DNA of 64,000 bases from the NCBI GenBank assembly GCA_018902385.1, contig JABSSW010000033.1, positions 372,001 to 436,000 on the forward strand, in the 5' to 3' direction. The translations under genes were made by a program, and so were the position numbers. This document shows positions 1-64,000 of this stretch, in pieces; position 1 is the first letter of the stretch; each line of letters begins with the position of its first letter. A model generated the notes under the pieces. That model ran no database searches, was not told where the DNA came from, and worked only from the letters and a program-made list of their open reading frames with translations. This DNA comes from Physcia stellaris (Eukaryota > Ascomycota > Lecanoromycetes > Caliciales > Physciaceae).

Positions 1-1882
1 GAAGGCCAGAAAGAAAGGCGAAAGACCACTCTGAATTGTGCTCGAACGCCAAGGCTCGCTTAAACGGCAGATTCCGGCAAACGGAAGAGCATCCCGTCCC
101 GGTCAAAAGTCGCGACGACGTTGAAACGTCAGAGTGGGATTGCACATTACAAGCGGACATGTAGGTGAGTCAGAACAAACCCAGAAATTCGGCAGCGATA
201 CTAAAACGCCAACTCAGGGGTCGTGATCGATCAAAGAGCCCTCCTTTCTGGATCACCTTGTCATCAGCCGTTCAAAATCCAGACGGACCTGGAACGCTCA
301 GCATGGGGAAAAATTTACCACCGCCGCACTCTGTGCCTGAATCATTCCCATTCGATGCGGGGCCCACCCAAACAAGACTTTCCGTTTCTGAAAGTGTATC
401 TTCAAGTAATATCTTACCTCACGCTCTGTCAAATCTGTGATGCGATGTAAACCATGTGCCCACCATCTCGTGATACTGAACCATTGGCCTTCGGCACACT
501 CACAGGCTGGCTTCCCAAGGGTCAAAAAGCGTTCCATACGCGCGGTGATTCTCCTGAAAACCTGGGTCACTCTGTGCTATTCCTGTACCTATCAGCCTCT
601 GAGAATTTTATCTCGGTTTCCTCTTCAGGGCCCGGCGAAATCTTGTAGTCAAGAGGTAAGAAACAAAGAGGCCGCTCGTCAGTTGTTCAAGCTGCGGGGA
701 CCAAGGCAAACTGTGCCTATTCCAAATTGACCGTCGGAGACTGCGACCAACGGTGGTGGACAACACCCTGCTGCCAATTGCTTGGAAGAATCTCGAGAGT
801 TTTTGGATCTCAATCTTGAGCCTCCTCCAAAGATCTGCCGCAGACAGTAAATGCCGCGCTTGTCGTATACCATTCATCAACCATACGATTCCACGATCAC
901 AAGCTGCAACGTTTTAAATCAGGATGGTAACTCAATCTACAATAGTGTAATTACCATCGTCGTCACACGCCCCAATATAATAAATTTGTCGCGCACAAAA
1001 ATTCCGTGACTCTGGACAAGCGACCTCGAAAATTGCTGCATTTACACCAACTCGTAATATCCTTCCGCAACTCTGCAAGTCGAACCTATACTGAACAAGA
1101 AGACTGGATATCTATCGCTTTCGAAAAACAGCCTTTTGGTCATATATGAAGAAGGAATAACAGAGGAGCAGATGAGGGCTCGACGAGTAGGCTCACGACC
1201 CGGGGGCTGATGGGTGGTTCGCCGTATCTACAGTTGTCACAATTTCGGTAAGAGTTGATCCAGGGACTTGCCAAATGCACATTTAGCCGGAGGTTATTCG
1301 GGAACCATAGGCATACATGGGCTGCATACTTAGCAATATGATATGGTCTGGTACGGTGAGATCCCGTCTCTCATGCATTACCATGAGCACTTTTGTTATG
1401 ACATGATGAGTATTCATTTTTGGCGCACAGCATATGAAGATATGACATAGACCCTGTAGAGATAACACGAGGAAGAGCGACAAGCTATGCAGTAGCACAC
1501 TGGGGATTATATGTAACATGAGATGGTACAGGTGGATTCTTGTAGGCTAGTTCGAACACACGATTACCGGAAATACGATTACATGGGAAGATAGTTAGGT
1601 ACAAGTCGGTCTGATGCAGGACTCCCATGGGCTGGCAAGCACACCCTATCGAACTCTACACACCATCTAATACCGTACAACAAACGTCAAAACTTGATTT
1701 CAAGCTTCAAAAATTTGACATCATTAAGGTTCGCATCCGAATTGCACATGAAGATTTTGATGTTATGTTCTATATGGAAATATAAGTGTTTTTGTTCTTG
1801 TTGGACTGTGGTGGGTGTACAGAATGTTCGGGGTGCACCTCTGAAAAGTGAGCCACGCCAGCCCATGGGATGCTCATGTCTG
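1..1882. other. Stretch without a recognisable gene
   Basis: No ORF longer than about 97 codons is present, and the short ones overlap on both strands without a familiar domain. I saw no splice-linked exon chain, no terminal repeats and no tRNA-like fold. It may be the far flank of a gene outside the window or decayed sequence. Confidence 0.5.
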
Positions 1883-3826
1883 CTAGGATGAAGGATTCCC
1901 ACATTCTCGTAGCGCACTAAAGCAATCATCTAATACGTCAAACATTCGATCCTCAGCTTGAATGGCCTCCTTGTCCTTTTCCTGTTCCACTTGCTCTATC
2001 TCAAACCGCTCAGTGACCTCCTTCGCTTCTGCCGCCAAAGCTTCTTCGTACCCAGCTTTAATCACTCGTAGAAAGTACATGTCCCAGTGCCGAGCTGACA
2101 CTTTACGATAAGAGCTACCATTAGAGTTCCCTGCCGGATGATGGCTGAAGCCACCGGCGTGATGTGTATAACCTTGGCTTAAATTGGTGATCAAAATTTC
2201 CCCTAGCCAGCAATGTTCCGAGGCAAAGCAAGCAAAGACGACAAGTTGCTGTATGCGGAACATGCCGGGATAAAGGTATTCGAATACTGCCTCTGAAAGG
2301 TTCATGATGTAGTTTGAGCTACGATGATGACTGTGATCCCACAAACGCTTTGGAGGGTTATTACTGAAGCCAATCTCCACGACAGATGCATCTAATGGAA
2401 CGTCATATCTTCCCAGCGATTCCTCTCTACCAATTCGTTGCTGCATTTCTGCGATGAAGAAACGAACTTGCCCCCGGCGAATTGCGCATGGTCCATCATC
2501 CTCGTTTTCTAACCAGGTTCGTTCCTCGGTATATCTTCGAAGACCTCTTGCAGCCAAGCGAGGGCCCCAATGCTTATTGGGGTGAATTTTTTGGTCGACG
2601 ATGGTCGCAAGGTGGTTATTGGAGAAGTACTCCAGCATGATATCGCAGACAGTATGCCATTGACGAGGCGTAGGTGAAACACCCTGGTAATCACAGAGGT
2701 TGTTCTGATATATGCTTGGTTGCGGCTGCTGTGTTTGGATCTTTCGTAAAGCGTTCGCCACAACATGGCAAGGTACTTCGGCTTTCCGAGAGAGTCGTCC
2801 ATCGATGAGGGCGGTCATTATTGCCGAGTCCATGGAGATTAGTATCGATATGGCGTCCTCTATGATGGCGTTGTATTCATAGGATGTGGAGTCAACTGAG
2901 CGGAGCCTTGAACTAGGCCCATCGCATGGCTTGCGATCCATTTCCTCGCGTAGCATATATTCAGCTAAACCTCTGACACGACGTTGATTGAGGACCTGTA
3001 GATATTTTTCAGAAAGTGCATTACGTTGGTCAGGAATGGAAGAGTCAGGATCAGGTATACCAGCCGCTATCATTTTGTAGAGCTTTAGTCCTCCAGATCG
3101 AAATAAATGGTCCTCCCACCATTCAACGATCGCTTTGAAATCATCAAAGGAGCTACTCCGGGGCCTAGCGTTGTTGTGCGGCACCCGGCCAAACTTCTGG
3201 GACACGACGACCCAAGCCGCGAGGTAATGGGTTGCACATTGCGAGGACAGTGAATGATCATTGTTGTAGATCATCCCTGATTGAGACTTCAGGCAGATTG
3301 ACTGCCACACATGAACAATCATGCCGCAAGCCCAGAAGTGCATTTCTGTAGGATGATGCTGATCGAGTGGGACGCCCTTACCGTTTCGTATTGCAACCGG
3401 CAGTCTTTCCAGAGTGATCTTACTCTCTTCCAAAGTATCGGTAGCTCTGGCTAAGTCGGCTAGCAAATCTGAATAAGTCTGATGGATGGTCGAGCGTCGA
3501 TCAGACAGCGTCAAGCCATTGAGCTGTCTGATCTCAAGGGGAATGTGTATGTTATCTAGCCGAGGCCGGGGAGCTGATAGGTCCAATGGGGTTGCATCGT
3601 TATCCTCTTCTAACACTGAGTCGTCATCCTCTTCCAACGCTGGTGGCGCGTATTGGGTGGAGGGATCAAGGCCAGGATTGTCATCGTCGCCTGATATCCA
3701 GGTTTCAAGGAGAGTCGATGTAATCGACTCCTCAGCATCCAGAGTATCCATGGCTCTGGGTACCACCGACACAGGTCGCCTAGACCTGGCTATGTTGGCG
3801 GCTGGTGATTGATCCGTAACGGACAT
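1883..3826 (-). CDS. Orphan fungal protein, 647 residues, no recognised domain
   Basis: This is a single uninterrupted reading frame. It extends a little upstream of the chosen start through a TTG codon, but the first ATG is at 3826 and the protein then begins MSVTDQSPAAN. The first ~110 residues are acidic and low in complexity (SGDDDNPG, EEDDDSVLEEDND). The rest looks globular, with many Trp, His and Tyr residues, for example HFWACGMIVHVWQSICLKSQ and FKAIVEWWEDHLF. The C-terminal ~40 residues are a charged helix rich in Glu and Lys. I see no signal peptide, membrane segment or catalytic motif that I can name. The length, ordinary composition and absence of stops make a real gene likely. The function is unknown, and it stands alone with gene-poor sequence on both sides. 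It resembles the lineage-restricted hypothetical proteins common in filamentous ascomycetes. Confidence 0.75.
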   Translation of the reverse strand: MSVTDQSPAANIARSRRPVSVVPRAMDTLDAEESITSTLLETWISGDDDNPGLDPSTQYAPPALEEDDDSVLEEDNDATPLDLSAPRPRLDNIHIPLEIRQLNGLTLSDRRSTIHQTYSDLLADLARATDTLEESKITLERLPVAIRNGKGVPLDQHHPTEMHFWACGMIVHVWQSICLKSQSGMIYNNDHSLSSQCATHYLAAWVVVSQKFGRVPHNNARPRSSSFDDFKAIVEWWEDHLFRSGGLKLYKMIAAGIPDPDSSIPDQRNALSEKYLQVLNQRRVRGLAEYMLREEMDRKPCDGPSSRLRSVDSTSYEYNAIIEDAISILISMDSAIMTALIDGRLSRKAEVPCHVVANALRKIQTQQPQPSIYQNNLCDYQGVSPTPRQWHTVCDIMLEYFSNNHLATIVDQKIHPNKHWGPRLAARGLRRYTEERTWLENEDDGPCAIRRGQVRFFIAEMQQRIGREESLGRYDVPLDASVVEIGFSNNPPKRLWDHSHHRSSNYIMNLSEAVFEYLYPGMFRIQQLVVFACFASEHCWLGEILITNLSQGYTHHAGGFSHHPAGNSNGSSYRKVSARHWDMYFLRVIKAGYEEALAAEAKEVTERFEIEQVEQEKDKEAIQAEDRMFDVLDDCFSALRECGNPSS

Positions 3827-5699
3827 TGAAGATTGTATTGCCAAAACACGAGCTTTGACGTCTTGTTTATTTCAATTGCTCGACTGAGTCGAGCGCCGTG
3901 TACGGCTGGTTGTATGAATTCATCTATGGATAAATTGGAGAGGGAAAGAGGACTCCGATGCCCGTGGATGTCTACTTAAGGTTTTCTATGTATCGAACAG
4001 TAATAGGGATACCGTAGCCGAGATCGGCGATCGGAACGTCGGGCATCCATGTAGGTACTTCACAAGTATAATCACCAGAAGAAGTACTACCTTGGCTATG
4101 TGAAATTTACTTGGGCTATAGATCAGAGAATCACGCTGTTGATTATAGGAGCGTTGTGTGACCAGTTAATACCTGATAAAAATCTGACTATGATGACGAA
4201 TGGATGAGGTATTCAGCGGGAGTATCGGTGCCTACGAGTACCAAGAGGAGGGAATAGATGTGAGCTAAAAAGCATTCAACGGAGTATGGATATATTGATA
4301 TCGGATGAGTCTTTATGGACATGAAGAAGATCACATCATACACTTCAGCTTCCGCGGCAATGTGGTGAAAAGTGGCGAGGGATTTGAAGTGAGCGTCCTT
4401 GGCAAAATGAAGTGATTTGGGGAATGTAGTAATTCTGGCAGTTTGACTCCGGAGAAAGGTGGTTCTAGGGGAGAAATGGTTCAGACACCGAAGTCATTCT
4501 AGAGACAAAACATTTCTTGATAGTCAGTGACTAATGATGATTATGGTCAAGTCATCCTCCAAAGCAGAGTAACGTACGATGGTGCCCAAGGTGACATGAT
4601 TGGTCCAAGAACGCTGGCAGGCGTAGCATAGAAGCTTTGTGTCCAAGGAGGCGCTTCTACCTCGTTGACCACTGAAGTGTTCCTTTGTCATTGTGGAGGT
4701 GCGGCGCGCAGGTTCAGTATAATTCTTCTCCAGAACTGGGAATTGAGATAGACGAGACCTCACACCATGGATGTACCTGACGTAACGTTGCCGTATATCC
4801 AGTATAGAGCTATTCGCAATATAGCCTATAGGGGAAGGATAGCTTGAGGGATGCGGAATACGGTCGAATGGGTCCGAGCGAAGGCGAGAGAAGGGTTTGC
4901 GCTGAAAGAGCCACCAACCCACATACTGCCAGGAGTCAACTAGACAAAGGAAAGTGTATCGCGAATGGTTGTACAAAGCAAAAACTGAGGACCTTCGACA
5001 AAGGTTAGTCTAGAGGCAGGAAGTGAAGGCCGAACAGGACTATGTATGGACAAACCTTGCTCTTGGTGCGAACGGTGGCGAGTGTAGAATAACAAGACGC
5101 CTCCCACTCTGTGTAGCGGTAACAGGCCGATCAACTACGCAGAAATTGGTTAAGATATTTTCGAACTTGCGCACCTGTTAGAATGAAACCCAATGCTTCC
5201 ACTTCCATGGGCTGGCCTCTCCAACTATTGTGGATTAGTGGTATCAAGCTAGCGGCACCAGCGGGAGGGAGCGGGAACTAGATTTAAGCTTGATTGAGTA
5301 AGGAAATGGTATGGACCCTCTTCCTGCGGATCCTGAAAACAAGGACTGGTGGGGGATGGTGAGCCAAGTCACCAACAAGGGTTTCGTTTTATGTAATGAT
5401 GGCCCTACGTTCCTTGGTATAGCAGATCACAGGTACGTGACCTGCGACGTTATGATCCTGCAGCTGATTTGGAACAGACACTATCATTTTCGATGTTCCG
5501 TCAACAGTCTTGGTGGTTTGACGGAAGGTCCAATACTCTGCCTCTCTAGACAGCTCAGGAAATTCTAACCATCTCCTTTGGTTCTCACTAATCTGGACCA
5601 TACCGAGTTAAAATCCGCGCACAATTGTTATGGAATTGCAAAGATAGGTGGAAATGTAGGGCGAAAAAGGCGATTGATATAGTTCCACGGCTGAAGCCT

Positions 5700-6070
5700 T
5701 ATCCGCCTGATTGCTAGAACAACAAGATACTATCGTACAATGGATGTGTGGGTGGTGTTTCTATCAAGCAGTATGCCCACAGAGACCAGAACGCGCCAAA
5801 GTGGAACTGCCACTATGCCGGAACAAACTCCCAACCTCAAGACTCAAGCCGCAGAAGGAAGAGTCCATAAACAGCGCCATCGTCCCCTAAAAGGCGTAGA
5901 GCAGCCCAGGGGGACGCCGAAATAGGAAGATAGTATGTGGTCTCAAAAAAAGAAGAGACGAAAGCTGCAGAGGCCAGAACTCGGGCGAACGGTCGCCTAT
6001 ATTGGCGTGCCAAGCCTCGGCGACTGCAATTCCGTCTCATCTGCTTCAGCACCCTAGTCCAGCCAGCCGA
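5700..6070 (+). repeat. Dispersed repeat family 1, copy A
   Basis: By eye this stretch aligns with 19265-19835 (reverse orientation) and 20497-20767 (same orientation). Shared words include ATTGCTAGAACA near the left end, CAAGCCGCAGAAGGAA in the middle, GAAGATAGTATGTGGTCTC, and GCTTCAGCACC near the right end. The copies differ at many positions and carry stop codons in all frames, so this is a decayed non-coding or defective mobile element. I could not define target-site duplications or terminal repeats with confidence. Confidence 0.75.
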
Positions 6071-6939
6071 TGTATACAGAACATGTTGGGCGACAAAGTC
6101 GTGCAATACGGACTGATCAGGTAGGTTGGCAGAGCAGAACTTCTCTAGACATTGGAGCTTGGCTAATCACTCTTCTACTTAGGAGACATCATCTTGGACG
6201 TTTGACGTCTGTGTGGACCTTTGCTTTACCTTTTTCGTAGTCAATTCAATGCTTTATGCTGCAGGACGGCTAGAACTAGAGAAAGAACATATTTCATTGG
6301 CCCACTGTGGAAGATCTTCGTGCTACTCAAAAGCTTACGTCTGGGTAAGCTGGTGTTGCGATGAAACGTCTCGCACACCATCCACTGTGTCGCTCGGAAG
6401 TCGATGAAGGCAAGTCATATTTCCATTTGCATATCCGGGAACGTTTCAAAGGTTTGCCCAGACGAAAGTCCCCTTGATGTACATGAACCCAGGATGTACA
6501 TGACCACTTCGTCTCCTTGGTAGCCAGATGACTTCAAGCCACTCTCAATAGGGTGCGAAAAACCTGTAATGAGGATCACTCAGGGCGACCGTGAATTGGC
6601 TTGACAGTTACAGGGCTCGGTGGTTTGCTTTACAGAGCAAGCCATTTCATTCATCCGAACAGTATCAACACCCGGCGGAAAATCTGAGGCTTGTTTAGGC
6701 TTAGTGCCACGCTAAGGACGCGGTGGCCACAGATATCTACCTGATCGCGATTGATGGAAGCTCTCTTTCTTTCTTTCCCAAGTCCCCAACATATTGACGC
6801 TCTCCAATTTAATATTGTTGTTGACCATCTACGAACATCTGGGCAAGGCCCACAGGTTTGGCTTTCGCTTCCCCGTGGAAGCAGCTGCGGCGATCTGATC
6901 GCCGTTTGCAAACATAAAGTGTGCTGGGTTCGTATCCAG

Positions 6940-6955
6940 CATATTATATCTCATC
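6940..6955 (+). promoter_or_regulatory. Shared leader motif before the 716-residue coiled-coil gene
   Basis: The bases just before the ATG read CATATTATATCTCATC. Nearly the same string precedes the ATGs of the other two coiled-coil genes (at 15044 plus and 14492 minus). The shared core is TATNATATCTYAT. This suggests a common leader or translation-start context inherited by duplication or selected for co-expression. Confidence 0.4.
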
Positions 6956-9106
6956 ATGTCCGATACTTCTCCTGAGAAGTCTCATTCGAAAGATGCTGCA
7001 GTTCGTATTGCGCATCCTTCCCCACAGGATTTTGCCTTGTTGCAACAGCGACTCCAGGAATGCGAGCAAGAAAAGCTCGAGTTGGAGAACGAAAATGCCA
7101 GCTATTTGACGGCCATAACAAGATTAAACAAAGCCGCAAAGAAGCCAGCAGCTCAGTCGGTCGCCTTCGATTCCTCCGGCTATGAGGCAAAGATCAAAGA
7201 GCTCGAGAATCAACTCCATACAGCAGAGTCCTCTCGCCAAGATACTCCGGCTGAAGAGGAACTTAGGAAGTTCTTTGAGTCACGCGAAGAAAATTTCCAA
7301 GCCGTTGCTGCAGAACAGGACGATGTCATCGCAGGTCTCCAAGCTGAGAACGCAGAACTTTCACATAGGATCCAAGAGCTCGAAGAAAGGGATCGACTGT
7401 TGCGTAATAGCTTACTGTCTGCATACAATGATGTGGAAGATCTCAAGGCTAAGGTCAAGAAGTCAAACAGATCAACCAGGGCTGTCGAAAAGGAACTCGG
7501 CCGCATCCGATCCGAATACGGCAATCTTCATGATATAGCTGTGGGAGGATGGGAGTATCATAACGAGCTTGTTGCAAATCTCGCGACCGTCGAGTCACTG
7601 GATCTGGAGAGTTTGGGCCCTAGAGAGTCATCTAATCTTGGACGTCTAGATAACAGCGACCAGGTGAGTGACAGCTTGCCCTTTCCCCAGCTTCCTAGCG
7701 TACGTACTGAAACACCATTACAGGAATCTCTCACCGAAACAGGTTCACAAGTGGGATGGCCCTCTGAAGATATAAAATCTGAGGATCCGGAATATGAAGG
7801 CACACCCCAACCTGAAACATCGTTTCAGGAAGATGTGAAAGAGACAGGTTCAGGCGAAGAACCATCTGAAGTTTCAGGGAATCAGGACCAGCAAGTTGTA
7901 GGTACTTCTCCTCCTGTCCGGTCTCGACCTTCCAGCCCACCTACTGGAACACAGAATCAAGAAGAAGCGGGAGCAGATACACAGGTCGGACCACTACGTG
8001 ACTCATCGAGAGACTTGGGTCTTCAAGACCAGCCATCTGTAGGCGCTGCTCAACCTGCCCCGTCTCGACCTTCCAGCATATCTCGTGCGAGTGGCGGAAC
8101 ACCAGAACTCGATTTACGCGAGCACGTACCACAAATCGACGAGCCGACGGGGCCTCCATCTCCATCTCTTGGGAGCCCTTCACCAGTAGGTCTAGGCTTG
8201 TCGGCTGGGTGCCTCACGGCACGACACAACCGACGTGGGAAAAGCTGGGCTGAGAGCTCAAGCGAGCATGAAGAAGCGGTTCGCAAAACCAAGTCTGTAG
8301 CTCCTTCGGCCCTGTCAACATCTATACTGCAGGTCGAACCCCAACAACCTAAAACTGAAGAGGAAGCCAGAGCACCTGGGTTCTTGCAATTCCAGGCTGA
8401 GGAACAGATTAAGTTCAAGACGGGGAAGGAAGTCAAAGAGCCCTCGACCGTAGCAAAGATAGTTGGCGAAACGGAAGAGACCGAAGACAAAAAAGTTGAG
8501 CAGACGTATTCTACGAAACTTACTGGACCAAAACCGCAAAAGCAACGAGTACTTCGACCGGTCGACAAAAGCATACTCGCTGCCCAGAAGCAGATAGACG
8601 ATATTCATGCGGCTGAGATTAGAAAAGCCATGCCACCAAGTGACTGGGAGACTCTGTTCAAAATGACAAAGGAAGATTTTGAAGCCATGCAGATAGCGGA
8701 TGAGAAAAACCGTGTCGAAGAGAACCGTTCTCTCAGGCCTGCCAACGGGTCAAGTATGCCTCAGGCTTCGAAACCAAAATCTACCGTCAACCAGACTGGA
8801 TACCAAAAAGCAGTTAGTGAGCCACCTCCGCCACCAAATGCTTCGGTGCAAGCCCCATCTGCTGGGGGAAGTTTGGTCCTCAGACATCCCGCAGCAAAAT
8901 CGGGGAAGACAGCAACCCAGCCGTCCGCCGCCCAAGCTACCGAGACCACTCAGTCTACGGAAGCTAGCGAGACCACGGCTCGTCAAAGTACAGAAGAGAC
9001 TCAGCCGCCCAAGCCGAAAGAGCCTGCCGATTTCTTGAAGGCTTTTGAAGGACTGCCGTCGGGTCGTGTATACAAGAAGGAGGATTTGGGAGAATCCGGC
9101 AAATAG
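6956..9106 (+). CDS. Coiled-coil protein with a long disordered middle, 716 residues
   Basis: One intronless frame starts at the ATG at 6956 (MSDTSPEKSHSKD). Residues ~20-200 are a heptad-rich coiled coil (LLQQRLQECEQEKLELENEN; IKELENQLHTAES; IAGLQAENAELSHRIQELEE). Residues ~230-400 are acidic and repetitive, with degenerate units built on SRPSS, GTSPPV, ETGS and QDQ. The C-terminal third has charged helices and T/E/Q-rich low complexity (TETTQSTEASETT). No enzyme motif, signal peptide or membrane span is visible. The coil suggests an oligomeric scaffold or cytoskeletal/nuclear structural role, but that is inference. The stop lies only 86 bases before the ATG of the F-box gene, with a good intron in between, so the two may share a transcript. 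It is probably a lineage-specific gene. Confidence 0.8.
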   Translation: MSDTSPEKSHSKDAAVRIAHPSPQDFALLQQRLQECEQEKLELENENASYLTAITRLNKAAKKPAAQSVAFDSSGYEAKIKELENQLHTAESSRQDTPAEEELRKFFESREENFQAVAAEQDDVIAGLQAENAELSHRIQELEERDRLLRNSLLSAYNDVEDLKAKVKKSNRSTRAVEKELGRIRSEYGNLHDIAVGGWEYHNELVANLATVESLDLESLGPRESSNLGRLDNSDQVSDSLPFPQLPSVRTETPLQESLTETGSQVGWPSEDIKSEDPEYEGTPQPETSFQEDVKETGSGEEPSEVSGNQDQQVVGTSPPVRSRPSSPPTGTQNQEEAGADTQVGPLRDSSRDLGLQDQPSVGAAQPAPSRPSSISRASGGTPELDLREHVPQIDEPTGPPSPSLGSPSPVGLGLSAGCLTARHNRRGKSWAESSSEHEEAVRKTKSVAPSALSTSILQVEPQQPKTEEEARAPGFLQFQAEEQIKFKTGKEVKEPSTVAKIVGETEETEDKKVEQTYSTKLTGPKPQKQRVLRPVDKSILAAQKQIDDIHAAEIRKAMPPSDWETLFKMTKEDFEAMQIADEKNRVEENRSLRPANGSSMPQASKPKSTVNQTGYQKAVSEPPPPPNASVQAPSAGGSLVLRHPAAKSGKTATQPSAAQATETTQSTEASETTARQSTEETQPPKPKEPADFLKAFEGLPSGRVYKKEDLGESGK

Positions 9107-9129
9107 ACCGAATGTCTTGGAATTCGCAG

Positions 9130-9180
9130 GTAAGTGGCCACCTTTGCAAGTATAACGATTCCCCTGATGTATGAGAGTAG
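9130..9180 (+). other. Candidate intron between the coiled-coil ORF and the F-box ORF
   Basis: A 51-base segment starts GTAAGTGGCC, contains a CTGAT branch-like word 17 bases from its end, and ends in TAG. Removing it leaves only 35 bases between the stop of the upstream ORF (9104-9106) and the ATG at 9193. It is therefore either a 5' leader intron of the F-box gene or an intron in the 3' part of the upstream transcript. Confidence 0.5.
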
Positions 9181-9192
9181 ACGATCGGGATC

Positions 9193-10467
9193 ATGGAAAG
9201 CCGCAAGGTGAACTCTGGGAGTTACAGCCATAGGGAAAAGATGTCTTCTCATCCCTCTATGGGTGCGATGGAAGGACCAGAGCCGTCTTTCAACGCTCTA
9301 CCTGTAGAGCTGAAACACAAAGTCTTGCAGGAAGTCCAGGACCTGGATTGCTTGGAGGCTTTGGTCAAAAGCAGCAGCGGTTGGCACAAAGCCTACCTTG
9401 GGGTACGTGCACAACTTCGGATAACGCTTCCGGAACTTTCCCAGGATGGCGCTGATCCACGGGATGCGCTGGCTGCTTTGTGGTCATCCACCAGGCTCCG
9501 GACTACCGAACGCAATTATCGAGAAAACGTGATCGCGTTCTTGGATAAATGGCGACGCGCGGACGAGACTCGTCACTTTACCTTGGCAAAGCTTTCACTA
9601 GATGAATGCATCGAAATGAAAAGGTTACGGAGAATGGTCGACAGGATCATCGAAGATATAATTCTCGAGATGCACAGACCAGGTGACATCCCACTGGTTG
9701 TGTCGGAATCGGAGCGGAGACGTTTTAGACGTGCAATATATCGATGGCATCTACACTGTGCCGTGTTTCATGGCTACGATGGACAGGATCAAGGTGGCTA
9801 CTATTACGATTTTGCGAACGCCAATGCTTTCAAAGATGACGAGCGGGAGGCTCTTTTCTTCGCAGAACTAAGCCCATGGGAATCTGAGGAAGTAGTCACC
9901 GTCACGGATTACGCAGAGCGAAGATACAGGGAGTTCCTGGGACAAATAACCGCCGAGATGAACGCAGCAGACCCTCGGAATAGCCTTATCGACGATCCCG
10001 ATGACATGGAGTACATCTCTCCGACAGTCTGGCATCGCCATAACCAGGAATTCGTGACATTTGAGGACAAGGTCAATTGGCTGCCTGTTCTGGGTCCTCG
10101 TTTCCTTCATCGGATTCTGAACGCAGTGGATCGTGGCAGTCGTACAGCCTTGCTGATGGACAACTACAATTACACTCCATTCTCGTTTGACATAATTCTC
10201 GGACACGTAGCACTACATGCCTCCTTCCCAACCACCTGGAATGTCATGTGGCAGAATCGTGCTGCATTGCTTTTCGAGAGCGACGGCGACGCAAAAAGCC
10301 CAAATTTGGGCTGGGTGATGGCGAGAAAGGAAATCTTTACGGCCGAATATGCCAAATACCGCGATACGAAACGCCGACAATTCGGCTATGTGATGTGGGA
10401 TTCCGGCCGATTTAATGAAGACTGTCCACTTGAAGCCAATAGGCAAGTCCGACTATCCCAAATTTGA
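9193..10467 (+). CDS. F-box-like protein, 424 residues
   Basis: This is an intronless frame. Residues ~33-60 read FNALPVELKHKVLQEVQDLD followed by LEALVKSSSGWHKAYLG. That is the LP-x-E-L/helix/LxxLxxxS pattern of fungal F-box domains, which bind Skp1 in SCF ubiquitin ligases and recruit substrates through the C-terminal part. The remaining ~360 residues are a mixed helical domain rich in aromatic and charged residues (RRFRRAIYRWHLHCAVFHG; YYYDFANANAF), without leucine-rich, WD40 or Kelch repeats. Such proteins form large, rapidly changing families in filamentous ascomycetes. A second in-frame ATG at 9241 (MSSHPSMGAM) could be the true start and keeps the F-box intact. The target is unknown. 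Adjacent to, and in the same direction as, the coiled-coil gene, it may be co-transcribed with it. Confidence 0.75.
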   Translation: MESRKVNSGSYSHREKMSSHPSMGAMEGPEPSFNALPVELKHKVLQEVQDLDCLEALVKSSSGWHKAYLGVRAQLRITLPELSQDGADPRDALAALWSSTRLRTTERNYRENVIAFLDKWRRADETRHFTLAKLSLDECIEMKRLRRMVDRIIEDIILEMHRPGDIPLVVSESERRRFRRAIYRWHLHCAVFHGYDGQDQGGYYYDFANANAFKDDEREALFFAELSPWESEEVVTVTDYAERRYREFLGQITAEMNAADPRNSLIDDPDDMEYISPTVWHRHNQEFVTFEDKVNWLPVLGPRFLHRILNAVDRGSRTALLMDNYNYTPFSFDIILGHVALHASFPTTWNVMWQNRAALLFESDGDAKSPNLGWVMARKEIFTAEYAKYRDTKRRQFGYVMWDSGRFNEDCPLEANRQVRLSQI

Positions 10468-11798
10468 CCAGAGGAGCTGTGATGTACTACACATCAAATT
10501 CGCTCGGATCAAGACACATAACAAAGTCTGGACATTATAGACTGGTATGCAGCGGTGTATGTTACTTGGTGAACCATCAGCTAACGTTTTCTAGTGGCTA
10601 GCGATGAATTCTGTATTGTTTGCATCCAGGATCTGATTCATAAGCGTCCTTTTTTCTAGATGACTGGTACTGGGGCACGAGAAGCATGATCAATGTTGAG
10701 GACATGGATCAGCACCGGTATGAGGTATAGGCCGGGGAAGCATGGATGGGACCAGATAGCCAGAAGGATATGTAAGGGCAGAGCAGTTTGCAATCATAGC
10801 ATTTAGATTATCATTGCAATGCAACCCAAACCAGCCATCTCGATTTTCCACTATAGGCGTGATACAGAAGTCGATTTGTTGAAGTCGTTACAGATGGTCG
10901 CGCAATGTCGTTGAAGGCTTCTGTGAGACCGTGGTCGTTGACCCGGCCAGCGAGCACCGCACATGCAAGAAACTAACCACATGGGCTCAGAGACACAGCA
11001 ATGGACTCTGCTACGCAGTAACATCGCCGTCCAACCCCCCCTACCTGCACGGCCGGGCTATGCAGTCGATATGTACATGAAACGACCCCTCAGGAGCGGA
11101 TAGGCGGGAAACAAAAACGTTCCGAAGAATGAGGAACAGCAAGGAAAAAACAATGGGCGGCCGCCTGCAACATAACGAGCAAAAGGTCCGAGCATTACCC
11201 CTGGCGGTTAGGCATCCATGCACCTTCCCTGCATCAGCACCCCTGTCCAACGGGCCGATGTACTCGCTTTCCCAAATGCCTATCTGGTAGATTCCACCTT
11301 CGTTCGTCAATATCCACCCCACCGTATTGAATCATGGGCGGGTACCAGGGCTGTATAGCCCTTGTTAAGATTGATATAACACTTTTTGCAACGCTTTCCA
11401 ATTGATAGGTGTCTTTGCCGGATAAACGTGACGTACAGATGGTCGACCGTAGGAGGCACAGCTGACCATCGCATCGGAGGTTCAACTCCACCCGTTATCC
11501 CACAGTGTTCTGTACAGATCCTGGACTTTGGAACCTGAATGGTCTTACTAGCCTTTCACGAAAACACCTTTCGGAGCCGACTACCCCGATTGCTGTTTGG
11601 GGAAATAGACAACGAGGGTGGATGCATACCGAAGAGAGCAGGTCCGAAACGAATACCAAACTCTTGAAAGATAGAGGAGCTCGCCAAGAAGGTGGTTCAT
11701 GTTGGAACCACGGCAGCCCGTTCTGGAACTATGCATGGGTTGAGTGACAATAAAGAACTTTGATTATTGGTTATATTCCCAATCCGGATGACTAAGCT
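10468..11798. other. Intergenic stretch between convergent genes, nothing recognised
   Basis: The sequence holds the 3' ends of the F-box gene and of the minus-strand coiled-coil gene. Only short overlapping ORFs (up to 93 codons) occur, with no domain. I noted one B-box-like word near 11470 but no tRNA fold. Confidence 0.5.
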
Positions 11799-14492
11799 TC
11801 ACGTCGCTTCAGCACCCAGTCGTGGTCCCACGGACTCGCTAAATGCACCGGCAGTGGCCGGCTGCCAGGATTGAATGTCATCCATCACATAAACACAGCC
11901 CAGTTTCTCAAACCAATATGCCTCGAACAAGTCCATGGTTACACGAATCATCATACGCTCTCCGTCGGGGCGTGCAATATTAAGAGAAAATCCTTCAGCG
12001 TCACTCCAAGCACACTCCGACGGAGCACAAGTCACCAGCAAGGAATCTTCTTCTGATTTGAGAAAGAATATGCATGACCCACCCAGAGAGGTTCTACACA
12101 TCCAAAGCGTGGCTGACTGACCGGATTCCAATATACAATCGGATGTTCGTTTGAAATCGTCGGCTACGGTGAGGCTATCCGCCAGTATCAACCTTTGTGT
12201 CCGACAGGCTTCTAAATGCTTTTGGCACAGCTGTAAGTTCTGCTGTATTCCTATTTGCTTTAGACTGAGGTCATGCGAGGTGTCTTGTATTGCCTTAACC
12301 TTTCGATCAAGGGACTCAATCTTACTGTTGACAGACAACGTAAGTTTAGAGCTCTCGTCTCTCAAGTGAGCCAATTTCACATCTTGTGATCGAGTCAGCT
12401 CCTGCTTCTCCTTCTTTAGAATGTCGATGTCCGCATCTAGCCTATTGATTCTTTTGTCGTAGCTCTTAATCATTTTCTCGGAGTCTTTGACCCTGGTCTC
12501 GTAGTCTCTGACCCTGATCTCGTAGTCTCTGACCCTTTTCTTGTAGTCTTTGACCTGGTTAGCAGCCGCGCCTCGCTCAGTAGTAAGCTTGTCTATCTTT
12601 GCACTATTACCACTAATTGTCTCCTCCAGCTGGCCTATTGTCGTTTCCAACCTTTGGACGTCTTGCAAGGATTTCTCCGATTGACGTCGCGTGTTTTTCA
12701 AATCACGCTCATAACGGTTGATCCTACCGAAGTAATCTTTACTGGAAGCTAGATTAGCAACCTGTAGCACCACATAGTCATCTTGTTGTTTGATCAAACG
12801 ATCAGAAGTTTTTTCCAGCTCTGCTTGAGTGTCGGATAAATCTCTATTGGCTTTTTCCAAAGTTGACGTCAGCTCCGTAATTTGGCGCCGCTGGTGTCTG
12901 ACGTTGCTTTCCATAGTTGACCACTTGTCTTTAGTCTCTTTGAGATCATCAGATTTTGTCTTTAGCTTTCCTTGAGTGTTCGACAGGTCGATTTTGGATT
13001 GTTCCCAAGTCCGGGTCAGATCGGTAAGTATGGTCTGCTGTTGCTTTGCAGTCCCTTCCAGAGTCGACACCTTCTCTTTGGCCTCCTTGAGATCCTCAGA
13101 TTTGCGTTTCAATTGGGTGGCTTTCTGTCTCGAATCCGCTTCAGTCTTGTCGAGTCGACTACGAAGAGCGTGAATGCTATCCAAGCGCTGCTCAGAAACG
13201 ATCTCTAGAGACGAGATAGTTTCATTGGCTTCTTCCAGTCGCTCTTTTTCCGCAGCGACGACGGCCTCCGCCTCACGCAGCTTCTGTCGAGCATTCTCAA
13301 GCTCTTTCGCTTGTTCTTTGGCCTTGGCGATAAGTCCTGACATCTCTGTGCCGCGTTCCGTCATTTGTTTGAAAGTCCGGTCTGCTTTGACCTTGTACTC
13401 TTGACAATCAGTCTTATACTTTATCTTCGACTGAAGTGCCACCTCTAATTTATCTTTGATTTTCTTTAGCTCGAGCGTTGACTGGCCAACGGTAGTGCTC
13501 AAGTTCTGCTTGTCTTGCTCCAACTCCGCAATCTTACTTTCCGAGGCAAGCAACGAACGCTCATTCTGTGCTTTGCCCTCTTTCGAGGTCTTTACTTGTG
13601 CTTGAAGTGAAGCAACCCAATGTTTGGTTTCATCGAGTTCTTGATTAAGGGAAGCGAGCTGGGTATCTTTGCATCTGGATTCCTGCATGCATGTCTTCTT
13701 ACCGGCCTCTTGCTTCTTGGATTCCTCCCGCCAATAATCTTCGCTCTTTTCCAGCTTCTTCTTCACTTTTTCGAGTCGATGCGTAGAAGACGTATATTCA
13801 TTAATCGTAACGTTCTGCTCGGCCAGCTCTTCTCCCTTCTTCTTGTCACTTGACCGCGAGGTGGTAAGTTGCCGTTGTAGGTCTTCGATTGTTGCTGTGT
13901 CTTGAGCCGCTTTCTCTTCCCAACTTTTAGATTGTCTCTTATATGCCTCTTTTTCCAGCTCGAGTTCCGTCCGCTCCCGTTGGAGTTGAGCCGCACATTG
14001 CGCATTGTATTCGTCTAGTTGACCGTTTTGCACTGCCGTGGCCTTCTCCAGCATCAAATGGAACTGATCCAGTAGGACTGTATTCCTAGCTTTCCTAGCT
14101 TTGACCGAGTCGTCGACTGACTGGTCGAGGCTCGTTAGACCGCCGATCTCAACGTCTAGTGCCCTACTCAGATGGATTACGTTGTCTTCCACCCGTTTTA
14201 ATCTGGCGATAGGGATATCTGGAGGGGTGACCCCTTCAACTCGAGTGGCCAGCGGACACCCACGCGTTTGTCTGATATGGCTGATGCAATTTTCGCGGTG
14301 TTCTCTGGTATGATATATCATGTCAAAGTCGCCCATCTTTTTGGGAGGTGGAGTCCGTGCTCTCTTTGTAGGTGAGAGCTGTTTTCTTGCTCTCTTGACC
14401 TTGAGCAGCTGTTGTCCACCATTCCATGGTACTGAATCTGAATCTGACTTCTCTGACTCTCCAATATCGGTTGGAAGTCGTCTCGAATCCAT
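11799..14492 (-). CDS. Long coiled-coil protein, 897 residues
   Basis: The frame is open above the chosen start to a GTG at 14522, but the first ATG is at 14492 (MDSRRLPTDIGESE). Residues ~25-55 are basic and look like a bipartite nuclear localisation signal (KVKRARKQLSPTKRARTPPP). Next comes a His/Cys cluster (HTREHRENCISHIRQTRGCP) that could bind zinc, though this is unproven. From ~130 to ~770 it is an almost continuous coiled coil. That coil contains a duplicated 49-residue unit beginning KSEDLKEAK and KSDDLKETK, and a run of near-identical heptads (RVRDYEI, RVRDYET, RVKDSEK). The last ~130 residues form a separate cysteine-containing globular tail ending in LGAEAT. The overall design resembles filament or spindle/nuclear scaffold proteins, but no specific family is assignable. 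It is divergent from the next gene. Confidence 0.8.
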   Translation of the reverse strand: MDSRRLPTDIGESEKSDSDSVPWNGGQQLLKVKRARKQLSPTKRARTPPPKKMGDFDMIYHTREHRENCISHIRQTRGCPLATRVEGVTPPDIPIARLKRVEDNVIHLSRALDVEIGGLTSLDQSVDDSVKARKARNTVLLDQFHLMLEKATAVQNGQLDEYNAQCAAQLQRERTELELEKEAYKRQSKSWEEKAAQDTATIEDLQRQLTTSRSSDKKKGEELAEQNVTINEYTSSTHRLEKVKKKLEKSEDYWREESKKQEAGKKTCMQESRCKDTQLASLNQELDETKHWVASLQAQVKTSKEGKAQNERSLLASESKIAELEQDKQNLSTTVGQSTLELKKIKDKLEVALQSKIKYKTDCQEYKVKADRTFKQMTERGTEMSGLIAKAKEQAKELENARQKLREAEAVVAAEKERLEEANETISSLEIVSEQRLDSIHALRSRLDKTEADSRQKATQLKRKSEDLKEAKEKVSTLEGTAKQQQTILTDLTRTWEQSKIDLSNTQGKLKTKSDDLKETKDKWSTMESNVRHQRRQITELTSTLEKANRDLSDTQAELEKTSDRLIKQQDDYVVLQVANLASSKDYFGRINRYERDLKNTRRQSEKSLQDVQRLETTIGQLEETISGNSAKIDKLTTERGAAANQVKDYKKRVRDYEIRVRDYETRVKDSEKMIKSYDKRINRLDADIDILKKEKQELTRSQDVKLAHLRDESSKLTLSVNSKIESLDRKVKAIQDTSHDLSLKQIGIQQNLQLCQKHLEACRTQRLILADSLTVADDFKRTSDCILESGQSATLWMCRTSLGGSCIFFLKSEEDSLLVTCAPSECAWSDAEGFSLNIARPDGERMMIRVTMDLFEAYWFEKLGCVYVMDDIQSWQPATAGAFSESVGPRLGAEAT
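12480..12563 (-). repeat. 21-bp tandem repeat coding for identical heptads
   Basis: The word GTAGTCTCTGACCC recurs at 12501 and 12522, with variants at 12480 and 12543, all exactly 21 bases apart. On the minus strand each unit encodes one coiled-coil heptad (RVRDYEx). This is direct evidence that the coil has grown by tandem duplication of seven-codon units. Confidence 0.85.
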
Positions 14493-15043
14493 TACTAAAT
14501 AAGATATGATAGCAGGCCACACGAGCGGCTGCTAATAATAAACACTCGTAGAGTGTAAGAGTGCGAGCACTCTGTGCAAGCAACTTGTGCAAGCACTCTG
14601 TTGGAAGTCAGTCAATGTTTCAATCAAGACACACTTACTGAGTGTAGAAAGGGAAGCTGCAAGACATCCATTGCGTTGGCTATGTTTGATCTATGTCAAT
14701 TGATGGCGGACAGAGGACCAACGTGTTCCCTCTGATGAAAGAACGGGAACCCGGCCCTGGGAGGGGACTTTCCGATTTAGGTGGGACTTCCCGTTTCGGA
14801 CGAACCCTTCCATACCTAGGGCACCGATTTTTGTTCCATCAACTTTCTTCCAATCCATCGGTAAGTAAATATGCGACAACTCCATCAGCTTTCTATTCAT
14901 ACCTCCATTGGATTTTCCAGAACTGCGCAATCGTTGGTTTGAACCGATTGTGACGGGGGATAATTTCCCTCAAGGTCTGCGTGCCTAAGGTCTTCGTACC
15001 TACTAAAAGTGGCTGCTCGTGCGGTCTACTATTATATCTTATT
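14493..15043. promoter_or_regulatory. Shared divergent promoter region of two coiled-coil genes
   Basis: About 550 bases separate the two divergent start codons. Both ATGs are preceded by the motif TATNATATCTTAT: CTATTATATCTTATT before 15044, and CTATCATATCTTATTTAGTA before 14492 read on the minus strand. A short direct repeat based on GTGCAAGCA occurs near 14572-14596. A 60-base leader intron for the rightward gene is likely at 14861-14920. Confidence 0.45.
14861..14920 (+). other. Probable 5' leader intron of the 1118-residue coiled-coil gene
   Basis: The segment begins GTAAGTAAAT and ends GATTTTCCAG after a pyrimidine-rich stretch, a strong fungal intron pattern. It lies upstream of the start at 15044 in the same direction. 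No upstream coding exon is evident. Confidence 0.5.
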
Positions 15044-18000
15044 ATGTCTCTCCAGGGATCTGATGCCTGGGCTTGGCTCCCTAAAGCTCAGCAAGCCAGA
15101 GCGGATATCGACTCGACCGCTGATTTTCTTGCTGTTGCACATAAAACGGTAAGACCGAAACAGCTCAACGAATACGCCAGTCAGGTCGACACCCTTATTA
15201 AAGGGCTAGAATCAATGAAAGACAGTCTTGAGACCAAAGTTGCTGAGCTAGAATCTCAGCAACATGCCTGGGATGAAGGTAAAGTCTCTCGGAATCAAGA
15301 GCTGGAAAGAAATCAGGACAGCCTCGACCAATACAACCGCCAGCTCAGTGGGCTTAGGGAAGATGTTGAGCGGGTGGAAGCCCAGAAATCTAATGCAGGC
15401 GAACTAGCCGAGGAAAAGGCCCAAGAATGTACCAGATTGGATGGCGATCTCAAGAGTCGCCGGACTCAAGTCGATGACCTGGACAAGCGAATCACAGAAG
15501 CCGAAAGCCAGTTGCAGACCAGGGCTGATGAGCTCGCCAAACACAAACGGGAACATGAGGGTGCAGTCGCACAACGGCAGGCGGAACTTTTGGACCTCGA
15601 TGGTAAACTCCGAGACGGAAAAAACAAAATGGCTGACCTCGATGGGCAGATACGGGTCCTCTCGGAACGTCAATCAACCACCGATAGAGCGTTGTCTACG
15701 GCCGAATCGAAGTTGCACAATATCAATTCGGACATACAGAGCAAGAGTCGGGAACTGGGAGAGGCAGCACTGCAGCATACCCAAGCGATGGACAAACACA
15801 AGACGGATTACAGCCAACTTCAGCAGGAGATACGTGATAGCCAGGAGACTGCAAGAAAAGAGGCCGAATCGCGAAGAAAGGAGGTGGACAAGCAGAAAAA
15901 GCAGACCGAAGATTGGGAAGCTCAAAGCAAGAAGTACCGAGACGAAATCGCTCAGCTGGGAGCAGAGCGAAAACGTACCCATACGGAACTCCAGACCAAC
16001 AAGGCTCTCCTTGTCCAGGTCAGTCAAAACTCGACCCGAGACACAGAAGAGCAAGAGACCTGCCAGACCCAGGCTCGGACGATCGAGAAACTCACGGATC
16101 AGATAAAGGAATTCAGCGAGGATCAGCGCCGCCAGACAGATATTGCCAAAACATACCGTGAAGGTCTCGGTGGTATCAAGCAGCAACTTGAGAAGGGTCT
16201 GCTGGAAGAATACATCCATCAGCCTGAAGATACGCCAGATAAGACCATCACGGAGATATCCCAGAACGTGAAAATGGTGCTAGATCTCACCACTGGTCTG
16301 GAAAAGGAGCTATATTCGAAGACAAAGCAGGCAGAATCGGATCAATCGGAGCTCGCCAAATTGCGAAGCGATAAAGGAGATCTTGCCAAACAGCTCAAAC
16401 ACGCCAAGCGTAAACTCAAGACGACTACCGAGAAACATGACTCAACGCTCGAAGACGTCAAGGGGCAACTTACAACTGCCACTGAGACCAGTGAGAAACA
16501 TGTCTCGACGATTGGTATCAGTAACCGGAGGCTTGCCGACATACAAGCCCTCTTGAGCCAACAAATCGATGAAACAAATGGCTTATCCGAGGAAGTAGCT
16601 CGACTCAAACGTTGCTACGACTTCTCAAGAGATAATCATGTCAAAGAAGCCAACGACCTTCGACGGCAAATCAAGAAGCTATCAGCAGACCTGGTGGAGG
16701 CTATGGATGATCGTAATTCGATGGTCTTGTACATGGCAGAAACGGGTCACCATCACAGAGCATTCGTTGAAAAGAAAGCACGTATGTTCTCAAAGCTTGC
16801 AGTCGCTCACAACACGATATCGTCTTTTCTCACGCGTCAGGGCAACCAGGATAGGTGGTTGGGAGAGCGAGACACTCAAATTGAAGATCTACAGGCACTA
16901 ATCAGATCGCACAAAGAGCAGGAAAGATCGGATTTGGCCGAGATAGGGGCACTGCGGGCGAAAGCGCAGCAGGCTTCTCTCAAAATCGACACACTACAGG
17001 ATGGAAACGCGAAGCAGATGGAGCGGATCAAAGACCTCGAGGACAAACAGAATGAACTGCAAAAGTCGAACGGTGCATTACTCGAAGCAAAGTCGGAGCT
17101 TGAGGGTGAATCGAACGCCTTGAAAGAACAGCTCCAGACCGCTACCGCCACCAAGGACAAGTACATTTCCGACCAAACGAAGCAGAAGGCCAGGATTGAA
17201 CAGCTCCAGGGCGAGAACGCAGATTTACAAAAGTCTGCTGGTGAATTGCAAGCAGCAAATTCGGAGCTTACTTCTAGCCATCATACCATCGAAGGCGGAA
17301 ACAAGGTCTTGAAGGAACAGCTTCAAGCCGCAACAGCCGCCAAGGATGAGCTCATTGCCGACAAAGCAGCGTTGGAAGAGAGCACCAGCAGTCTAATTGG
17401 CAAGCTAGAGGGTAAACAGAATGCGCTCGTAATACAGGAGAGACTCAATGCTGACCAAGAGACAGATCTCGAGAGAAAGAGATCCGAATGCGGTAAGCTG
17501 ACTGAGGACTACAATAGAGTCACACAAGAGAAGGAGAGGTTGCTGCGAGAACTGGAGGAAGAGAAGCAAAAGACCTCGAATTCTCCGGATATCGCAGGAC
17601 TCCTCCGCGCGATGACCTTAGAGCGGGACAATTTGCAGAAGGAAAAGCTAGAGCTGTCGACGGAGAACAATAATTTAACGCAGAAGATTAAGGCGTTGCA
17701 TATCGTTCCATCTTCAAGCAGTGCTACCGGGGAATCAGGTGGCTCGATTAGCCCAAGGGACACAGGTCGCAATTCCGATATTGCAGACGATCGGGACAAC
17801 CCAGATGCAGACGCCCAGTCCAGAGGGGAACTAAGGCGGCCGAGGCAGCCTTTTGGAACATCACGGTCGGTCTTCTGGTATAACGCTTGTTCGAGTTTGG
17901 AACGCTGACTCGATTCTGCAGGTTATCAACTCTGGATCCCGACTCGCGGATCACTCGTAAACGCAAGACAGCTATCGAAGACGTCGGGACCACATCCGGG

Positions 18001-18549
18001 TAAGTATCTCAGTACAGCGGTTACCCGGGTCTGGGAAAGCTGACCCGACTCGACAGGCTTTCATCATCTCTAGAACCTGAGGCCCGAGCCACTCGCAAAC
18101 GTAAGACAGCTCCCGAAGCTGCAATTCCAAGAACCCCGGCTAGCCAACAAGGTCTTGTCGACCTAGATGATGTTCTGCAGGCGAATTTCAATCCGGCACC
18201 AATTCCTCCCGCCATTTGGAACATTTTACGGTCACAAATCGCAACATGGGTAAGTGCTCGTCAAGCTTACCTATTTTTGGTGCTAAACTACGGATAGGAT
18301 GCTCGGAGGAAAAATTGGAGAACGGATATACGTAAGAGAACGGCGCTATGCCCCGAGAGATACACGGCACGTCATGGAACTGAAAGGCAGAGTCAAGGAT
18401 TTGCCTGTGCCTACTGCTTTGAGCATGGCTACGTGTGCGTTGAAGCAGAAGAGGGCAAGATACGTCTGTGTCCAATTAGGGAAGAAGATCGGGGTGATAT
18501 TTCAGGGCCTGGAGAGGAACGATACTGGGTGAGGGAAGATAGAGGGTAG
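15044..18549 (+). CDS. Giant coiled-coil protein with C-terminal Cys motif, four exons, about 1118 residues
   Basis: I start at the ATG at 15044 (MSLQGSDAWAWLP), which follows the shared leader motif, rather than at an upstream non-preferred start in the same frame. Exons are 15044-17877 (alternative donor at 17865), 17922-17999, 18057-18249 and 18298-18549. All joins keep frame, and the introns show CTGAC or CTAAA branch points. Residues ~25-890 are a nearly unbroken coiled coil with an internal repeat (ALKEQLQTATATKDK versus VLKEQLQAATAAKDE). Exons 2 and 3 encode matching segments, DPDSRITRKRKTA and EPEARATRKRKTA, so one exon seems duplicated; both look like nuclear localisation signals. 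Exon 4 carries a cysteine cluster (ALCPERYTARHG, GFACAYCFEHGYVCVE, RLCPI) that may bind metal. The family is unknown; a nuclear scaffold or DNA-associated role is only a guess. Confidence 0.78.
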
Positions 18550-18565
18550 AAATCCGACAGATGTA

Positions 18566-18725
18566 CGATTACCCGGCTTGGGACGAAATCAAAAGATGAT
18601 GTTGTCTTCATGTCGTCTTCATATGCTTTGTGCCAAACACGGGTAAGCGTGTTATCATACTGGGTGTATCGATGGGCGATGGATGGGAGGCAAGATTAGC
18701 ACCACATATTGGCCGGTCACATACT
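18566..18725 (+). repeat. Dispersed repeat family 2, copy 1
   Basis: The segment starts at ACCCGGCTTGGGACGAAATC and includes TCTTCATATGCTTTGTGCC. Close relatives occur at 30545-30690 (ACCCGACTTGGGATAAAGTC; GCTTCATATGGTTTGTGC) and, more diverged, at 33522-33625. The similarity extends through a GATTAGCACC / GATAGCACC word about 130 bases downstream. It is probably a decayed mobile element. Confidence 0.65.
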
Positions 18726-19264
18726 CACTGCCGACTGCATCCAAGGAACACCGTGGGAAGCTGGTGATACGATGCTTGCTGTTCTGGGCGAAAACAGTAG
18801 CGAGGAAAATTACAGAGTGCCAGGCCCAGAAAATGGGGACAGCGAGCAAAACCGTCGTCAAAATGACACTACAGCCGACAATATTGACCATGATTTGACA
18901 AATTAAGGTGGGTTTTGTCCAATGACAGTATGGTTTCTGCTTGTTAACAATTGAGGAACGCAGGGATAAATGAGCCTAATAAATCAGAGATCGAGCAACC
19001 GAATAATGCTGGAACTGAGTAAAGCTACAGGATAAGTGACAGCACGGGTCATTCTAAGTCTTACTGTGTTCGATTATCGCACGGTCTGGATCGGTGCTGT
19101 TTGAGACGTCGTCTCTCGACGGACTCATTCATTCCAAAGCATCTGGGGCCTTTCATGTTGTTTCCTTACTATATATGTTATAATTTATCCATTTCCTAAA
19201 TGATGGATGCGACAGGACGGATCTATGTCTGTCAAGAAGGTAGGTCTGTAGATGAGGTGCCTTA

Positions 19265-19835
19265 TCCTTTTCGTGATCGGCTAGCTGGACCACGGTGCTG
19301 AAGCAAATGGGACGAAATTGCAGTGGCTGGGGCTTGGCACGCCTATATGGGCGACCTTCCCCCCCGAGCCTCTGGCTTCGGCATCTTTCGTCTCTTCTTT
19401 TCGAGACCACATACTATCTCCCTCTTTCGACGTCTCCCTGGACTGCTTTCTATGTCTCATCAGCGATGCTGGCGCCGTCTATGGACATTTCCTTCTGCGG
19501 CTTGGGTCTTGGGTTTTTGGGAGTTCGGTTTCGGCATAGTTACAGCTCCAGCATGGCCCGTTTTGTAGGTTCCTCCTGGGCATACTGCTTGCTAGAAACC
19601 ATCGCCCACACACCCATTCTATCCCATGCACTGGTGGAGGGTGGCACATTTTTTCAAGGGCCCAGAGGCCGCTTAGAAGCTGTGCCCGGGAATTCCATTC
19701 AACACGACTCGAAGCGCGTCTTTGGGGTCACCTCGGCTTTCGCTCAGGTCTCGGCTCACCTGGATCCTTACCTGTAAAAAGGGTGCCATACCTGTGCAAG
19801 GGATAGTATCTTGTTCTAATAATCAGGCGTTAGAC
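19265..19835 (-). repeat. Dispersed repeat family 1, copy B (reverse, with an internal insertion)
   Basis: Read on the minus strand this matches copy A at 5700-6070 from end to end: ATTATTAGAACAAGATACTA near 19800-19830, then the AAGCAGTATGCCCA, CCAAGCCGCAGAAGGAA and AGATAGTATGTGGTCTC words, and the right end GCTTCAGCACC. Roughly 160 bases between 19640 and 19798 have no counterpart in copy A. Confidence 0.75.
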
Positions 19836-20496
19836 CCCTTTTACGATCACATTCCTACTTCCAATTATTGAATGTGTTACTCTGGTAGCTATTAGCAGTG
19901 TACATGGAAACAACAGGACTATTGAGGATATATGTTACTCAGTCAACTAGCTAGGGCAGGATGCAGATGAACCGAGATTGCAAAAATGACTGAGGTTGAC
20001 CTCGATTACAAAGGCGACCAACTTCCTGTCTAGTCTCTGCGTTCTTATGTCTTTTTCTTTTTAATCACCATTCGATGATCGTTAGTCGTCCGCATAGATA
20101 AAGGGGGTCTCAACGCTACAATAGCGCTAGTGCAGAATGATGAGAAGCTCATCAATAACAATAGAGAGACTCTCGGCTCGACGCTTCTCTTCCTTATCTT
20201 TGTCTCTTCTTTGCGTCGGTCACCCATTGCTGTTCTGAACCTCTTTTGACAAGTTCACACCTGTTCATTCTTCTTCACTCCATAGGCCAGATGCAGTGGA
20301 AGTAGCTGACTATGAAAGCTACTAAGCGATATGCGCTCGGTGGATGCGTACAAGCCACCTTCACCGCCCAGACCCATAGCATGCACATGAAGTGACGGAA
20401 AAATGCAGCATCAGCTTTCAAACTGTGACAGCTCGAGGTTTTTAACGGTATGTAAACCTCAACAGCTATCGCTTGCCGGAACTATCAGATCAGTGC

Positions 20497-20767
20497 TAAA
20501 GCCTCGTTCGCCTCATTGCTAGAACAGGATACTGTGTACATGAGTGTTTGGGCGATAGTCTCCTAGGAAGAGCAGTAGGTAGCCCACGGGTACCAAAACG
20601 GGGTACCAAAACGGCCAAACTGGAGCTGCCACTGTGTCGGGAAACAAACTCCCAAACCCCAAGATCCAAGCCGCCGAAGGAAGAGTCCATATACGCCGCC
20701 AGCGTCGTCCAAGGCACAGAAACAGCCCAGGAAAGACACGACAAGAGGGGAAGATAGTATGAGATTG
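20497..20767 (+). repeat. Dispersed repeat family 1, copy C (truncated against the satellite)
   Basis: Homology with copy A runs from CATTGCTAGAACAGGATACT through AAGCCGCCGAAGGAAGAGTC to GAAGATAGTATG. It then stops, and the satellite begins within about 15 bases. In copies A and B the element continues for ~130 bases more. Confidence 0.75.
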
Positions 20768-20780
20768 AATGTTCGTAGCC

Positions 20781-23700
20781 AGCATGCACAGCGAGGCTCC
20801 AGAACATACGAAGCTTCAAAACGGAGCGTCAAAGCGGAACTTCAGACTATGCGAGGCTTCAGACCGGAAACGGAGCTTCAGAGCGGAGCTCCGCGTCTCA
20901 GAACATGCAGAGCGGAACTTCTTGCTCTGGAGCGTTTCGAGCATGCGGAGCTTCGCACCCGAAAGCAGGCAAAGCATCCAGAGCGGAGCTCCGTGCTCTG
21001 GAGCATTGAGAGCATGCGGAGCTCCGCGTCCCAGAACATCCAGAGCGGAGCTCCGTGCTCTGGAGCATTGAGAGCATGCGGAGCTCCGCGCCCGAAAGCA
21101 GGCAGAGCATCCAGAGCGGAACTCCGTGCTCTGGAGCATTAAGAGCATGCGGAGCTCCGCGTCCCAGAACATGCAGAGCGGAGCTCCGTACTCCGGAGCA
21201 TTCAGAGCATGCGGAGCTCCGCGCCCTGGAGCATTTAGAGGATGCGGAGCTCCGCGCCCTGGAGCATTTAGAGGATGCGGAGCTCCGCGCCCGAAAGCAG
21301 ACAGAGCATCCAGAGTGACACTCCGCACTCCGGAGCATTCCGAATATGCGAAGCTCCGCGTCCCAGAACATGCAGAGCGGAGCTCCGTACTCCGGAGCAT
21401 TCAGAGCATGCGAAGCTCCGCGCCCTGGAGCATATAGAGAATGCGGAGCTCCGCGCCCGAGAGCAGGAAAAGCATCCAGAGCGGAACTCCGCGCTCCGGA
21501 ACACATCCTCAACGTTGCAGAGCGGAACTTCACGTTTCAAAACATCCAGAGCATGCAGAGCGGAGCTCCGTGCTTTGAGGCATTTAGAGCATGCGGAGCT
21601 CCGCGCGCGAGAGCAGGCAGAGCATCCAGAGCAGAGCTCCGCGCTCCGGAACACACTCTAGGCGTTGCAGAGCGAAGCTTCGCGCTTCAAAAGCACTCAA
21701 AGCGAAGCTCCGTGCTTCAGGAGCACGCTCTAGACGTTGCAAAGCGGAGCTCCGAACTTCAGAGCACACTCTATACGTTGTAAAGCGGAGCTTCGCACTT
21801 CAAAGCAGGCAGAGCGGAATTTCGAGCTTCAGAGCATACTTTAGACGTTGCAGAGCGGAGCTCCGAACTTCAGAGCACACTCTATACGTTGTAGAGCGGA
21901 GCTCCGCGCTTCAAAGCACGCAGAGCGAAGCTCCGAGCTTCAGAACACGTTTCAAAGTTTGCAGAGCGAAGCTCCGAAACAGTCAGAGCAGTCAGAGCAG
22001 ATAGAGCGAAACTTCACCCTTCAGAATTTGCAAAGCGACACTTCGAGCTCCAAAACGAAATTTCACGCTTCAGAGCATAAGCACGCAGACAGAGCTTGCA
22101 AAACGAAGCTCCGAACATCAGAGCAAGCAGAGTTTCGAGCTTCGCACTCTAAAGCATGCAAAGTTTCGAACTCCGCGCTCAAGAGCGCTGCAAAGCAGAA
22201 CTTCGAACTCTAGAGCACGTTTCAGAACACGCAGAGTGAAGCTCCGAGCTTCAGAGCAGACAGAGCAGGCGGAGCGAAAGTCCGAGCGCCAGAACAAGCG
22301 AAACTCGAAGCTTCGAGCTTCAAAGTGTGCAGAGCGGAATCCGAGCTCCAAAGCGTGCAGAGCGGAACCCGAACTACAGGCAGGCAGAGCGAAACTTCGA
22401 GCTTCAGAGCAGGCAGAGCAGGCAGAGAACGCAGAGCGAAGCTTCAAAACAGGCAGAGCGAAGATCCAAGCGTCAGAACAGTCAGAGCAACCAAAGCGAA
22501 GCTTCGAAACAAGCAGAGCAGCCGAAACGAAACTCTGAAGCAGCCGAAGCTCCGAAGCAGTCAGAACACGCAGAGCGAAACTCCAGAGCAGGCGAAGCTG
22601 GCGAAGCGAAGTTTCGAACGTCAAAGCAGGCAGAGCAAACAAAGCGAAGCTCCGAAGCAAGCAGAGCAGTCAGAGCGGAGTTTCAGAGCAGACGGAGCTT
22701 CGGAGCAGTCAAAGCACGCAAAGCGTAACTCCGAGCGCCAAAGCAGGCAGAGCAGACAAAACGAAGTTTCGAAGCAAGCAGAACAGTCAGAGCGGAGTTT
22801 CGAAACAGTCGAAGCTTCGGAGCAGTCAGAGCACGCAGAGCGAATCTCCAGAGCAGGCGGAGCAGACGGAGCAGACAGAGCGAAGTTTCGAACGTCAAAA
22901 CAGGCAGAGCAATCAGAGCGAAGCTTGAAACTTTCGCGCAGACAGAGCGAAACTTCGCGTCTCAAAGCGAGCATGCAGAGCAGACTCAACGAAACCTCGA
23001 GTCTCATAGCACTCAGAGCGAAAATTCGAGCAGGCAGAGCAGACAGAGCGGAACTCTAGAGCAGACAGAGCGAAGCTTTAGAGCAGACAGAGCGAAACTC
23101 CATTGTATTCTGCGCTCCGAACTCTAGAGCGGACAGAGCGGAGTTCCGGAGCATGCAGCGTTTCGAACTTCATTGCATTCAGCGCTCCGAACTCTAGAGC
23201 AGACAGAACGAAGCTTCATTGCATCCAGCGCTCCGAGCTCTAGAGCGAACAGAGCGGAGCTTCGGAGCATGCAGCGCTTCGAGCTTCATTGCGGGCAAAA
23301 AGAAGCTTCATTGCGGAGTCAAAGCGAAGTTTCAGAGCATGTAGAGCTCCGAAACAAGCAAAGTTTCGTGCTTCAAAACATGTAGAGCTTCGAAGCTTGC
23401 AGCGCTCTGAGCTTCAAAACTTCAGAGCGGAACTTCACTGCGGGCAGAGCAGAGTTCCGGAGCACGCAGCGCTTCGAGTTCCAGAGCGGACAGAGCGAAA
23501 CTCCATTGGTGACAGAGCGGAGCTCCGGAAAATGCAGCGCTCCGAGCTCCATTGCGAACAAAGCGGAGCTTCGAAACATGCAGCGCTTCGAGCCTCAAAG
23601 CAGACAGAGCAGGCAAAGCGCCGCTTCGGGCTCCAGAGATGCTTCAGAGCTTGCAGAGCGGAGCTTCGAGCTTTCGAGCAAACAGAGCAGACAGAGCGGA

Positions 23701-26090
23701 GCTCCGGGTTCCAGAGCACGCTCCAGAGCTTGCAGAGCGAAGCTCCGAGCTTTCGAGCAAACAAAGCAGACAGAGCGAAACTCCGGGTTTCAGAGCACGC
23801 TTCAGAGCTTGCAGAGCGAAGCTCGAAGCTCCGGAGCAAACAGAGCAGCCAGAACAGAGCTTCCAGCTTTAAAACAGACAGAACGGAGCTTCGAGTTCCA
23901 GGATAGCCAAAGCGAAGCTCCGAGCTGAAGAGCAGACAGAGCGGAGCTCCGAGCTCTAGGATAGCCAGAGCGAAGCTCCGAGCTTCAGGGCAGACAGAGC
24001 GAAGCTTCGAGCTTCAGGGCAGACAAAACGAAACCCCGAACTCCAGAATAGTCAGAGCGAAGCTCCAGAACAGACAGAGCGAAGCTCCGAACTCCAGGGT
24101 AACCAGAGCGAAGCTCCGAGCTCCAGAACAAACAAAACGAAGTCCCGGACTCCAGAGTAACCAAAACGAAGCTCCAAGCTCCAGAGCAGGCAGAGCGGAG
24201 CTCCGGACGCCAGAGCAGACAGAACGAAGCTCCGAACGTCAGAGCAGGCAGAGCGGAGCTCCGAACGTCAAAGCAGACAGAGCGGAACTCCGGACGTCAG
24301 AACAGGCAGAGCGGAACTCCGGACGTCAAAGCAGGCAGAGCGAAGCTCCGAGCGCTAAATCAGGCTCCTGAGCAGGCAGAATAGACAGAGCAGCCAGAGC
24401 AAAGCTTCGAGCTTCAGAACAGACGGAGCAAACAGAGCGAAGCTCCGAGATCCAGAGCACGCTCCAGAGCTTGCAGAGCGAAGCTCGAATCTCCGAAGCA
24501 AGCAGAGCAGCCAGAGCAGAGCTCCCAGTTTCAGAACAAACAGAACGGAGCTCCGGACTCCAGGGTAGCCAGAGCGAAGCTCCAAGCTCCAGGGCAGGCA
24601 GAATGAAATTTCAGAGCAACCAGAGCAGACGAAGCAGGCGAAGCAGACAGAGCGGAGCTCCGGGCTCCAGAGCAGGCAGAATGAAATTTCAGAGCAACCA
24701 GAGTAGACAGAGCAGCCAGAGCAGCCAGAGCGAAGCTCCGAAGCACGCAGAGCAGCCAAAGCGAAACTCCACGCGTCAGAGCAGTCAGAGCAAGCAGAGA
24801 GAAGCTCCGGAGCACGCAGAGCAACCAGAGTGAAGCTTCACGCGTCAGAGCAGCCAAAACGGAGCTCCGCGCGTCAGAGCAACCAGAGCAAGCAGAGCGA
24901 AGCTCCGAAGCACGCAAAGCAGCCAGAGTGGAGCTCCACGCGTCAGAGCAGCCAGAGCAAGGAGAGCGAAGCTCCGGAGCACGCAGAGCAACCAGAGCGA
25001 AACTCCACGTCTCAGAGCAGCCAGAGCGGAGCTCCACGTCTCAGAGCAGCCAGAGCGGAGCTCCAAGTCTCAGAGCAGCCAGAACAGAAATTCAAGCCTC
25101 AGAGCAGCCAGAGCAGTCAGAGCAAAACTTCGAGTCTCAGAGCAAGCAGAGCGAAACTCCGAATCTCAAAGCAAGTAGAGCAGGCAGAGCAGGCAGAGCA
25201 GGCAGAGCAGGCAGAGCAGACAGAGCAGGCAGAACAGGCAGAGCAGGCAGAACAGACAGAGCGAAGCTTTGTATTTCAGAGCATGCGAGGTTTGAAGTTT
25301 CAGAGTAAGCGAAGCTTCTCGCTCTAAGATATTCAAAACGAAACTCCGTGTTTTAGAGCATATAGAACGAAACTTCGTGCTCTAGAGCACGTAGAGCATC
25401 TAGAGTAAGCGAAGCTCCGCTCTCCAAAGCATACAGAGCGAAACTCCGTGTTTTAGAGCATATAGAACGGTACTTCGTGCTCTAGAGCACGTAGAGCATC
25501 TAGAGTAAGCGGAGCTCCGCTCTCCAAAGCATACAGAGCGAAGCTCCGTGCTTCAAGAGCATTCAAAGCATTCGATGCAAGCGGAGCTCCGCTTTTGAGA
25601 GCATACAAAGCGAAGCTCCGTGCTTCAGAGCATCCAGAGCGAAGCGCTCCGAAACATCCAGAGCGGAGCTCCGAGTATGTACGGCGGAGCTTCAGACCAT
25701 GCACAGCGGAGCGCTCCGGAGCATCGAAAGCGGAGCTCCAAGTATGCATAGTGAAACTCTAGAGCATGCATAGCGGAGCGCTCCGAAGCATCGAAAGCGG
25801 AGCTCCAAGTATGTATAGTGAAACTCTAGAGCATGTAGAGCATGCGGAGCTCCAAGCTTCTGAGCATCTAGAGCCGAGCTCCGAGTATGCAGAGCCGAGC
25901 TTGAAAGCTTGCAGAACGAAGCTTCACGTCTCAGAGCTTGCAAAGCGGAGCTTCACGCTCCGAAGCACTCTCCAGAGCATGCAGAGCGGAGCTCCGAGCT
26001 TTAGAGCATTTAAAACGTAGCTTTGTGCTCCGGAGCATTCAGAGAGGAGCTCCGCGCTCGAGAGCTTCCACGGCGGAGCTCCAAAGCTCT
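20781..26090. repeat. 5.3 kb satellite of palindromic-core units
   Basis: Thousands of bases are built from variants of one ~15-33 base unit, such as CAGAGCGGAGCTCCG and CAGAGCGAAGCTTCGA. They alternate the palindromes GGAGCTCC and GAAGCTTC with linkers like AGAGCA and CAGGCAGAGCA. Locally the units are organised into distinct longer periods: exactly 33 bases at 21211-21276; 62 or 71 bases at 21011-21206; near-identical blocks at ~21734 and ~21848; 9-base GCAGGCAGA units at ~25171-25262; 100 bases at 25339-25538; and 66 bases at 25699-25830. Long ORFs occur on both strands and in several frames at once, so coding is unlikely. No gene, centromere signature or telomere is attached to it. Confidence 0.9.
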
Positions 26091-27357
26091 ACCAGTGCAA
26101 AGATTTCCACCACAATCTCTCGGTACGGTACCATCCAAAGTACAGATCATGAGCGGACAGCATGTGCCAATTGTAATCGAGAAAATGTCACCGTCCTTCG
26201 TTTGGAAGAATAGAAAGCGAAATGAGCGATCTATGGTTGGAAAGAGATCGCCAAAATCTCACTCGTCCCGTTAATAAAAATAAGTATGCACGGGTATCTG
26301 GGCGGTAATCCCTAGCACGCAGTATGCTCACAGGGGAACAGGAGTGGGTGGGTGAGGCCAAGAAGACACGATGAATGAGGAAGGCAAGAGTTAGGACATC
26401 AGCTTCCTAATTGACAAGGAGGCCTGCTACTCGGCCCCTTTATTTATTCTATTATCCCTGTATTGCCACCTATGTCTAGTCTAAACGGTTCATCTTTTAT
26501 GCATTAATCGTCTCTTCTTTTTTGATATTACACACTATCTTTCCGTTCCTCTTCTTCTTGAGCTGTTTACATGTATCTCTTGCAACACTGACCTCATCTA
26601 CTAAATCTCCCCTCGACGGCTTGGGTCTTGAAGTTTAGAAATCTGTCGTGGCACAGTGGCAATCTTGACCCGTACCTCCTTCAGTATTTTGAACTCCTCA
26701 CGAGATTTTGCTTCATAACCCAAACGTATAGTCAGAGGAATTAGCCATGGTCCATCAGACATAAATAACTAAAGACAAAGAATAGTTGAAATCTAAGCCA
26801 GGTGCCTCATCTAGGATACTCTCCCTCGAACAATCATACGGAAAGGTCGAATGAATGGATTTGCCGTGCAAGAGAATGAAAATCCTGGAAGCATTTAGAG
26901 CGGATGGGTCAATTGTGTCCTTTGCATCCTTCGTGGACGGCATATCTGACATGATTGAGGTTCTCAGGCACTGGTAGAATTTGTCGTGTAGGTCGATTAT
27001 GTTGACCGGACCAGATGGATTTTCTGGACGATTGCTTGGACACCAACTGTGAGTCATCCTGCATCCCAGCTAGTGTAGCATTGGGCTCCAATTTGTGTCA
27101 ATCGAGCGAGATGATAAAGATGGATTGTTGTGTGGAGAGAAGGTGTGTACTTAAAGGAATTTCGCTGCTGGTGGAATAAACAACAAACACGACAACTGAG
27201 ATCGGCCATGCACAGAGTCGGACATTAATATATAATATATATAAAGTGGTACCAGCGGCTTGCCATATCTGGTTTTGGAATCTGTGTAGGAATGTGAAAA
27301 TTTAGATGAGAAAAAGTAGATGTAAGATGTCTTCAGGACAGTAATAACCTGCGGAAG
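26091..27357. other. Non-coding flank right of the satellite
   Basis: Unique sequence with only short ORFs, including a minus-strand ORF of 100 codons at 26755-27057 with no domain. A diverged relic resembling dispersed repeat family 1 is at ~26505-26660. An AT-rich run (ATTAATATATAATATATATA) lies near 27224-27243. Confidence 0.45.
26505..26660 (-). repeat. Possible diverged copy D of dispersed repeat family 1
   Basis: On the plus strand, CGTCTCTTCTTTT, ACACACTATCT and CGGCTTGGGTCTTG occur in the same order and similar spacing as in copy B at 19388-19510. The remaining bases are poorly matched, so this call rests on three short anchors. Confidence 0.4.
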
Positions 27358-27962
27358 CTAACTTCCCTGAGAAAATAACCACTCAGATATGGAGAAGTCT
27401 ATAAGGTTGAGATGATTATACCAAGTAACTTTTCCAGTGATGGCTTTGGGTTGGTCTCGAGCTGAGAGCCCAGTACAGCTGCCCTTTAACAACAGTGGCC
27501 CTTGTTGCTGGTTGATGGAGTCCCCGGTAAGTTTGTAACAGGTGTCACGGGTATTTGTGAAATTGACCTCGAGGACAGATGCACTCCCAAATGCCTGCAT
27601 CGCTCGGCCTTCTTTGCATAGTGAGAAAGCTCAGTAGAACCAGACAATCACACCGGGGCGATAAAGTCGTCGCAAGAAGGCGATTTCTGATTTGAAGTCT
27701 CGGATATGGAATCGATGTCTGTCTGGGTGTTTCGAGCGTTCATGGCTAGATCATAGACGCGGCTGGACGAATGTTCGATCCCATCGACATTCAATGAAAC
27801 GGCCCCTTTGGTGATTGAACCGGCTGGTGTTTGGTCGTTGACAAAGCTAGCATGAGTACTAATGAAGGATCCGTCCAGCGACTCTAGATAGGGTGCTAAT
27901 GGGAATTTGTCTAGATCGCTATCCGGAAGAACCGCTCGAGTTGGCGCACGATTCGAAGACAT
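27358..27962 (-). pseudogene. Possible two-part broken gene
   Basis: An ATG ORF of 104 codons (27648-27962) ends at a position that looks like a GTGTGA donor. A second ORF (27358-27600) follows after ~45 bases whose end (GCAAAG) could be an acceptor. However, the phases do not fit any donor and acceptor pair I tried. It is either a frameshifted pseudogene or an unresolved gene model. The proteins (MSSNRAPTRAVLPDSD; FGSASVLEVNFTNTRD) are unfamiliar. Confidence 0.25.
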
Positions 27963-28300
27963 TGTCGTGACCGGATAGGAGATAGCTCTTGATTATATAA
28001 AGGAACTTAGTATCTTGTCAATTTGCCAATGGCACAGGACTCCTAGGCAAGCATCAAGTTGATCGATCATCATTTTCTCGTTCATAGCTGTGTCTCTTCC
28101 AAGTAGTCGTTTCCAGTCTTTGCTTATTTTGCTGTCGAGAATACCATAGACGTGGTCAAACTGAGGCCTAAAAGAAGGAGTAAGAGTAAGTAGGTAAAAA
28201 GCACTGAAGTAGCCTGCTGCTTGGTATATTACTTCATTTGTGGATCGGTCATCTGGTATTCGATATAGGAAGCTTCCTGCTCACTAAATCAGCCAACCAG

Positions 28301-28498
28301 TTATTGGATAGCAATCTCCCAACATACCTTGACCTTTACAGTAAGATCACCCGCTGGGTCGATTTCAATCAGGTTGGCTTTGAAGGAGGTTGGTGAAAGT
28401 GGAAGAAGGTTGGCGAATGTGAAGGTTGGTGGAAGTGTCTTTGGTTTCAGTAGAATCTGGACCACAAGTTGACTCCGCTTGAATTCTTGACGACTCAA
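28301..28498 (-). pseudogene. Small remnant with a BTB-like opening
   Basis: The 65-codon frame contains ANLIEIDPAGDLTVKVK. This weakly recalls the opening strand of fungal BTB/POZ domains (…D-P-x-G-D-hydrophobic run). A plausible GTATGT donor follows, but the downstream frame meets a stop soon in one phase and needs a shift in the other. The evidence supports only a decayed gene piece. Confidence 0.25.
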
Positions 28499-28531
28499 AC
28501 GACCTTTGACTTATGCCGTGTACAGCACCAT

Positions 28532-28750
28532 CTAATCGTAGCGAGTCCCATCACGCAAGCACAAAGTGGCGTTGTTGAATTGATTGGGCACGTGCCGTAC
28601 TTGGGACAATCGCTTGTAATCGGCGAGCCTTTCGAATATTGGTGCTGCCTCTTCAAGTTGTCCATGTTCATACAAAAGCTCAGCCGGAATTTGCTGATGT
28701 TCGAGACGGACAACAAAGCTGGCAGCTTTCGGAAGAGCCCTCCGTACCAT
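28532..28750 (-). pseudogene. Helical fragment, possibly TPR-like
   Basis: The frame reads ALPKAASFVVRLEHQQIPAE, then LLYEHGQLEEAAPIFERLAD. This has the look of a real helical repeat protein, but it is only ~72 codons and has no start context of its own. It lies just downstream, in minus-strand order, of the Clr2-like fragment and upstream of the BTB-like remnant, so this stretch may be a mosaic of captured gene pieces. Confidence 0.3.
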
Positions 28751-28913
28751 GCTGGTGTCGAGCAGTCAGTCTGCTGGCAATCCGCGCCACAGTACCAGGC
28801 CTGATGGTTCCAGTGATGATATTCCTGAAGATGATAGTAAGAGTTCTTGGTCAAAGTATACAACAGCTCTTGTGGCATCGAGAAGGCCCTTAGAGTGATT
28901 GTAGTCACAGCAG

Positions 28914-29068
28914 GCTTCGAGGAGGATCTGGACGTGGTTTTCCGAGCAGAGTTACCCGGTTTGCTGCAGAAGCGGCCTTTACAGACATCATCTTGTCCTT
29001 CGTACCGCATCAGATATTCAAAGTGGGGGTAGAAATCCCAGGGTGAGTTGAAGCCTTGCCCATGGCTT
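28914..29068 (-). pseudogene. Partial duplicate of the Clr2-like gene
   Basis: About 154 bases align without gaps to exon 3 of the Clr2-like gene at 58.87-59.03 kb, with about 15 mismatches by my count. The frame is preserved (HGQGFNSPWDFYPHFEYLMR…), but the Cys of the CKC pair that the gene carries is Gly here. Sequence on both sides is unrelated to the parent gene. The fragment lacks the N-terminus, all C-terminal domains and the introns on either side, so it cannot make a working protein. Confidence 0.85.
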
Positions 29069-30544
29069 TGCGATTGTCTCAGCAAGATGTCAAGTAGATA
29101 TTTAACTTCATCTCCGGTATCATCAAGAATTGAACCTGAGCTTATCTGACGATTCAGTATAAGTGCCGTGATATGAACGAAGTAGCAGCGTATCTCTCAG
29201 TGTGAAAGAAAGACAGAGCCTTCTCTTGCCTCACGATTAGAGAGACTTCTCCAGACGAAGTGGTGGTGCGTCGTGAAGAGGAAGTCTGACATGGTGATTT
29301 CGTCGAGTCCCATAAAGATATCTTAGAACTCTGTGAGATCTAAGGTGCCGTTCCATAGATGTTCTCAATAGTCATCTCGAACAGCCTCATCTCCATCAAG
29401 TGAGTCTTGATCTTCACCGAGATGAAATTCAAGCTTTGCACAAAGTCAGGCGTTCCTGTCTTGATAGTGAGAAGAGGCTGTAATGATCTGAGTGCAGAAT
29501 TGGGTGCAAAGACCGCTGTCTCGGGAGATAGTGCATTCATTTGTAAAAAGATGTGAGAAACGGAGAAGTGAGTATAGAACTGATAGCAACCAGGATGACT
29601 GATCGAGGATTCTTCATACAGGATTTGATCATGTAAGGCATCCTACCTATGTTGTTCTGTCGAAGATGAGAGTAAGGACCGGGAGATGGTCGTGAAAAGC
29701 AAACTTGATATCTTGGAATCGGAATATCAAGTCCTGAGACATATATGATATCGTACGCCGAATGAAGTGAAAGACTTGAGAGTCATGGACAAAGTTGAGC
29801 AAATGTATTAGGTCGGCAGATTGCTGATCTTGAGCGTCATCAACATGTCTTCTGGTTATATATAAGGACTCAGGATCTCTAAGTGGTGAATCTTCGCAAA
29901 GCTGATCAAGGAGATGAAAGACTCAGTCGAGGATATCAGATTTTCCACTCTCACTCTGTCGCTACTCTTATATTCCGGAGTTTCGAGATCACTTTATACG
30001 GTGTTAGTCTGGCATGAAACTGAAACTGAACTTGACACTTACATTTGGATGTAATTCTGGTTGTAAAGATTTCAAGGTCTTGCTCGGAGTCACTGATATC
30101 TCTATCACGCCCATGGTATTGCCGGAATCTATATCTAGTGATGATTGTTTGATGGTTCTGCGTGGGAATCAAAGCCACTATGTATTGCTAGAAGTCCACG
30201 ACTCTATCAGCATAGCATAGGACCTGGTGTGGTGTAGAGCTGTGGTGGAAGATAAAAAGAGAAAGAGAGAGAGACTTCAGGGAAGATAGAGCATTATATA
30301 TCCAGGAAAGCCTTGGCATAGCACGTGAATTGCTTAAGCATGATAGGTGAATTGGCGATGATATTTTGCGTAAGTGAGGATGTGTCTGGCTGACTTCGGT
30401 GAGAGAATTAGAAGGTGCTCTCTTATTTGTGACTGCGCCTTCTCGGTAAAAGTGTCAGACCTAGTGAAAAGAGTCTGTCATCAATCAGCACGAGTCTTGA
30501 GGGAGAAATTTAGCAAAGGCTGCCCCGTGGTGTGGTAGTAGCGA

Positions 30545-30690
30545 ATACCCGACTTGGGATAAAGTCAAAAGATGGTGTCATTTTCATGTCGGCTTCATAT
30601 GGTTTGTGCGAGAGACAGGTACGCGTTCTGACACAATGGATAGGTCAGAGACGATACATTAGGGAAAGATAGCACCCCACCAGACTGTAG
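30545..30690 (+). repeat. Dispersed repeat family 2, copy 2
   Basis: ACCCGACTTGGGATAAAGTC opens the segment, GCTTCATATGGTTTGTGC follows ~35 bases later, and GATAGCACC ~65 bases after that, in the same order as at 18566-18725. Confidence 0.65.
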
Positions 30691-32252
30691 GATACATCAT
30701 GAAAAGAGGCGTAGTCGTTCAGGGGTACAAGCAAGCGGATGAGATATGAAGAAGATATCGACTCCTAGTTCGGTCCCAAGTCGGGTACAGATATGTCTGT
30801 CGGGTGTACCGATGAAGTAAGCAGTTGCATGAGGCCACAGATTATCCAAGACTTGCTTACCTGCCTACTAGGTTGTTGAGGTGAAATACGAGAAACGGTG
30901 AGAATCTCCCAGTCATCTTTGACTCGGACGTATTGTTTTGCTCATGCCGCTAGGATCTAGGATGTGAGTTGGCGGTTTGAAGTGCTGAGTGGTTCGCAGT
31001 TCCTCGGGTGGTAGATCAGAGAATTTTCACGAATTAGGTAGTGGTGAGAAAACGATTGAAAATAACCACTGGTGACGGGGAATGATTTGTTGATCGTGTC
31101 GGTGAATTGCTGATTGAACAATGGGATGTCTAGTTCAACATAACCTCAGGGTAAAACCGATTCTCGATGATGATTCCACTCGTTGGGAAATTCTCTCCTC
31201 TCAGGACTCTTTGCCGTAATTGTATGTCGTAGACACTTCTGGTGTTGCGTGATCTCGCTGATCGTGGATGACATCGTCTTCCTGGACCCAACAGCCCAGA
31301 TTTTGATCACCTGCTGCTCCATATCTGGCTTCGGACCCGGACGTATGTGAACTTGCCAGCGAAAAATGGTATTAGGTTGACAGTTGAAATCTCGCAAAGG
31401 GATTTGGGTTCTCTGTCTTTATATCTGATCAGCACCGGTTTTGAGTTCCCAGCAACAAAATTATTGGCGTCTTCTCGAGCGCCTATATGAGTTTGGTATC
31501 GCGTTCGAAGCACCTTAGATTTGAGAATGTTCTAAATGTAACTACAAGACGCCAGTGTCAGATAGAATTGCCAGCCGCATTAAACTGACTATGTTGGACG
31601 AAGAACTTAAGGTCCTGGTGGCCTACAGTGAAGCAAATATTATTGAGAGTAAATCCAAGTTGAAGAGAATCATAACATGACAAACATATATATGACTCTA
31701 GAAGGGTCGAGGTGAAAGAAATATTGTGTTGTAGCTCGACGAGTTCATGATATCACAGAACACGAGGTAAGAGCAAGGAATTGGAAGATGCAACTCAGGA
31801 GATAGCGTTGGATTTTCGGGGGCGAAACTGAGGTGTCTGTGTTTTGAAATTTGAGCCATGCCACTCGTCAAACGCTTTCTAGTGTCCTTCACCATCGAAG
31901 TAAGATCGAGCTTTATTGAGCTCTGGACTTTGCTTCAATGTCTTGATTTTCCCCTGAGAGGCAAATTTTAGGGATGATCAGTATCAATGTTAACAACTCT
32001 TGACTAGCACATTTAGCCTCCGTAATCAAGTTTCCAGTCAAACGGGATCACGATCACCACCAAGGAAGCCTTGAGTACATCAGAGAGTGATTTTCAATGC
32101 TCCATCTGAAGTACTTGGTGTTCAAAAACTTTCGGATATTGAGTGTAGCTGATAGAACTAATCTCCAACAATGTGACCCATATATATCAGTCTAATTGAT
32201 ACAACTGATTCAAAAGGGTGATCATCAAATGAGGTATATTTCAATTGTGGAT

Positions 32253-32338
32253 CATCTGGAGAGATGATTTGAACCGAGAGACGACAGGTATTTTAAATTA
32301 AGAATCATCTGGGGAGATGATTTGAACCGAGAGACGAA
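32253..32338 (+). repeat. Tandem duplication with a 53-base period
   Basis: ATCATCTGGAGAGATGATTT at 32253 is repeated as ATCATCTGGGGAGATGATTT at 32306, each followed by GAACCGAGAGACGA. Each unit contains the imperfect inverted repeat ATCATCT…AGATGAT, so a hairpin is possible. No coding function is visible. Confidence 0.8.
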
Positions 32339-33521
32339 TGGGGTTGATAGTGAGATGACGCTTTATATACAAACGCGAGATATCTTGTCCTTCTCATGAA
32401 GCAGAATTTTCATGTTTGTAGAGAGTAATGAAGCGTTAGGAGAAAGTGATGACATAGCTGATTTAATTATTGAGTGAAAGCAGACTCAAGAGCTTTTCTG
32501 CCAAGTCGCCCTGGGAAAGATCTGATAGATATTCCTGATGTTTCGCAAGCGCTGCTGCCACATGCTGAGAAAGGTGATGTTGTTGACACCCTTCGAAAGC
32601 TAAGAGTTCTCACACTGGATGAGACATAAGTAGTGGATCATGCTACGCACGAGCGAAGCGTTGAAGGCTGGTGTCTTATCTAAAGAGCGAAGTGAAGTAA
32701 AGCGACTAGCTACAGCATGATTGCGGGTTCGCGCACTGTTAACCTCATGAAAAGCATGGGCTTGACTTTTGGCACGAAAGTCCTGGTTATCCATGTCCAT
32801 GCTGTGGATATTCAACACAACGCGCTCCCCGGGCTCTATCTCCCTGGACCACAGACGTTGACATTCAATTGACGCAGAGGCATCTTACCTTTTCATCTCA
32901 GCCATCATTCGCATTAGTAATCTTGCGGCCAAATATTCCTATCGTGCACAGAGTTCTTCCACTCGAGGATGTTCAATGGGTAGACCATAGTGTAACCAAG
33001 TCGAGAACCAAGATCCCCGTCACGCGAACCTCAGCTGAACATATCCAGTATGTGTAAATTTTGCTAGAACGAGCTCGGCTTAGTGATCATCTCGAGATTG
33101 ATGGATTCAAGGTTGCCGTCTCCGGGATATGAGTCGATATCTGATATGAATGAAGCTTTGGGATTTACTATCCTTCCGGAGTCGGGTAAACATCTAACCA
33201 CATCATGTCGTCACCGGATCTTACATGAGTGGAGTCAACTGTAAGAGTTCTTAGTAGATATCAACCAAACCGGCTGAAGAGTCTTTTCGGTTTGGAAGAC
33301 TATGGGACATTCCAGAATCTACCTTAGGATGGTCATCACGAATAAGATTCCTTGTGCTATTCCCACACGGATATCGACAACGTGAGCGAGAGATAGACCC
33401 AATTTGGTCCTGTACGTGCATTGAGAATACCGCAGACCTTGATTTTGCATGGCCCAGCTTATCCCGTGGCCTGGTAGTAATCGGTGCCAGTCCAGATGTT
33501 TTATCCCGACAGCCCTGCGAC

Positions 33522-33625
33522 CACCCGACTTAGAACGAACTCAGAAGATAAGGTAGTGTACTCTTCATGTGATCTTCGTTTGGTTTGTGCCAAGGACGGA
33601 TACGCGATTTATCACTCTACCAAAT
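33522..33625 (+). repeat. Dispersed repeat family 2, copy 3 (diverged)
   Basis: CACCCGACTTAGAACGAACTC is followed by TTCATGTGATCTTCGTTTGG, TTTGTGCCAAGGACGGATACGCG and a TATCAC word, in the same order as copies 1 and 2 but with more substitutions. Confidence 0.55.
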
Positions 33626-34443
33626 AGCAAGCTGATCAGATCTTTTTGCATTCCGCCTCCTAGCTATGAATTACCGAACAGCATGATGGTCAGATTTTCT
33701 CTGCATTCGTGGATCTAGGTTTTCTCAGTCTCACTCCCAAAATTTACTTCCAGAATTTATCGGCCAGAGCCTTTCTATTCGAAGGAGTAGAGCGTACCCT
33801 TTCAACTTGCCTCCTTCACCACTTTCAAGAGTCTTATTTTGTTCTCTTAGCCAAAAATTCTCTTCTTCGAGCCGAGTAACTTCGTTCGTGGCGTTGATTT
33901 AGGAGATAAAGGCTTGTGGCAAGCGCAGCTGAGCTGGCCACTGCAAATGCGATCAAAGAAGTTGGGGTGTTAGAGCTCGACATGGTTTGACCAATTGATC
34001 AAGAATAGATTTTAGTCAACAGAAAGTGGAATTGTACAAAGAAAGTATACGACAAAGCATGTGTAAGGGGTAAGTTAGTAGCTAGCAAAAGAGGTCGCGA
34101 GGTATGATAGTCCAATGTCCTAAAAGCGAGAAATGATATACGCAGGATCAGAAGCAAGCTATGACTTGAACTGAGCCGAGGAAGTGTAGTTGATGGTTTG
34201 ACGCGAGTGAAGACATCGCGAAAGGTCAACAAACAAGGACTCATGCAAACACTTATGCAGGAGAATATTTTGGACACCACTCCACCAATGAAAGCACGCA
34301 ATAGCAAGGCACGTTAATCAGCTCTTCCAGGACAAAAGTGAGTGCCCATTAGAGATATACATCACTCGTCAAATCAAGGTTACCCGTCTTTGGAGTTCAG
34401 AACGTCAACTGATATGAATGGAGTCTTAGACTTGACCTATTGC

Positions 34444-35913
34444 CCAAGTCGGGCCCTGGTTTGATCGTGCGATTTTGGGTGGATAACGGTGATCATTTGG
34501 GATGGGATCAGGACTCACTTCTGCCAGGTGCGAGTTATCAGTCAAGAACCACGACGACCTTGCCACTCACGCGGTTTGACTCCATTTCTTCATGGCCTTT
34601 GACAATACCTTCCAAGCCATTCAAGGTCAAGCCAATGCCTCCTTTGACATCGATCTTACCGTCCTCAACATCCCGCACTATCTTCGTCATAGCTATTCCC
34701 AGCGCTTCAAAGTCAGTGTCGCGTGCACACTGATAAGTTGTCAACTTCTTTCCCGTCTCAAGTCCCTCTGCTGGCGCCCATTGCTCCAAAGCCCAGACCT
34801 TGGTCAGCACTCCAGTAACGCAAACGGCTGCAAAAGATTTCGCGCAAGCAAAAGCGTCCGCTATACTGTCCGGGCAAACGAGTTCAAGGACGTGATCGGC
34901 TCCAGCTTTGAATGCGTCATGGCTTTTCAGCTGCTCGGAGAGGGATTTGCTGGCCCCGTCGATAAGGACTACATCAGCACCGACCCTACGGAGCGAGTCC
35001 GCCTTCGCATCCTGCCTAGTCGTAGCTGCCACGGTGCAGCCCTCCAGCTTAGCGAGCATGATGGCCGCCGTGCCTACTGACGAAGTTCCACCATGGACCA
35101 AGACACTATCACCAGGCCGGATATGCAACGCCCGATATAGTGACCCATGAGCTGTCATAAAGGTGCCCGGTATAGCTCCAAGTACAGGCCAAGGTAGGCT
35201 AGTAGACAGCTTGTAGACGTATTGTGCTGGCACCCTCGTGTACTCCGCGTATGCCCCATCGAAAGACTTGCCTATCCCGCAGAAATATGTCGCCACTGTA
35301 TCTCCTTTACTGATAGTGTCACTTCCGCCATTGTCTTCTACTATGCCCACGCATTCTTCGCCAAGAATGGCTGGTGGTGTTTGGGTGTTGAGACTATCAC
35401 TGGTGAACTCGGTTTTTGCAGGGGGGTCGCCGTTGCGTGATCGCAATTCTGCGCGATTCAGGCCGATGGCTTTGACTCGGACGATAACATGGCCGGCTTT
35501 GGGGGCTGGCGTCGGGTAGGATGAGTCAAGGAGGAGCACGGAGGGAGGACCAGACTGTGTGCGAACGATAGCCTTCATGGTCAAATGGTCCTTTGGCGAG
35601 CGGACGCTGCTGAATGACCTGCGAGTCCTGGTGCTGACTACCTCCCAAATTAGAGGCGGTTACGCCCTCCACATGAGGTAGTTTCATGAGGCAGAGCTGG
35701 CGAACGATGAAGCATCCGTATTTTGATGCAACAATTATGCAGTCAGACGAGCTTAGTGTTCGAAGTTGCTTGGAGTAAATCATACATAGTAGATAGCTGA
35801 GTAGATGGATTGAATTTCATCACTCACTGTCATCCATGTCCCTTTTTTTTCTCGGAAAATTCGCTCTTCATACATGGTCACAAGTGAAGCAAATAAGAGA
35901 GGGCCCGACTTGG
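34444..35913. other. Inverted 13-base words flanking the oxidoreductase gene
   Basis: CCAAGTCGGGCCC at 34444-34456 and its exact reverse complement GGGCCCGACTTGG at 35901-35913 bracket the MDR gene. The same CCCGACTTGG word starts the dispersed repeat family 2 copies. Similarity does not extend beyond the word, so these are not proven terminal inverted repeats. Confidence 0.4.
34538..35578 (-). CDS. Zinc-type MDR / quinone-oxidoreductase-like protein, 346 residues
   Basis: The ATG at 35578 (MKAIVRTQSGPPSV) begins a single frame of the usual length for the medium-chain dehydrogenase/reductase superfamily. Seen in order are the GroES-like N-terminal domain (KAIGLNRAELRSRNGD; ILGEECVGIVEDNG; GDTVATYFCG), the linker (GAIPGTFMTAHGSLYRA) and the Rossmann domain with the nucleotide loop VLVHGGTSSVGTAA. 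Downstream is GADVVLIDGA and the short C-terminal closure (GKVVVVLD). The catalytic zinc cysteine and the structural four-Cys loop of alcohol dehydrogenases are absent. A zinc-independent NAD(P)H quinone oxidoreductase or enoyl-reductase-like activity is therefore more likely than alcohol oxidation. It is cytosolic by absence of signals. The substrate is unknown. The gene lies between two inverted copies of a 13-base word from repeat family 2. Confidence 0.9.
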   Translation of the reverse strand: MKAIVRTQSGPPSVLLLDSSYPTPAPKAGHVIVRVKAIGLNRAELRSRNGDPPAKTEFTSDSLNTQTPPAILGEECVGIVEDNGGSDTISKGDTVATYFCGIGKSFDGAYAEYTRVPAQYVYKLSTSLPWPVLGAIPGTFMTAHGSLYRALHIRPGDSVLVHGGTSSVGTAAIMLAKLEGCTVAATTRQDAKADSLRRVGADVVLIDGASKSLSEQLKSHDAFKAGADHVLELVCPDSIADAFACAKSFAAVCVTGVLTKVWALEQWAPAEGLETGKKLTTYQCARDTDFEALGIAMTKIVRDVEDGKIDVKGGIGLTLNGLEGIVKGHEEMESNRVSGKVVVVLD

Positions 35914-36239
35914 AACGAAAGAGGGAGAGGTTCACTCATCCATGATAAGCTTGGATACGAAATCAAGCCTACATTCATCGATGAAAGATCTGAAGCATTG
36001 AAGCAGGACCAGCCTGGATATTCCTTAGGAGGAGGTCTGATAAGGAAAAGTAACATTTGATCTGGATCTGAAGATTACTAATCGTTTGCTATGGCACCAC
36101 GTCATGAACGCGAATTCTCGTCGAGTTGGATAGTTCCATCTGCAACCTCTTCGAGCTCGGACACAATGCAGTTGCTCCCTATGCCTCCGTATCTTTTCAC
36201 ACAGATCGCAACCTTATCAAGCCGTTCGTTAATCCGATC

Positions 36240-37331
36240 ATGTCTCTCAGCAATTTCCTTTCCCAGCCATTCGACGTTCAATGGCGAAAGGCTCTAGTAA
36301 GCTTGCCTCGAGCCGTCCCCGACGTCGCCCTACGAATTACTTCTCCCGAAGGTCCACAGCCATTTGTACTTAATCTACCTTCTCGCTCCACATACTCGAT
36401 ACCAGTCTACGTCTTCGTGCCGAGCGGCATCGACCAGTTCAGAGCACGAAGTATCCCAGTTGTTATTGACTTCCACGGTGGGGGATTTGTACTGGGCTCA
36501 TGCCTCGAACAAGCGCCTTTCTGCGCAAAGCTAGCCCGTGACTTGGACGCTGTCGTCTTGACTGTCGACTACCGTATGGGGCCAATCGACAAGCACCCAG
36601 CAGCTCTTCATGATGCCGAGGATATCGTGGACGCGGTACTAAAAGCAGAGGCCAAGGGCTATGCAGTACTGCGGAAAGCTGTCGCAAAGCGAGTGTGCGA
36701 GAACAAGCAACGCCGGTCGAAGCCGAAAGTAGATCTAGACAAAACGCGAATTGCCATCTCTGGTTTCAGCAGTGGTGGTAACATTGCTCTAAATCTAGGT
36801 CTCTCGATATCACCTCCTCACGTGGAAGAAGAATGGCCAAGTCGAATTCCCCAAGATTTTCCGGCTCACATCCCTCTGCTGCTATTCTACCCTTCTTTCA
36901 ATTGCCGCCAACTGCCCTCAGAGCGGACACGGCCGCCTAAATTACCTGTTTCAAAGGGGCTATGGGCGGAGACGAGTGACAGGCTCATGCCGACATACCT
37001 ACCAAGAGATCAAGCACACCAGCACCGAGCGTCACCTGGTTTGGCCAATGTGCGAAAGGGACTGCATTCACAGGCTAAGATCCTACTCATTCTACCTGGA
37101 TTGGATTCCCTAGCCGAACAGAGTGAAACGTGGGTTCAGAAAGTAATTGAAGAGGGAAGAGGGGACGATTTGGTAGTCGAAAGATTTGAGGATATGAAGC
37201 ATGGTTGGACCCAGATGCCGCCAAGCTGGTTGTCAGAAAATGAGAAGACGACGAGGCTAGAAAGCTTTGAGAAGACCGTCGCCTTTACACGCAGTGTGTG
37301 GGAGGACCGAATCGCTAAGACGAGCTTATGA
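36240..37331 (+). CDS. Alpha/beta hydrolase of the HSL type, 363 residues
   Basis: The frame is open upstream to about 36126, but the first ATG is at 36240 (MSLSNFLSQPFDVQW); a spliced upstream exon is possible. The oxyanion-hole motif is HGGGF (residues 79-83). The nucleophile elbow is GFSSGGN, with Ser177 as the probable nucleophile. The acid is probably the Asp in LPGLDSLAEQ, and the base the His in DMKHGWTQMP. This order and spacing match the hormone-sensitive-lipase-like family of carboxylesterases and acyl-ester hydrolases. The elbow is unusual: GDSAGG in most members is GFSSGG here. No secretion signal is seen, so it is likely intracellular. It is transcribed away from the neighbouring oxidoreductase gene with ~660 bases between starts. 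The substrate cannot be told from sequence. Confidence 0.85.
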   Translation: MSLSNFLSQPFDVQWRKALVSLPRAVPDVALRITSPEGPQPFVLNLPSRSTYSIPVYVFVPSGIDQFRARSIPVVIDFHGGGFVLGSCLEQAPFCAKLARDLDAVVLTVDYRMGPIDKHPAALHDAEDIVDAVLKAEAKGYAVLRKAVAKRVCENKQRRSKPKVDLDKTRIAISGFSSGGNIALNLGLSISPPHVEEEWPSRIPQDFPAHIPLLLFYPSFNCRQLPSERTRPPKLPVSKGLWAETSDRLMPTYLPRDQAHQHRASPGLANVRKGLHSQAKILLILPGLDSLAEQSETWVQKVIEEGRGDDLVVERFEDMKHGWTQMPPSWLSENEKTTRLESFEKTVAFTRSVWEDRIAKTSL

Positions 37332-37643
37332 TAAAATCACCCAGTAGATCATATGGTTCCATAGAGCAGGATTCTCCTTGCTCAGATCCTGCCGCTGCTC
37401 ATTGAATGCGGCTCTCCGGTCCAAGGTCATTATGGGGCGATCCCAGCGACTGGCGATTGAGGTGGCTGTATGTTGATCTTAGCGATCAAATGCTGTCCAA
37501 TGCCGCGTATGCTGACCCAAGATCCAGGATTTCCTCTAATTTATTGTCAGACCAAAATACGCGAGCACTGCGATGCAGCCGCCTTACGGCTTGTCACTAA
37601 CCTGTCTCTCGTGTATGACCTGTCGCTCCTGTATCCATGCGCG

Positions 37644-37847
37644 CTATCCATATACACGATTGATACCGTCGGGGGCACCGTTCGTTTGGCGATACCTCCA
37701 CCTTTTGTTTCTGAAGTAAATCAAAACACCACCAGTGACGACAACGGCGAGTACGGCAACACCGATGATCACACGAATAGCGATATAGGTTGCATCAACG
37801 TCGCGCTTGTGTAGAGCCATATGGACAAGGTCTGAGGTTGGTGCCAT
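37644..37847 (-). CDS. Tiny single-pass membrane protein, 67 residues
   Basis: An ATG-initiated frame (MAPTSDLVHMALHKRD) contains one clear hydrophobic helix (IAIRVIIGVAVLAVVVTGGV) followed by a basic stretch (RNKRWRYRQ) and a short polar tail. This is the usual arrangement of a single-span protein with a basic cytosolic side. It is short, but its composition is far from random and stops lie in the other frames. A second Met at residue 10 may be the start. The function is unknown. Confidence 0.45.
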   Translation of the reverse strand: MAPTSDLVHMALHKRDVDATYIAIRVIIGVAVLAVVVTGGVLIYFRNKRWRYRQTNGAPDGINRVYG

Positions 37848-38382
37848 CTGAGAGCCAAATCGCTGGATGATGGTACGCCAATGGCAATGCTTCTTTGAAC
37901 AAGATAGCTCTGGGGGATCGACTCCACGCTGGATATATTTGGCGTTCAGACTCGTGGAAGAAATGGATCAAGTTGGAGAATTGAAGTACGGCTGGGGAGG
38001 TTGATAAAAGTGCTCGGTTTCTCGACCTGGCCTAGGATTGGAAGTAACAGTGGCCACAAATTGGATTGCAAAAGCTGTCGCATTTTGATTCTGATTTATC
38101 TTGACCTTGGTTGCTACGCGACGTGCTGTGCCTCCTCCTGCCCCAATCAATTTCGGCAAGAGTGAGGATTGATCAATTCCAACTGCCGATTCCACTTGCA
38201 TGATTAGCTGCGCACAGACCACTTGCTAGCCTTTACTCTTCGCTTGCAGCAAAATGGGAAGAATCAACTTCTACCATGAATGTTAATGGGCCTTCAGGTC
38301 CTTGCGACCTGGTACTCGTGATTGACTAGCAAATAGGGGTTATGAAAGGTTTTGCGACTTGAAAAGGTACAAAACTGCGAAG
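37848..38382. promoter_or_regulatory. Intergenic region before the DUF1479 gene
   Basis: About 530 bases between divergent starts of the small membrane protein and the DUF1479 oxygenase. I saw no named element, only short shadow ORFs. Confidence 0.3.
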
Positions 38383-40530
38383 ATGCGTCCCGTTACCCGC
38401 CTGTCACTTGTCATGTCTTCTGGTGGAGCTCGTCCAGCAATGCTTCGTCGCTCCATTGCTACCCAGACTACTGCGGTCCCATCGTCCAAAGCTACGGGCG
38501 ACATCTCATCCGTGTTTCCTTCGCTTTCTGGCCAGACCGCCAAACCGTTACCTCCTCGTTTTGCAGATCTCAAAGCTCGCCTTAAAGCTGGTCATGAAGA
38601 TGCCCTACAGGCAAGCTGGTATAGGCTGCTTGCTGAGCTCAGGAAAGAGATCGAGGACGTCAAGACGTTGGGCAGTGCAACAATACCGGAGATCGAGTAC
38701 GGAGACATTGGTAATGTGGAGCAGAGGACGCGATTTAGAGATGATTTGAGGAAGAGAGGAGTGGCAGTTATACGGGGCGTGGTGAGTGCAAGGGAAGCGC
38801 TGGGATGGAAAGAGCTTTTGTCTCGCTATATCGCAACCAATCCAGGAGTCAAAGGTAGGCACTCAATTTAAGCAAGAGAGCTTCTCAATGAGCTTCATGC
38901 ACCATCCTCGGTCTTATCTTACTACCAATTGCTCCGCACACCGAGTACCGCAAATAGAAAATACTTGGTGAGATCAAGCTTTTCCATTTCCGAGCTGTAG
39001 ATGATGGTATCAAAAGAAGGTACATTCGAAATCGATGATTTTCCCATTCCAACATTCCGTTCGTCGAGCGTGGTTCTGCACTCAATTTCCTCTACTGTCT
39101 GCATGCGCATACTATAATCGTCGCGCGCAAAACACTCAATTCACACACATCATCTGATCTCAATACCATATTCCCAGGCTTCCCAGCAGAAAATCCCGCA
39201 GTCTACGAGCTCTACTGGTCCCCCTCCCAAATCCTCGCTCGCGCCCACCCAAACCTCCTCCTCACCCAAGCCTTCTTAATGTCCCACTGGCACACCAAAG
39301 ACGAATCCGCCCTCATATCCACCTCGCACCCCACCTTGTACGCCGACCGACTCCGCATGCGCCAACCCGGCGACGCAGGCTTCGCGCTCGGCCCTCACAT
39401 CGACAGCGGAAGCTGCGAGCGGTGGGAAGACGATGGCTACGGTAGAGGCCACGTCTACGACTCGATATTCCAGGGTAACTGGGAGGCCTACGATCCGTGG
39501 GAAAGCTCGTCCAGGTTGCCTGTCGTGTCGGATCTGTATAACGGCGCCGGGGCCTGTTCCATGTTCCGGATGTTTCAGGGCTGGTTGTCGATGAGTGAGA
39601 CGGCGCCGGGGGAGGGGACGCTGATGGTGAACCCGCTATTTGGGAAAGCTACGGCGTATTTTTTGCTGCGACCGTTTTTTCGGCCTAGGAAGGGCTGTGA
39701 GGAAGCGTGGGGATCTGAGTTCTTGGAGGATGGTAATTGGACGATGGAAGAAGAATCGACGCCAGTACTGCAGGGGGCTGTGCCGAGTAAATGTCAGGAA
39801 CTGAATGATGCGATGCATCCCCATCTAGCACTGGGTGAGACGATGGTGCATGTTCCGAGAATCAGGCCAGGAGATTATGTGGCGTGGCATTGTGATAGTA
39901 AGTTCTCCCTATCCTATAGTGCAGCATGCTGCAGTTGTGCATCACTCCCTTCTCTCACAACCCTTCATTTGGCGAGACGATCTTTGGCACCGGAGAGCAA
40001 GCGTAAGAATGCGATCCGATATGAGCCTCACCATCTGTTCTTCTCCTAATCGGGTAAATCTTGGTCTGAAAGCGCCTCACGTTCAAAAACCGCGTTTAAA
40101 CCCAAAAATATTCTGAAAACCAACTAACACCCCACCAGCAATCCACGCAGTAGACAAGCTCCACACCGGCAAAACCGACTCCAGCGTCCTGTACATCCCC
40201 TGCTGTCCCCTAACCGAGCCCAACGCGCACTACCTCGCGAGGCAAAGGGAGGCTTTCAATGATGGTAAGCCCCCTCCCCCTTCCCTCCCCACCCCCACAA
40301 CTATTTCTCTCTCTAATAAGCTAACAGGCATCCCACCCCCCGACTTCCCCTCCGGTCCCGGGGAGTCTGCTTTCAGGGGCCGTCTCGCGCTGGACTACAT
40401 CCTAGATAATATATCCATGGAAGCACAGCGAGGCATGGGGCTGGCGGGGTATGAGGCCCAGGCTGAAGGGGTTGCGGCTCCGGAGCGGGAGATGCTGGGA
40501 CGGGCGAATGAGATACTGGGCTTTGGGTGA
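38383..40530 (+). CDS. DUF1479-family non-heme iron oxygenase, four exons, 506 residues
   Basis: Exons 38383-38854, 39178-39897, 40139-40264 and 40328-40530 join in frame. The joins read GVK-GFPAENPAVYELYW, WHCD-TIHAVDKL and FNDG-IPPPDFP, all as expected for the family. DUF1479 proteins (E. coli YbiU and fungal relatives) have the double-stranded beta-helix of Fe(II)/2-oxoglutarate dioxygenases. The HxD iron ligands are in GPHIDSGSCERW and the distal His in DTIHAVD. The N-terminus (MRPVTRLSLVM…RRSIATQ) is Arg/Ser-rich without acids, like a mitochondrial presequence. The substrate is unknown in the family. Introns 1 (323 nt) and 2 (241 nt) are long for this genome. The ATG at 38383 was chosen as the first ATG in frame; MSSGGARPAM at 38413 is an alternative. 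Confidence 0.88.
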
Positions 40531-41871
40531 TGGGTACAAGATGGGGAGATGACACTGTGCCTATCGTAGAATCGGACTTCTCCTCGTCCAGCTCGCGGGG
40601 ATTACCCCTAATGGCACTCATATCTTCTTAGCTGCTGTAGTCGCTGCTGAGGAGATGAGCTTCTTTCTACACCCCCTTTTGCTTAGGAATCATGTTTTGA
40701 AAACTCCAGTCGGCCTCGCTGCATATCAGAACTCGATTACTGCTTCCCGGCAGCGCACTTCTTTCCACTTCTCCTATCATCCGGTTCCCCAAACCCTGGA
40801 AATGAGCGCAAAATGCCCTCCCCCCCGCAGTCACACAGCCGCAGTCCGTGACCCCCAACCCCAGGCAATCAGAGCTGCTCACCTATGTATCAATCGACCG
40901 GGCTCTGAGCCCTGGGAGCTTATCAATAGCCCTATCTGATCCCTTTCTCCAGAAAATCCCTCCAGAGAATCCCCTTCCCAGGCCATTCCAGTAATATATA
41001 TCCGACTTATCTAAACCACCAAAAATCAGTAAAAGGACGCAATACCCCGTGTACCGGAATCTCGAGCTAGCCACATGGATAGAATGGCTTTGAGAAGCGT
41101 GTATATGGTAGGTACCTTGTGGCGGATGGGTACGGTAAAAAAAAGGGGAATGGAGTGGAACAATCGACGATGGATGTAGAGCTTTACATCTCTGCTTCTT
41201 CCCTCCTATCATATCATGGCCTCGAAGCCGGAGCCCCAGATGGCTGGAATAAGACGTACATCTATAGCTTCAAGATCTGGGACGACTGAGAGGGGGGATA
41301 GCGTTGTGGATCGTGAATAGTAAGGAAAAAAGGGAGGGGGGGTCAAGTGCATGTATATGAAATATGGCGTGGTAGGAGACGAGGAAGGAGATAGGCAGGT
41401 AGGATATGAAGAGTGTTCTGTATCAGGAAATCATTGGGATGTGACCTACCTCAAAACAAAGATCAGTAATTCTGATCTCCAGTAATATAAATCTACAATC
41501 ATTATTCAATTCCCTCACCCTGCTCCTTACACCCTACACCCTACACCCTACACCCCAACAAAAACCAGACAAAGTGAATAACCACATTCCAAAGACACAC
41601 CATCCGCTATAGAGGTAAATAATCATACCATTCGAAGCGAAATTACCAAAGCAACCAACATAATACCTACCCTAGATCGCTCACAACCATGGGGGGATTC
41701 TGATATCCATCCCTCCCTCTGTACCAAACACCAGCAGACTCCACTGCCCGCGCTCATTATCATACATTACATTCTATATGATGATGCCAAAGCGGCATAT
41801 CCAGCGCCCCTCGATCCCGAGAAAAAAAAAGCTTTTGTTGGTTTTCGTTGCGCCTCTGCTTCATCGCTCAC
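40531..41871. other. Convergent intergenic region
   Basis: About 1.3 kb between the ends of two convergent genes. Short ORFs only. It includes a run of four ACACCCT units at ~41529-41556 and several C-rich or A-rich tracts. Confidence 0.4.
41529..41556 (+). repeat. Short heptamer run, telomere-like
   Basis: Four tandem ACACCCT units. The standard filamentous-fungal telomere repeat read on this strand is CCCTAA, so this is similar but not identical. It may be simple-sequence slippage. Confidence 0.6.
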
Positions 41872-44800
41872 TCAATGATGTCTCTCATGCAAATAAACAA
41901 CAGCCGTCCAGCCCGCGCAACACGCCGTGCTCATCAGATGTTTGCACCACGGGCACTGCACCATCGTATCCAGCGTCGCCTCCTCGACCCCGCCTTTCGC
42001 CTTCGCTTCCTTCAGCAGTTGCCCCTTTTCGCGCTGCAGCGTCTTCGGCACAGCCATAGCCGCGTAGATTTTACTCGGGAGATCGTGCCAGAAGCGGCAG
42101 TTGCAGCATATCACGAACATCTTCGCCATCGGTTTATCGAGTTCCTTCTCTGGTCCGGCGTGGGGAAACGGTCCGGCGGTGCTCATGCGGTTGCCCAATT
42201 CGCGACGAGGATCCCGCTGCGTGAGGGCAGTTGAGTTGCCGAGCGCGTGGTGAGAAGCCGGACGGGATCCCCAGGACCGACCTGGGGTCAGGTTGGGCGC
42301 AGAATTGCTGGTCGGAATAGTGTTTGCTTGGACCGCGGCCGGTACAGGAAATTGATTATACGAAGGGCGAGAACCATCAGGATTGAGCGGAGGGACGAAG
42401 CTCGATCGGGGCTTGGGCTTGGTCAGAGGTTGATGCTTGAGTTGAGGTAGAAAATCCAAAGACATTGGAGGAGTAGGAGCTACAGTCTGCAGCTGTGGGT
42501 TTGACCTCGGACGTTTGATCGACGTTTTCCTGACGATACCCTCGCTGTTGACACTCTCGACAACTACTTCTGGCAGTTTAGGGGTTGGCTTCGGCTCGGG
42601 TGGGCTTCGAGGACCTTTCACCCGCGGGCTGTCGCGCGTATTCGCAGACTGCATATGGGTTGGAGAGCTAGAAGTGACAGAATCGGGATCATCAGCACCC
42701 TGGAATGGCTGCAGATCGATGGTAGGAAGGACCGGCGCGGTGATCGATCTAGCTACCGGCCTCGATATGGATATATGTTCATTCAGCAATTGGGAGGAGG
42801 ACGTGCGTGTCCTTGAATGACTGCGTACCAGGGGCGGCGGTTCGACGATGCGTGAATCTTCGACAGTCTGGGAATTTCTTGACGGGCTCTGTGTTTTGGC
42901 TCCATTTTCTCTGGGTGGTGACGTTCTAGTGGCCTGTGAACGTATACGCTCTAGTACCGGTGATTTCTCCTTGACTTTAGGGCTGGCCTCCTTATCAACA
43001 ACTGCCTGCGATAGCTTAGAGCGTGCTTTGGGTGTCTGTGGAGATGCACTGTCTGAAGGAGGCTCTCCAAAAATGCGTTCTGTCTTCGAGGGCCGTTGCA
43101 CATTATTCTCTTGACGAGGGATTTCGAGGGAAGGTAGCTGCGAGGGAACCATTGTCTCGCTACCATCAGAACCTCCTGATCTGCTGGTCGTCATTGAGAG
43201 TTGTTTGGCAGGCTTCGGGCGTCGAGCAAATCCTAAAATTCGATCCATCTTCAGAAAAGATTGCTGAGGCTTCTTTGTCTCCGAATCCTGAGACTCCTTG
43301 AGGAAAGCATGATACTGATCGGGTTGTTCCTCACTCAAGTGCTCATCCTGTGACGGTTCCTGGCCATTAGGCACGGAGTTTTGCTCTATATGCTCTGTTG
43401 CCGGAGCAGGCTGCTCTTTCTCCACTTCATTCACGGAAATTTCCTCATCCGCAACCCTATTAGCATCTCTGACGGCCTCCTCATCTTGGAAGCCAGCAAG
43501 CGACCGCTGTTGCTGATACATACGCTGGCGGTGCACGTAGCTGCTTCCGTCGAGTGACGGTCGCTGAACTGGATTCAATTGTAGTGGATTCACCGTGTTA
43601 TGTTCGCCGCGATGCCCATGAGTACGAGATCCCTGAGAAACTTCGGTCGTGTTCTCATTTTGAGTGACTCTTCGTGCATCACGAGCTTGGTTGCTCGCCG
43701 ACGAAGACTTCTTTTGCCTCTGTGGATCGCGATCACCTCCAGCTTCATCACCCAAGGCCTTCCGATCTTCAAGTGCCTTCTCAACCTCTTTGAGCACAGG
43801 ACTATCATGGCTCACTGTGGAAATATCATTGTCTGTCTGACTCCGTACGAGAGGCCGAGGAGGTGCAAGACTTTGATTGGCCGATCTTGAGCTGGCATCG
43901 AACGCAGCTTGCTGTGGACTTGTGCCTGGAGAGCGGCGATTGAGTCGACTCGTCACCATGGTGAATTTGGTCAATTCTTTGGTGTATGATGCATCGCTGC
44001 CCCAGGAGTTTGTTTTACTATCACCAGAAGATCCATTCCGAGAATGCCACCCAATACCACGTAACGCTGGAAGTTGAGGTGCCGCTACGCTGACCACAGG
44101 AATCCAGTCATCAGTAACACCGTCAATTTCGGTGCTGGTGGGAGGGGTTGACTGTGAGCGATGCTGAGATTTAGATGATCCAATTGAAATCCCCGACAGT
44201 CTTCGCCGATCTCGTGATGAGGATCGAGAATTTTCCTGGGAGGAGTGCCCCGATTTGAAGGAGATGAATGAATTTCTTCGAAGCTCAGTGGGCATTCTTT
44301 GTGTCTCCATAGCGGCAGGTGGGGGCCTCTTATTGAGACGTCCGTCGCGCTTACTTGCTTTAGCTGCTGCAAGTTTCTGTTTCTCCTCCTCTTTCTTTGC
44401 TTTTTTCTCGGCCTCCCTCTTCTCTTCCTCGCGTCTTTTTTTCTCCTTGTCCCTTAGCTTCTTCGCTTTCTTTCGCTCTTTCTCGCCATGATCTGACCAA
44501 CTTGGAGACATGCATATTTCAGACCGAATCGTGGAAGTATCCCCATCCTTGTCTCTGGTCGCAGTAGGATCGATCGTCAGAGGTGGTCTCTCTTTCTCCG
44601 CAGTCTTCATGTCTGCTTGTAGCGTAGGCATGGTCTGTGATCTTTGTGTGAACGAGGTAGGAGCAGGGCGTGCCGATGGCGAGGGTGACTTAGCAGGTGA
44701 AGCCTCTGCTGTCAGGGTTATTGGAGGTAGAAAGGCTATGGTTTGCTGGTCCTCTGGGCTCACAGGTCCTGTTGTGTGAGTGCGGCGTTGCTACGAATCA

Positions 44801-45033
44801 TGCAGTTAGCACGTTTGCTTTTGAGAAAACTTAAAAGCATGGCCAGAGCTTTACTAGTGTCGTCGTGGCAAACCTAGCGACTCAAACACTGGAGAAGAGG
44901 GGCAATAAACATGAGGCCGGCCAATTCTTACTTTGCTCTGTTTTTCAAGCTGCAACATCTTTGACAGGATGTTAGGACCCATTGAAGCCCTGTAGCCTGA
45001 GGGCCTGTGCTGATTGGGCTGAACAGTAGCCAT
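41872..45033 (-). CDS. Serine-rich protein with conserved-looking C-terminal Cys motif, two exons, 1006 residues
   Basis: Exon 1 is 45033-44932 (MATVQPNQHRPSGYRASMGP…) and exon 2 is 44790-41872. The 141-base intron has GTAAGAATTGG and CTAACTGCATGATTCGTAG ends, and the join reads LEKQSK-QRRTHTTGP. Most of the protein is low-complexity Ser/Pro/Arg/Glu sequence, with a very basic helix (KKAKKLRDKEKKRREEEKRE) near residue 150. The last ~80 residues differ sharply in composition: MFVICCNCRFWHDLPSKIYA, then VQCPWCKHLMSTACCAGW and VVYLHERHH. This looks like a compact zinc-binding module (CxxC plus CxxC and His). I recall such tails in uncharacterised fungal proteins but cannot name a function. The disordered body suggests a regulatory or cell-polarity/cytoskeletal adaptor role (inference). 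Confidence 0.8.
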
Positions 45034-46068
45034 TACTTGATGGTTTGTTCCGAAGTTGCAATTCCTATGCTCACCAAGGGCCTCTGGCAGGTGAAGATCC
45101 TCTATTACCGCTTATTATTGCTGGATAATGTGAGAAGTGGCGTTTAAAATTGTGACTGTCGACCCTCCACGTTTGGAACTTCCATATTAAGCAGGCAGTA
45201 CATGACGTTGTTTCCAATTATCCTCGACTATCACTTGGGCTAATGGCTGCAGTTGCTGGAATAGAAGCGGGACTCGGCCGCACAGGTGGAGGAAAAGACT
45301 GACTTGAAGTCGGATCAATAATGGCCCAAAGCGAGAGAACTGAATGCAATCAATATCACACGGAGTCAATCACGGGATGAAGGAGGGTGGTGAATGAGAA
45401 AGCGACAGGAGAATTAGTAGGAAAAGCCGTGGTCGGGTAGAGGCGAATAAAGGCGAAGTTTTGTAGAGAGCAACGAGCAACTCCTTGGAAAGATCGAATT
45501 GGGGCAGCCAAGAGGAGTCTAAAGCACACCTTGCAGCTTCGGATGACGATCAGCACAAGCGGCGGGGCTCGAGTGAGTCGGAATTATCGTCACAAGTGTC
45601 ACATATACGCGAGCTAATCATCGGTCGTGACCTCCACCGAGATTGACTTTATCTACGGCTGCTAAAGTCACTAAGGTATCAAGTATTCCACAGAAAGAAT
45701 CAGACTTCAATCCATTTATTCCATCATTATTGATTCCAAATCCAAATCACCACTAGTTCAAGGACCCCAATTAATCCAAGGACACGGAACGACCGACCCG
45801 GAACACGCCTTGCGACTAGGGTCGCGGGCCTACTGTCCGCCTTACTCAATTCGCCTCCGTATGTCACGTGATATCTGAGAGCCCCAGGAGCTGAGGTTGG
45901 AGATCTCCTCTGCAGCAGCTGTGCATGTTCAGGTACCAGAACATGTGCGATGATGCACTCCGCGTTTAATGTCGGATATGACGAGACCTCTGTCAAAGCT
46001 TTCCAAGCCACCGTTCGCTAGTTGGCCGTATCTGGTAATCGCAAGGACTCGGGAGTATTATCCGTTGC
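45034..46068. promoter_or_regulatory. Upstream region of the 1006-residue protein gene
   Basis: About 1 kb holding the promoter of the minus-strand gene and the start of a possible small secreted protein gene. No intact larger ORF or named element was seen. Confidence 0.3.
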
Positions 46069-46296
46069 ATGCTTATGCTTGTTCGCGGATTTCCCCTGGT
46101 CCTCGTGGCTCTCGCCAGTGCGTCGGTAATATCAGAACACTTCTTGGATGGCCTGGGTCAGTGCGGAATCAACGCTGCTTCTCCGCCAACCTGGACTCCG
46201 GCCGAGGCAAACTGCCTGATGGACAATGACTGCCCCCAAAAACAGTCAGTCAGGCCACGCGTCAACGGAGTGATGGCGGATACTCACTGTCAATGA
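46069..46296 (+). CDS. Possible small secreted cysteine-containing protein, 75 residues
   Basis: The ATG at 46069 opens a frame with a hydrophobic signal-like start (MLMLVRGFPLVLVALASASV). A mature part with four cysteines follows (GQCGINAASP, EANCLMDNDCP, DTHCQ). Size, signal and Cys content fit the pattern of small secreted or effector-like fungal proteins, but four cysteines and a single short ORF are weak evidence. Its last 35 bases overlap antisense the end of the bZIP gene, and an intron may remove that tail. It could be a chance ORF. Confidence 0.3.
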   Translation: MLMLVRGFPLVLVALASASVISEHFLDGLGQCGINAASPPTWTPAEANCLMDNDCPQKQSVRPRVNGVMADTHCQ

Positions 46297-47889
46297 ACTT
46301 TTCAACATCGACCATCATTCTAGGTTCATCACGGCCGGACCCAGACCCTGTCGAGCCTGTGTCGTAAGCTAGGTCAGCGCCGATTGATCTTGTCTTCGCC
46401 ACAGGGTCCGTCGAGGACACATTCAGATCCATATAAAAAGCGTCCCGCAGACCAGCCAGCTCGACGTTTGATGAGGCTGCTGGTACGAGCACCGCTGGCT
46501 CACCAGGGTAGCGTGACCCCGCGTTACGAGGGCTTGACGGGTCAGTACCAGGGTGTGAATATGCCGCAGACGTGGCGGCACTTGGCTGCGTGGTCTCGAG
46601 ACTGGGTACTTCGTCGATATCGAGCTCAAGCCAGGTTGACTGCGCGTCTAATTGCAACCCTTTTGATCGCAAGTATTGCTCCACATCATGCGGATCGAAC
46701 CATTCGCCCTGGAAACCTGTTATCTCGATGATCTGCTCAACGGTCATCCAGTCGGGCACAGGTGTTTCGGCTCTGGCCGATCGTCTAGGTCCCATGGGGG
46801 CCTTGTCCGCCCAGTATGATGGGACATCGCGTTCAATTTGTCGGGGGTAATGAAGACCAGCGTCTCCAAGATGGAGTTGAGGTGCCTGCCACAAGTCAAG
46901 GCTTTGGTCCCTGCCCCTGGAGACTATGTTTTTAACAAACTTTGCAATGTTCTTAGCATTGTTAAAGCAGAACGAGAATTTGAACACGTTGTGCATGTCT
47001 TCCATACGGCTGTTCGGATCCGTCAACATACGGTGAGATCGCTCAAACGCTGCACGAGCCAATCGCCGAGCGAAAGTAGATTCGTGGAAGCTGTAGGTCG
47101 AGGGAGGGGCCAGTGAAGTGTTGAAACGCGGAATCGAACTCTGCGTCCCAGACTGCATTTCCGGAATTTGAGCATGGTACAGCGTCGTGCTCTGCGCAAA
47201 CCAATTGAGGTCAGCCGAGATGTCCGATGAACCGTAATTTATTGTTATAGGCTGCGGGTTCTGTATCTCGTGCTCGACTTGAATCCCTTCTTCACCGACC
47301 TCATAGCCCCATACCTGGGTAGTTACATTCGCCTTGTGATTTGGCTTTGCGCTAGATTGGTGAGTATCTGCTTGATTCTGACCAACGATATCTTGAGCCA
47401 TCTGACTGTCATGGATAGACTCTTGCAGATCATACACTCGTGCTGACAGGTCAGGTCTGGGATGCGATCCCTCGGAAACGCCACCCAAAGCCAGATTTTG
47501 AGTTAGATCGTTGAAGCGTGCTGCAATGGTGCGTAGACCTTGCGCCAAAACAGGGCTCGTCTCCTTGATGCCAGAGGCTAACGTGCTCTCTTGGAAGGAC
47601 ATGAAGGCCTTGTTCATCTCCCCAATGGTCCGCTCAAGATTTGCAACTTGATCACTAAGCTCAGATATGGTAGATTCCTTGCGTTGCCTGTAAGCTCTTT
47701 GGGCAAGGCGAATTTGCGTTCGGCGACGCTGAGAGTTGTCAGTATGTATGCAGTTGGAGACAGTTCACTACACACCTCTCCAGCGGTCTGGCCTTGCGCG
47801 TCCAGCCTAGGTCGCCCTCTCTGGCGCGTATATGGCCTCGAGTCTCCAGGCATGGCTCTCAAACTCTTCTTCTCGGAACGGTTTTGCAT
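46262..47889 (-). CDS. Fungal bZIP transcription factor, two exons, 526 residues
   Basis: Exon 1 is 47889-47776 (MQNRSEKKSLRAMPGD…RGRPRLDAQGQTAGE) and exon 2 is 47728-46262. The 47-base intron starts GTGTGTAG and ends AACTCTCAG. The junction restores the basic region RRRTQIRLAQRAYRQRKE followed by a leucine-zipper-like helix (STISELSDQVANLERTIGEM). A preceding AT-hook-like RGRPRLD is common in this fungal bZIP group. In the middle, WMTVEQIIEITGFQGEWFDP and VEQYLRSKGLQL look like a conserved helical segment. It should bind DNA as a dimer in the nucleus. The residue normally Asn in the bZIP signature (N-x-x-A-x-x-x-R) is Ile here, as in a recognisable fungal subgroup. The target genes are unknown. 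Confidence 0.85.
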
Positions 47890-48880
47890 TTTCGCGTTCA
47901 CCGTAATACTCTACCGTCCCGTGAGTCGGTTCGGGGAGAATTCAGCAAGGAGGCTACCAAGAGTGGGCCACTGCTGTCGATCATGCGTCTCGCACCATTC
48001 TATCTCGTCGCTTGTTCGATGTATGGCGGTAGACATTGAGCGGATTTGGTCATACTGGTTCATGTAAGCTCACGTTCTTGAACTGCGTATCAAGGTAAGA
48101 GCCAATATGTGCGAATCGAATCAGAAATGGGATAAGCAATGCTCATTCACTTGCAATACAAGTGTCACAAGCCACAGTAATCCGCTAAGTCTCTCGTCAT
48201 GGACTGTAAGAGAAGAAGGGATACAGAAGTAATAGCATATCAAACCTGTTCGAGATATAATTTTTCGAAGCTCGAATTCCGTGGTTTTAATTCGTAGATA
48301 CAGTGCCTATGACCTCAGAAGCCAAGGTCTAAATTTCATCGTACTCAGCTGGCAAAAAGCTTAGAAAAGCAAGAAGAATGCTAATACTATACTAGTCCAA
48401 ATGCCTCGCAGAAGGGATCGATGTCTTATATGACGCCTCATGGAGAGAGAAAAGCGCATGCTCTAGGCTGACAAATGACTGAAGATTCCGATAGCTCTAG
48501 CCGAATATCGATATCTGCAGGTGTGTTGGCTGACAGAGCTTCACGCATGGGAGCGGCGCTGTGTAGACTGCAAAGGAAGATGCCCGTAAGCTGCAGGGAA
48601 TCCAATCGAGTTCGACAAAGGGCCATGCCGAAGCCAATCAGCATCATGCTTACACCCCATTCTTCTTAAGCAATATTAGAAATTCGACAACAACTCGAGG
48701 AAAGACAACATACTACCGCAATGGCTCGAAGCGACACAGCTTACTGCTGTAACATGATATGATAGTTTACCAAATACATGAAATTGTACAGTAAGATCTC
48801 GATAGTCTCGCGCAACGAGCTTTGTAATGCTGGATACTTCACACAATTTGTTCAACGAAACTCCAGACCATCCCATGCAA
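47890..48880. other. Intergenic region between bZIP and PAF-acetylhydrolase genes
   Basis: About 1 kb with the promoter of the bZIP gene and the 3' end of the acetylhydrolase gene. Short ORFs only, no recognised element. Confidence 0.35.
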
Positions 48881-50897
48881 TCATTTGCTCTGCGGCTTGG
48901 CCTTCTCGGCGGGCTTCTTTGGTTCCTGCTTCTTGCTTTCCTGTTTTTTGGCCGTGGGCTTCACCTTTGCTACCTGCGGCCCGTTTGTAACAGGCTTCCC
49001 GTTTGCAATTGGTTTACCACTCGCGAGTCTGTTCTTTGCATTGGCGGCGGCTGGACCCGCCTTGCCTTGCATTTTTTTGGCTTCATTCTTTGCAACGGCT
49101 TGCACGGGCCCAGGCTTGCCCGGTTTACCTGTCTCATTCTTTGCAACTGCTTGCGCAGGAGTCTTCTTCTTTTCTGCCCGTAGCAAACCCTCGGCCCCTT
49201 CCAGACCCTCATCAATCTTTACGGGTAACCAGCCTTGGACACCGCCATCCATAGACAAAATCTTCTCGTCTTGCTTATCCGTTATCCTCCTCGTTTGGAC
49301 GAGTTGAGATAATTCGGGCTTAGGTCCGAGTGACCTCGATTCTTCCATATCTATGGACGAGTGACCTGCAACTTCGTACTCCATGTTCCTAAGAACCTGC
49401 AATATGGCTCGAGTGTTGAGTCGAAGTACTCGAGCTGGATCCTTGGCTCCAAAGGCCCGTTTCGTCATGAATGGGAACAGCACGCCAAAGTCGGACTGAC
49501 TGAGATGAGCAGATCCAATGGGGTAGAAAATATTCGGGGCCGCGCGCTTGGGCTTTTGGGGCTTCTTCAACGAAGGCTTTTCAGACAGTATACGTTTGGT
49601 CTGCAAAAGGTTACCTCTCCATTTGAAGAACGCTTCACTCAGGATGGCCAGCAAGTTGGCACCTGCAGGTCCAGATTCGGCATAGCTTGGCATCGGCTTT
49701 TGCCACAGCCACTGAGTCGAACTACTCTCCAGTGGCAAGCACCAAAGATCCAGCAGCAACACCGGTGATTGGGGAGTAATTTGGCGTGTCAAGGAGGATG
49801 ATTTTCCTGGGGTATAAAGCGGCTGATATGATGCAGGTGGGTTGGATCCGGGGCTGTAGTATACTGTTTTGATAAATTGAACGACAGATGCAGCGCCAAG
49901 AGAGTGGCCTGCCCAGGCAATTTTTCCAGGGGCATGAACATCTAATTTTGACTGAAACATTGTGAGGTCACCTTTGGCTAGCGATGGCTTGTAGGTGTCG
50001 GGAACTTTATCGCCCATCAACTTTGAAGCCAACGCAGCAAGACTGTCCTTGCTGTAGAGACTTTGCTGCGGCTGAGCCTCTATCGGCTTATCACCTCCGT
50101 AATTGGTAAGTTTTCTTCCATGGTCGAGCTGAACCAAAATCTTGTGTATCGTGCCCAGCTCCCACAAGCGGATTTTGAGTTGCTGGTCACGAGCTTCGTC
50201 CGTCGTCTTGCTAGAGGTGTGTGGCAAAGGTTGGAAATCCACCTTCTTGACCACCCTCCCCTCTGCATCTCGCACGAATGATACTGGGGAACTCCCGTCC
50301 CGATGGTCTGGTGCAATAACCACTAGGCCGTAACTAGCCAGTGACCCGCAAAGATGGCTGTATGCATTTTTTGAGCCACCCAGGCCATGGGAAAACACCA
50401 TGACAGGCCATCTTCCAGAGCCTTTTGGTGGGGTTCGTATATATGCGTTGCGAATAGCAGGTATGGTAGTCCAACTTAGAAGTTGTAAGAAAGGTAGGTA
50501 TCTGCGAACCAATCATTAACCGAGTTCAGAATACGACGCATGGACATGGTAAGTACTGGACATATCCTGAAAAGTCCGAACTTGCACCCAAGAACTGAGC
50601 ATATGCCTTGAGATATTGACGCTGAGGATCGGGTAGCCAGTAGACGGATTTTGGTCCTTGTTGTGGAGGATTACATGGGTAAAAGATTCGGAAGCTGACA
50701 GTAGTAATGCTGGGATCAGGCGAAGGAGAGGGTGATAGGACCTCTGACGTTGGAACTTCGCAGTCCAGAGTCCCGACAGGATATGGACCTGAATAAGAAG
50801 GGAATGAGGGCGTGGGGTTCAGTCCAGAGAGGAAGGAGACCGAGTTTTCTGTGGCGAATGCCTTAGAGAAGAGGTTGAAGTCTTGCGTGGGGTCCAT
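48881..50897 (-). CDS. Platelet-activating-factor acetylhydrolase (phospholipase A2 group VII/VIII-like), two exons, 653 residues
   Basis: Exon 1 is 50897-50557 (MDPTQDFNLFSKAFATENSV) and exon 2 is 50501-48881. The 55-base intron has a GTACTTACC donor and TTCGCAG acceptor, and the join reads GYVQYLPFLQLLSW. Seen are the conserved TVSFRIFYPC strand, the SHGLGGSKNAYSHLCG oxyanion region, SYGLVVIAPDHRDGSSP, and the nucleophile elbow GHSLG with Ser at ~314. A late His lies in GHSSID. The family hydrolyses the sn-2 acetyl or short oxidised acyl chain of phospholipids, and these fungal forms lack secretion signals. The C-terminal ~110 residues are an extra Lys/Ala/Pro-rich tail with repeats (QAVAKNETGKPG / QAVAKNEAKKMQG; GKPIANGKPVTNG) absent from the usual enzyme. 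The 53 bases between exon boundaries contain stops, so the intron is needed. Confidence 0.87.
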
Positions 50898-51510
50898 ATT
50901 TGCGAGGGCAGAGTGAGACAACAAATCAGCAAAGTACAACGACAATGCAAAAAAGGTTGAAGTTGAGTGGCATGACAACAATGATGTCGTGCGATGTGGA
51001 GAAACAGGGAAATGAGATTGTCGCGTGAGAGAACGCGGATCAGCGCCACATGGAAAACGTCATACTTCGAATGAGCCACAGTTTGGAAGACGCTTATGCA
51101 AGGGCACCCATAGGTTGGATCGAAGTGACTAACCTTAGGCACCATCAGCTGTGCTAGAGTGATGGTTGATAGTGAGGGGAACCAAACTCATATGAAGTAG
51201 TAGCTATCTCCGAAGACAGCTCAAAAGATAAAAGCCTGCCCATCGAATCCAAGAATACCCTCAGCTCCCTCCTCTAAGACTTAGGTGCATAAAGTTGGCT
51301 CTGAGAATAGGGGTGATAAAGTATGTATAGGTTGAATTATGGTATGTATCTGAAATCAAGCCTGATAAGAAGACAAGGTACAACAAATACCACTTGAACA
51401 ATACAACTAACCAGTCTTGTAAAGGAGATCTGGGGGTATCGGCTTTTCACAACTCCAAACGCCTCGCTTGTTAATCAACCAGGCCGAAACCCTGATTCAG
51501 TGTAGTCAAA
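50898..51510. promoter_or_regulatory. Promoter region of the PAF-acetylhydrolase gene
   Basis: About 600 bases between the start of that gene and the 3' end of the next minus-strand gene. I see no named element. Confidence 0.3.
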
Positions 51511-52637
51511 TCACAAAACAGAGCTTTTGTAATAGCAACTGCAAACCTCGTCAGGGGCTCTAGTCTCAAGTCCCTGCGTAAGCCGCTCAACCGCAGTCCC
51601 ATTTTCCATTCGATAGCAATCCGGTACACCTGTTCCTCCACCAATGGATTGCGTGAAATCTGTCGCATATGGCCAATTCTGTTGACCTCCGCTGTATGCG
51701 CCTCCTGTACTGGCAGGAGCGACAGATGAGACCGTGCTCGTGTAGGACACATCCGAGAATACCTGCTTCAGCCTCGTGTATAGGTTGCCCTCCAGTGTAG
51801 TCCCATTGTAATAACAGTGGACATTACTCGCTCCAATAGGTACGACCATCTTATCATCAGTTGCCTTGAAATGGTAATGTTCGCTCTGTAGATTGGTATC
51901 TACCAACTCCAGCGAAGCGTTGGTGAACGTAATGGCGAAAGGATTATCGCTAGAAGAGATAGAGAAATTGGTTAGTGAGCCTGGTGCCGAAGTGGTAATG
52001 TTCCAGTAAAAAGTAGCTTTTGATTGTGACGGTGAGTTATCGTACGTGTAGTATGGGGCGCAAGTCCATGTCGTGGCATTCGATGTGCAATCTGACGAAG
52101 CTCGCTTGAGGAAAGTGTTGAAGGCATAGAATCCAACGGGGAAACTCGCATCAAGGCCTGGCTTCGAGGCTGGTGCCGCTGAAGCTGCGGGACTGCCAAT
52201 TCGAACGTCAGTTTGGCTATGTAGTTGATGAATGGACATGAATACCTGCTTGGGTGATTCTTGCGGAGGCCAACACCTAAACCAACAGCCAGTGCTATGA
52301 TAGCTATCAAGAGCAGCCAGAAAATGAGACATATCCGCCTCCATCCTCCTCTTTGGGCGATGTACTTGTTGTTCCTCACATCCGTCAACTTCTCTCCCTT
52401 CGGACCAGTGACATCCCAAAAGCTGTAGTTAGGAGGGGACTCCTCGAAGCTATGCCTGGGCGGATTAAAGGCCCAGCCTCGACTGAAGGTGCGGTTATTG
52501 CGGGACTTCTCGGGCACAGGCGGCAACGCGCCGTCTTCAGCAATAACGGAGAGTCTGGCGTCGACAACTGAGTTGGCCCGACTCCTTTTGGATCCGTTGG
52601 TCGAGTGACGAGGGAGGGAGCGATTAGAGGAGTCCAT
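51511..52637 (-). CDS. Single-pass type II membrane glycoprotein, two exons, 357 residues
   Basis: Exon 1 is 52637-52246 and exon 2 is 52192-51511. The 53-base intron (GTATTCATGT…CGAATTGGCAG) is needed for the in-frame join KNHPS-SPAASAAP. A ~100-residue cytosolic Ser/Arg/Pro-rich N-terminus contains YSFWDVTGPKGEKLTDVRNN and ends in KYIAQRGGWRR, typical of a widespread fungal family. Then follow the transmembrane helix ICLIFWLLLIAIIALAVGLG and an extracytoplasmic domain of ~230 residues with several N-glycosylation sites (TSNAT, WNITT, NFSIS, TNASL) and four to six cysteines (TCAPYY, VHCYYNG, VPDCYRM, EVCSCYY). The family has no assigned activity. It is probably on the cell surface or in the secretory pathway. 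Confidence 0.82.
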
Positions 52638-53815
52638 TAGATTTTGACTGACTTGTGTGCGACGGCATGGAAAGAATGCTGTTTCTCGATGTCAGGGATC
52701 CCAAATTGTGTTCGTTACTCAAATACGAGGGTGACTGCTGAGCGGAAGGATTTCCAAGGGGAGCGGAGAGAAGAGCGGAGAGGGAAGTGATGAATCGACG
52801 ACATGATCGCAGAGTATCATAGGCCCGTCGTTGACCGAGATTGAAGCGGTTCTTTTTCGCTCTTCTCCTCATCTCGATTGCAGCGATATGGTTGGTGGGA
52901 TGACCCAATGACATCAATAGCGTCCGCTTAGATCGGCAAAAGCAGGCGAGATGGCTGAAGCTGAGAGATCGGGCCTTTACCGCATCCAGTCCCTTAAGCG
53001 ATCCGGCTGCCCAAGAAGAGACATGAAGCTGATTTGGAGGCTATTGAAGAACGCCTTTATTGTTTGAATGTACTACTAGTAGACAGGCGACAGTGCCATT
53101 TCTTCTTGGAATTGGTCCTGCAGGAGTCCGCTCTCAAGCAATACGAGGGCTGAGAAGGCACAGTCACAAGGCCGAATCACCACGTTCTGGACCTGCAGCA
53201 TCCCGTCCTACTCCTAACAATGTGGCCCCCACCGATTTGAAAGGATCATGAATTGTACGAACTGTTTGCTGGGGTTTGAAAAAGGAGCCAAGGAGTCGTG
53301 GAAGTGAGGATGGGGGCCGCTTTCCGAGAGACGCAGAGTAAGGTGGCCGTGCTCCGGTCACCTAAAATCTGACTGTCCAGCCTTTTGTTGTAAAAGAAAA
53401 GTGTCTCGCTGCACCATCGTCTATCGTATCACCGCGCAACCTCTCACACTCTATCTGTCTCAATACCTACCATAACTGTCGGTTTTTCCAAAGAGGTGCT
53501 TCAGATTTATCCCTCTGAAACTCCTGTCGTCGGCGGGCGCGGCCCGGCCTGAAGCAAGCCGCCAAGAGGTTTATAAGCCGACAAAGCGTTTTCTAGTTAC
53601 TTCCTCTCCAGCTTTGTCACTCGCTCCCTACGCAAGGAGCTGGATCTCCTTATCCTGATCTTCCACAAAGTCTTTATTCCGCCTTCCGACTACCTACCTT
53701 TCTATCACAGTTTCTATTGTTTGGATGCGTCACGCTTATATGGATCAACGGCGCATTTGACCGGTTGGCTGAGAATTAGCAAGGAAAAGTCATACCCAGA
53801 GGTACATTTGCGAAA
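52638..53815. promoter_or_regulatory. Divergent intergenic region before the copper ATPase gene
   Basis: 1.18 kb between divergent starts. A GC-rich stretch (CGGCGGGCGCGGCCCGGCC) lies at ~53531-53549 and a TATA-like TTTATAAG at 53570-53577. A pyrimidine-rich segment typical of fungal transcription starts follows, then a ~200-base leader before the ATG at 53816. Confidence 0.45.
53570..53577 (+). promoter_or_regulatory. TATA-like box of the copper ATPase gene
   Basis: TTTATAAG sits ~240 bases before the start codon and is followed by a CT-rich stretch (CTTCCTCTCCAGC), the usual arrangement in strongly or inducibly expressed fungal genes. I could not identify a copper-responsive element. Confidence 0.4.
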
Positions 53816-56800
53816 ATGGCGACAACTCTACACATGGCGACAACAACATTACGAGTGGAGGGGATGACGTGCGGCGCATGTACATCAGCAGTGGAAAGCG
53901 CGTTCAAGAGCGTTGACGGTGCAGGCAGTGTATCGGTCAGCCTGGTCATGTCAAGAGCAGTGATCCAACACGACCCCGGCAAATTATCGCCAGAAGCGAT
54001 AAAGGACATGATTGAAGATCGTGGCTTCGATGCCGAGGTTCTCTCCACAGACCTTCCAGCCGCAGGGAAGGCACAGGGATACACAGATATTGAGCCTGAC
54101 GCTTCGAGAAAACGGTCTGCGCTATACACGACGACTTTAGCGATCGAAGGAATGACATGTGGAGCGTGTACTTCTGCGGTCGAAGGAGGCTTCAAGGACG
54201 TCTCTGGAGTTCGGTCGATGAGTATATCGCTACTGTCCGAGCGAGCCGTGATTGAGCACGACGCGTCAACAATATCAGCCGAAGCTGTCGCAGAGATTAT
54301 CGAGGATCGTGGATTTGGTGCTACTATTATTGAGACCAAGCCTTCGTTATCACAGCTTCCAGAGAGCACAAGCAGCGCATTATGGAACCATGGGCCAGAG
54401 CTGACCACAACAATCATAGCGATCGAAGGCATGACGTGCGGCGCTTGCACGTCGGCGGTCGAGGGTAGTTTAAAAGCCGTCCATGGTGTTGTGCAATTCA
54501 ACATCAGCCTGCTCGCCGAGCGTGCAGTTATTGTCCACGATGGGAATCAAATGTCAGCCGACAAGATTGCTGAAACCATCGAGGACTGTGGGTTCGGGGC
54601 AGAGATTCTATCCTCCGTAACCGGCGCTACCGAGTCCACGTCTGTATCGCGCACCTCAAGGCTTAAGGTTTTTGGTCTTTCAGATTCAACGGCAGCGAAG
54701 TCTCTGGAAAATACTTTATGCGCGCGTGCCGGGGTCGCGTCCGCTGTGGTCAATTTTTCGACATCTCGGATTACTATAACTCATAATCCTACCCTCACTG
54801 GACTCCGAGCCCTTGTGGAAACCACCCAAAATTTGGGCTACACAGTCGTAGTTGCGGACTCTGATGAGAATGGTGCTCAGCTCGAGTCCCTCTCGAAGAC
54901 CCGCGAGATATTGGAATGGCGGAGAGCCTTTTTGACTTCCCTATCCTTTGCCATCCCAGTTCTTATGATCAACATGATATTTCCAATGTTCATTCCGATC
55001 CTGGACTTTGGGTCCTTCCTTTTATTCTTGCCTGGATTATACCTGGGAGACGTGCTATCCATCGCTCTTACGATACCAGTCCAGTTTGGCATTGGGAAAC
55101 GCTTCTATGTCTCCGCATTCAAGTCCCTCAAACACAAATCTCCCACCATGGACGTACTAGTTGTGCTTGGAACGTCAGCAGCATTCTTCTTCAGTGTCGT
55201 CGCTATGATCGTGTCAATACTCTTCGCTCCTCATACTCGTCCTAGCACCGTCTTCGAGACCAGCAGCATGCTTATCACGTTCATAAGTTTAGGTCGTTAT
55301 CTCGAGAACCGAGCAAAAGGGCAAACATCAAAGGCTCTCTCCCGACTAATGTCCCTCGCACCCCCAAAGGCTCAGATATACGTTGATCCCATTGCGGCTG
55401 AGAAGGCCGTCGAAAGCTGGGACGATGCTAATGCTATGGCGACCGAGAAAAAGTCAGGTGATGGCATAACCGCCTATGCAACCGAAGAAAGAACTATAGA
55501 TTCTGAACTCATCGAGGTTGGCGACATTGTAATATTACGCCCAGGTGACAAGATACCCGCCGATGGAGTTGTGCTGCGCGGGCAGAGTTACGTCGACGAG
55601 AGTATGGTGACCGGCGAAGCAATGGAAATTAGCAAGGAAGTCGGGAGCAACCTTTTGGCGGGAACTGTCAATCAGGCTGGCCGCGTCGACTTCCGTGTCA
55701 CAAGAGCTGGCAGTGACACCCAGCTCAGCCAGATTGTTAAGTTGGTACAAGAAGCACAGACATCTCGGGCACCGATCCAGCGGATGGCTGACATCGTTGC
55801 CGGCTACTTTGTTCCCACAATAATCGGACTTGGTCTACTGACATTTATCGCCTGGATGGTTCTTAGCCATGCGTTGCCCCATCCGCCAAAGATCTTCCTG
55901 AAACCCGAAAGCGGCGGCAAGCTCATGGTCTGTGTCAAATTGTGTATATCAGTCATTGTTTTTGCCTGCCCTTGTGCGCTTGGCTTATCGACTCCTACCG
56001 CTGTCATGGTAGGCACCGGCGTTGGTGCTGAGCAGGGCATTCTCGTAAAAGGTGGCGCCGCTCTAGAAGAAGCCACCAAGATCGATCACGTCGTCTTCGA
56101 TAAAACGGGAACTCTGACTATGGGTAAAATGAGCGTAGCAGACACAAAGCTGGAACAGACTTGGAACGTAAATGAGTGGCGACGGAAGCTATGGTGGTCC
56201 TTGGTCGGGCTAGCTGAAATGAGTACGGAACACCCCATCGGCAAAGCGATATTGCATGCTGCCAAGGAGCATCTCGGTGTTGGTAGTGATGGCATGATCG
56301 ACGGGAGTATCGGTGATTTCGACGCAGTAGTAGGCAAAGGCATATCCGCTGAGGTGGAACCCGCAACTTCGGTCGAGCGTAAACGCTACAAGGTCCACAT
56401 TGGAAATGTTGCATATCTCGAATCTTATGGTATAACAGTTCCGTCGAGTGCCAAGGCAAGTGCGCCAATATCAAAGAAGGATCCAATTGCTCCACCATCC
56501 GGCACTACAGAAATTTACATTGCTATCGATCGTATCTACACAGGAGTCATATCTCTTTCGGATACCATCAAGCCTACAGCACACGCTACCGTATTAGCCC
56601 TTAATCGAATGAACATTTCCTCTTCACTAGTCACTGGCGATCAGTTACATACCGCAATCGCTGTTGCTGCTATCGTTGGGATACCCGAGTCCAACGTTCA
56701 CGCCGGCGTTCTACCTGGTCAAAAACAAGGCATCATCAAGCAAATCCAAGCACAAGGGCACAAAGTAGCAATGGTCGGTGATGGAATCAACGACTCGCCT

Positions 56801-57325
56801 GCACTGGCTACTGCAAATGTTGGCATTGCACTGAGCTCGGGCACCGATGTCGCTATGGACACGGCTGATGTTGTGCTAATGCGTCCAGAAGACCTACTTA
56901 GTGTTGCGGCTGCTTTGAGTCTGTCGCGCAGCATCTTCAACCGCATCAAGCTCAATCTGCTCTGGGCCTGTCTTTACAATTTCATAGGTCTACCTTTTGC
57001 CATGGGGTTTGGACTCGTGTTACCGCATCCCATCATGTTGCCACCTATGGCAGCGGGAGCGGCAATGGCTATGAGCAGCACCAGTGTTGTATGCAGTAGT
57101 CTACTACTGAAATTCTGGCGAAGGCCCAGGTGGATGAAGGTCGAGAGATTGGAGAGGGAGGGGATAACGAAAGGAGACTTGAAGGGGATGGGGATCTCCC
57201 AAGACGGAGGCTTTATCGACCGTTTCATCCCCCGAGCGGTGACACGTACAGCTCGCAGAGCCTTTGGTGGAAGACGCGAGGTGGATGGAGGATATCTGCC
57301 GTTGCAAGATGTTGAACCGGTATAG
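53816..57325 (+). CDS. CCC2: Copper-transporting P1B-type ATPase (CCC2/ATP7 family), 1169 residues
   Basis: An intronless frame opens at MATTLHMATTTLRVEGMTCG. Three intact heavy-metal-associated domains carry GMTCGAC (Cys pairs at 19/22, 115/118 and 208/211). A fourth domain-like segment (~280-345) has the fold pattern but no CxxC. The rest is canonical. The actuator motif is TGEA (599-602), the ion-path CPC is at 718-720 and the phosphorylated Asp is 762 in DKTGT. The SEHP-type motif is TEHP (804-807) and the hinge is GDGIND (988-993). Two membrane helices close the protein, with the PMAAGAAMAMSSTSVVCSS metal-site segment near the end. It should pump Cu(I) from the cytosol into the trans-Golgi to load secreted copper enzymes, using ATP. 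There is no signal peptide, as usual. Confidence 0.95.
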   Translation: MATTLHMATTTLRVEGMTCGACTSAVESAFKSVDGAGSVSVSLVMSRAVIQHDPGKLSPEAIKDMIEDRGFDAEVLSTDLPAAGKAQGYTDIEPDASRKRSALYTTTLAIEGMTCGACTSAVEGGFKDVSGVRSMSISLLSERAVIEHDASTISAEAVAEIIEDRGFGATIIETKPSLSQLPESTSSALWNHGPELTTTIIAIEGMTCGACTSAVEGSLKAVHGVVQFNISLLAERAVIVHDGNQMSADKIAETIEDCGFGAEILSSVTGATESTSVSRTSRLKVFGLSDSTAAKSLENTLCARAGVASAVVNFSTSRITITHNPTLTGLRALVETTQNLGYTVVVADSDENGAQLESLSKTREILEWRRAFLTSLSFAIPVLMINMIFPMFIPILDFGSFLLFLPGLYLGDVLSIALTIPVQFGIGKRFYVSAFKSLKHKSPTMDVLVVLGTSAAFFFSVVAMIVSILFAPHTRPSTVFETSSMLITFISLGRYLENRAKGQTSKALSRLMSLAPPKAQIYVDPIAAEKAVESWDDANAMATEKKSGDGITAYATEERTIDSELIEVGDIVILRPGDKIPADGVVLRGQSYVDESMVTGEAMEISKEVGSNLLAGTVNQAGRVDFRVTRAGSDTQLSQIVKLVQEAQTSRAPIQRMADIVAGYFVPTIIGLGLLTFIAWMVLSHALPHPPKIFLKPESGGKLMVCVKLCISVIVFACPCALGLSTPTAVMVGTGVGAEQGILVKGGAALEEATKIDHVVFDKTGTLTMGKMSVADTKLEQTWNVNEWRRKLWWSLVGLAEMSTEHPIGKAILHAAKEHLGVGSDGMIDGSIGDFDAVVGKGISAEVEPATSVERKRYKVHIGNVAYLESYGITVPSSAKASAPISKKDPIAPPSGTTEIYIAIDRIYTGVISLSDTIKPTAHATVLALNRMNISSSLVTGDQLHTAIAVAAIVGIPESNVHAGVLPGQKQGIIKQIQAQGHKVAMVGDGINDSPALATANVGIALSSGTDVAMDTADVVLMRPEDLLSVAAALSLSRSIFNRIKLNLLWACLYNFIGLPFAMGFGLVLPHPIMLPPMAAGAAMAMSSTSVVCSSLLLKFWRRPRWMKVERLEREGITKGDLKGMGISQDGGFIDRFIPRAVTRTARRAFGGRREVDGGYLPLQDVEPV

Positions 57326-58135
57326 TGTATCTGAGCGTTTCCCGTTGTTTTACTGCGTTTTAGCGTTGGCGCTCCGGAAGGTCTTGGAAAGGGAAGGACC
57401 TGAGTACCAGATAATGTATGCAACGGTTGATGACCTAAAATCTACTTCTATCTATGTTTTTCAATATGACCACTATCAAATGACCATGGTGCGTCCTGCA
57501 TTGTGTTATAAGATACCTCTGAGATTGGTCTACTCTTGATCTCTCTCGATTACGCAGGTGACACTTCATCCAAAGCTTGAAACTTCTTCACAAAGCGTAC
57601 AGGGCAGCGACTCAACTCTCGTGCTTGAAACCATTCACCACAACATAATTGTCGGGGGGATATCCAGAACCTGTCGTATTTGGCCCATTACTTTCCCCAG
57701 ATTGCGCGTCGAATTCAAGTTGACTCACCTTGAAAATTCAACTCGCTGATCTTCACTTTTCTCACAAGGGCCGATGAAGGGACGATTGAGTAAGAATTCG
57801 GCAGTGATTCAGTTTGAATGTGACGCAGCATTCTTCAGGCGACTTTATATCAAGACTGCACTCTACGCAGCTTCCTTCCCCCCAATGGTCTTCATATTTC
57901 CACCGCGCTCGACTGTCAACACTTTCATGTATCGTGATCTGGAACTGTTTGTGTGAAATCGAAGACCTCAAAGTGAAAAGCGAATCGAAACCACCTCGGA
58001 ACCAATTTCGACCGAAGCCGAAGATCGAATAGATATCAGAACTTCAGAAGTGAGTTTGGTATACTCTCAACTTCCAACTTTTCATGTGCTGATTGACTGT
58101 TTTCGTATATAGCACTCGAGCGATTAACAGCTACC
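57326..58135. promoter_or_regulatory. Tail-to-head intergenic region between copper ATPase and Clr2-like genes
   Basis: About 800 bases with the terminator of one gene and the promoter of the next. Short ORFs only. A leader intron may end near ATAG at ~58112, just before the ATG at 58136. Confidence 0.35.
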
Positions 58136-60815
58136 ATGCCGCCAAAAGCAGCGGGTCCAATTGTAACACTGAACTACAGCGGTTACAGCGATGCGGACTC
58201 CAAGCACCGACCCAGCGGTGCACAATGGAAAGAGTGTGACGCAGACTGGGTGAAGAAGGTTTACCTGTCGAAAGTGGCTCAGAAGTGGATGGAAGATACT
58301 GGGCAGGCCGAAGCTGGTGGGTCGGCTCTGCCATACGACTGCTTCTTCGCCCATTTTCTGTTGCTGTTGTCTTTTGTTGCACGATCTTGTAGCTTTCACG
58401 TACATCTCCTGTCAGTGTAGGAAGTTTCAATGGGCTTCAACATGCTTGCTACCAATTCCTACGGTCATGCGGTTGGATATATTCTCTCATCCAGCTTCAT
58501 TGCCCATTCCCTCCTACGACCCCGAAGATAGGCATCACCCGGCTTCCTCGGAAATCTCAGGGCCCCTCTTCCAAGACTCTGGAATATCTCTTTACACAAG
58601 TCTATGGATTTTTTCGCCAAGCCCATTTATTTGAAGCAACTGCCTCTTTCTTCCACAACCACTCACTGCAAAGGTAAAGAACAGAACCTTGCAAGCTGAA
58701 ACCATTCTGTGTTAGGAAAGCAATATCAACTCGACAAACTTCCGCCAGGGTATGAAGTCTGGGAGAAGGCTCGAAATGACCAAGTGAGTATCATGCATGG
58801 TCTCGGAATTTGCAGTCTGACTGAATTATGCGTGCGTAGCGTAATGTAGACCGTTTCTGCTTTGGACACCCAAGCCATGGACAAGGCTTCAACTCACCCT
58901 ACGACTTCTACCCTCATTTCGAATATCTGATGCGGTACGAAGGAGAAGAAGATGTCTGTAAATGCCGCTTCTGCAGCAAAGCCGGTAGCTCTGCTCGGAA
59001 AACCACCTCCAGATCCTCCTCGAAACTTCCTGCTTCTAAACCCAAAGCATTGGGGATACGTGGTCGCCCGCCTCTGAAACGAGGCCCAGTCGATGACGAA
59101 GGCTCTCCTGACGTTATCATGCGATTCCTTTCCGTGCTGCAGCAGGAGGGTCACATCGATCGAAAAGTTGAAGAGAGATCGAACATGGTAAACAAGAATT
59201 GCCTCGTACGATATACTAGCTTACATGTCTCAGGACTGGCGCGTCGAGACCGTTGTCTATAAGGGTGCAAGACGGCTTATAACAACTCAAAATTCGTTTG
59301 TACCCCGAATAGGCGAGCTCGTACTATTTCATCGAGGTGAGAAGATCTCTCTGCACTCTCCCACCTCCAACCTTGGCACATCGAATCCGGAAAGGAGTCT
59401 CACCGGATATGCTGTACGGAATTGTGGCTAGCTGAAGGATACTAATGCACCTGCACTTTACAGGCGTTGATGGCGAAGTCCAAGCTGATCCAGGCTCTGG
59501 TGAGCTCAAGGTCTGGAATGCTGCCTCACAAAGCTTCACGGGTCACCCAGAATGGCTCGGAGGCATCGTCACACAAGTCCCTATTTCGGAAGAGCCCGTT
59601 CGACTCAAAGACACCACCCACGAAACACCTAAGAAACACAATGTCAATAGCTCAGGCTTTCGCGTCGAATGCTATCCGAGTCCGAACGCCAAAGACAAGA
59701 GCTTCTCTAAGCAGTACAGCTACGTGCCCCTACATCAAATTCGGCCAATGATTTTGTGTGCCTATACTCTCAAAGGCATTGCTACAGAAGATTGGCATCC
59801 AACCATTCAAAACGTCATGACTGCTATGAGCACCGTATCTTGCGTTTCCCGATACAAGATCAAAGGCTATTGGCCCAATTTTGGCATGTTCTGCGAAGCC
59901 ATCTACTTGGGCTCTGAAATTCTCTGGGCTGGCGAACCGTTACGTCTCATGCCTCGTGGCAAGGAGACAGCTGTCATCGACGTGATAGTTCCAGATTGTT
60001 TCGTCGTCCGTGTTTACGGCTTGCAGCCCGAAGAAGACGGAACCATCACAGGCAACCGGGCGAAGAAAATCCATCTATTGGTCATCGGAAGCGTCTATAC
60101 GACCGACAAGAACTCCTCCGAAAGCTGCCCGGTCCAAGAAGAAGACGACATCCCCAGAATCATGCACGCTTATGGACCGTGGTATCACAAGTCTACTTCG
60201 CAAGCCAAATACGAAACCGGCTTCACTCACATCCTGGGTCGTCTGTACGAACTCGAAGCAATGAAGCAGTGGTTCCCCAACATCACTGCTCCTGAAGCCC
60301 TCGATAAAGGCATGGCCAGCATGCGCAATTCGCGGGCCTACGCAACATCTCACCGAAAAGACCACTCCGGAGCGCAGGTAGGTTGGTTCTGGGGCGAAGA
60401 CCGCGCTTCCGCACTCGACCTCGCCACCTTCAACGGCATCGAGATCGGCGAATACGACAAAGAGCGCGAACCGAAGAAGTGGCGCGAAGTCCTCGCCGTG
60501 CTGGATGGACTGAAAGATCGTGTCGTTGAGCCAGTCGCTGAGCCATCCTCTCACGGCGATGAGGGATCCAGTGGGGGGGTTATAGCGGTGAATCGCCGCA
60601 AGAGCAGCCTTGCCGCTCCGCCGATTACACAGGAGGACAGCGATGTCGAGGGCGAAACCGCTGGGAGGACGGGTCACGAGATCATTGATGTAGACGAGTA
60701 CGACGACGTTATCGAGGGCTTGATCGCGGGTGAAGGCTTCTCCACCATCGCTGACCCGCATGAAGAAGGGAGCAGCAGTGCAGGCCCTGCTGCAAAGCGT
60801 GCTAGGATGGTCTGA
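58136..60815 (+). CDS. clr2: Clr2-like transcription-silencing factor, five exons, 683 residues
   Basis: Exons 58136-58316, 58716-58783, 58840-59187, 59234-59336 and 59464-60815 join in frame (EAG-KQYQLDKLPPGYEVW; NDQ-RNVDRFCFGHP; SNM-DWRVETVVY; HRG-VDGEVQADP). The N-terminal part has the Clr2 signature: LPPGYEVWEKAR, CFGHPSHGQGFNSPYDFYPH and a short Cys set (VCKCRFCSK). It is followed by the C-terminal Clr2 domain (FVPRIGELVLFHRG; SYVPLHQIRPM). In fission yeast Clr2 is a SHREC-complex subunit that promotes heterochromatic gene silencing through histone deacetylation. An equivalent nuclear role is expected. The tail is acidic and ends with AKRARMV, a possible nuclear signal. Intron 1 is 399 bases, exceptionally long here. 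A 155-base copy of exon 3 lies at 28.9-29.07 kb. Confidence 0.87.
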
Positions 60816-61830
60816 GTTCGCCTCCTCATACGCCCCCGTTGATCTCCATTCAGACTCTACTTGGCGGTGCGCTTTGGAGTCGCTGTTACGAGCATATTCA
60901 GACTTACTTCTATATTAAAAGCGGGAGTAGTCTGACAGGATGGTAAATCCCGGGTGCAATCTCCATTTCTTTCCTGTTGTATTTCTTCAATAAACGGATG
61001 CCCGGCTGCGGAAGACAGGGCACGCTGAAGGCTTTTTATTGCAGCTTTAGATACCCCTTGAAATACAAAAAAGCATTCGGATCAGCTAGTCTACAATCAA
61101 AACATATACTTCATAACCTTCATCACTGTTTTGTGGTGTTATTATTGTCTTGGTCTTTGTGATCGGCTCTTACCTTGTCCAGAGGATACTAATCATCCTC
61201 TAGAGGCCCCATCTGTAGCTATGACTCCAAGTAGTATCGATCTGGAGGCTCTTCCATAAAAAAAGAAAGCTGATCACCAATAGCCATACATAAACCGAAC
61301 AAGAGAATTAAGGAATCGCAATACGAGGATCAGTGACCGGAAAGAACGATGGGCTATTCTGCCGTTCTCCAGTGAAGATTTCAGAAGTGTCTAATCTACT
61401 TATGCACCCAGCTCCAAGCCTTCCAGACCAGAAAGATAAAAAATAATATCAACATGAACCAGCCTTGCATGCAGATCAGCACACGATTCTTTTTGGAAAT
61501 ACTGACATGCACCATATCGTCAGTAACAAAAAAAAAGAAAGCCCGAGACCTTCCGTCTCGGAGTCGAAAACCCATGAGAAAGAAGTAGACTCCTCCCACG
61601 CTCCCTCGCTGAAGAAACGCTCAATGATATGCTCCCAAACAAACAGACCCAGAACCCAGCACAGATACACAAAACAAAACAGACAAAAGCGAGGGACAAA
61701 AAACCGGTCGGGTATCACAAAGAAGAAGAAGAAGCGAACGTTCGAATCATAGGCCGCTGCGTTTCCGAAAAGCCTCAAAAGACAGTAAAAGAGCATGCCA
61801 ACCCCACCATGCAGAAAGTTGAGCGCCATG
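60816..61830. other. Convergent intergenic region
   Basis: About 1 kb between convergent genes. The frames at 61396-61830 on the minus strand are Phe/Trp-rich readings of A-rich 3' sequence rather than genes. It probably holds both 3' untranslated regions. Confidence 0.4.
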
Positions 61831-63360
61831 CTATCGTTTCTCGTCGTCGGACTCGTCGTCGGAGGTTTCTTCTTCGTCTTCGGTCTCCTCTTTCACCGCT
61901 TGCTGTCGCTTGGAAGATAGACTAGGCCCTCGCTTCAAAGGCCCAGCGGGCGCAGAAGATGCCGTCGGCGTATTATTCTGGCTTCCGTAATGCGCGACCG
62001 GGGGTGGTGTCTGGCCAGCTGGGAGTCGGCCCTGGTACGGGCTCAGATCCTTGGAGCTGGTCGAAAAGGTGCTGACAACGGGCGGTCTCTTCTCGGCTCC
62101 ATTGTTGCCGTTGCTGCCATTGGTGTTTTGTTCGGTTATCGGTGAAGGAGCGCCTGGTGATACCGGTGAGTGCGTCCCCTCTCTCTCCATCTCCCCTGTG
62201 ATACTAGGCCATTCGCCCTCGATATCTCTCAGCAGGCGCACGTATTCCTCTGGCACGAGCCCAGATTCCCCTGTTTTCGGATCCTGCGCGACGAGCCAGC
62301 CCTGTAATTGTCGGTAAGAGACCCAAATCACCTGACCTTCGACAAGAGGAAGTTCATTTTCGTTTTCCCGCGTAAAATCGAAGAGCGCGACGGCTTTGCC
62401 GTGCATTTCTTCGTCTGGGGAGGCGATTGTGAACTGATAGTCTTTGGAATAGCGGGAGTCGTTTGCTTGCGCAGGCTGTGGGGATTGAGAAGTATCCGAG
62501 TCTGAGTCTTCCTGCTCGGTATCTCGATACGAGCGGCTGGAAAGGGTGCCTGCAAAGTGTGAATCCCTTTGGCCAGGCGCGGCATAAGTGTTGGGTGCGA
62601 GGAGGGATTGTCGTGTGCGGTCTGGAGGATAGGTGACTAATTCTCCACCTGGCCCGTTTGCATCTGTTTCTGCTTGAGCGTCGTAGTAGGTTTCGCTGCC
62701 GTCACCGTTAGTGCCAGTGAAGTAGCCGCGATCGTGATCGAACTGTGCTTCATCTTGCTCCCGTGGACTTCGCCACTTTCCTCGGCCACGTTCACCTGAG
62801 CCGCTTGACTTGTGCTTCTTATGACTCGAACTGACGACTACCGGGCTATGTAAGTCTTCGTCTTCACTGTATGGCGGCCCGTCACTGTAGGTCGTTTGGG
62901 GTAGTTGCTGGGCCCCATCACCCGCCCATGGACCGGCTGACCAAGGGGCGTTATTGGACTCCCAGGTCGACTCTGCAGGCTCTGATAACCTTCTTTGTAC
63001 GTCGCTAAGAGGGGTCGAGCTGCCGGATTGTACTTGAGATTCCGGAGGAGGCCCGTAGTGGTTGGGATGTTGTATTGGATAGGCGAAGTCTCTCACAAGA
63101 GCGTATGACAGGCTTGAGTGAAAGAACGGAAAGACGGTGGATTGCGGTCGAGAAAGACTGGGTGGGGCGTTGGATGCCGAGTAGGCGGATATGCGATTCC
63201 TGGCGTATGAAGGAGGGCGTGGTAGTGGTGATCGCCGTGCAGATTGTGGCGCACTAGTGTTGAGTGGAGGTAGTGTGGAGAGATTTGGATTTGGCGCGGG
63301 ACTTCGAGCATCTCTTGTCGAGGAAGTTGGAGAAGGTGATGCAGACAGCACGGCTGTCAT
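61831..63360 (-). CDS. NBP2: Nbp2-like SH3 adaptor, 509 residues
   Basis: The ATG at 63360 (MTAVLSASPSPTSST) opens one frame. Near residue 80, VFPFFHSSLSYALVRDFAYP and NHYGPPP match the conserved N-terminal segment of this family. One SH3 domain at ~320-382 shows the full signature: AVALFDFTRENENELPLVEG, the ligand-groove Trp in QGWLVAQ, and GLVPEEYVRLL. The C-terminus is acidic (EETEDEEETSDDESDD). In yeast Nbp2 (S. pombe Skb5) brings the phosphatase Ptc1 to MAP-kinase and PAK-type kinases and damps the HOG and cell-wall pathways. The same scaffold role is likely here. The low-complexity Ser/Pro region between the conserved parts is longer than in yeast. Confidence 0.88.
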   Translation of the reverse strand: MTAVLSASPSPTSSTRDARSPAPNPNLSTLPPLNTSAPQSARRSPLPRPPSYARNRISAYSASNAPPSLSRPQSTVFPFFHSSLSYALVRDFAYPIQHPNHYGPPPESQVQSGSSTPLSDVQRRLSEPAESTWESNNAPWSAGPWAGDGAQQLPQTTYSDGPPYSEDEDLHSPVVVSSSHKKHKSSGSGERGRGKWRSPREQDEAQFDHDRGYFTGTNGDGSETYYDAQAETDANGPGGELVTYPPDRTRQSLLAPNTYAAPGQRDSHFAGTLSSRSYRDTEQEDSDSDTSQSPQPAQANDSRYSKDYQFTIASPDEEMHGKAVALFDFTRENENELPLVEGQVIWVSYRQLQGWLVAQDPKTGESGLVPEEYVRLLRDIEGEWPSITGEMEREGTHSPVSPGAPSPITEQNTNGSNGNNGAEKRPPVVSTFSTSSKDLSPYQGRLPAGQTPPPVAHYGSQNNTPTASSAPAGPLKRGPSLSSKRQQAVKEETEDEEETSDDESDDEKR

Positions 63361-64000
63361 GATGTAGAATGGGCAGAAGGCGCTTGCGCCTTCCTATCCC
63401 GGTCCGAGTATTACTTTACAATTATGGTGTTTATGGAGAAGAGACTGTGATCCAGACAGGTTCTAGAAGTGACTAAACAAGAAACCAGAGTAGCCTGTCA
63501 GTAAACGTTCTTCGATTGGAATGTCTCTTATGATGGAGGAGTGGAAGATGGTCATACCTGAAAAGAATGGAATATTCTTGCCTGCAAAGGAGTGTCCTCA
63601 ACTTCCTCAAACAAACGACGGCCACAAGTGGTAGACCTCCGGGCCTCAGTATGGGCCTTCACCGCCTCTAGTTGCAAGCGATAGAAGACGGTGGTGAAGA
63701 TGGCTAGGATGTCCCCAAAACAAGTGATGGTTCAGTGCTGTGCCAGACTTCTAGAAGGCTCAGATGCGCAGCCGGAAGAGTCGAACCGCCAAAAGGTGAT
63801 CTGGGGGACTGGGTGGATCCAATGTGAGCTGCCTGGGCCAATCGAGTCGAAGAAGAGTTGCAGCTTCTGGAACTTGTTTCAGACTTTCGAAACAGGACTC
63901 GACGCTCGTCTCCTCGAGTTCTATGATGCGTAGGATGAGATGAGAGAGCCGACTTTGATCCGAGGTTCTGCGCAAGCGGGCGACAACTGTGCGAGCAAGT
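63361..64000. promoter_or_regulatory. Upstream region of the Nbp2-like gene
   Basis: 640 bases at the window edge. Opposed ORFs of 71-80 codons at 63691-63975 have no domain, and one uses a non-ATG start. A partial gene crossing the right edge cannot be excluded. Confidence 0.3.

Follow-up and report, generated by a model that had tools for sequence, protein, structure and literature searches.

The tandem array and its surroundings

The window analysed here, a 64,000-nucleotide stretch of the Physcia stellaris genome, contains a minisatellite array at 20781..26090 (+ strand), where an unbroken run of drifting tandem units extends over ~5.3 kb; both the coordinates and the continuity of the repeats agree with the original prediction, which had described a tandem array of drifting short units. 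The units are 29 bp long (consensus CAGAGCGGAGCTCCGAGCTCCAGAGCAGG), and among them are 9-bp insertions of the CAGAGCAGG type as well as local higher-order repeats. With at most 2 mismatches allowed, motif AGAGCGGAGCTCCG is present 95 times against 0.72 expected, and 95/95 occurrences are within the array. The array has a GC content of 0.557 and sits in a 16.6 kb interval with few long ORFs. Autocorrelation is strongest at a shift of 29 bp (40% identity), followed by 9, 38 and 58, and periods of 29, 38, 67, 79, 100, 133 and 199 bp, among others, are nested in it. Three zones stand out: a left zone (20883..21465, +) with 133- and 199-bp higher-order repeats, many intact GGAGCTCC palindromes and strong predicted hairpins; a central zone (22374..23435, +) in which the CpC arm sites of the palindromic cores are most often altered (20/26 and 10/14); and a right zone (25302..25835, +) with higher-order repeats of 100 bp (91% identical) and 67 bp (86%).

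Dispersed repeats lie on both sides. To the left, a MITE-like repeat copy (19277..19622, +), which has more copies in the genome, including another at 5736-6071 of the window, is followed by a second, inverted copy of the same repeat (20495..20765, –) that stops ~15 bp before the array. To the right are another short dispersed repeat (26340..26490, unstranded), with 71–72% identical copies on contigs C26, C21, C20, C1, C32 and C73, and a diverged fragment of the MITE-like repeat (26508..26661, +). The predicted lack of transposon domains holds for the three ORFs in the array, which have no Pfam match, while dispersed repeats directly adjoin it.

Searches with the whole array and with two parts of it had a single matching site in the 44 Mb genome, the block on contig C33, so the further genomic copies for which the original prediction proposed to look were not found by these own-genome DNA searches, in which very common words were skipped and the best candidates scored. 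Of the 75 matches to a 15-mer pattern with one mismatch, 67 were in the array and 8 outside it; the backward control had 15. The unit had no exact match in viral contigs or in prokaryote genome contigs, neither of which is a fungal collection. The array lies ~127 kb from the end of C33 (525,440 bp), and this position, together with the single locus, gives no support to a role in chromosome biology, be it pericentromeric or genome-wide; the structural or silencing function that had been proposed is unsupported.

Satellite DNA of centromeres or heterochromatin is typically spread over several chromosomal sites in numerous long and homogeneous arrays, whereas here we find one locus with copies ~65–91% identical; head-to-tail units of ~10–60 bp at one locus are instead the mark of a minisatellite, and the array has them. 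Fungal minisatellites and VNTRs have units of tens of bp, occupy one locus, grow by local duplication and are non-coding. Our array resembles them in all four respects and differs in being long (5.3 kb) and diverged, in the palindrome within its unit and in a C-to-T context signature. Growth by duplication is indicated because the periods are nested and duplicates are up to 91% identical. From this anatomy, a short GC-rich sequence flanked by MITE-like repeats would have been the seed, and replication slippage and unequal exchange would have expanded it to 5.3 kb; the resulting 29-bp units are interspersed with 9-bp insertions and show local duplications nested in one another. Taken by itself, the array is nothing unusual in kind, though long and diverged, and a cellular function is not needed to explain it.

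Palindromic cores and mutation contexts

Palindromes are as dense as predicted. Perfect palindromes of length 8 number 77, against a mean of 26.4 (maximum 40) in 200 dinucleotide shuffles, and those of lengths 10 and 12 number 50 and 22, against 7.6 and 2.1 in dinucleotide shuffles. The centre of the unit had been described as either GGAGCTCC or GAAGCTTC, in alternation, and neither part of that description survived. With the core defined as G[AG]A[AG][CT]T[CT]C (n = 120 in the array), 52/120 cores are perfect palindromes (37 GGAGCTCC, 12 GAAGCTTC and 3 GAAATTTC) and 68/120 are not (28 GAAGCTCC, 10 GGAGCTTC, the rest others). From one end of the array to the other, GGAGCTCC and GAAGCTTC give way to each other 13 times, fewer than the 18.1 ± 2.5 of shuffled orders, and the two named cores hence tend to cluster. 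The core arms vary independently (Fisher p 0.25 for the outer and 0.27 for the inner positions), and we reject the idea that the palindromes are kept by compensatory change. Each of the two core types looks like a mutation product of the other: if the CpC at the end of palindrome GGAGCTCC were hit on either strand or on both, GGAGCTTC, GAAGCTCC and GAAGCTTC would result, and these predicted products are the commonest core variants found.

Transition rates in the array differ between contexts. Of the 20 C/G columns, the four CpC columns have the highest rates (40.8, 34.7, 26.0 and 25.9%), which has a chance of 1/4845 if columns are exchangeable; the array units share descent, and the cells are not independent. 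Class means are 31.8 for CpC, 17.3 for CpT, 13.7 for CpG and 11.2 for CpA, with reverse changes at 7.8%, and duplicate pairs within the array give the same order (31, 17, 13 and 7% changed, respectively). The observed/expected ratio (o/e) of CpC in the array is 0.47 and that of CpT is 1.75, not depleted. The fifth-ranked column is a CpG (24.2%) and another CpG column reaches 19.2%, for which misalignment of the 9-bp units may be responsible. Transversions amount to 20 and 27% in CpC columns 20 and 29. CpC and CpT change are not significantly correlated over 12 array zones (rho 0.43, p 0.16), although the ten core-only zones look parallel. A gradient of hits along the array is apparent in core sites and not significant over all columns, and we do not rely on it. 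Classical CpA-directed RIP of the array is rejected: CpA is the least changed context, TpA/ApT exceeds 0.89 in 4/11 500-bp segments, and the substrate criterion is reached in 0/11 (whole array: TpA/ApT 0.72, substrate index 1.84).

Repeat-directed C-to-T mutation of retroelements

Our data demonstrate a repeat-directed C-to-T process in the retroelements of this genome, which strikes CpC first and CpT second and leaves CpA and CpG largely intact. Among 30 fetched RVT_1 loci, 24 carry C-to-T changes on both strands; the affected loci have a GC content of 0.235–0.367 and a CpC o/e of 0–0.43 (≤0.07 in 21/24). The window outside the array has a CpC o/e of 0.95 (0.73 in its lowest 1-kb windows), so that, as expected of RIP, the both-strand change is confined to repeats within the loci and the window compared. 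When the unmutated locus L040 was aligned to the 24 mutated loci and the 11 alignments of at least 1000 columns were kept, 94–100% of CpC and 76–98% of CpT sites were changed, against 0–7% of CpG and 3–15% of CpA. Transversions were ≤0.7% in 10/11 of these alignments and the 5' neighbour of the mutated C had little effect. CC and GG counts are both 0 in three reverse transcriptase copies examined and 2 and 5 in a further locus, L035. The CpA preference expected of RIP is absent (3–15% at CpA versus 94–100% at CpC), and the usual RIP indices flag 0/25 mutated loci. Two unmutated reverse transcriptase copies, L041 and L042, are 95% identical to each other, which means that long repeats can escape the process. 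The genome has 4 C5-methylase (PF00145) matches at 3 loci, confirmed in L036, L037 and L038, and 8 Piwi-domain matches. RIP calls for a C5-methylase of the RID/Masc1 type; judging by motifs, the three loci are tentative candidates for RID or DIM-2.

A simpler and likely cause of the drift in the array is C-to-T change, whose peak at CpC coincides with the preferred target in the hypermutated retroelements. Judging from the matching context, array units would be partly altered by the retroelement-type process, which would strike C before a pyrimidine, CpC first and then CpT. Short and diverged internal homologies are the probable reason why the array escaped saturation. We favor, with fair though far from full confidence, the reading of the block as a single-locus, non-coding minisatellite lightly hit by a CpY-directed RIP-like process.

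Competing readings and relation to known RIP systems

The most serious competitor, which we consider possible although clearly the less probable, is ordinary drift, in which normal transition-rich mutation is spread by duplication and no repeat-directed process acts. The transition/transversion ratio of 2.9 among array duplicates is not extreme, CpT is not depleted, GC is high and independent columns are few. The MITE copies have a comparable mild context order (CpC 24, CpT 13, CpG 9 and CpA 11% changed; transition/transversion 1.8), so that a weak background affecting every repeat may account for the bias, and a small control, a flank sequence present in two copies, has no clean CpY pattern (CpC 12/37, CpT 8/30, CpG 7/25, CpA 5/57). 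Against drift stand the top four ranks of the CpC columns among 20, the CpC o/e of 0.47 in the array versus 0.95 in the rest of the window, and an array context order that matches the strong process of the long repeats. We think it improbable that the block is instead a structural or silencing element (a pericentromeric satellite, a boundary or a source of hairpin RNA) with its palindromes under selection. The palindromes do exceed chance by far, predicted RNA folding is strong towards the array ends (z about –4 to –8 in 9/10 strand-windows at 20981-21980 and in 4/4 at 25381-25780), and the Piwi-domain and C5-methylase matches make silencing possible; yet there is one locus only, the core arms do not covary, more than half of the cores (68/120) are not palindromic, and the folding signal is ~0 around 22181-23180, with scattered z of –2.8 to –4.3 elsewhere mid-array.

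Two further readings have very little probability. The array could be the interior of a transposable element, for example of foldback type, whose ends would be the flanking inverted repeats, given that MITE-like copies on either side are in opposite orientation nearest the array and that a 39-nt inverted pair (77%; 19577-19615 / 26292-26330) spans it; this we regard as very doubtful, as the same element should recur at other sites with terminal inverted repeats and a target-site duplication, whereas the flanking repeat has many copies and no second one of the array was found in the genome, and the left arm of the 39-nt pair falls inside one MITE copy. Least credible of all is a gene, spliced or not, that encodes a repetitive product. 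The three array ORFs are 205–244 aa long, but the longest open frame is equalled by 44/200 shuffles on the + and 20/200 on the – strand, the period is 29 bp, and indels between copies (size 1, 10 times; 4, 2 times; 5, once; 9, 3 times) break the frame; with the missing Pfam matches, a coding array is rejected and the prediction of no gene stands. Telomere, rDNA or tRNA identity is likewise rejected, in line with what had been predicted for telomere and rDNA: the window has no tRNA and no Rfam match at gathering score, and the exact telomere repeat searched for is only on C1, C46, C69, C72 and C77. The sole 5.8S match reported in the genome, among the best 39 of 2644 candidates, is a mutated pseudogene.

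RIP takes place in the sexual cycle, before meiosis. The process we describe resembles that of Neurospora crassa in the both-strand C-to-T change of long repeats, many copies of which are saturated, in the deciding role of the 3' neighbour of C and in the C5-methylase (PF00145) loci of the genome. It differs in its order, CpC > CpT >> CpA and CpG, and in escaping the usual indices; in the available text of PMC5496416, the N. crassa order is CpA > CpT > CpG > CpC, and Trichoderma reesei also has CpC last. According to the accessible parts of the respective reports, RIP is CpT-biased, with an additional CpA signature, in Magnaporthe, Botrytis and Sclerotinia (PMC4352252) and CpT is dominant in RIP-capable control genomes (PMC7882544). 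CpT is a main target here as in the former three, in contrast to which CpC comes first and CpA is largely spared; the term "CpC" has 0 occurrences in the available text of PMC4352252. CpC is the densest changed context in the basidiomycete Rhizoctonia solani AG8 as well, with one SNP per 214 bp at CpC, 370 at CpG, 422 at CpA and 491 at CpT, but in the portion of that report at hand (PMC4014442) the hypermutation is termed CpG-biased and concerns whole-genome SNPs whose density is lower in repeats (one per 301 bp for CpC), whereas here the change is in repeats, is near complete and spares CpG. A CpC-first RIP was not found in the accessible text of the literature searched, most subscription papers being outside its scope, and "CPC" in the text seen of PMC9073689, PMC4234444 and PMC10648671 is a strain or program name. 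In this partly covered literature, RIP mostly prefers CpA.

The CpY mutation, and not the array itself, is the interesting part of this locus. What likely produced the array variants is a C-to-T process directed at repeats, and its context is the opposite of that of RIP in the literature examined, as far as the accessible text goes. We lean slightly towards a unifying model in which the genome runs a RIP-type defence of reversed specificity and the minisatellite is its sub-threshold, low-dose record, the cores being its hit and unhit states. The case is a graded one, repeats of ~350 bp and a drifting tandem array being barely touched and most long retroelement loci examined being saturated. 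If true, RIP scans with CpA-based indices would miss a CpY process, which raises two testable questions, one about the determinants of sequence preference in RIP enzymes and the other about the number of fungal genomes that count as "RIP-negative" solely through indices that seek CpA.

C-to-T hypermutation at CpY in repeats of Physcia stellaris

A C-to-T process directed at CpY, that is, at C before a pyrimidine (CpC, then CpT), is present in this genome. A 5.8S search of the assembly, in which 39 of 2644 candidates were scored, reported a single match. It lies in L035 (C41:45899-46052 and flanking sequence), an rDNA pseudogene unit that is AT-rich (GC 31%) and carries 5.8S and parts of the LSU and SSU. 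CpC is nearly lost from this unit, with 7 remaining versus about 302 expected from the window. Classical RIP (repeat-induced point mutation) was ruled out for L035, since CpC is depleted whereas CpA and CpG are retained, and the retroelements of the same genome were therefore examined.

An RVT_1 search of the genome scored 150 matches out of 527 candidates; 10 of these are stop-free, and the stops counted were 250 TGA, 33 TAA and 3 TAG. TGA would be the expected product if CpC were lost from the strand opposite a Trp codon. Among the 30 best-scoring loci, which were fetched, 6 are normal in GC and CpC and 24 have a GC of 0.235-0.367 and a CpC observed/expected ratio of 0 to 0.43 (at most 0.07 in 21 of these). 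Direct counts of the 24 mutated loci against an unmutated copy (L040) yielded 11 alignments spanning 1000 columns or more, in which 94-100% of CpC, 76-98% of CpT, 0-7% of CpG and 3-15% of CpA were changed, transversions being at most 0.7% in 10 alignments and 4.1% in the remaining one. The 5' base was nearly without effect (for example, ACC 0.99, CCC 0.96, GCC 0.97, TCC 0.98). Less stringent alignments, 63 in all and obtained with the six normal loci as queries, gave 3825 C-to-T versus 37 reverse changes at CpC and 6493 versus 337 at CpT, a weak direction at CpA (816 versus 515) and none at CpG (578 versus 626). Both strands are mutated: neither CC nor GG remains in three RT copies examined, and L035, a unit apparently mutated by the same process as the retroelements, retains 2 and 5. 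The usual RIP indices flagged 0 of 25 hypermutated loci. L041 and L042, 95% identical over about 3.4 kb, bear no sign of hypermutation, and recent spread is one possible explanation of their escape.

The C5-cytosine methylase family PF00145 has four matches in this genome at three loci (L036, L037 and L038-L039), L037 carrying PF25423 (DUF7893) as well; judging by motifs, L038 and L036 may be RID-like and L037 DIM-2-like. Piwi matches number eight.

For repeat mutation that is CpC-first and spares CpA, we found no precedent in the literature searched, to the extent that its text was available. The RIP order in N. crassa is given as CpA > CpT > CpG > CpC, with CpC also last in T. reesei (PMC5496416); a multi-genome TE survey describes signatures at CpA, CpT and CpG, with 0 occurrences of 'CpC' (PMC4352252); and fungi are stated to share a CpA preference (PMC12543289), CpT is dominant in RIP-capable control genomes (PMC7882544), Stagonospora repeats are CpA dominant with CpC among the depleted dinucleotides (PMC2621366), and CpC-to-TpT double mutations are mentioned in Monilinia (PMC8959702). 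The nearest CpC precedent found is a table for Rhizoctonia solani AG8, where CpC is the densest CpN SNP class although the heading describes it as CpG-biased (PMC4014442); those are genome-wide SNPs rather than saturated repeats.

Structure and setting of the array

The array (20781-26090) is an unbroken run of repeat units. Its autocorrelation is highest at 29 bp, followed by 9, 38 and 58, and 5009 of its 5310 bases could be placed by wraparound alignment against the 29-bp unit CAGAGCGGAGCTCCGAGCTCCAGAGCAGG. Higher-order repeats are local, mostly 62 to 199 bp, and change from zone to zone, and internal duplicates are 73%-91% identical (60 longest listed of 95); we therefore read the array as the picture of local duplication, again and again, followed by decay. 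The block is a long single-locus minisatellite, an ordinary kind of object. Searches of the 43,974,083-bp assembly with the whole array and two parts of it, which omit very common words and score the best candidates alone, returned no match beyond this block. A 15-mer pattern, searched with one mismatch allowed, matched 75 times: 67 times within the array and 8 times outside it (backward control, 15).

Contig C33, of which the window spans 372001-436000, is 525,440 bp long, so the array is not at a contig end. A MITE-like repeat occupies 19277-19622; it has an inverted copy near the array (20495-20765), a diverged fragment (26508-26661) and one more copy in the window at 5736-6071. Another dispersed repeat is at 26340-26490. 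A left-flank search of the genome gave 94 matches, from 40 of 54 candidates scored. Several MITE-like copies sit near the starts of contigs C1, C17, C9 and C24, and the repeat may have a subtelomeric bias.

The original prediction that the block holds no gene is borne out by indels, shuffled frames and Pfam: copies are separated by indels of 1, 4, 5 and 9 bases, the longest open frames (281 codons on the + strand, 212 on the - strand) were matched or exceeded in 44 and 20 of 200 shuffles, and three array ORFs gave no Pfam domain. Both strands contain fewer stops than their shuffles do (79 versus 109, 134 versus 185). Aside from the array's own ORFs, none of at least 200 aa occurs between 17908 and 34538. 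Just left of this interval, long ORFs on opposite strands (11799-14522 and 14981-17908) look coiled-coil-like by eye; the former has weak Crescentin and CENP-F model matches under Pfam cut-offs, the latter not even a weak Pfam match. The window ORF at 59445-60815 carries a Clr2 transcription-silencing domain.

Palindromic cores and a probable CpY signature

The palindromic cores described in the original prediction do exist, in numbers far exceeding chance, yet no alternation is seen: 52 of 120 cores are palindromic and 68 are not, and the half-changed core GAAGCTCC (n=28) outnumbers the palindrome GAAGCTTC (n=12). Arm positions do not covary across the 120 cores (Fisher p 0.25 and 0.27), and the excess would reflect one palindromic unit copied many times. 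Predicted folding (40 shuffles per window) has a mean z of -1.9 and -2.8 for the two strands (26 array windows per strand), compared with 0.3 and 0.1 in 39 flank windows; it is strong toward both array ends, falls to near 0 around 22181-23180 and reaches -2.8 to -4.3 at scattered points in the rest of the middle.

The unit has 20 C/G columns. Ranked by transition rate, its four CpC columns take the first four places (40.8, 34.7, 26.0 and 25.9%), and a CpG column (24.2%) comes next. Class means are 31.8 for CpC, 17.3 for CpT, 13.7 for CpG and 11.2 for CpA, with reverse changes at 7.8%, and 24 duplicate pairs give 31, 17, 13 and 7% in the same order. The two palindromes named in the prediction therefore fit a single core that was either left unhit or hit twice, half-hit cores being the intermediates. 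Several observations speak against this: MITEs show the context order in a mild form, CpT is not depleted in the array, covariation of change among its zones is not significant, and the sole two-copy control, a small sample, is not CpY-like. CpC columns 20 and 29 are also rich in transversions (20 and 27%). We take the CpY process itself as shown and consider it likely that it acted on the array.

The MITE copy at 19277-19622 (346 bp) has a normal CpC content (observed/expected 1.11), unlike the 21 of 30 RT loci in which CpC is nearly absent, and homologies within the array are short and diverged. A threshold of length and identity, as in known RIP, would explain why the array is unsaturated; how efficient RIP is varies with the length and identity of the repeats (PMC12543289). 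The array's odd palindromes are what brought the unusual, repeat-directed mutation process of this genome to light.
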